Of a stretch of DNA of 34,598 bases, positions 1-34,598 are shown piece after piece. The DNA is taken from positions 1 to 34,598 of the forward strand of contig JASHSV010000070.1 of the NCBI GenBank assembly GCA_030038535.1, in the 5' to 3' direction. Positions within the stretch are counted from its first letter, which is position 1. Each line of letters starts with the position of its first letter. The notes under the pieces are model-generated. The model was not told the origin of the DNA and ran no database searches. It worked only from the letters and a program-made list of their open reading frames with translations. The position numbers and the translations under genes are program-made. This DNA is from Candidatus Acidiferrales bacterium (lineage in GTDB: Bacteria; Acidobacteriota; Terriglobia; Acidiferrales; UBA7541).

Positions 1-108
1 GAAGCGCTGCTGATGGTGGAGGGCGGGCCGTCGGCGGAGCTGGAGCGGCTCATGATTTATCTGGGGCCGGATTGGAAGCGGCGGTATCAATTGGCAGCGG
101 TGGGATGA
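1..108 (+). CDS. C-terminal fragment of an unidentified CDS truncated by the window edge (ends ...LMIYLGPDWKRRYQLAAVG*)
   Basis: Open frame from base 1 to TGA at 106-108, immediately upstream of rsmD; too short to identify. Confidence 0.45.
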   Translation, partial: EALLMVEGGPSAELERLMIYLGPDWKRRYQLAAVG

Positions 109-160
109 TTGCGGCATGCGCTAGCGGGGTAGTGCCTGCCGAGCCTCTACGGTCGGGACT

Positions 161-724
161 ATGCGCGTAATTGCAGGGAAATACGGGAGCCGGAGGATCG
201 CCAGCGGGCGGGGGATGGAGCTGCGTCCAACGAGCGACCGCCTGCGTGAAACCTTGTTTGATATTTTGCAGGACCGGGTGGAGGGAAGTTTTTTTGTGGA
301 CGGCTATGCGGGAACCGGCGCTGTGGGGATAGAGGCGGCGAGCCGCGCTGCGAAGCAGGTGGTGTTTCTGGAAAGGCACCGGCCGACGGCGGCACTGATG
401 CGGAAAAATCTGGAGAGCCTGGGAATTCGAGAAGGAGTGGAAGTGGTGGTGGGCGACGTGGTGCGCGGGCTCGAAAGACTGGCCCAGAGGGGCGCGGCAG
501 CGGATCTCCTGTTTTTTGATCCTCCGTACGCGGAGACCGAGGAGTACACGAGGGTGCTCGAAGCGCTGGATGATTCAGTGCTGGTGGGGCGAGAGACGCT
601 GGTGATTTTCGAACGCGCGCGGAAGCTGGCACTGCAAAGACAGTGCGGGCGGTTGACGCGCATGCGAACTGTGGCGCAGGGCGATGCGGCGCTGGACTTC
701 TACGCACCCGAGCAGGCGGACTAG
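161..724 (+). CDS. rsmD: 16S rRNA (guanine(966)-N(2))-methyltransferase RsmD
   Basis: N-terminal MRVIAGKYGSRRI, RPTSDRLRETLFDIL, SAM motif FVDGYAGTGAVGIEAASR and catalytic DPPY. Confidence 0.93.
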   Translation: MRVIAGKYGSRRIASGRGMELRPTSDRLRETLFDILQDRVEGSFFVDGYAGTGAVGIEAASRAAKQVVFLERHRPTAALMRKNLESLGIREGVEVVVGDVVRGLERLAQRGAAADLLFFDPPYAETEEYTRVLEALDDSVLVGRETLVIFERARKLALQRQCGRLTRMRTVAQGDAALDFYAPEQAD

Positions 725-803
725 AAATAAGACGAGGGGGCGAGCGGACAGGGGGAACTGCCCCGAGGAATGATACCAAAGAGCCCGGACCCGGCCGGAT
801 GAT

Positions 804-2360
804 TTAGCCGGGGAGCACCATCGGTTTCTTCACAGTCCCAGTGACCTTGAAGGGGATGGGAAGCTCGCCGACGGTGTGCTTGGCCACTTTGCCGAACAGG
901 CCTCCCACCGCTTTCACCGGATTCGCGGATTGATCGCCACCACCGGAGCTTTCGCCACCGGCGAGCGTCCAGGTTCCGGAGAGATCGAGAGTCTGGTCGA
1001 AACCGATGCTGCCGTGGATGTCGCCTTTGCCGCGGTTGGTGAGAGCTTCCGTCTTCGTCGTGTAAATCCGCCCGCCATGGATATTGATGTCGCCTTCCAC
1101 CGAGGTATATGTCGCTTCGAGCAGATTGCCGGCTGAAGAAAGTCCGGGCGCCAGCTTGGTAAAGGTGGCCATGGACTTAGCAGCTTCGATGCCGGAGACC
1201 TTGCCATCCTTGAGAGTGAAATTGCCCTGGCCAGTGAGCGCACCGAGCAGGTCGCCGCCGAGCGCGCCGGCAACCTGGAGCTTGGCCTCGGCATGACCGG
1301 TGAGTTTGCCCTTGGTGCCGGGATCGGCATCGGCGAGCTTTTCCAGATCAAGCTGCGAGAGCTGGATGGCGGCAGTGAAGTGGCGCGCGCCGGAAGCCGA
1401 GGGCGCGGTTTCCAGCCTAGGGCTGACACTGAAGGTGCCGCCGTAGAGCGACACACTAATGGGGGCTTCGATGTGGTCGGCGTAGGCTTTCAGGTCCATG
1501 CTGAGATTAGTGAGCTCGTAGGGAGCGTAGTGAATCTTGTCGGAAGTGAACTTGCCCGTTCCCAGCACCTGGCTCGGCGTCCCCGCAGGAGCGGAGAGCA
1601 TTTTCGGAAAATCGAGGACGGAAAAACTTCCCTTCACCGTCGCGACGTTTGGGAGTTCGATTTCGCAGTCGCCGGAGATGTCGCCGCTGTCAATCTTCAC
1701 CTTCCCGGAGCGGAAGCTGACAGAGGGCATTCCAGTGACCTCCGCCTTAAGACCGGAAAGGGGAATTTCGCCCTTCAATCGAGCCAAGCCCTTGGGCGAA
1801 AGATCGAGGTTGTTCAATTCGGCGTTGAAACCGGAAACCTTGACGGAAGGGGGCTGGGGGTTGTGGCCGCGAACGTCCACCATGGCCACCTCAGCTTCGC
1901 GAACGGAGACGGAATCGACGGCAACCTGCGTCGAGCTGGAGGATGACCCGGGACTTTTTTTCGCGCTCTCAGACGAGGGAAACTCATAGTTGGTGTGGCC
2001 GTGCTCGTCGGTGGCCAGAGTAATGTGCGGGTTGACGATCTCAATGGAAGTAACCTCGATGGATCCATGCAACAGGTAGGGGAGCACCGAGACGGAGCCT
2101 TTGACGCTATCGACGGTGAGAAGATTGACAGGGGCGAAGCCGGCGGAAGGCCCGACCGTGACTTTTTCCACCGAAAAACCCGGAGTCGGGATCAGGCGCG
2201 CGCCGATATGCCCAATCTCCACTTTGTGTCCGGTGGCGCTCTCGACCTGGGCGACGATCTGCGGGCGGTAGTGGTCCACATCGATAAAGAATGGGGCGAT
2301 GAGACCGACGACGATGATCACGCCCACGACGATCAGAATGATCTTGACTGCGCGGGGCAT
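804..2360 (-). CDS. AsmA family protein
   Basis: N-terminal TM helix followed by FIDVDHYRPQIVAQVESATGHKVEIGHIGARLIPTPGFSVEKVTVG, and a C-terminal AsmA-like region (LTGQGNFTLKDGKVSGIEAAKSMATFTKL). Confidence 0.88.
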   Translation of the reverse strand: MPRAVKIILIVVGVIIVVGLIAPFFIDVDHYRPQIVAQVESATGHKVEIGHIGARLIPTPGFSVEKVTVGPSAGFAPVNLLTVDSVKGSVSVLPYLLHGSIEVTSIEIVNPHITLATDEHGHTNYEFPSSESAKKSPGSSSSSTQVAVDSVSVREAEVAMVDVRGHNPQPPSVKVSGFNAELNNLDLSPKGLARLKGEIPLSGLKAEVTGMPSVSFRSGKVKIDSGDISGDCEIELPNVATVKGSFSVLDFPKMLSAPAGTPSQVLGTGKFTSDKIHYAPYELTNLSMDLKAYADHIEAPISVSLYGGTFSVSPRLETAPSASGARHFTAAIQLSQLDLEKLADADPGTKGKLTGHAEAKLQVAGALGGDLLGALTGQGNFTLKDGKVSGIEAAKSMATFTKLAPGLSSAGNLLEATYTSVEGDINIHGGRIYTTKTEALTNRGKGDIHGSIGFDQTLDLSGTWTLAGGESSGGGDQSANPVKAVGGLFGKVAKHTVGELPIPFKVTGTVKKPMVLPG

Positions 2361-2483
2361 AGTTACCTCCCGTAAAACGCCGCAATCGTCGCAGTTTTTT
2401 CCCCGAGTAGCAAGTTTCCGGCAGGCACTCCCGATCCAGGAGGCGCAGACGGAGTCTCGGGAGTCCGGTTATAATGACAGCCC

Positions 2484-4121
2484 ATGAGCGCCTCTGCTGA
2501 AAGCGGGCAAGCGCCGTCGGTGGAAAGGCACCAGGGAGGCGCCCGGGAGCCCGAGCCCCTGCTCGGCTCCGCCTGGCAATGGCCGCGCGAGGGATTGTGG
2601 AGCAGCGTGCTGGTGCTGATGCGCGGGCCGGCGCCGCCACCCGGGTGGCCGGTGGGCCCGTACTTCCCGGATGCATGGATCCGCAGCCGAACGAACTGGC
2701 AATTGCTGCTTTTCTCCGCGCTGCTGCACATCCTGGTGGTGATATTTCCCTTGCGGTGGAGGTTTCTATTGCATCCGGCGAGCGAGGCGCCGCAACAACA
2801 GGCGGAGGTGGCCTGGATGGGCTCTTCCAAGGTCCTGCTTCCCTATATCCCGGCACTGCGCAAAGATACCCGGAAAGCAGCGCCGGCTGCCGCGAAGATG
2901 CACACGAAACAGACCATCATCTCCAAGCCGGAAGTGGCGACGCATCCGCGGCAAACGCTGATCGAACCGACAGTTGCAGCCGATCCGCCCAAAATCCTGC
3001 CGCCGCTACCGGAAATCGTGGAATGGCCAAACCTGCCGAAGCCCGCTCCGCCGCGGCGGCACCTGCGCGTGAATGAGCGGGCGCGGATGCGGCAGAAGAT
3101 TGCACGTACGCAGCCGAAGATTGAGGCGCCGGAACTGCACGCGGCTTTGCCGGAGATGACGATCACATCGGAGCATCCGGACCTGCCGAAGCCAGCGCTG
3201 GAAGTGAAAACGAACGCACGGGCCACCTTCAATGCGGACAAGAAGCAGGAGGAGACCGCACCGGATATCCGAGAAGTTGCAGCCGCGGATCTGGCGGGGC
3301 AGAAGCTGATTGCCTTGTCGGAAGCTCCCGCGCCGCCGGCCCCCGTTGTGGATGTGCCGGTAGGCAATCTGTCCGCGCAGTTCGCCATCGCGCCGCAAAC
3401 AAATGCGGCGACCAAGCCAACGAACGCGCCGAGTGCGGGCGGGGTCGCGCCCACAAGCAACCGGACGAGCAGCGCACGCGGCGGGGAGATTCCGGGAATC
3501 TCCATCAGCGGGGGAAGACGTGGTCCGATTGCCAATATTGCCGGGCCGCTGGGAATGGGAGGGAACGGCCTGGGGCTTTCCGCGCAGCCCGGCAGGTCGG
3601 ACGCGCCTCGACAACCGGGGATTGCCGCGACTCCGGACGAAGCCACGCGGACGAAGGCCCCTACCATCCGGGAGCGCATCAAATCGATCGGGATTCCAGA
3701 GGATTTGCTGGATCCGGGACGGATTTACACCTTGCACGTGAACATGCCGAACCTGGCGAGCGCGACGGGAACTTGGACGCTGAAATTTGTGGAACTGGAC
3801 GAGAACGGAAAGGAAATTCCCAAGACGTTGGATCTGCCGGGGATTGCGGGGCCCGAACCGCTCCGAAAGGTGGACCCGAAATATCCGCCCGCGCTCATCA
3901 GCGCACACGTGCAAGGGGACGTGGTGCTTTATGCGATTATCCGCCGGGACGGCTCGGTGGACAGCATTGAAGTGGTGAAAAGCCTCGATCCACAGCTCGA
4001 CCAGAACGCCATAGATGCGCTGGCGAGGTGGAAATTCCAGGCGGCACAAAGGGAAGGACGCTCGGTGGAGCTGGCAGCGATCGTCAGAATTCCCTTCCGA
4101 GCCGCTTCGCCTGAATTCTGA
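2484..4121 (+). CDS. TonB family protein (energy transducer) with Pro/Ala-rich linker
   Basis: N-terminal TM segment (LLLFSALLHILVVIF), long proline-rich linker, C-terminal TonB_C (KVDPKYPPALISAHVQGDVVLYAIIRRDGSVDSIEVVKSLDPQLDQNAIDALARWKF). Confidence 0.88.
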   Translation: MSASAESGQAPSVERHQGGAREPEPLLGSAWQWPREGLWSSVLVLMRGPAPPPGWPVGPYFPDAWIRSRTNWQLLLFSALLHILVVIFPLRWRFLLHPASEAPQQQAEVAWMGSSKVLLPYIPALRKDTRKAAPAAAKMHTKQTIISKPEVATHPRQTLIEPTVAADPPKILPPLPEIVEWPNLPKPAPPRRHLRVNERARMRQKIARTQPKIEAPELHAALPEMTITSEHPDLPKPALEVKTNARATFNADKKQEETAPDIREVAAADLAGQKLIALSEAPAPPAPVVDVPVGNLSAQFAIAPQTNAATKPTNAPSAGGVAPTSNRTSSARGGEIPGISISGGRRGPIANIAGPLGMGGNGLGLSAQPGRSDAPRQPGIAATPDEATRTKAPTIRERIKSIGIPEDLLDPGRIYTLHVNMPNLASATGTWTLKFVELDENGKEIPKTLDLPGIAGPEPLRKVDPKYPPALISAHVQGDVVLYAIIRRDGSVDSIEVVKSLDPQLDQNAIDALARWKFQAAQREGRSVELAAIVRIPFRAASPEF

Positions 4122-4159
4122 AGCCACGCGGAAACAATCGAAGAGAACGGGAACCCCAG

Positions 4160-4178
4160 GTCCCCGGAGATCCGGGAC
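4160..4178. terminator. Possible bidirectional hairpin between convergent genes (gtccccgg-agat-ccgggac)
   Basis: Inverted repeat with one bulge in the 78-bp gap between the convergent tonB-like and panE-like genes; no clear U tract. Confidence 0.3.
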
Positions 4179-4199
4179 GATCGCGGGACTGCGCCCACA

Positions 4200-5216
4200 C
4201 TACGCTGGTTTGGACGAGGCCTCGCGAAGTTTTACGAGGGCCCAAAGAGTTTGATTGACGGGCGTCGGAATGCCGAGTTCAGCGCCGCGGCGGGTAATGA
4301 AACCATTGAGCGAATCGATCTCGGTCGGGCGGCCGCGCTCGATGTCCTGAGCGGTGGAGGAAGTGGCAGGACCGAGAGAAGCGGCGAGCTTCAGACCCAA
4401 GGCCATGAGGTCGGAGACTGGAAGGGAAATTCCCGAGGCCTGAGCGACGGCGCCGACTTCGCCCGCAGCAGCGGCCATCACCTGGCGCACAGATTCAAGG
4501 CTCCCGGCGAGCGCGTAGGTGGCCCGGCCGAGAGCGGAGACAGCATTGCCGGCGCAATTCCAGATCAGTTTGGTCCACAGTTCGGCGTCAATATTGTCGC
4601 TGATCCGGCAGGGCACGTTTGCGCGGGTGAAAAGCTGAGCGATGCGTTCGATCACGGGCACGAGAGAGGCGTCTCGGCCCGGGCCGATTACCAGGTCGCC
4701 GCGGCCGCTGTGTTTCAGATGGCCGGGAGCGATCATGGCTGCGGCCACGTAAACGACGGAGGGAAGCACGACGGGAAGCGGCGAGCGCCCGGCGTCGCGC
4801 AGGGCCTGGCGGATGACGGATGCGTTTTCCACTCCGTTTTGAAGGCTAACGATGATGGCTTCGGGCCGAAGATGCGGGGCTAAAGAAGCGGCGACCGAAG
4901 CAGTGTCGATGGTCTTGACGCAAATGAGGACGACATCGGCCGCGGAGACAGAGGAGACGTCTGTCGAGGCTTCGACGCGCAGTTTTTCCTGAAATTCCAC
5001 ACCGTCGAAGTAGAGGCCTTCGCGAGAGAGCGCCAGAACGCTGGACTGGGGGCCGGGACGGCCGACAAAAGTTACCGGACAGCCCGCGCGCACGAGTTTG
5101 CCGCCGAAATAGCAGCCGACGGCGCCGGCGCCGACGACTGCAATGCGGGGCCAGGGCGTGGAAGAAGTGTTTGGATTCACGCGCGTTGTTCCTCCTGTTT
5201 CCGCCGAGAAGCACAT
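4200..5216 (-). CDS. 2-dehydropantoate 2-reductase family protein
   Basis: Rossmann motif IAVVGAGAVGCYFGGKLVRAG, NGVEN and KLIWNCAGNAVSAL typical of ketopantoate reductases. Confidence 0.88.
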   Translation of the reverse strand: MCFSAETGGTTRVNPNTSSTPWPRIAVVGAGAVGCYFGGKLVRAGCPVTFVGRPGPQSSVLALSREGLYFDGVEFQEKLRVEASTDVSSVSAADVVLICVKTIDTASVAASLAPHLRPEAIIVSLQNGVENASVIRQALRDAGRSPLPVVLPSVVYVAAAMIAPGHLKHSGRGDLVIGPGRDASLVPVIERIAQLFTRANVPCRISDNIDAELWTKLIWNCAGNAVSALGRATYALAGSLESVRQVMAAAAGEVGAVAQASGISLPVSDLMALGLKLAASLGPATSSTAQDIERGRPTEIDSLNGFITRRGAELGIPTPVNQTLWALVKLREASSKPA

Positions 5217-5270
5217 CGCTCACTGAGCCGGAACAACTGCCTGCTGCTACTCGATGGATGCATGGCGGGG

Positions 5271-6437
5271 TCAGATGGTGATGACGCGGAGGAGGCGCTC
5301 GATGTCCTCGGCGGTGTTGTACAGGTACGGGGCGACGCGGAGCGCGTGGTTGCGCAGGCTGACGTAGATCTTCTGTTCGTGAAGACGGCCGTAAAGCTGA
5401 GCGGTGGCCTCGGGGCTGCGCGCGGCGATGCAAAGATAGGGACCGCGCTGAGTGGGATCGCGCGGACTGGCCAGCACGCAGCGGTCAGCGGGGAGGCGAT
5501 CGACGAGTGCGCCTAGCAGCGTGCGGTTGTGCTCGAGCACAGTGGCAGGTCCGGCGCGAAGCACGAACTCAAGCGAGGCGGCGAATGCGGCGAGGTGGAA
5601 AAAGCTGGCCGTCTCGGCCGCGTCCCATCGCGCGGCGACGGATGGCGGGCGCCAGGAAAAATTGCCGGAGGCGTCCGGATCGAAATCGAGCTCGTGGAAG
5701 TGCTTCTCGGAAGATGCGGACATCCAGTAAAACGGCGCGGGGGCCATGGCTTCGGTGTGCTCACGGCGAGCCCAGACGAAGCCGGTGCCGTACGGACCGA
5801 GAAGCCATTTGTAGGCGGCGCAGACGGCGAAATCGGCACCGAGCGAGCGAATATCCAGGGGAGCGGCGCCGCAGATCTGCGTGAGATCGAGCAGCAGCTG
5901 GCAACGCGAGCCGGCGAGACCGGAGGCGAGCGCACGGGCGTCGAGCAGCGAACCATCGTCGAAACGAACGAGGCTGGCGCTTACCAGGCGCGTGCGCGGG
6001 GTGAGCGCGTCCAAATAATCCTGAGCGCGCGTAAACCGGTTGCGAGGCGTGATGAAACGGAGGACTGCCCCGCGTGAGGCGACCAGCGGCTGCCAGGTAC
6101 AGGGTTGCGCCGGGAACTCGCCGCGCGAAATGAGAATCTCGTCGCCCGGTTTCCAGTCGATGGCCGAGGCGATGCCGGAAAGGCCGGTGGAGGCGCCGGT
6201 GGTAATGCCAATTTCTTCGGGTGCGGCGCCGATCAGCCGCGCCAAAAGGCCGCGGACACGCGAGGGAAATTCGGAATAGAGCGATTCCTCGATGCGGTAG
6301 GGGCGGCGCTTGAGTTCGAGGGCGGCCTCCAGAGCCTTGAAGGCAGCGCGCGGCAGGGGTCCCTGCGCGGCAGTGGCCAGATAGGTGGCGTCTTCGAAGT
6401 CGAAGAATTCGGAGCGATAGTCGGTCACGGGAGTCAT
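5271..6437 (-). CDS. Aminotransferase class V-fold PLP-dependent enzyme
   Basis: TGASTGLSGIASAIDWKPGDEILISRGEFP and PLP-lysine region AVCAAYKWLLGPYGTGFVW. Confidence 0.88.
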   Translation of the reverse strand: MTPVTDYRSEFFDFEDATYLATAAQGPLPRAAFKALEAALELKRRPYRIEESLYSEFPSRVRGLLARLIGAAPEEIGITTGASTGLSGIASAIDWKPGDEILISRGEFPAQPCTWQPLVASRGAVLRFITPRNRFTRAQDYLDALTPRTRLVSASLVRFDDGSLLDARALASGLAGSRCQLLLDLTQICGAAPLDIRSLGADFAVCAAYKWLLGPYGTGFVWARREHTEAMAPAPFYWMSASSEKHFHELDFDPDASGNFSWRPPSVAARWDAAETASFFHLAAFAASLEFVLRAGPATVLEHNRTLLGALVDRLPADRCVLASPRDPTQRGPYLCIAARSPEATAQLYGRLHEQKIYVSLRNHALRVAPYLYNTAEDIERLLRVITI

Positions 6438-6446
6438 GAGCGTCCC

Positions 6447-7133
6447 TCAGAAGTATTCACGCAAGGACCGAAAAGCGGGCAGAACGAGCAATTTGCCCGG
6501 ACCGCTGGAAAGTTCGTCCTGCTCGAAGTGCCACGTCTTGGCATGAGGAATAAAGACGGCATTGAGGCCGGCGGCAAGGGCGGGATTGATGTCGCTCCGG
6601 GGGCTGTTGCCGATCATCCAGCCGTGCGATTTGACGATGCGGTGAGTCTTCACCAGGCCACGGAAGGTGCGCGAGTCCTTGTCGGCGACGATTTCGATGG
6701 CTTGAAAATGGGCCTGAAGGCCGGAGCGTTCGAGTTTGCCGGCCTGCTCGGCGGGCTCGCCCTTGGTGCACAGGATCAGGCGATGGCGCTCGGCCAGATA
6801 GGCGAGCGTGTCGGCGACACCGTCGAGCAGAGTGGGAGGGCTCGCGGTGAGCTCGGCGACGAGATCGCCAATCTGCTTCACGACCTCCCGGCGAGCCAGG
6901 TTGCCAGCGAGCTTCATGTAGGTTTCTTCGAGCGCGGTGTGGAAGCTGCGCACCCCGAAGCCGAACTGGCGGATGTTGCGGCGCTCGGTCTCATTGAGGA
7001 TGCGGCGCGCGTAGGGGTGGGGGAAGCCGAGGCGTTCGATGATGACGAGGAAGCCTTCGATGACCCGCTCGAAGTGAACCTGGTTCTCCCAGAGCGTGTC
7101 GTCAGCGTCGATGAGCAGTGTCTCGCGCGACAT
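6447..7133 (-). CDS. HAD family hydrolase
   Basis: HAD motif I LLIDADDTLWENQ, motif II LILCTKG, C-terminal MIGNSPRSDINPALAAGLNAVFIP. Confidence 0.87.
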   Translation of the reverse strand: MSRETLLIDADDTLWENQVHFERVIEGFLVIIERLGFPHPYARRILNETERRNIRQFGFGVRSFHTALEETYMKLAGNLARREVVKQIGDLVAELTASPPTLLDGVADTLAYLAERHRLILCTKGEPAEQAGKLERSGLQAHFQAIEIVADKDSRTFRGLVKTHRIVKSHGWMIGNSPRSDINPALAAGLNAVFIPHAKTWHFEQDELSSGPGKLLVLPAFRSLREYF

Positions 7134-7282
7134 GGGCGGCGGAAACGCACATTATCGCAGATGGCGGCGAAAAATGTCGCCGAGCGGGGAGAGCAGGAGC
7201 GACAAAATGGCCGCGTACATGGTTGCGGAGAGCGTGGGCGAAAGCGAGCGCGTTACGCGCCGGATTGAGCCGATGGTGGAAT

Positions 7283-7311
7283 GACAGCGCTTCGCTTCGG
7301 CGCACGCTGTC
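7283..7311. other. Inverted repeat gacagcg...cgctgtc (7-bp stem)
   Basis: Perfect 7-bp arms around 15 nt, in the gap between two minus-strand genes; possible transcript-end hairpin of the 7347-7574 gene. Confidence 0.35.
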
Positions 7312-7346
7312 GGGTGTCAGATCTTCGCGGGGATTTGCTACAAGTG

Positions 7347-7574
7347 CTAAGCCTGCTTGGGGCGATGGGCGGCGAGGGCTTGGAGGATGGCACGGCCCGT
7401 TTTCTGCACTTGCCCGAACTGCGTGAGGTAACTCTGGAATTCGCGATTGATCTCGACGGCAGCCTGGGGATCGAGCTCGGTGCGAAGAATCATGTCGCGC
7501 AGGCGCACGGGATGCGGGAGAACCGCCTCTTCATTGAGTTCTTCGAGCGCGTTGCCAATGTCGTATTTTCCCAT
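7347..7574 (-). CDS. Small hypothetical protein (~75 aa) downstream of a PilZ gene
   Basis: Start at MGKYDIGNALEELNEEAVLPHP chosen over the longer ORF because an SD-like cggagg precedes it; same strand as and 45 bp after the PilZ gene. Confidence 0.65.
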   Translation of the reverse strand: MGKYDIGNALEELNEEAVLPHPVRLRDMILRTELDPQAAVEINREFQSYLTQFGQVQKTGRAILQALAAHRPKQA

Positions 7575-7618
7575 GGAGCCTCCGGAGAAACGGGCACGCG
7601 GCGGGGCGCAGAACGCGA

Positions 7619-7942
7619 TCAAGCCAGCGCGGAAACAAACTCGTAACGATCAATACGGGCTGCCACGCCGCGCCGGCTTTCGAAATCCTCTACGCGGACC
7701 ACGGTACCATAACATTGGATGTGCACATCGCCCGCCATGGTGACTTCTTTCGGCAGGGTGAGCACGAATTCGACGGGCATGCCGGCCTGGAAGGCGTTGT
7801 CGATGACGAAATAAAGGCCACGAAAGCTGACGTCCCGAGTGCGGGCCTCCTGCTCGACCTTCAGAGTTCCGTTCTGGAAGCGGATCATGAGCGGAAGGTT
7901 CATGTTGAAACGACGGGACATGCGGCGTTCCATGTCGTTCAT
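7619..7942 (-). CDS. PilZ domain-containing protein (single domain)
   Basis: RRMSRR plus DVSFRG, matching the RxxxR ... DxSxxG c-di-GMP binding signature. Confidence 0.85.
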   Translation of the reverse strand: MNDMERRMSRRFNMNLPLMIRFQNGTLKVEQEARTRDVSFRGLYFVIDNAFQAGMPVEFVLTLPKEVTMAGDVHIQCYGTVVRVEDFESRRGVAARIDRYEFVSALA

Positions 7943-8058
7943 ACGGATGGCCTCATACTTCCAGCGAGCACTCTTGTGTCACCCTATCACCGAATCTGCC
8001 CGTGGTGCAATGGGACGAGGCGGTGTCTGCATCACCGTAGTGGAAGTGTTGCACCGGC

Positions 8059-8087
8059 TTGACTTGCAGTCGCGCGGCAGATACTTT
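8059..8087 (+). promoter_or_regulatory. Putative sigma70-type promoter TTGACT-N17-TACTTT for the tandem PilZ gene
   Basis: -35 TTGACT 8059-8064, 17-bp spacer, -10 TACTTT 8082-8087; ATG at 8095. Confidence 0.5.
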
Positions 8088-8094
8088 GCCGTCT

Positions 8095-8733
8095 ATGCCG
8101 GGAGCCGAGGGCCGCGAGCGGCCGCGGGTGCGGACGGAACTGGCGATCCGAGTGCGCCAGATCGGACCACCGCGGGAATCCATGGAAGTCACCACGACGC
8201 TGGACGTGTCGCGGAACGGGGTGCTGTTCCGAACGCGGCAGCTGTACGAGATGCACAGCACTGTGTGGGTAATCGTGCCTTACGACCCGAAATCGATGGG
8301 CGGCGACGTGGAATTTCCGGCCACAGTGGTACGGATCGACAACGCCCCCGACGGGACGGCCGAAGTCGCCGTGCGGTTCCACAGCGCGCGGTCGGATCCG
8401 ACGCCCATCAACGTGCGCGAACGCAGCGTGATGCAGCTGCCGTCAGAGCGGCGCGCGAAGGATCGCTCGAAACTGAATCTGCCGATCCGGGTGCGCGGCG
8501 AAAACGGGAGCGAGGTAACGCAGACGGTGGACATCTCGCGGACCGGCGCGCTGTTCCGCACGACGCGCTCCTACACCGTGGGCCAGCACGTTTGGGTGGC
8601 CGTGCCCTTCAAAGAAACGGAAACGCCAGAAGAAATAGAGAGCCGCGTTGTGCGCATTATTGAACGTGGTTCGATGCTGTGCGTCGCGGTGCAGTACAGC
8701 AGGACAACCGGCGTGCGGGTCCCATTGACCTGA
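8095..8733 (+). CDS. Tandem PilZ domain protein
   Basis: Two PilZ modules: RPRVR...DVSRNG and RRAKDR...DISRTG. Start MPGAEGRERPRVR preferred over the TTG at 8059, which overlaps the predicted -35 box. Confidence 0.85.
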   Translation: MPGAEGRERPRVRTELAIRVRQIGPPRESMEVTTTLDVSRNGVLFRTRQLYEMHSTVWVIVPYDPKSMGGDVEFPATVVRIDNAPDGTAEVAVRFHSARSDPTPINVRERSVMQLPSERRAKDRSKLNLPIRVRGENGSEVTQTVDISRTGALFRTTRSYTVGQHVWVAVPFKETETPEEIESRVVRIIERGSMLCVAVQYSRTTGVRVPLT

Positions 8734-8765
8734 TCCCACCGGCTCTTCCGGCCATCCCGCAGTCC

Positions 8766-9407
8766 ATGGACGAAGCCAAAAAAGTTCTCCATCGCAGCTT
8801 CTTCTTGCCCGGTCCGGCCGGAAAGCTCGAAGCGCAGCTCTGGACAAGCCCGACGGCGCAGCCGGCGATGACGGCGCTGGTGTGCCATCCCCATCCGCTC
8901 TATGGCGGAACGATGCATAACAAAGTGGTGTTCCAGGCGGCGAAGAGCCTTCACGTCATGGGGCTGCCGGTGCTGCGATTCAATTTTCGCGGCGCGGGGC
9001 TGAGTGAGGGAACCCACGATCAGGGTCGTGGAGAGCGGGAGGATGTGCGCTGCGCGATCGATTTCTTGTCGGGAGAGTTTCCCGGCGTGCCGGTGGTTCT
9101 GGCGGGATTCAGCTTTGGAGCTTCGGTGGGACTTCGAGTGGGAGTGGGTGATGCGCGAGTGACGCGCCTGCTGGGAATCGGAATTCCGGTGAATGACGCC
9201 GGTTTTTCGTTTCTGCGCGGTTCCACAAAGCCGAAATTGTTCGTCGTGGGAACGCAGGATGAGTTCGCGGCGCGGGAACGAGTTGAGGAACTGGTGAGAA
9301 CGCTCGAGGAACCGAAGCGGCTGGTGTTCGTGGAGCAGGCGGATCATTTTCTGACGGGAAAACTGGATCAGTTGGACCGGGCGATTCGCGAATGGATGGG
9401 GAGTTAG
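8766..9407 (+). CDS. Alpha/beta hydrolase
   Basis: LVCHPHPLYGGTMHNKV, FNFRGAGLSEG, nucleophile elbow GFSFGA, terminal EQADHFL. Confidence 0.88.
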   Translation: MDEAKKVLHRSFFLPGPAGKLEAQLWTSPTAQPAMTALVCHPHPLYGGTMHNKVVFQAAKSLHVMGLPVLRFNFRGAGLSEGTHDQGRGEREDVRCAIDFLSGEFPGVPVVLAGFSFGASVGLRVGVGDARVTRLLGIGIPVNDAGFSFLRGSTKPKLFVVGTQDEFAARERVEELVRTLEEPKRLVFVEQADHFLTGKLDQLDRAIREWMGS

Positions 9408-9451
9408 GTCGAGCCCCCCGCCGGGCGCTGCGAGAAACGCTGCTCCAAGGA

Positions 9452-10552
9452 TCACTCCTCGCGAAAGAGAGACCAGAATTTTTCTGGCGGAAGCGGCGAC
9501 TCACCCACCAGGCGGAGATTGGCGCGCGAATGCTCCGGACGGCTGGTGCCCACGAGCGCGGTGGTAAGGCCGGGGGCGGAACGAGCGAACTGGATAGCGC
9601 GTTCAAAATCCGTGGAGAGACCGATCGTCTTTGCGAGCGACGCGGGCAGGCCGCGGGCCAGGCGGCCCTGAAGCGTGGGAGCGCTGGCAATGATGGTGAC
9701 GCCGAGCTGGAGTGCGGCGGCGAGGAGCGGCAGTTCGCGGCCAGCTACGCGTTGATTGGGAAGCACGACGGCTTCCGGCATCATGAGATTGACGGGGAGT
9801 TGGACGAAGCCGAAATGATGAGTGTCGCCGGCAAGTTCACGGGCGACAGCGACGATATCCGCCAGCGAATGGAGCACAGGAGAACCCGCCGGCTGGCGAA
9901 AGCCGTTCCACGTGGCCATGCCGTAGCTCCCGATTTTGCCGGCCGAGACTGCCGATTCCAGGTATTCAAAGGCCAAACGGAGGCGATTGCGGAATTCGTC
10001 GTGTGAAACCTCTTCGAGCTGCGTCTCCGGATTGTGAACATAATAAACGTCCACGGACGAAAGATTGAGATTGCGAAGGCTGCGGCCGAGCTGATCGTCG
10101 AGATAGCGGGGCGTCATGGCGTGGCAGCCGGCAGCGACGTCGCCGGGACGCAGAATGCCCGTCGAAAAATATTCCTGTGCGAAGTATTCCCGGGCGTTCG
10201 GGGGCATTTCGCCGTCAGGAGAGAGATAGCCGCCTTTGGTGCAAATCAGCAGAGATTCGCGCGGGATGCCGCGCGAGGCGAGATCGGCGATGGCCGCGGC
10301 CATCGAGCGTTCGCTGCGCTGGAAACGGTAGTTGATGGCGGAATCGAGAACGTTGATCCCGCCGAGGACGGCCTCGACTATCGCATCCGTGTAGCCCCGG
10401 TCGGTCGCAGGATCAGGATTGCCGAGGTACGTGCCCAGGCCGATCGAGGAGAGCGCCAGGCCGCGAGCGTTGCGGAAATGGCCGGGCGCGGATTTTCCTT
10501 CGAACCGCGCTGCGTAAGCGCGAGTGCCTTCGGGCGTGGCGAGATTGGGCAC
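9452..10552 (-). CDS. Aldo/keto reductase
   Basis: GLGTYLGNPD, VLDSAINYRFQRSERSMAAAI, CTKGGY, DVYYVHNPE and C-terminal ALVGTSRPEH. Confidence 0.9.
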   Translation of the reverse strand: MPNLATPEGTRAYAARFEGKSAPGHFRNARGLALSSIGLGTYLGNPDPATDRGYTDAIVEAVLGGINVLDSAINYRFQRSERSMAAAIADLASRGIPRESLLICTKGGYLSPDGEMPPNAREYFAQEYFSTGILRPGDVAAGCHAMTPRYLDDQLGRSLRNLNLSSVDVYYVHNPETQLEEVSHDEFRNRLRLAFEYLESAVSAGKIGSYGMATWNGFRQPAGSPVLHSLADIVAVARELAGDTHHFGFVQLPVNLMMPEAVVLPNQRVAGRELPLLAAALQLGVTIIASAPTLQGRLARGLPASLAKTIGLSTDFERAIQFARSAPGLTTALVGTSRPEHSRANLRLVGESPLPPEKFWSLFREE

Positions 10553-10604
10553 AAGACTCCGGAGAAAAGAATCGGAAGTATAGCAGAGGCGCGCGGACAG
10601 CCCG

Positions 10605-11780
10605 TTATGGCTGAGTCAGAAGGCGGGAACAGGCGCGCACGATGCGGCGATACGGCCAGACCGGAGGAGAGTTGACAGCACCGCCACGCGCGGGCTGAGC
10701 ATAGAAGATTTCGCCCGCGCGCGGCTTTGAGTAATGCCAGCGGGCGAGCAGCGAGAGATGGTCGGCCATCAGGCCGAGCGACCGGGAGCCGCCGGGCAGA
10801 TCGGCGGGAGCTTCGGATTCGAGGTGCTCACGGAAGATGGCTTCGACCGAGCGCGGCTCGGCGGCGAGCGAACCGAATTCGAGCAGGAAGGGCGGCGAAA
10901 GGAAGCCGCTGCGGACGGCGAAGGCGGCGATGGACTGTTCCGCGGTCGCGCGCTGCAAGATTACGGCATCGAGATCCTGAATGCGGCGGGCGAGTTCGGG
11001 CAGCAGGCGCAGCGTGGCCGTCACCTTTTCGATTTTCTTGTGGATTGCGGCGCTGCGCTCAAAATCGAGCGCGGCGGAGGCGGCGTCGCGGCCCTGCTCG
11101 AATTCGCCCACCAGCGATGCTCCGCTCGAGGCCAGGAAGGATTCGACCCGGACGACCTCGGCAGCGTATTCCTCGTCGGTGCAGCCGGCAAAACACGGCG
11201 CCAGGCACATCTTCATTTCGGAATAGAGGCAACCGGGAAACGCAGGATCGCGGCGAATGCGGATCTGGCAGCGGCGAATTTTGAAGAAATTGAGGGATTG
11301 GGAGAGGAACGCATCGGCGGAGCGTCGCGTGGCGAATGGGCCGATGTACAGCGCTTCGTCGTCGAGAATGCGGCGTGTGACGTAGGCGCGCGGATAGGCG
11401 CTGCGGAGCTTCAGTTTGACGACTACGGGGGGGCGGAGGCGCATCCAGGAGCGATGGCGGCCGGCGTGAATGCGGACGGCGTGATGATAGAGGACGAGCG
11501 ACTGCTCGAATGCGGATCCGACAACGCGGTAGCGCACGCGCGCCGCGATCTCGCGCAGGTTAAGCCGACGCGAAAGCTGCCGCTCCACCGACAACAACGT
11601 CCGCAGCCGCCGCTGCAAATCCGCCGTGCGAGCCAGATACGGCCGGGCCTCCGTTGCCCGCATCTCCAGCAAGAAGACGGCCGGTAGCGCAGGCAGCAGG
11701 GCGAAAAAATCCTCGTCGCGCTCGGGATCAAATTCCTGGACCTTATCCAGCTCGAACATCGAATAAGGATACACTTCCAT
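10605..11780 (-). CDS. UvrC-like protein: degenerate GIY-YIG region, Cys cluster and UVR-like region; no C-terminal RNase H-like endonuclease/HhH half
   Basis: UvrC-like PRAYVTRR, YIGPFATRRSADAF, GCLYSEMKMCLAPCFAGCTDEEY, ALDFERSAAIHKKIEKV. Protein ends at 391 aa. Confidence 0.8.
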   Translation of the reverse strand: MEVYPYSMFELDKVQEFDPERDEDFFALLPALPAVFLLEMRATEARPYLARTADLQRRLRTLLSVERQLSRRLNLREIAARVRYRVVGSAFEQSLVLYHHAVRIHAGRHRSWMRLRPPVVVKLKLRSAYPRAYVTRRILDDEALYIGPFATRRSADAFLSQSLNFFKIRRCQIRIRRDPAFPGCLYSEMKMCLAPCFAGCTDEEYAAEVVRVESFLASSGASLVGEFEQGRDAASAALDFERSAAIHKKIEKVTATLRLLPELARRIQDLDAVILQRATAEQSIAAFAVRSGFLSPPFLLEFGSLAAEPRSVEAIFREHLESEAPADLPGGSRSLGLMADHLSLLARWHYSKPRAGEIFYAQPARGGAVNSPPVWPYRRIVRACSRLLTQP

Positions 11781-11896
11781 AGCCGGTCGCTGACGCTCAG
11801 AAACGGAGAGCGCCGCCGAGCACGAAATGCACTGGCAATTTCGGATTGCAGCTTCGCAACTGGCCCAGGAAATCTTGGCAAGGAAGCACGGAGGAT

Positions 11897-12394
11897 ATGA
11901 AAAAAGTATTCCATTTCGGCGTTTCTTCCGAGCAGTACCGCTGCGATGCGGCCATCGTCTGGTGCTTCGACAGCCGTTTCGAACTTGGATTCCGCAAGTT
12001 TCTGAAACGCATGGGCGTTTCGTTTCCAGACGCCATCAAGATTGCAGGCGGGGCGAAGTGCCTGGCCGTCCTGGAGCCGGAATCCGAACGCGAATTTGTT
12101 CTCGAGCAAATCCGCAAGTCCATGCGCCTTCACGGAACAACGCGCGTGATCCTCATGCTGCACTCTGATTGCGGGGCATATGGTGGCCTGGCCGGGGGTT
12201 TCGGCGGCGACGCTCGCGCCGAAGCGCAGCATCATGAGCAGGACTTGCGCCGCGCCGCTGCTACCGTCGCTGCACGCTTCCCGGGAGTCGCGGTGCAGTC
12301 CTACTTCGTTGACTTCGAAGGCATTTGGGAAGTCGAGCCCATTTCGCAGCAGGAGCCGCGCCCTTTAAGTCCCGGCCGCGCTCCCAACTCCTAG
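11897..12394 (+). CDS. Small beta-carbonic anhydrase-like protein
   Basis: CFDSRF and HSDCGAYGG match the C-x-D-S-R ... H-x-x-C zinc/catalytic signature; SD ggaggat upstream of ATG 11897. Confidence 0.7.
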   Translation: MKKVFHFGVSSEQYRCDAAIVWCFDSRFELGFRKFLKRMGVSFPDAIKIAGGAKCLAVLEPESEREFVLEQIRKSMRLHGTTRVILMLHSDCGAYGGLAGGFGGDARAEAQHHEQDLRRAAATVAARFPGVAVQSYFVDFEGIWEVEPISQQEPRPLSPGRAPNS

Positions 12395-13536
12395 GGCGAC
12401 TTCAGCACCCAGGCGGAGATGACCAGCCTCTGGATTTCGCTGGTGCCTTCGTAGATTTCGGTGATGCGCGCGTCGCGGTACATCCGCTCCACGGGGTATT
12501 CGCGGCTGTATCCGTTGCCGCCGTGAATCTGGATGGCTTTGTGAGTAACGCGTGTGGCCATTTCGCTCGCGAAGAGTTTGGCCATGGCCGCTTCCATTGA
12601 GAAACGCGCGCCCGTGTCCTGCTTCCAGGCGGCGCGGCGGGCCAACAGGCGAGCCGCTTCAATTTCCGTGGACATGTCGGCGAGCATGAACTGGATGGCC
12701 TGGAATTGCGATATGGGCCCGCCGAAAGCTTGGCGTTCGCCGGAATAGCGCAGCGCCTCGTCAAAGGCGCCCTGGGCAATGCCGACGGCTTGGCTGGCGA
12801 TTCCGATGCGTCCACCATCGAGCGTGGAAAGCGCGACCTTGTAGCCATCGCCTTCGTTGCCTATACGGTTCTCGGCGGGGACGGAGCAATCGGTGAACGA
12901 GAGCTCGACGCAGGCGGTGGCGTTGATGCCGAGCTTTTTTTCTTCCTTGCCGACCTTGAAGCCGGCGGTACCGCGCTCGACCAGCAACGCGGTAATTCCC
13001 TTCTCGCCCTTCGACGGGTCGGTGTTCACGTAGGCGATGACCACGTCGGCAACGCCGCCGTTGGTGATCCAGGCCTTGGTGCCGTTGATGACGTAGCGAT
13101 CGCCCTTGCGCACGGCGACGGTGCGCAGGGCGGCGGCATTCGAGCCGGCCTGCGGCTCCGTAAGCGCGTAGCAGCCGATCTTTTCGCCGCGTGCGAGCGG
13201 TGCGAGGAATCTCTTTTTCTGTTCGGGAGTGCCGAAACGGTGGAGCGGATCACAAACGAGCGAATTTTGCACGGAGAGGATCGTGCCGGTCGAAGCGCAA
13301 ACGCGGGAAATTTCCTCGATGACGATGGAGTAGCCGATGTGGTCGAAGCCGCCGCCGCCTTCCTCCTCGGGGATCGCGATCGCGGTAAGACCGAGCTCGG
13401 CGGCCTTGCGGAAGTTCTCGCGGGGAAATTCGCCCGTCTCGTCGAGATGGCGGGCCAGGGGCTTGACCTCGGTCTCGGCGAATTCGCGGACCGTTTTGTG
13501 CAGCAGATTTTGTTCTTCCGTCAGCCCGAGATGCAA
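12391..13536 (-). CDS. Acyl-CoA dehydrogenase
   Basis: CYALTEPQAGSNAAALRT, KAWITNGGVADV, QAFGGPISQFQAIQFMLADM, IQIHGGNGYSREYPVERMYRDARITEIYEGTSEIQRLVI. Confidence 0.96.
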   Translation of the reverse strand: MHLGLTEEQNLLHKTVREFAETEVKPLARHLDETGEFPRENFRKAAELGLTAIAIPEEEGGGGFDHIGYSIVIEEISRVCASTGTILSVQNSLVCDPLHRFGTPEQKKRFLAPLARGEKIGCYALTEPQAGSNAAALRTVAVRKGDRYVINGTKAWITNGGVADVVIAYVNTDPSKGEKGITALLVERGTAGFKVGKEEKKLGINATACVELSFTDCSVPAENRIGNEGDGYKVALSTLDGGRIGIASQAVGIAQGAFDEALRYSGERQAFGGPISQFQAIQFMLADMSTEIEAARLLARRAAWKQDTGARFSMEAAMAKLFASEMATRVTHKAIQIHGGNGYSREYPVERMYRDARITEIYEGTSEIQRLVISAWVLKSP

Positions 13537-13599
13537 TCGAGTTCTCCCGGTGATGCCGCAAACAGCGCGTAATTACCAACGGTCATTATACGGATGCCG

Positions 13600-14088
13600 T
13601 CAGACAGATTCCGCAAATTCGTGGCGGAGCTTGGAGTAGGTTTGGTCGAGGTCTTCTGGATGCAGGCGCGTCTCTCCGACAGTGGTCATGAAGCTGGAGT
13701 CGCCGGTCCAGCGGGCGAGGACGTGCATGTGAACGTGGCCCGTGACGCCTGCGCCGGCGCAGCGGCCGATGTTCATGCCGAGGTTGAAGCCTTCCGGACG
13801 ATAGAGGCGGGCCAGAGCGATTTGGAGACGCTGGGCGAGCTCGATGTGTTCGGCGAGCGTTTCACGATCGCAGGCAGCGAGATCCGGAACGTGCTTGTAC
13901 GGCACGACCATGGAGTGGCCGGTCGTGTAGGGATAGAGGTTCAGGATGATGAAATTCAGGCGTCCGCGGAAGATGATTTTCCGGCCCGTGTCGTCATTTG
14001 AGGCGAGCGCAGCGCAAAAGATGCAGGTGCCGTCCTTGCCCGCTTCCGCGACGTAGCGGTAGCGCCATGGTGTCCAGAGGTAGTCCAC
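13600..14088 (-). CDS. HIT family protein
   Basis: CIFCAALASNDD, NLYPYTTGHSMVVPYKHVPDL, terminal GHVHMHVLARWTGDSSFM. Confidence 0.92.
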   Translation of the reverse strand: MDYLWTPWRYRYVAEAGKDGTCIFCAALASNDDTGRKIIFRGRLNFIILNLYPYTTGHSMVVPYKHVPDLAACDRETLAEHIELAQRLQIALARLYRPEGFNLGMNIGRCAGAGVTGHVHMHVLARWTGDSSFMTTVGETRLHPEDLDQTYSKLRHEFAESV

Positions 14089-14099
14089 GTTGGACCCGG

Positions 14100-14441
14100 T
14101 CAGCGGGGCGCCGGAGAAGGCGCGGGAGCCGGAGCGGGCTGGCCGCTCGACTCGCTGTTGATGAATTCCTTCAGATCCTTCGAGGGCTTGAAGAAGGGAA
14201 TGCGCTTGGCGGGAACTTCGACCTTTTCACCGGTCCTGGGATTCCGCCCCACGCGGCCCCGGCGCTGGCGCGTGCGGAAGCTGCCGAAACCGCGGATTTC
14301 GATCTTCTTATTCTCCCTGAGGGTCTGGATGATGCTTTCAAAGATGGTCTCGACGATGGTTTCCGATTCCTTGCGAGGCAGTTCCGTGGCCCGGATTACT
14401 TCTTCCACGAGGTCGGCTTTTGTCATCGTCGGCGGATTCAT
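14100..14441 (-). CDS. HU/IHF family DNA-binding protein
   Basis: MTKADLVEEVIRATELPRKESETIVETIFESI...KIEIRGFGSFRTRQRRGRVGRNPRTGEKVEVPAKRIPFFKPSKDLKE. Confidence 0.95.
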   Translation of the reverse strand: MNPPTMTKADLVEEVIRATELPRKESETIVETIFESIIQTLRENKKIEIRGFGSFRTRQRRGRVGRNPRTGEKVEVPAKRIPFFKPSKDLKEFINSESSGQPAPAPAPSPAPR

Positions 14442-14707
14442 GCCTGCTCTCTCCCGTTGCTCGCTGCCCCTGCCGGATAGGACCCCTGGTCGCTTGGTAA
14501 GCGCAACCCTACCACCAGTTTACGAAATTTTCCAGTGTGGTGCGATTCGGGCCTGCAATCGTGCTGACGATTACCGGCTCAAAGCGCTATCCGGAACTCT
14601 CCCGCTGGATGGAATCGAGGCCTTCCGGCCGAATGCCGTTTCCTCGTCAGAATCGATTGGGAGTCCTTCGCTTTGCTCAGGGAACGCCGGCGTGAGCGCG
14701 CCACCGG

Positions 14708-16645
14708 CTAGTTCGAGGCCTCGCGCTTGGAAAGGAGAATGTCCCCAATCGTCGCCGTCCGCGAGGATTTGGAGGGACGATACTCCTGGAGCGCCTTGCG
14801 CTCTTCCTGCTGGAGCGCGCCGCGGTAGCTCAGCCCGATGCGGCGCTGCTCAGGATCCTTTTTGACGACCTTGAAGTCGTATTCGTGGCCGACGACGAGC
14901 GGGCTGGACGCCGCTGCATCCTTATCATTTCCTTTTCGCGGCTGCTGGCGGTCGTTCTTGCTGCGGCGCTCCTCAATCTCGCTGATGTGGCAAAGGCCCT
15001 CAATGCCGGGAGCGAGTTCGACGAACGCGCCGAAATTGGTGACGCGCAGCACCTTGCCCTTGACCACCTCGCCGATCTTGTGCGCGGCGGCCCAGTCGGC
15101 CCAGATGTCGTGCACCTGCTTGATGCCCAGCGAAAGGCGGCGGTTCTCCATGTCGATTTTCAACACTTTGGCTTCTACGGTCTCGCCTTTGCGCAGGGCT
15201 TCGCTGGGATGCTTCGGCTTTTCGGTCCAGCGGATGTCGGAGATGTGCACGAGGCCCTCGACGCCCTCTTCCACTTCGACGAACGCGCCGAAATCGGTCA
15301 TGCTGCGGATGCGTCCAGTGACAATCGTGCCCAGCGGATACTTGTCGCGAAGTGTGAGCCACGGGTCGGGAAGGGTCTGCTTCATGCCCAGCGAGATGCG
15401 TCGCTGCTCGGGATCAACCTTCAGGACTTCGACTTCGAGCTCATCACCCAAGGCGACGATTTTCGAAGGGTGCTTGGCGCGCTTGGACCACGTCATCTCG
15501 CTCACATGGACCAGGCCTTCGACGCCCGGTTCGAGCTCGACGAAAGCGCCGTAGTCGGTGATGCCCACCACTTTGCCGATCAGGCGCTGTCCGGCCTTGA
15601 AGCGATCCGGGACGTTTGCCCACGGATCCGGAACGAGCTGCTTGCGGCCAAGCGAGATGCGCATCTTCTCGCGATCGAACTTCAGTACTTTGGCTTCGAT
15701 CTCGTCGCCGACTTTCACCACTTCAGCCGGATTCGTCACGCGGCCCCAAGAGATATCGGTAAGGTGGAGCAGGCCGTCCACGCCGCCGAGATCGACGAAG
15801 ACCCCGTAGTCGGTGATGTTCTTTACCTTGCCGCGGACGATGGCGCCTTCTTCGATCGTGGCGAGGGCGGCGTCGCGCTGCGCCTTCAGCTCCTCCTCGA
15901 GCAACACGCGGCGGCTCAAGACCACGTTGCCGCGCTTGCGGTTCATTTTCAGGATGCGGCAGGTAATGTCCTGTCCGACCCAGCCGTCGAATTCACGCAC
16001 CGGACGCAGGTCCACTTGCGAAGCTGGAAGAAACGCGGGTACGCCCACGTCCACCACCAGGCCGCCGCGGATGCGCTCGGTGATCTTGCCGGTAATGGAT
16101 TCGTGGTTGCGGTGGGCCTTCTCAATGGCCTCCCAAGCGCGTTTGCGGAACGCGCGCAGGAACGAGACGAGCTTGTAGCCTTCTTTTTCTTCGTGCAACG
16201 GCATTACGGGAACGGAGGCGCCGAGCTCGAAGATCATGCCGCCTTTGATATCAGTGAGCTCCTGTGCGGGTATGAGCGCTTCGAATTTTGAGCCCAGGTC
16301 AACCACCACGCCCAAGTCAGTGACCGCCACAATGCGGCCCTCCAGCACGTCGCCTTCGGCGGGCGCTTCGTGCTCGGCCGCGTACTGCTCCAGCAGCGCG
16401 TCCATGCTCTCCGATTCCGAGGGCTCTTTGGGCGCGTGCGAGCGCTTTGGCTCTTTGGCCCGAGCTTCGGGTGCCGCGGCGGCTGCGGCCTCAGCCGGAG
16501 CCTCCGCAATCGCGGAAGTTTCGGCAGGCGGCTCTGAAATATTCGTGGGTGAAGCCTCGGCAGGCGGATGTGCAGCAGTTTCGACTACGGTTGGCGTTTC
16601 GGGATGCAACAGATGTTCAGATGTGTTGTTGTCCATGGCCGACAT
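14708..16645 (-). CDS. rpsA: 30S ribosomal protein S1 (six S1 repeats)
   Basis: Six S1 motifs such as GKVKNITDYGVFVDLGGVDGLLHLTDISW; start at MSAMDNN with strong SD (ggggagg); the longer TTG start at 16798 lies in the predicted promoter. Confidence 0.95.
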   Translation of the reverse strand: MSAMDNNTSEHLLHPETPTVVETAAHPPAEASPTNISEPPAETSAIAEAPAEAAAAAAPEARAKEPKRSHAPKEPSESESMDALLEQYAAEHEAPAEGDVLEGRIVAVTDLGVVVDLGSKFEALIPAQELTDIKGGMIFELGASVPVMPLHEEKEGYKLVSFLRAFRKRAWEAIEKAHRNHESITGKITERIRGGLVVDVGVPAFLPASQVDLRPVREFDGWVGQDITCRILKMNRKRGNVVLSRRVLLEEELKAQRDAALATIEEGAIVRGKVKNITDYGVFVDLGGVDGLLHLTDISWGRVTNPAEVVKVGDEIEAKVLKFDREKMRISLGRKQLVPDPWANVPDRFKAGQRLIGKVVGITDYGAFVELEPGVEGLVHVSEMTWSKRAKHPSKIVALGDELEVEVLKVDPEQRRISLGMKQTLPDPWLTLRDKYPLGTIVTGRIRSMTDFGAFVEVEEGVEGLVHISDIRWTEKPKHPSEALRKGETVEAKVLKIDMENRRLSLGIKQVHDIWADWAAAHKIGEVVKGKVLRVTNFGAFVELAPGIEGLCHISEIEERRSKNDRQQPRKGNDKDAAASSPLVVGHEYDFKVVKKDPEQRRIGLSYRGALQQEERKALQEYRPSKSSRTATIGDILLSKREASN

Positions 16646-16769
16646 TGCGGCCTCCCCTGGCGTTAGATGCCCTGTCCGACCGAGACGTAGAGTCCCTCTA
16701 AAACCCTGCGGAGGGTTGTCAGACAAGGAAGGAAAACAGCTCGTTCGAGGTAAATCCTCGACCGAGAGG

Positions 16770-16798
16770 ATGGTACGCGGCATGAGGGTGGAAGTCAA
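16770..16798 (-). promoter_or_regulatory. Putative rpsA promoter TTGACT-N17-TACCAT
   Basis: On the minus strand -35 TTGACT (16798-16793), 17-bp spacer, -10 TACCAT (16775-16770), ~125 bp upstream of the rpsA ATG. Confidence 0.5.
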
Positions 16799-16814
16799 CG
16801 AACGGGTGCGCGAA

Positions 16815-17618
16815 CTATGCGCGGTACGGACCGGCGTGGCGGATTTCGCGGCGGTAGTCGGAAGCCTCGATTTCGATCGTGCGGCACATCTCGTAGAGTC
16901 GCGAGCGGATGCGCTGGCCCACGCGGTCGGCGAGCGAATCTTCGACTCGTGCGAGCATCTGGCCCGAAGGCATGCGCACGGGAGCGCCCGGATCGCGGTC
17001 GGCGTAATTGGTGGTCAGCAGCGTCACGCGGTTTTCGTTGTAGCGCGAATTGAGAATGTAGCCGACGGTGTCGAGCGCCCACGCGGAGGGTTTCGCAGCG
17101 CCCAGGTCGTCCAAGAGCAGGACTTCCATCTTCACGACGGGGTCGAGCACGTCCATTTCGCTCGTCTGGCTCACGGGATTGTAGCTGGACTGGATGGTCT
17201 TGAGCAGCTCGCGATAGTCGTAGAAGATGCCGTCGTGGCCGCGCTTGACGAGTTCGGCGAGCGCGGCAACCGCTAGATGCGTTTTGCCCACGCCGCAGGG
17301 GCCCATTAGGAGCAGCCCTCGGTCGCGCCCGCCGGGATATTCGCGGGCAAACGACTCCACGAGCACTTTGGCCTTGGCGAGACTGGCATTCCACGCTTCG
17401 GCTCGCGAGTCCTGATGCTGCAGGTCCGTCTCGAAACTCTGAAAATCGCAATGGCGGTAATGCCTGGGGATGCGCGCGCGTTCGAAGAGAGATTCTTCGC
17501 GGCCATCTTGTGTGCACGCGCAGAGCACCGCTTCGCGCACCGCCGCGCCGCCCGCCGCGCGAGACTCCACCGTCTTGTAACCTGTGCCTCCGCAGTCGGG
17601 ACAATCTGCGCGCGCCAT
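16815..17618 (-). CDS. DnaC/IstB-like ATP-binding protein (probable helicase loader)
   Basis: N-terminal Cys-rich CPDCGGTGYK...LCACTQDG, Walker A GLLLMGPCGVGKTHLAVAAL, Walker B VLLLDDLGA, sensor region LLTTNY. Confidence 0.88.
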   Translation of the reverse strand: MARADCPDCGGTGYKTVESRAAGGAAVREAVLCACTQDGREESLFERARIPRHYRHCDFQSFETDLQHQDSRAEAWNASLAKAKVLVESFAREYPGGRDRGLLLMGPCGVGKTHLAVAALAELVKRGHDGIFYDYRELLKTIQSSYNPVSQTSEMDVLDPVVKMEVLLLDDLGAAKPSAWALDTVGYILNSRYNENRVTLLTTNYADRDPGAPVRMPSGQMLARVEDSLADRVGQRIRSRLYEMCRTIEIEASDYRREIRHAGPYRA

Positions 17619-17727
17619 GAAAGGAAGAATAGACGCGAGGGAGCAAGGAGGCAAGCCGCCCGTGAGCGTGGCCTCGGGAGTGGCGAGACCTTGCGGGACG
17701 GCAATGCCGCTTTTTTGTCCCGCCGCT

Positions 17728-18210
17728 TCACTTCGCTGCGCGAAATCCGGCTTTCAACTCCTCCAACCCCGGTCCCGGCGGCAGATCGGAGTGGAATAAG
17801 CGGCGCGAGACCGGAATTGTCCCCATCGGATGCTCCAAGAGATGGAGAACTTCGGCGGTGGTGATCTCCTGGTAGCGGTATTGGCGTTTGCGCAGGCGGA
17901 TCGCGCGCGGCGCAGCGTCGATGTCCGAAGCCGTGACATGCACAATGCCGTCGAACACATAGATCGAGTCCCGCTCGTAGGTAGTGATCAGGTCGGCATC
18001 CTGGCCGGCTCGATTCTTGGCGATCTCTTCGAGGGGGGCTGCAGTGAGAAGCAAGGGAATGTAGCAGGCCTCGCACATCACGGGCTGATCGGCGAGAAAC
18101 AGGTAGTAACCATGGTGGTAGAGAGCGGCCGCCGCAGCCGGACGGTCCTGGGGCCCGGCGGCGAAAGTGAGCACTGGGAATGTGAAGAGCAGGAGCAGTG
18201 GCTTGTGCAT
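17728..18210 (-). CDS. Hypothetical protein with N-terminal signal-like sequence
   Basis: MHKPLLLLFTFPVLTFAAGPQ leader; follows hspR on the same strand; no family recognised. Confidence 0.6.
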   Translation of the reverse strand: MHKPLLLLFTFPVLTFAAGPQDRPAAAAALYHHGYYLFLADQPVMCEACYIPLLLTAAPLEEIAKNRAGQDADLITTYERDSIYVFDGIVHVTASDIDAAPRAIRLRKRQYRYQEITTAEVLHLLEHPMGTIPVSRRLFHSDLPPGPGLEELKAGFRAAK

Positions 18211-18273
18211 CGGCGTCTGGCGCGTCAAACACCGGAGCAACGGGAAAGTTTCGATTGAGGCCACGCGGCCGCT

Positions 18274-18693
18274 TCAGGACTTGCGGCTCTTGGGCTTGCT
18301 CGCGGCTTCAGCGGGCCTCACGGGAACGATGGCGCCTTTGGGCGGATGCGTGCGCTCGGAGGACACGCCGTGGGCCAGTTCCTGTTGGAGAAGGCGCAGA
18401 AACTCCTCCATCTGTTCCTGCATGTGGTTCATCCGCTCGCGCATGTTCAGGATGATTTCGATTCCGGCCAGGTTCACGCCCATCTCGCGCGCAAGGTTCA
18501 GGACGATTTCCAGGCGCTCAATGTCGGAGGGGGTATAGAGCCGCGTATTGCCCTCCGAACGCGAGGGTTTGATCAGTCCGTGACGCTCGTAGAGCCGCAG
18601 GGTCTGCGGATGGACCTTGTAGAGCTCGGCTACGGAACTGATCATGTAGCCGACCGCGCCGCGTTTTTTGGTTCGTGCGGACATGGCAGTCAC
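18274..18693 (-). CDS. hspR: MerR-family heat-shock regulator (HspR-like)
   Basis: [71 protein letters not shown] start overlaps the dnaJ stop (GTGA); ATG at 18684 is the alternative. Confidence 0.88.
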
Positions 18694-19844
18694 CGGGAAG
18701 CCTTCTCGAAAATCTCCTTGCGCGGGTCCTGCTCGTAGAAACGGCCCAGATCCCGGAGCAATTGTCGCGCGCGCTCGTCCACCGTGCTCGGCGGGACGAT
18801 TTGCACTTCCACGTATTGGTCGCCCCGATGGCGCGGGTCGCGCACCGGCGCAACTCCCTTTTCGCGCAGACGAAACTTCTGGCCGCTGGCCGTCCCGGGG
18901 GGGATGCGAAGCAGGGAGCGCCCGTCGATGGTGGGTACCTCGATCTTGGCGCCCAACGCGGCTTCGGCCACCGTCACGGGCACGTTCGTATAGATATCGT
19001 CGCCTCGCCTCTCGAAATAGGGGTGCGCGGCGACGCGTGTGACGATGTAGAGATCTCCGGGCCCCGCGCCCGGCAGCGGAACATTACCGTGGCGGGCAAC
19101 ACGGACGCGCGAGCCGGTCTCTACCCCCGCAGGGATGCGCACATCGATGGTTTCGGTGCGGCGCACTCGCCCTTCGCCGTCGCAGGTGCGGCAGGGATCA
19201 CCCACATGCCCGGTGCCCCCGCAGCGCTGGCAGGTGACGTTAAAGCGCATGCCCATGGTGGATTGCGCACGCCGTCCGCTCCCGCCGCAAACCGGGCAGG
19301 TCTTCTCGGTGCCGGCGGCCGCCCCGCTGCCGTGGCAGGTGGGGCAGGTCTCCAGACGCGTGAAGCTGATCTTTTCCACCGTGCCCCGGATCGCCTTCCA
19401 AAAATCGATGTCCACCTGGTATTCCAGGTCGGCGGGCACTTCCACCGCTTGACGCTGGGCCGCTCGCCCGCCCATGCCGGAAAAAAACTGCGAAAAGACA
19501 TCGCGGAAACTTCCGCCGCCGGGAGCGCCCGCGGATTCAAATCCTTCGAAATCCACCGGAACGTCGCCGGGGCCGGCGCCATGCGGTGCTCCAGAGCCCG
19601 GCGGAGGTATATGGTTCGAATAGAAGCCGTACTGGTCGTAGGTGGCGCGTTTTTTTGAATCCGAGAGGACGTCGTAAGCCTCTTGAATCTGCTTGAATTT
19701 TTCCTCGGCGGATTTATCACCGGGGTTCAGATCGGGATGATGCTTGCGCGCGAGTTTGCGATACGCCTGGCGGATCTCCTTGGCCGTGGCCTTGCGGCGA
19801 ACGCCCAGCAGTTCGTAAAAGTCCGTTTTGGTCGTGGTGGCCAT
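18690..19844 (-). CDS. dnaJ: Molecular chaperone DnaJ
   Basis: J domain with HPD ([14 protein letters not shown]), four CxxCxGxG-type zinc repeats, C-terminal DnaJ domain. Confidence 0.95.
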
Positions 19845-19920
19845 GGCTCACATACGTGCCCATCCCCTGGACTTGCGCAGACAGAAACCGCAGGGCCCCG
19901 ATGCCCTCCGGCGTCCTGCC

Positions 19921-20304
19921 CTACAGCTTGGCCCAGCGGGCATTGATTTCCGCCAGCTCCTGATGTTCCTGACCCAGCTCAAGACGGCGACGGCGCTGCT
20001 CTTCGGTGCGCAGCCCCATCGCCGCTTCCTTTTGATTGGCCCGCTCCAGCCAGCGATCCACGGTTGCCAGGCGCTCCGCGACCGTTTCATTCGAAGCCCG
20101 GAAGCGGAGCGTGGCGCCGGTGATTTCCACCGCGCGGGGAATAAAGTCGCCGGCGACCTGCCCTTGCGCCTCGTAAAACAGCCGTTTCCAGTCGGCGCCG
20201 GGAGACTCGGAAAGGCTCACGTGGACGAGGTAGAGATTATCTTTCAGCTTCTGGACTGCCTGTGGCGGTGCGATCCGTCGCACTCCCTCAGCGCCAGCAC
20301 TCAA
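19921..20304 (-). CDS. Uncharacterised ~127-aa protein encoded between dnaK and dnaJ
   Basis: Longest ORF reaches a GTG at 20334 without SD; TTG at 20304 is preceded by GGGAGGAG. Charged, helix-prone C-terminus (VAERLATVDRWLERANQKEAAMGLRTEEQRRRRLELGQEHQELAEINARWAKL). Confidence 0.65.
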   Translation of the reverse strand: MSAGAEGVRRIAPPQAVQKLKDNLYLVHVSLSESPGADWKRLFYEAQGQVAGDFIPRAVEITGATLRFRASNETVAERLATVDRWLERANQKEAAMGLRTEEQRRRRLELGQEHQELAEINARWAKL

Positions 20305-20340
20305 CTTGGGCTCCTCCCGCCCGCGGCGGGCCACTGCCGA

Positions 20341-20367
20341 GGGCCTGCCTTCTTCAGGCAGAGGCCC
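20341..20367 (-). terminator. Intercistronic hairpin between dnaK and the downstream ORF
   Basis: Minus strand GGGCCT-ct-GCC-tgaagaa-GGC-AGGCCC: 6+3 bp stem with a 2-nt bulge; no U tract. Confidence 0.5.
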
Positions 20368-20384
20368 TTCTCACCCAGAAAGGT

Positions 20385-22310
20385 TCAGTTCGGACGCTTG
20401 GATTCGTCCACGTCCACGTACTCGGCATCGATAACATCTTCCTTCTTGCCGCCCGCTGCGGCGTCGTTCGCGGCCCCGGGAGCCCCGGACCCTCCGGCCC
20501 CGGCAGCAGCGCCGGCCTTGTACATCGCCTCCGCCAGGCGGTGCGAGGCACGCGTCAACGCTTCCGTGGCCGACTGCATGCGCTCCGCCCCGCCTTCGGC
20601 GATCGCCTTCTTGGCTTCCTCAATGGCCTGCTCCGCGGCGTGAACGTCCGACTCGGCCAGTTTCTCGCGGTTCTCGCGAATCAGCTTTTCCGTCTGATAC
20701 ACGAGATTATCCGCGCGGTTGCGGGCCTCCACCTCTTCCAGGTGCTTCTTGTCTTCCGCGGCGTGCGACTCCGCCTCACGGCGCATACGTTCCGCATCGT
20801 CCTTAGAGAGGCCGGTGGACGCCGTGATCGTGATCTTTTGCTCCTTGTTTGTTGCCTTGTCCTTCGCGGTGACGTTCAGGATGCCGTTCGCGTCGATGTC
20901 GAAGGTCACCTCAATCTGCGGCAGGCCGCGCGGTGCCGGGGGAATCCCCAGAAGCTTGAATTTGCCGAGCGTGCGGTTGTCGCGCGCCATGGGGCGCTCC
21001 CCCTGCAGGACGTGAATCTCCACCTCCGGTTGGTTGTCCGCGGCGGTCGAGAAAATCTCCGCCTTGCGCGTGGGAATCGTCGTGTTGCGCTGGATCATGG
21101 TTGTCATCACGCCGCCCAGCGTTTCCACACCCAGCGAGAGCGGGGTAACGTCAAGCAACAGGATGTCTTTCACCTCTCCGCCCAGCACGCCGCCCTGGAT
21201 GGCCGCCCCTACGGCGACGACCTCGTCAGGGTTCACGCCCTTGTGCGGCTCTTTTCCGCCGAACAACTGCTTGACGATTTCCTGCACCTTGGGCATGCGC
21301 GTCGCGCCGCCCACGAGCACGACTTCGTCGATTTTATCGGGCGTCACGCCCGCATCCGCCATGGCCTGCTTCACAGGACCCTTAGTGCGCTCTAGCAGAT
21401 CTTCCGATAGCTGCTCAAGCTTGGCCCGGGTGATCTTGATCAGCAGGTGCTTGGGACCGGAAGCATCCGCAGTCACGAACGGAAGGTTCACCTCCGTCTC
21501 CGTCATCTGCGATAGCTCGATCTTGGCTTTCTCGGCAGCTTCCTTCAGCCGCTGGATCGCCATGCGGTCCTTGCTCAGGTCCACCCCCTGCTCCCTCTTG
21601 AATTCGGCGATCAGATAATCCATCACCTTAATGTCGATATCGTCGCCGCCCAGGTGCGTATCACCGTTGGTGGCCTTCACCTCCACCACGCCTTCCCCCA
21701 CCTCCAGGATCGAAATATCGAAAGTCCCGCCGCCCAGGTCGAACACCGCGATGGTTTCGTCCTTTTTCTTGTCCAGGCCGTAGGCCAGCGCAGCGGCTGT
21801 GGGCTCGTTGATAATCCGCACCACTTCCATGCCCGCGATTTCTCCCGCCTGCTTGGTGGCCTGCCGCTGGCTGTCGTTGAAATACGCCGGGACCGTGATC
21901 ACAGCCTTCTGTATCTTCTCGCCCAGGAAATCTTCCGCCGCGCCCTTCAACTTGCCGAGAATCATGGCCGAGATCTGCTCCGGGCTGTACGGCTTGCCCG
22001 CAATCTCCACTCGCGCGTGATTGTCCTGGCCGCCCATCACCTTATAGGGCACGCGCTTCTGCTCGTCCTGAACTTCATCCGCGCGCTTGCCCATAAACCG
22101 CTTGATCGAATACACCGTGTTCTCCGGGTTGGTCACCGCCTGCCGCTTCGCTACCTGCCCCACCAGACGCTCACCGGCCTTGGTGATGGCCACCACAGAG
22201 GGAGTGGTGCGCCCCCCTTCCTGGTTGGGGATGACCACGGGCTCCCCGCCTTGCATCACCGCGACGACTGAGTTCGTGGTGCCGAGATCAATCCCAATAA
22301 TCTTGCTCAT
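20385..22310 (-). CDS. dnaK: Molecular chaperone DnaK (Hsp70)
   Basis: [53 protein letters not shown]-type motif, [22 protein letters not shown]. Confidence 0.98.
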
Positions 22311-22381
22311 CGAAGCCTTCCTCCCAAATAAGCGCCCCGAACCTTAGTGCCCGGGGTCACAATTGCCACAAATCGTTGGCT

Positions 22382-22410
22382 ATTATGCATCTTGAGTGTA
22401 TTGTTGTCAA
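22382..22410 (-). promoter_or_regulatory. Putative dnaK promoter TTGACA-N17-CATAAT
   Basis: Minus strand -35 TTGACA (22410-22405), 17-bp spacer, -10 CATAAT (22387-22382). Confidence 0.75.
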
Positions 22411-22411
22411 G
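22391..22411. promoter_or_regulatory. HAIR-like HspR operator overlapping the dnaK promoter
   Basis: Plus strand CTTGAGT-GTATTGT-TGTCAAG versus consensus CTTGAGT-N7-ACTCAAG: 7/7 and 5/7 matches with exact N7 spacing. Confidence 0.82.
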
Positions 22412-22690
22412 TCTGACTTTCGGCCTTCCCTCGCCGCATCTAACCCATTTATTTACAAAAGCTAACAAGGAGCCTCGGGACCGGATTCCCCGCCGAGGAA
22501 GGCATCCCCTTCCCATTCGACGGGCATCGAAATTCTTGCAGCCGATCCGAGGGTATTCAGGTGATTTGCTTGCCCGCTCGCGGCCTTTCCTCAAATCGCC
22601 CGACCGGCGAGTGCACGATGGGAGATTCGGAGTAAGATACCAGGTCGATTCAAGTCCAATGCTGTGCGGCGAGCCCGGAGGGGAATCGAG

Positions 22691-23350
22691 ATGCGATTCT
22701 GGAGCGGTCTAGCGGCATTTGGAGCAGCGATGGCGCTCGCGGCCACCGTATCGGGTGCCGGAGCCAGGCAGACTCGGCAGCAGGCGAAACCTGCTGCCGA
22801 AGTGGAACCGGGACCGCCGGACAAGTCGCTGGGCTCGTCAAGCGCGCCGATCGTTATGGAAGTCTTCAGCGACTATTCCTGCCCAGTGTGCAGGTCCTTT
22901 TACATCGGAGCAATCCGGCCCTTGCTGGAAGATTATGTGGCCGCCGGGAAACTGCGGATTATCCATCGCGACTTTCCGCTCACCGGAGTCCCCGGCCACG
23001 AGCACTCGCGCCAGGCCGCGCTCTACGAGACAGCCGCGGCGCGCATCGGAAAATTTGAGGAAGTCGATGCGGCACTCTACGACAAGCAAGCGGTCTGGTC
23101 GCACGACGGGAGTGTGGATGCCGTGGTAGCGGCCGTGCTTTCTCCGCGGGATCTGGCTCGAGTGCGCGAGATGGTGCAGAACGGCAAAGTGGACTCCTAC
23201 GTGGACAGCGACAAGGCTCTGGGAACCTCGAAACGGGTGAGCTCCACGCCCACGATCTACGTCACCGCGCACGGGAGAACCGAGCTCGTGCCGGGAAATG
23301 TCTCCTATTCTCTGCTGCGGCGCTTCCTCGACGAACAGCTTCAGAGGTAG
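22691..23350 (+). CDS. DsbA/thioredoxin-fold protein with signal-like N-terminus
   Basis: Hydrophobic leader, then VMEVFSDYSCPVCRSFYIGAIRPLLEDYVAAGKLRIIHRDFPL with CPVC motif. Confidence 0.85.
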   Translation: MRFWSGLAAFGAAMALAATVSGAGARQTRQQAKPAAEVEPGPPDKSLGSSSAPIVMEVFSDYSCPVCRSFYIGAIRPLLEDYVAAGKLRIIHRDFPLTGVPGHEHSRQAALYETAAARIGKFEEVDAALYDKQAVWSHDGSVDAVVAAVLSPRDLARVREMVQNGKVDSYVDSDKALGTSKRVSSTPTIYVTAHGRTELVPGNVSYSLLRRFLDEQLQR

Positions 23351-23352
23351 CG

Positions 23353-23844
23353 ATGCGCCGCTACTCCCCAGCCTGGTGGGCGATGACGGTAGGACGGGTC
23401 ATCCTGGGGGGAGTCTTTTTGTACGCCGCGTACACAAAGCTGCGCACCTCGTTTCTCTTATTTGCGATGGCCATCGACGCCTACAAGGTGATGCCGGAGT
23501 GGATGGCCGTGGCCACGGCCCACGTTTTGCCCTGGGTCGAGCTGGCAGTAGGGGTGGCCTTGATCGCCGGAATCTGGCGTCGGCTGACCGCCACGGCCGC
23601 CACTGTGCTCCTCGCCGTGTTTTTTACCGCCATGGCTCACGCCTATCAGCCGGATTCCAAAGAGGGGCAGATTAGTTGCGGGTGCTTTGGGCTGGGGGAA
23701 CCGATTAGCGCAAAATCGCTGATGCGCGACGGCGCTCTTCTGGCGCTTTCCGTCGCATTGATGATTGCTGCGTACTATGTGGCACGGCGCCCGCGTCCCG
23801 CCAAACTGGCCGCGATGACCGCGGGTAACGAAGCCGCGCCGTGA
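23353..23844 (+). CDS. MauE/DoxX-like membrane protein
   Basis: Four predicted hydrophobic helices, [17 protein letters not shown] and [11 protein letters not shown] typical of MauE-like proteins. Confidence 0.78.
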
Positions 23845-23851
23845 TCTCAAC

Positions 23852-24430
23852 ATGAAAACACTCGAAGAGTATCTGAAACTCGCGGAGGCGGCGCACGGAC
23901 ACTTGTGCGCGGGCCAGGTGCTGGGCGTGCGGCTGGCCATGCTCGGGATGCGCGAGCTCGGAATCGAAGACCCCATCCGAGAGCGCAAGCGGCTGGTGAC
24001 TTATGTGGAGATCGACCGCTGCGTGACAGACGCCGTCGCGCTCGTGGCCAATTGCCGGCTGGGCAAGCGCAGCCTGAAGTTCTTCGACTGGGGAAAAGTC
24101 GCGGCTACCTTCGTTGACTTGAACACGGGCAAAGGCGTGCGCGTGGCGGCAAGAGAGTCGTCGAAGCAGCTCGCCCGCGAGATGTTTCCGGAAATGGACA
24201 AGGACGCCGGACAGCAGAAGGCCTATGCAGTGCTGCCGGATGCGGAGTTGTTTGAAACGGCATGGTGCAAGGTCGATGTGCCTCCGGAGGATTTGCCAGG
24301 ATTCAAAGGCCCGCGCGTGGTGTGCGCGGCCTGCGGCGAAGGGATTAATTTCAAACGCGAAGTTGTCGTCGACGGCCGCACGCTATGCCGGGCGTGCGCC
24401 GGTGAGCGTTATTTCCGGCCGGAGAAGTAG
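23852..24430 (+). CDS. FmdE family protein (formylmethanofuran dehydrogenase subunit E-like) with C-terminal C4 zinc finger
   Basis: [30 protein letters not shown]-terminal VCAACGEGI...[11 protein letters not shown]. Confidence 0.87.
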
Positions 24431-24582
24431 GGACCACATTTCTCTGCCCGGGTGGCAAATTTCATGCACAACCAGCCGTCTCTCGGCCGACTGCAATGGG
24501 ACTAGGTCGGTTCGCCCGAAGACCGGTAGTTGTGCCGATTCCGGCCCGGGCTAAAATGCCGCGACGCAACGGAGGAGATCGC

Positions 24583-26805
24583 ATGTCCATGCCGGCAGGA
24601 CACGGGAAATTCGGGCGCGCAATTCTGGGGGCGGCAGCACTTGCCGCGATGGCTCTAGCCGCGCACCGGCTGCCTGCAGGTCCATCTCAGAAAGAATTGA
24701 CGGTCGAGGCCATCTTTGGGTCGCGAGCGCTGCTGGGATCGCAGTTCCGCGCGCTCGCATGGAGTCCCGACGGCGCGCTGCTCACTTTTTTCCAGGCCGG
24801 TTCGCAAGGGACCGAGCTGGCCGCCTGGGAAGCAAAGAAGGGCTCCCGGCGCGTACTGGTCGCTACCGAGCAACTCGACGAAATGCGCGCGGGCGAGCCG
24901 CAGCGCGTGAGCAATGCCACCGGTCTGGGACGGCATCCCGCGCCGCCCTATTTCTGGTCGCCGCGAGGCGATGCCATCCTGTTTGTCTCCGGCGGGAACC
25001 TCTACCTGTTCGACCTCCACTCCGGGAAATCGCGGCGCGTGCTGGCGGGCGAGGCGGAACTTACGGACGTGAAGTTTTCTCCAGACGGAAAGTGGGCGAG
25101 CTTTCTGCGTGAACACAACCTCTGGGTGGTGGAACTCGGAACCGGGCACGAGCAGCAGTTGACGCACGGAGGGAGCGAACTGCTCCGCGACGGGGAACTC
25201 GATTGGGTATATCCGGAGGAGTTGGAATTGTTGACCGCATACTGGTGGGCGCCGGATTCGAGCGCCGTGGCATTTTTGGAGATGGACGAAAGCAAAGTCA
25301 CTCGCTACCCGTTAGTGGATTATCTCGAACTCGAGGCGCCGATGGAGATGGAATCGTACCCGCAGGCAGGCGGGGCGAATCCTGTGGTGCGCGTGGGCGT
25401 GGCAAGCGTACTGAGCCGCCAGACGCAATGGATGGATACGGGCAGCGAGAAGGATGTTTACCTGCCGCGTGTGACCTGGATGCCGGATTCCAAACATCTC
25501 GTTATTCAACGGCTAAACCGCGCACAGAACCAGTTGGACCTCTTGGCAGCCGATGCGGCCACGGGCCGGACAACGACCTTGTTCCAGGAAAAAGACAAGT
25601 TCTGGGTCAACGTGGGGGACGATCCGATCTTCCTGGAGGGAGGAAAGACCTTCCTCTGGACGAGCGAGCGCGACGGCTTTCGTCATATTTATGTGTACTC
25701 GGCTGATGGGAAAATGCTGCGGCAGCTCACCCATGGAAATTGGGAAGTAACGGACGTGGTTGGCGTTGACGAGAAGGCCGGCGTGGCCTATTTCCTTTCC
25801 ACCGAAAAGACGCCGCTCGAACGGCAGCTCGACCGCGTGGCCCTGGCCGGCGGAGAAATTCAACAACTGACGCGCGAGGAGGGAACACACCACCTGGTGA
25901 TGGCGCCGGGAGCGGCGAATTTTCTGGACACTTTTTCGACCTCGCTCCAGCCGCCGCAGCAGGCGGTGCTCCGCGGAGACGGTACGCAGGCGGCCATGCT
26001 GAACGAAAATCACGTGGCAGCGCTCGCGGATTACAACCTCACCAAGCCTGCCTTCGGCGAGATTGCTGCCGCAGACGGTTCGAAGCTGCTCACGGAAACC
26101 ATACTTCCGCCGGGATTCACCCCGGAGAAAAAATATCCGGTGCTGGTGTACGTGTACGGCGGACCGGGAGTGCAGGTAGTGGCGAATGCCTGGGGAGGCT
26201 CGCGCCTGCTTTGGCTCGAAATGATGGCGCAAAAGGGGTACATCATTTTCACTCTAGATAATCGCGGTGGTGCAAACCGCGGTCACGCATTCGAGACGCC
26301 GATTTATCATCATCTGGGGGAAACAGAATTGAAGGATCAAATCGCAGGCATCCGTTTTCTGCGATCCAAGCCCTATGTGGATGCGGCCCGCATCGGAATT
26401 ACGGGCTGGAGCTACGGCGGCTACATGACCTGCATGGCCATGCTCGAGGCCCCCGAAGTGTTCAAAGCGGGGTTCGCCGGCGCGCCGGTCACGGACTGGC
26501 GGCAGTACGACACGATTTACACCGAGCGCTACATGGGGCTGCCGCAAGAAAACGCGGAAGGATACCGCGTCTCGTCGCCGGTCGCGCATGCAGATGGTCT
26601 CCAGGGCAAACTGCTCGTGGCACAAGCCACCGGCGACGACAACGTGCACTTCGCGAATACGCTGGAGCTGCAGGAGGCGTTGGTGGACGCCGGCCGGTAC
26701 GCGGAGTTTGCGATTTATCCAGGGCGCGGACATGGAATTTCGGATGCGGCCGCGCAGGTGCAGTTGTGGACGCGCGTGACCCAGTTTTTTCTGGATAACC
26801 TCTGA
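24583..26805 (+). CDS. S9 family peptidase (dipeptidyl peptidase IV-like)
   Basis: DPPIV beta-propeller (LDWVYPEELE, YWWAPDSSAVAFLEMDE), catalytic GWSYGGYM, GDDNVHFANT, YPGRGHGIS; SD ggaggag before ATG 24583. Confidence 0.93.
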   Translation: MSMPAGHGKFGRAILGAAALAAMALAAHRLPAGPSQKELTVEAIFGSRALLGSQFRALAWSPDGALLTFFQAGSQGTELAAWEAKKGSRRVLVATEQLDEMRAGEPQRVSNATGLGRHPAPPYFWSPRGDAILFVSGGNLYLFDLHSGKSRRVLAGEAELTDVKFSPDGKWASFLREHNLWVVELGTGHEQQLTHGGSELLRDGELDWVYPEELELLTAYWWAPDSSAVAFLEMDESKVTRYPLVDYLELEAPMEMESYPQAGGANPVVRVGVASVLSRQTQWMDTGSEKDVYLPRVTWMPDSKHLVIQRLNRAQNQLDLLAADAATGRTTTLFQEKDKFWVNVGDDPIFLEGGKTFLWTSERDGFRHIYVYSADGKMLRQLTHGNWEVTDVVGVDEKAGVAYFLSTEKTPLERQLDRVALAGGEIQQLTREEGTHHLVMAPGAANFLDTFSTSLQPPQQAVLRGDGTQAAMLNENHVAALADYNLTKPAFGEIAAADGSKLLTETILPPGFTPEKKYPVLVYVYGGPGVQVVANAWGGSRLLWLEMMAQKGYIIFTLDNRGGANRGHAFETPIYHHLGETELKDQIAGIRFLRSKPYVDAARIGITGWSYGGYMTCMAMLEAPEVFKAGFAGAPVTDWRQYDTIYTERYMGLPQENAEGYRVSSPVAHADGLQGKLLVAQATGDDNVHFANTLELQEALVDAGRYAEFAIYPGRGHGISDAAAQVQLWTRVTQFFLDNL

Positions 26806-27046
26806 GAGTAATCCGCCGGCCCGTTGATACGGCGTCGGCGCTGGATGGAGCTCTCTCCGGTAACGGACGCGCCGCTGCAGACGTCCGAAGGAAAGTGGCC
26901 TGCTGACGGCCGCGATTGCGGCACTTGCGTCCCTGGAGTAGGATGGGGACTCTTCTGGACGCTGCTGAGGGGCATAATGATTTGCAGTGATTCTCTCCGC
27001 CCTCTTTTCCGCCAACCCTTACTGATGATTTCGTGGAGGTGTGTCG

Positions 27047-27736
27047 ATGAGCGATGAGCGCGATCCCGCTTCGCGGGACCCTCTAGGAGGCACCAGTTCG
27101 CCGCCGGAGATAGAGGAGCGCGAAGACGCAAAAGGTTTTTCGCGTCGTTCGTTCCTGAAGGGCGCGGGAATCACCGTCTCTGCGGGAGTAATCGCCGCGG
27201 AGGGGCTGCTCGAGACGGCCACGGCCACCGCTGCGGATTCGAAAGTGGTGGGTCCGGGGCCGGTCGCCATTACGTTGAAGATTAATGGCAAAGAGCATTC
27301 GCTCGAAGTGGAGCCGCGGGTCACGCTGCTCGACGCGCTTCGCGACCGTCTCGACATCACCGGCGCAAAGAAGGTATGCGATCGCGGCACCTGCGGAGCG
27401 TGCACGGTGATGATGGGCGGCAAAGCCGTGTATTCGTGCAGCGTGCTGGCCATCGCGGCCCAAAATTCCGAGATCACCACCATCGAGGGCCTGGCGGCCG
27501 AGGGGCAGCTCTCGCCGGTATCGGAGGCCTTCGTCGAGCACGACGCGCAGCAGTGTGGATTCTGCACTCCGGGGTTTGTAATGGCCGTGACGGCCTACCT
27601 GAAACAGCATCCCAATCCGACCTATGAAGAAGTCACCCAAGGTCTGGGCGGGAATCTGTGTCGCTGCGGAACCTACATGGGCGTCCGCGAGGCGGCGCTC
27701 GATGCCGCGAAGCGGTTGAGCGGCGGGAGGGCGTGA
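27047..27736 (+). CDS. Tat-exported (2Fe-2S)-binding subunit of a xanthine dehydrogenase/aldehyde oxidoreductase family enzyme (PaoA-like)
   Basis: Twin-arginine leader SRRSFLKGAGITVSAGVIA; [2Fe-2S] ligands CDRGTCGACTV, QCGFCTPGF, GNLCRCGTY. Confidence 0.92.
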   Translation: MSDERDPASRDPLGGTSSPPEIEEREDAKGFSRRSFLKGAGITVSAGVIAAEGLLETATATAADSKVVGPGPVAITLKINGKEHSLEVEPRVTLLDALRDRLDITGAKKVCDRGTCGACTVMMGGKAVYSCSVLAIAAQNSEITTIEGLAAEGQLSPVSEAFVEHDAQQCGFCTPGFVMAVTAYLKQHPNPTYEEVTQGLGGNLCRCGTYMGVREAALDAAKRLSGGRA

Positions 27737-29871
27737 TGGCGGACTATCACTGGCCACCGGCTGACAAGCGTTTCCTGATTGGAAAATCGTTCACGCGCCT
27801 CGACGGGCCCGCCAAATCCTCCGGGCGCGCGAAGTATGCGTACGACATCAACCGTCGCGGCATGCTGTACGGGAAGATGGTGCTCTCGCCGCACGCGCAC
27901 GCGAAGGTAAAGAGCATCGACACGGCGGCGGCAGAGAGGATGCCGGGCGTTCGCGCCGTCCTGGTCATGTTCGAACCCGGAAAGGAAGTGCTCTGGGCCG
28001 GGCAGGAGATTGTGGCGCTTGCAGCGGACACGGAAGACCAGGCGCGCGATGCGGCGCGAGCAGTGAAAATTGACTACGAAGTTCTGCCGCACCTGGTGAG
28101 CGATGTGACCCCGGAAAAAGCGGGCGCGGGACGCACCTCGGCGGGCTCGGAAGCGAAGGAAGGCGATCCCGACGCGGCGATGGCTGCGGCCGATGTCAAG
28201 GTCGAAGGAACATACGGCGCGGGCATCATCACGCATTGCTGCCTGGAAGCCCACGGCCAGGTCACGGAGTGGGAGGCCGACAAGCTGACCATGTGGGCCT
28301 CGTCGCAAAACGTCACCGGAATCGCCGGAGAGATGAGCAAGGCGCTTTCGATCCCGGCGTCCAACGTGCGGACCATCACGCAGTACATGGGTGGCGGATT
28401 CGGGAGCAAATTTGGAGCCGACCCCTGGGGGCCCGCGTGCGCGAATCTCTCGAAGAAGGCCGGGCGCCCCGTAAAGATGATGCTCGAGCGTGATCAGGAG
28501 CTGATCGAAGCTGGGGCGCGCCCCTCCATCTACGCGAAGGTGCGCCTGGGCGCCAAGAAAGACGGCACGCTCGTGGCCTGGGATTCGGAGTCATGGGGCA
28601 CCTCCGGTCCTCAGGGCGGGGGAAATCCGCCGATCCCCTACGTGATGCGCGCGCCCAACCGGCGGACCAAGCACACGGCGGTGCTCACCAACACCGGGCC
28701 GGGCCGCGCCTGGCGCGCGCCGAATCACCCCCAAAGTTGCGTGATCACCATGTGCGCCCTCGACGATCTGGCCGCGGCAATTCCCATGGACCCGCTCGAC
28801 TTCTTCTTGAAGAACATCGAGTTCACCGGCGAGCGCGGAAAGTCGTACCACGAGGAGCTGCTGAAAGCCGCGGACATGATCGAGTGGAAGAAGAAGTGGC
28901 GTCCGCGCAGTACGCAGGACTCCGGTCCGGTAAAGCGCGGGCTCGGGCTCTCCATCCATACCTGGGGCGGCGGAGGACATCAGAGCAACGCGACCTGCAC
29001 GATCCATCCCGATGGATCGGTGGAAATCAATATCGGCAGCCAGGATCTGGGCACCGGAACGCGTACCATCATCGCGCTCGTCGCGGGAGAAACATTCGGC
29101 CTGCCCCTTTCAGCCATTACGGTGAACATCGGCGATAGCCGCTATCCGGCATCGGGAGCATCGGGCGGTTCGACCACGGTAGGAGGCGTGAGCGCTTCGA
29201 CGCGGCGCGCCGCCACGAACGCGTTGAACGAGTTGCTGGCAAAAGTAGCGCCCTATCTGGATGCCAAGCCGGACGACCTGGAAGCGGCGGAGGGAATGGT
29301 TCGTGTGGCGCAGAATCCCGGTCGGGCCATGACCTGGAGTCAGGCGTGCGCGAAACTCGGCGCCGCGCCGATTTCCGCCGCGGGCCAGCGCTCGCTCGAC
29401 CTGATCTCCAGCGGCGTGGGCGGCGCGCAAATGGCGGAAGTGACCGTGGACACGGAGACCGGCATCGTGCACATCGAAGAAATCGTGGCCGTGCAGGATT
29501 GCGGCCTCGTGCTCAACCAGAAAACTGCGGAGAGCCAGGTGTTCGGCGCGCTCATCATGGGTGTTACCTATGCGTTGTATGAAGAAAAGCTGATGGACGA
29601 GCAGACCGGCCTCTGCCTGAATCCCGATATGGAGTTCTACAAGCTCGCCGGGCTCGCCGACATCGGAAAGTTCCGCGTGCACATGATGACCGGCCCGGGC
29701 TACGACGAACGCGGCGTGATCGGACTGGGCGAGCCTCCGGTGGTCTCGCCAGGTGCGGCGATTTCAAACGCCGTTGCCAATGCCATTGGCGTCCGCGTGC
29801 CCACGATACCGATTACACCGGCTAAGGTGCTGGCGGCCCTGGAAGGCGCAGCCAGCACGGGGAGGGCGTGA
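27736..29871 (+). CDS. Xanthine dehydrogenase family molybdopterin-binding subunit (PaoC-like)
   Basis: QYMGGGFGSKFG, GRAWRAPNHPQ, C-terminal GLGEPPVVSPGAAISNAVANAIG with conserved Glu; ATG overlaps preceding TGA. Confidence 0.93.
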   Translation: MADYHWPPADKRFLIGKSFTRLDGPAKSSGRAKYAYDINRRGMLYGKMVLSPHAHAKVKSIDTAAAERMPGVRAVLVMFEPGKEVLWAGQEIVALAADTEDQARDAARAVKIDYEVLPHLVSDVTPEKAGAGRTSAGSEAKEGDPDAAMAAADVKVEGTYGAGIITHCCLEAHGQVTEWEADKLTMWASSQNVTGIAGEMSKALSIPASNVRTITQYMGGGFGSKFGADPWGPACANLSKKAGRPVKMMLERDQELIEAGARPSIYAKVRLGAKKDGTLVAWDSESWGTSGPQGGGNPPIPYVMRAPNRRTKHTAVLTNTGPGRAWRAPNHPQSCVITMCALDDLAAAIPMDPLDFFLKNIEFTGERGKSYHEELLKAADMIEWKKKWRPRSTQDSGPVKRGLGLSIHTWGGGGHQSNATCTIHPDGSVEINIGSQDLGTGTRTIIALVAGETFGLPLSAITVNIGDSRYPASGASGGSTTVGGVSASTRRAATNALNELLAKVAPYLDAKPDDLEAAEGMVRVAQNPGRAMTWSQACAKLGAAPISAAGQRSLDLISSGVGGAQMAEVTVDTETGIVHIEEIVAVQDCGLVLNQKTAESQVFGALIMGVTYALYEEKLMDEQTGLCLNPDMEFYKLAGLADIGKFRVHMMTGPGYDERGVIGLGEPPVVSPGAAISNAVANAIGVRVPTIPITPAKVLAALEGAASTGRA

Positions 29872-29872
29872 G

Positions 29873-30856
29873 ATGGAAGCCTTTGCCTACGCGCGTCCCA
29901 CATCACAGAAAGAAGCGCTCGCGTCCCTCGGCGGGAGCTTCGAGGAATCCGCCGTCCTGGCTGGCGGCACGGATCTGCTGAGCCTGATGAAAAATTACGT
30001 GGTCACTCCGAAGCGCCTGGTCGACATCCGCGGCGTCAAAGAGTTCGGAGGGATTACGCGCGGCGCCGGCGGTGTGCGCATCGGCGCTACCGTCACTCTC
30101 CAAGAGCTTGCGGACGACGCCGGACTGCGCAAAGATTTCCCCGGTATCGTCGCCGCGGCGGCTGCGGTGCCCAGCATGCAGATTCGCAATATGGGGACGG
30201 TGGCCGGTGATCTTTGCCAACGTCCGCGCTGCTGGTATTTCCGGAACGGGTTTGGCCTTCTGGCTCACGACCCGAAAGGAAAGCCCCTCGTGCCGGGCGG
30301 CGACAATCGTTACCACGCCATCCTGGGCAACGAAGGGCCGGCCTATTTCGTGAATCCGTCCAGCCTGGCCCCTATGTTGATCGCTCTCGGTGCGGCGATC
30401 GAGATTGCCGGAGGCGCCGCAACGCGGAAGCTGGAGCTCGACAAATTCTTCCGCGCGCCCCACGGCGAGAATCAGCGGGAGTACACACTCGCGCCCAACG
30501 AGATCGTGACTGCCGTGCTCATCCCTGAGGGCGCAGCCAACTGGAAGACCGCGACCTACGAGGTTCGCGAGAAGCAGGCTCTCGATTGGCCTCTGGCGAC
30601 AGCGTCGGTAGCACTGAGAATTGACGGCGGCACGGTGCGCGAGGCGCGCCTCATGATGGGCCATGTGGCTCCCGTGCCTTGGCGCGCGCAGGAGGCGGAA
30701 CGCGTGCTCGCAGGAAAGGCGCCCGATGCGGAAAGTGCAGCGAAGGCGGGAGAGGCGGCCGTGCGCGGCGCACACCCGTTGAGCGGGAATAAATACAAGG
30801 TTCAGCTCGCCCGTGTGGCTGTCAAGCGGGCCATTCTCGAGGCGGGGAGGGCGTAG
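29873..30856 (+). CDS. Xanthine dehydrogenase family FAD-binding subunit (PaoB-like)
   Basis: LAGGTDLLSLMKN, MQIRNMGTVAGDLCQRPRCWYFR, DWPLATASVALRI. Confidence 0.92.
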   Translation: MEAFAYARPTSQKEALASLGGSFEESAVLAGGTDLLSLMKNYVVTPKRLVDIRGVKEFGGITRGAGGVRIGATVTLQELADDAGLRKDFPGIVAAAAAVPSMQIRNMGTVAGDLCQRPRCWYFRNGFGLLAHDPKGKPLVPGGDNRYHAILGNEGPAYFVNPSSLAPMLIALGAAIEIAGGAATRKLELDKFFRAPHGENQREYTLAPNEIVTAVLIPEGAANWKTATYEVREKQALDWPLATASVALRIDGGTVREARLMMGHVAPVPWRAQEAERVLAGKAPDAESAAKAGEAAVRGAHPLSGNKYKVQLARVAVKRAILEAGRA

Positions 30857-30858
30857 CC

Positions 30859-31083
30859 ATGGCGCTCGTTCCGAAATTGATTGCGCAACGCGAGGTGTGC
30901 TGCTGCCTCCGCGCCAAGACGATGTTCTACGACACGGCGGACCACGAGCATCCCGAGTCGCTCGAAGCCCAGAAGGCCGGGCCGTTTTGGTGCGCCATCA
31001 CGCAATCGCTCATCGGCCCGGATGGCAAGATCGCGGGCCTCGACCTTTGCCGCGAGGGCCGCGGCTGCTGCCGCATGGAATGA
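30859..31083 (+). CDS. Cys-rich 74-aa hypothetical protein coupled to the molybdenum hydroxylase operon
   Basis: ATG 2 nt after the FAD-subunit stop with SD GGGAGGG; MALVPKLIAQREVCCCLRAKTMFYDTADHEHPESLEAQKAGPFWCAITQSLIGPDGKIAGLDLCREGRGCCRME. Confidence 0.75.
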   Translation: MALVPKLIAQREVCCCLRAKTMFYDTADHEHPESLEAQKAGPFWCAITQSLIGPDGKIAGLDLCREGRGCCRME

Positions 31084-31178
31084 AACCGGCCGTGAAGGCA
31101 CCGGCCCTTCGCCAACGCCTTGCCGGACGCAGCGGTTGGTAGCAGAATGTCATCTAATTGTTTCAGGGAGGCGGAAAG

Positions 31179-31859
31179 ATGAAATCTGGGTTGTTCATTG
31201 TCGCTGCTCTTCTTATCCTCGCGGGACCGGCGCTGGCCGCGGCTCCTGCTGACACGGGCGTTACAACCATATCCGGCGATTACGCCGAGTTTCGCACAGC
31301 CGACGTCTACACCGGCCCCTGCTTCGCCAATGGCGAAGTCGGGCTGACCGGCGACGAGGCCGTGCTCGCCTGGCACATCCAGGCGGGAAGTTGGGAAGCC
31401 GTAAAGCTCGACGGGCTGAGCGTAATCGCCGTCGTGCGTGCTAGCGCAACTCTGGGCAATCCGTACACGAACCCGCTTCCGGCTCGCGCGGTCATGATCG
31501 TGGATTCGCGCGCAACGGCCGAGCAGCGCGGTGCGCTGGTGCGGTTCGCCCAGGCCCAGGCCGGACCGCTGCTGGCTACGGTCGTCGCCGTTGAGTCCAG
31601 CCCCATCGCATTCGAGCTGGGCGCTCAGCACGGAACTGTGAGTGTCACTGCCAACATCGTGAAAATCTCGACCCGCCCGGTCATGTCGAGCGATGAGATT
31701 TGTCACAACGAAGATGTCTTCTACCCGCCGCTCGCGGCGCACCTCACCCATGCGATGCCTGCTGTCACGCTCCAAGGCAGCTACCAGGGCAATCATCTGG
31801 GCAAGACGTGGAAGGATGCAGGACGGCGCGGCGCATTCGTCGGACACTTCGCGGCGTAG
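31179..31859 (+). CDS. Secreted hypothetical protein, possibly DUF1326-like
   Basis: Signal peptide MKSGLFIVAALLILAGPALAA; ISGDYAEFRTADVYTGPCFANGEVGLTGDEAVLAW; SD gggagg upstream of ATG 31179. Confidence 0.68.
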   Translation: MKSGLFIVAALLILAGPALAAAPADTGVTTISGDYAEFRTADVYTGPCFANGEVGLTGDEAVLAWHIQAGSWEAVKLDGLSVIAVVRASATLGNPYTNPLPARAVMIVDSRATAEQRGALVRFAQAQAGPLLATVVAVESSPIAFELGAQHGTVSVTANIVKISTRPVMSSDEICHNEDVFYPPLAAHLTHAMPAVTLQGSYQGNHLGKTWKDAGRRGAFVGHFAA

Positions 31860-31891
31860 AATTCCCGTCGCACGATAGATTGTTCGCGCAG

Positions 31892-31933
31892 AAATAGAAC
31901 CGGGGGCGGGCCTGCCTGTCGGCCCTGCTATTT
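31892..31933. terminator. Composite inverted repeat AAATAG...GGGCC-N8-GGCCC-tg-CTATTT
   Basis: Nested inverted arms 31892-31897/31928-31933 and 31908-31912/31921-31925 just after the 31179-31859 gene. Confidence 0.4.
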
Positions 31934-31965
31934 GTGACGCAAACCTCCGAGAGACGGCCTGTACC

Positions 31966-32655
31966 ATGAACTACGGTTGGCGCACCTTCGTTGCGCGAGC
32001 GGCAATCTGCATCGCCGCGCTCGCTTGCACAGCGCGGCTGGCGCTGGGCGCGCAACAGTACAGCCTGGTCCCCAGCGTCGGTGCGCCTCCCGCGGATCTG
32101 CCCGCTGCGCTGCGCGATGTAGTGGCTGCGGACGGAACCGAAGTGAAAGGCCCGAGCGGCGTGCTCTGCGACCTCTGGCTGCGTAAAGAAGTGCCCGTGG
32201 CCGCCTCGGCCTCGCAGGAACTCGGCGTCACATTCGGACAGATCTCCGAAGGCACGCTCATCGGTGTGATGCGCATCGGCACAGACACCACCGACTATCG
32301 CAATCAGAAAGTAAAAGCGGGCCTCTACACCCTGCGCTACGCCTGGGCTCCCGTGGACGGCAATCACACTGGCATCGCCCCTCAGCGGGATTTCGCATTG
32401 CTCTCGCCGGTCGCGGAGGACTCAGACCCGGCGACAATCCCGCGCGACGAGGCATTGAAGCGCAGCGCCAAGACCACAGGGACGAAGCATCCGAGTGTCT
32501 GGAGTTTGTGGCCCGGAGATGATTCGGCGAGCGCGCCGGCGTTGAAGTATCAGGACGATTCGGAATCCTGGCTGCTGACGTTCCGGCTGGCGCTGGCGGG
32601 CGGCGCCAAGCTTTCCGTGGGCATGGTCGTTTTCGGCCACGCGCCCGAAGCCTGA
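31966..32655 (+). CDS. Secreted hypothetical protein
   Basis: Signal-like MNYGWRTFVARAAICIAALACTARLALGAQ; no family confidently recognised. Confidence 0.65.
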   Translation: MNYGWRTFVARAAICIAALACTARLALGAQQYSLVPSVGAPPADLPAALRDVVAADGTEVKGPSGVLCDLWLRKEVPVAASASQELGVTFGQISEGTLIGVMRIGTDTTDYRNQKVKAGLYTLRYAWAPVDGNHTGIAPQRDFALLSPVAEDSDPATIPRDEALKRSAKTTGTKHPSVWSLWPGDDSASAPALKYQDDSESWLLTFRLALAGGAKLSVGMVVFGHAPEA

Positions 32656-32720
32656 TTGCAGTTTCTCCCGGTTTTTCTCCGGCGTAGGCGGATCCGATTC
32701 TCGAGCCTGCGGGTCGGCAA

Positions 32721-32763
32721 GTTTCGATTTGGCGATTTTCGAGTTTCGAATTTCGATTTTCGC
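32721..32763 (+). repeat. Degenerate tandem heptamer repeat, consensus NTTTCGA (six units)
   Basis: GTTTCGA|TTTGGCGA|TTTTCGA|GTTTCGA|ATTTCGA|TTTTCGC, read directly. Confidence 0.8.
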
Positions 32764-32774
32764 CTTTTCCTCTA

Positions 32775-33311
32775 GTGTTCACCTGCCCCGAATGCGAGTA
32801 CGAAATCAACGCGGCGAGCGAGCTCTGCCCCCATTGCGGCGCCGATCTCACGCCGCGACCGGCCGAGCCCGATGCCAAACCCATGAGTTTCCGCAAGCGC
32901 CTGCTCGTCCTGCTGCTCTTCGCTGCGCTTATCGCCTCAGTGTGGGCCTTTCTGCTCTACATCGTGCCGGACCGGCGCGCCGCCAGCCAGGCGCAAGCGG
33001 AAGCGCAAGCCATCACCTCCCTCCGCGAAATCGCGCGGCAGCTTGCCGCCTACGCCGAGGCTTCGGACGGGCAGTATCCTGCATCGCTCGAGTCGCTCGG
33101 CGATAAGGAACTGTCCCCGGCACGGGAAGCGCGGCGTGAAGGCTACATCCTCTCCTACACCACCAGCGAAATGCGCGGCCGCATCACGCATTTCGCGCTC
33201 ATGGCCCAGCCGGAGCGCTACGGCTTCCGCAGCTTCTATCTGGACGAGTCTGGCGTGCTCCGCGCCACGCGGGAGAATCGCGCCGCCACCAGCGACGACC
33301 CTCCGGCCTGA
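32775..33311 (+). CDS. Zinc-ribbon / single-TM / pilin-like domain protein
   Basis: GTG start; FTCPECEYEINAASELCPHCGADL, TM LLVLLLFAALIASVWAFLLYIV, then pilin-like AITSLREIARQLAAYAEASDGQYPASLESLG...YGFRSFYLDESGVLRAT. Confidence 0.75.
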   Translation: MFTCPECEYEINAASELCPHCGADLTPRPAEPDAKPMSFRKRLLVLLLFAALIASVWAFLLYIVPDRRAASQAQAEAQAITSLREIARQLAAYAEASDGQYPASLESLGDKELSPAREARREGYILSYTTSEMRGRITHFALMAQPERYGFRSFYLDESGVLRATRENRAATSDDPPA

Positions 33312-33331
33312 ATTCGCGCTTCCTCTCCCAC

Positions 33332-34186
33332 TCAAGCCGAACGATGGAACACGCACACGCCGCCCCACGGACGGTCGCCTTGCTTCCCCGCCGATTCGGG
33401 CAGCAGCGCTACGAGCCGCAAAAAGAATGGCAGCCGTCCCGCACCCGCCGCAGCCTTCAAAAGACCACGCACATCGGCAGGCTTCCATCCCAATGGCTCG
33501 AAAAATCCGGGGCCCTCCGCCGGCGCGAACTGGAAGCGGGAGCCCGACCCTTCAAATCGGCCCGCCCAGGCTTTCATCAGCATCTTCAGCAGACCCGGCG
33601 ACATCATGTCCAGCACCCAGGTGTGGAATGAGGGTGGCGCCGCAAGGTCCCTTGCCAGCGCCGCTACCTCGACCGGCTTCAAATACACCAGCAATCCCTC
33701 CGTGACGACCAGCGCCTTACGCGCAGACCCTCCCACACGCGCCAGGAGCGCCTGCCGCCCCTCCACATCCGACAAATCCAGCCGCACTCGTTCCAGCCTG
33801 CACATCGGCTCCTCGCCGCGTAGCGCCTCCTCCTTTTCCGTGAGCAGTTCCGGGAGGTCCACCTCGATCCACTCGAGCGATTTCGGCAGCGGCATGCGGT
33901 ATGGCCGCGTATCGAATCCCGCCGCGAGATTCAGCACCGTGTCCGCGCCCCCCTGGACTGCGGAGAGAATCGCGCGGTCGAACAGAAGCGTGCGAAGCGG
34001 CTGCGACCAGTCGCCGCCGGGGCCCGCCATTTGGCGGGCGATCTCTTCGCCGCGCTGGCCGGCCAGCCTTCGGGCATACGGATCCCGGAACAGCGCGTCC
34101 GGCCGCTCTGTTTCCTGGGCCCTGCAAAAAGCGATCCACCGTGCAGTGTCCGAAATATTTCGGATCAGCGGCTCGTCTGCCGCCAT
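33332..34186 (-). CDS. Class I SAM-dependent methyltransferase (leucine carboxyl methyltransferase-like family)
   Basis: NISDTARWIAFCRAQETERPDALFRDPYARRLAGQRG, TVLNLAAGFDTRPYRMPLPKSLEWIEVDLPELL; longer start at 34225 possible. Confidence 0.88.
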   Translation of the reverse strand: MAADEPLIRNISDTARWIAFCRAQETERPDALFRDPYARRLAGQRGEEIARQMAGPGGDWSQPLRTLLFDRAILSAVQGGADTVLNLAAGFDTRPYRMPLPKSLEWIEVDLPELLTEKEEALRGEEPMCRLERVRLDLSDVEGRQALLARVGGSARKALVVTEGLLVYLKPVEVAALARDLAAPPSFHTWVLDMMSPGLLKMLMKAWAGRFEGSGSRFQFAPAEGPGFFEPLGWKPADVRGLLKAAAGAGRLPFFLRLVALLPESAGKQGDRPWGGVCVFHRSA

Positions 34187-34272
34187 GGTCTTGGCCGCGC
34201 TCAATCCCTCCTCCGCTCGCTCCACTCCACTGGAATTAACCGCGCAAACGGTCGAAAGTTACGATTCCTGGT

Positions 34273-34598
34273 TCACGGATTGGCAGCCTCCGCCTCCGCG
34301 CGCCACTGGAAGCACAGCCCGTAACCATCCGGATCGTGCACCCACAACTGCTTCATACCATACGGCGCGACTCTCGGCTCCTTTACGTTCAGTCCCTTCT
34401 CACGCAGGTGGCGGTACGCGCCATCCACGTCCGGCGTTGCAAAAAACAGGCAGGTGTCGTCATGCGCGGCAACCCGCGCGGCCACCGGAGCGGGGGGACG
34501 ATGCGGCGCCTCATAGGCCGTATTGAGCATGACTTGTATGCCGTCCAGTTCCAGCAGCAGCCAGTCACAGTTCGGCGCCTGCTTCCCGTCCGTCATCA
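34273..34598 (-). CDS. VOC family (glyoxalase/bleomycin resistance-like) protein, 5' end truncated by the window
   Basis: LLLELDGIQVMLNTAYEA...CLFFATPDVDGAYRHLREKGLNVKEPRVAPYGMKQLWVHDPDGYGLCFQW; N-terminal VOC strand appears to lie beyond the window. Confidence 0.82.
   Translation of the reverse strand, partial: MTDGKQAPNCDWLLLELDGIQVMLNTAYEAPHRPPAPVAARVAAHDDTCLFFATPDVDGAYRHLREKGLNVKEPRVAPYGMKQLWVHDPDGYGLCFQWRAEAEAANP

Follow-up and report, generated by a model that had tools for sequence, protein, structure and literature searches.

The gene located between dnaK and dnaJ in the heat-shock operon described here (gene X) encodes a conserved protein of an apparently unnamed, lineage-restricted family, which occurs in HspR-regulated dnaK operons of Acidiferrales-like Acidobacteria. 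Small proteins encoded beside dnaJ, such as DafA and CbpM, control when Hsp70 works. The modulators of this kind found in the literature consulted are CbpM/MerR-like or described as a CbpM analogue; X would represent an unrelated solution. X is limited to a single group of uncultured soil Acidobacteria, and its repeated losses provide natural pairs of genomes with and without the gene for comparison. Even if X were unrelated to chaperone function, it would still be a clean case of a conserved, unnamed family that is automatically annotated as hypothetical.

In the window (the whole stretch of 34,598 nucleotides analyzed), gene X occupies positions 19921..20304 on the minus strand, from a TTG start at 20304 to the stop codon at 19921, which is included. 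The product is a basic protein of 127 amino acids (pI 9.2) with a conserved core at approximately residues 7–95 and a predicted long C-terminal helix at residues 75–125. An alternative GTG start at 20334 would give an ORF of 137 amino acids (19921–20334, minus strand). The TTG codon was preferred because an SD-like GGGAGGAG lies just upstream of it, because the sister locus L002 (90% identical to X) has no upstream start other than the one equivalent to TTG 20304, and because the starts of the homologues, preceded by SD sequences, are found at the equivalent place. The length obtained with this start confirms the first-pass annotation, which had described a small protein of about 127 amino acids between dnaK and dnaJ.

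X is a real gene and not a chance ORF, as judged from 28 distinct homologues (52–90% identity to X, 70% mean column identity) and a dN/dS of about 0.08. Among the 28 sequences, 21 columns are invariant: R10, P13-P14, P35, D38-W39, R41, F43-Y44, F54, R57, R67-F68, V75, W85, A89, K92, E113, E116, N121, and W124. The dN/dS ratio (Nei–Gojobori) was 0.078 for X and its closest relative and 0.03–0.13 for the six closest pairs. X is under strong purifying selection. The first-pass annotation had named an ORF that is neither conserved nor selected as a refuting outcome; both conservation and selection were found. The restriction to one lineage, the TTG start, and the spacers of 80 bp (dnaK–X) and 76 bp (X–dnaJ) on either side might suggest a spurious reading frame or a translational spacer with no protein function. 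This explanation is hardly credible and is already refuted by the purifying selection; the invariant residues and the confidently predicted fold of X likewise argue against it.

For the whole protein, modeled by AlphaFold2 with the 28-sequence alignment (mean pLDDT 82.7, pTM 0.67), strands were predicted at residues 15–19 and 24–31, followed by a helix (37–49), two further strands (60–62 and 65–71), and a helix spanning residues 75–125. The same order of elements was predicted for the core alone with the distant syntenic relative in the alignment (pLDDT 85.4, pTM 0.73). The models thus point with confidence to a beta-beta-alpha-beta-beta core with a 50-residue C-terminal helix, and the charged C-terminus, which had been judged probably helical from the sequence, is predicted as one single helix.

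X has no matching family in Pfam, NCBIfam, PHROGs, PADLOC, or PDB, and it was rightly called uncharacterized. Pfam gave no match at E ≤ 1 and NCBIfam no match at all, and the searches of PHROGs and PADLOC yielded nothing significant. In the profile search of the PDB, only a marginal polo-box match was found (E 0.011), which weakened to 0.18 with the core alignment. Foldseek against the PDB returned no significant match (best E 0.24 for the whole protein and 0.16 for the core, TM about 0.4–0.5); the partial beta/alpha resemblance to the PLK4 cryptic polo box, class I secretion chaperones, and Pcc1 folds had non-significant E values and was attributed to chance. Homology to known co-chaperones was detected in none of the Pfam, NCBIfam, PDB profile, and Foldseek searches, and the literature library searched contained no paper found to treat such a protein.

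The operon has the order dnaK-X-dnaJ-hspR on the minus strand. The dnaK gene (20385..22310, minus strand) encodes a protein of 641 amino acids (Pfam HSP70, 6e-259; NCBIfam PRK00290, 1.6e-303), and dnaJ (18690..19844, minus strand) one of 384 amino acids with J domain, zinc-finger domain, and C-terminal domain (Pfam/NCBIfam). The end of dnaJ is overlapped by 4 bp by hspR (18274..18693, minus strand; 139 amino acids), a MerR-family heat-shock repressor that scored 106.1 bits with NCBIfam NF047375, above the curated cut-off of 105 bits. Just downstream of hspR, a 178-residue ORF without Pfam match is present (17731–18264, minus strand).

A HAIR-like inverted repeat, CTTGACAACAATACACTCAAG, was located at 22391–22411, 80 bp before dnaK. 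It overlaps the –35 box of a sigma-70-type promoter (TTGACA-17-CATAAT, 22410–22382), and the combined operator/promoter spans 22382..22411 on the minus strand. The site has two mismatches, and with 0.77 such matches expected by chance window-wide it is not significant on that scale; none of 200 shuffles of the 300 bp upstream of dnaK matched it. The same element, CTTGACA-N7-ACTCAA, recurs 63–138 bp ahead of dnaK in the majority of relatives, whether or not they carry X, and the HspR-type sites are poor or absent at some relatives' loci. Between dnaK and hspR, promoter prediction yielded no internal site. Regulation of the entire operon by HspR is well supported by the shuffling result, the recurrence of the element in relatives, and the lack of a predicted internal promoter; as in HspR regulons, a HAIR-type operator lies upstream and hspR belongs to the same operon. 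From this layout and the operator, X appears to be co-transcribed with dnaK, dnaJ, and hspR, in line with the co-regulation suggested previously.

In actinobacteria, the slot between dnaK and dnaJ is taken by grpE, and the first-pass annotation had therefore compared X with GrpE, noting that it saw no GrpE signature in X and no grpE in the window. Both observations hold: no grpE was found elsewhere in the window, and X has no match to GrpE (PF01025) in the Pfam search. None of the 28 homologues matched GrpE at E ≤ 5, and comparison of the X profile with nine GrpE sequences of the lineage (hhalign) gave a probability of 0.1% (E 0.51). The actinobacterial comparison itself does not apply. The genome is acidobacterial (Acidiferrales-like) and not actinobacterial; its nearest named relatives are Candidatus Acidiferrales and other acidobacterial MAGs, and relatives lacking X, including those from other families of the class, show the order dnaK-dnaJ-hspR without grpE, which is normally the arrangement in Terriglobia. 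The grpE of this genome, which the first-pass annotation had proposed to look for outside the window, is located on another contig (G000:C241:5783-6223, E 1.7e-42) in an hrcA-grpE-dnaJ locus, where hrcA was assigned by reading the translation; no other grpE was detected in this genome. Because dnaK-dnaJ-hspR is normal here and grpE resides with hrcA elsewhere, X is an insertion into a grpE-less operon and not a grpE substitute.

With this organism's own protein as query, GrpE was found in all 29 of the X-carrying genomes searched. It is also present in 86 of the 95 genomes of the order, irrespective of X. These counts, the hhalign result, and the genomes that lack X and have no grpE in the dnaK-dnaJ slot leave very little room for a divergent nucleotide exchange factor that replaces GrpE, as judged from sequence, although the slot is that of the actinobacterial grpE and X combines a long helix with a small beta domain.

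The second heat-shock locus (L001, G000:C241:4283-7723) had no dnaK in the stretch read, and its DnaJ (DnaJ2) is ~40% identical to that of the window. Together with the HspR operon, the DnaK machine thus seems to be divided over two loci, each with its own repressor system. In genus g6, several members (G166, G028, G174, G189, G267, G146, and G269), mostly with large genomes, possess an additional divergent GrpE (~75–83 bits) besides the main one.

X was present in 36 of 95 genomes of the order and in 26 of 250 genomes of the class, every one of the latter in the same family. In every homologue on a sufficiently long contig, X lies between dnaK and dnaJ, which answers the earlier call for a survey of synteny. 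A distant relative (31% identity), which belongs to a different family of the order, also shows the arrangement dnaK-X-dnaJ-hspR and shares the motifs R..GPP, P..LW..LF, and IDAWLEATN; the C-terminal helix is not recognizable in it. A survey of 396 genomes of the phylum revealed no further X beyond one chance-level match (4.3e-5). This match, to an NtrY-like histidine kinase (L117) from a different class, stands in another protein context and was rejected as a distant homologue. A second candidate X in G279 (contig 118) was an ABC-permease-like frame and hence a false positive, with the noise level near 1e-3. X is confined to one GTDB family, plus the one distant syntenic relative.

Within the family, 27 genomes without X have an unbroken dnaK-dnaJ junction, so that the absence is real and not due to assembly gaps. 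The intergenic distance is 68–222 bp in all but two of them, the exceptions being 627 bp, which holds an unrelated ORF, and 408 bp. In a tree of DnaK plus DnaJ, the genomes lacking X are nested among those carrying it in at least four places, and X distances track those of the unlinked GrpE (r 0.81) and DnaJ2 (r 0.84). Together, these results indicate that X has been inherited vertically and cleanly lost at least four times, a qualitative reading of mostly MAGs in which genome pairs are non-independent. As dnaK, dnaJ, and hspR remained intact in these sub-lineages, X is conserved but dispensable. Other acidobacterial dnaK-dnaJ gaps (L100 in G037, L095, L101, and L110) hold unrelated small ORFs; one of these encodes a 23S rRNA-intervening-sequence protein (Pfam, 8.5e-16), and the others are without family.

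An analysis of co-evolution between X and its neighbors did not single out any one partner. The partial distance correlation between X and DnaJ was 0.59 when controlled for DnaK alone, but vanished (–0.06) once the unlinked GrpE and DnaJ2 served as controls, and X-DnaJ co-evolution was rejected. Among the columns of DnaK, DnaJ, and HspR, none but one conservative DnaK position changed consistently upon loss of X. The partial correlation between X and HspR was negative. The latter bears on a role of X as modulator of the repressor, by which it would couple the availability of DnaK/DnaJ to operator binding by HspR and set the heat-shock threshold. That X lies in an operon under autoregulation, whose HspR-type operator is conserved, would suit such a role, as would the reports, cited in PMC4063869, that DnaK is a co-repressor of HspR in Streptomyces and that CbpA modulates HspR in Helicobacter pylori. 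As HspR and its operator remain where X has been lost, and given the negative correlation, we regard a repressor modulator as improbable.

A chaperone-related role is suggested by position, shared control, and constraint, and an optional accessory of the chaperone machinery is the likeliest reading of X. Our tentative proposal, drawn from gene position, is that X is a lineage-specific, HspR-controlled accessory protein of the DnaK/DnaJ system, a possibility that the first-pass annotation had rightly listed. X would share one HspR-repressed transcript with DnaK, DnaJ, and HspR, and would therefore rise with them on heat shock. It may be a small modulator whose beta-rich core binds DnaK, the DnaJ of this operon, or both, while the long C-terminal helix might serve in self-association or docking; in this way it could tune either the cycling of the chaperones or the way in which DnaK feeds back on HspR.

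This accessory role is favored by the strict dnaK-X-dnaJ position, which includes the distant relative, by the dN/dS of 0.03–0.13, and by the 21 invariant columns. The putative HspR-type operator upstream of dnaK without predicted internal promoter, the globular core plus long helix modeled with good confidence, and the precedents of DafA and CbpM are consistent with it. Against it stand the lack of homology to known co-chaperones and the at least four clean losses, which show that the chaperone machine does not need X. As the test for partner-specific co-evolution was negative with unlinked controls, the proposal remains tentative.

DafA from Thermus thermophilus assembles DnaK and DnaJ as a DnaK3-DnaJ3-DafA3 complex (PMC3727329). 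Its Desulfovibrio vulgaris counterpart (DVU1875) co-purifies with DnaK, and DafA has been called an analogue of CbpM (PMC3125180). CbpM itself attaches to the J-domain of CbpA and dimerizes via a C-terminal coiled coil; its fold is helical and MerR/HspR-like (PMC4063869). X resembles these proteins in size and gene position and possibly in the use of a long C-terminal helix. Like the gene for DafA, a modulator of DnaK/DnaJ, X shares a cluster of chaperone genes with dnaJ, and like CbpM it lies next to a J-protein gene and would have a globular domain followed by a long helix. In contrast to the all-helical MerR-like fold, the predicted core contains the strands at residues 15–19, 24–31, 60–62, and 65–71, and X matched no MerR or CbpM family in Pfam or NCBIfam, nor did any of its homologues match a MerR model in Pfam; from DafA, X is set apart by description and not by sequence. 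Because of the beta-rich core and the missing MerR/CbpM similarity, X was not filed with CbpM and DafA, and a similar role would have been reached independently. It is a rather unlikely, more far-reaching reading that X founds a new family of Hsp70/Hsp40 modulators, structurally unrelated to GrpE, CbpM, and DafA, which is selective for the HspR-linked DnaK-DnaJ pair over the second, HrcA/GrpE-linked DnaJ.

The main rival to an accessory of DnaK/DnaJ, and a possible if doubtful one, is an independent heat-shock effector that rides in the operon without contact to DnaK or DnaJ, for instance a small holdase or a factor for RNA, DNA, or other clients. Such an effector would agree with the dispensability and basic nature of X, with the lack of partner-specific co-evolution, and with the unrelated small ORFs, such as that of the 23S rRNA-intervening-sequence protein, in other acidobacterial dnaK-dnaJ gaps; secretion-chaperone folds are also listed by Foldseek, weakly and far from significance. 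In none of the genomes searched was X found outside this slot, which would be unusual for an independent effector. At one locus (L038, G029:C585), X is cut at approximately residue 84 of 127 and fused directly to dnaJ from residue 18 of the latter, a junction that is either a deletion or a misassembly.
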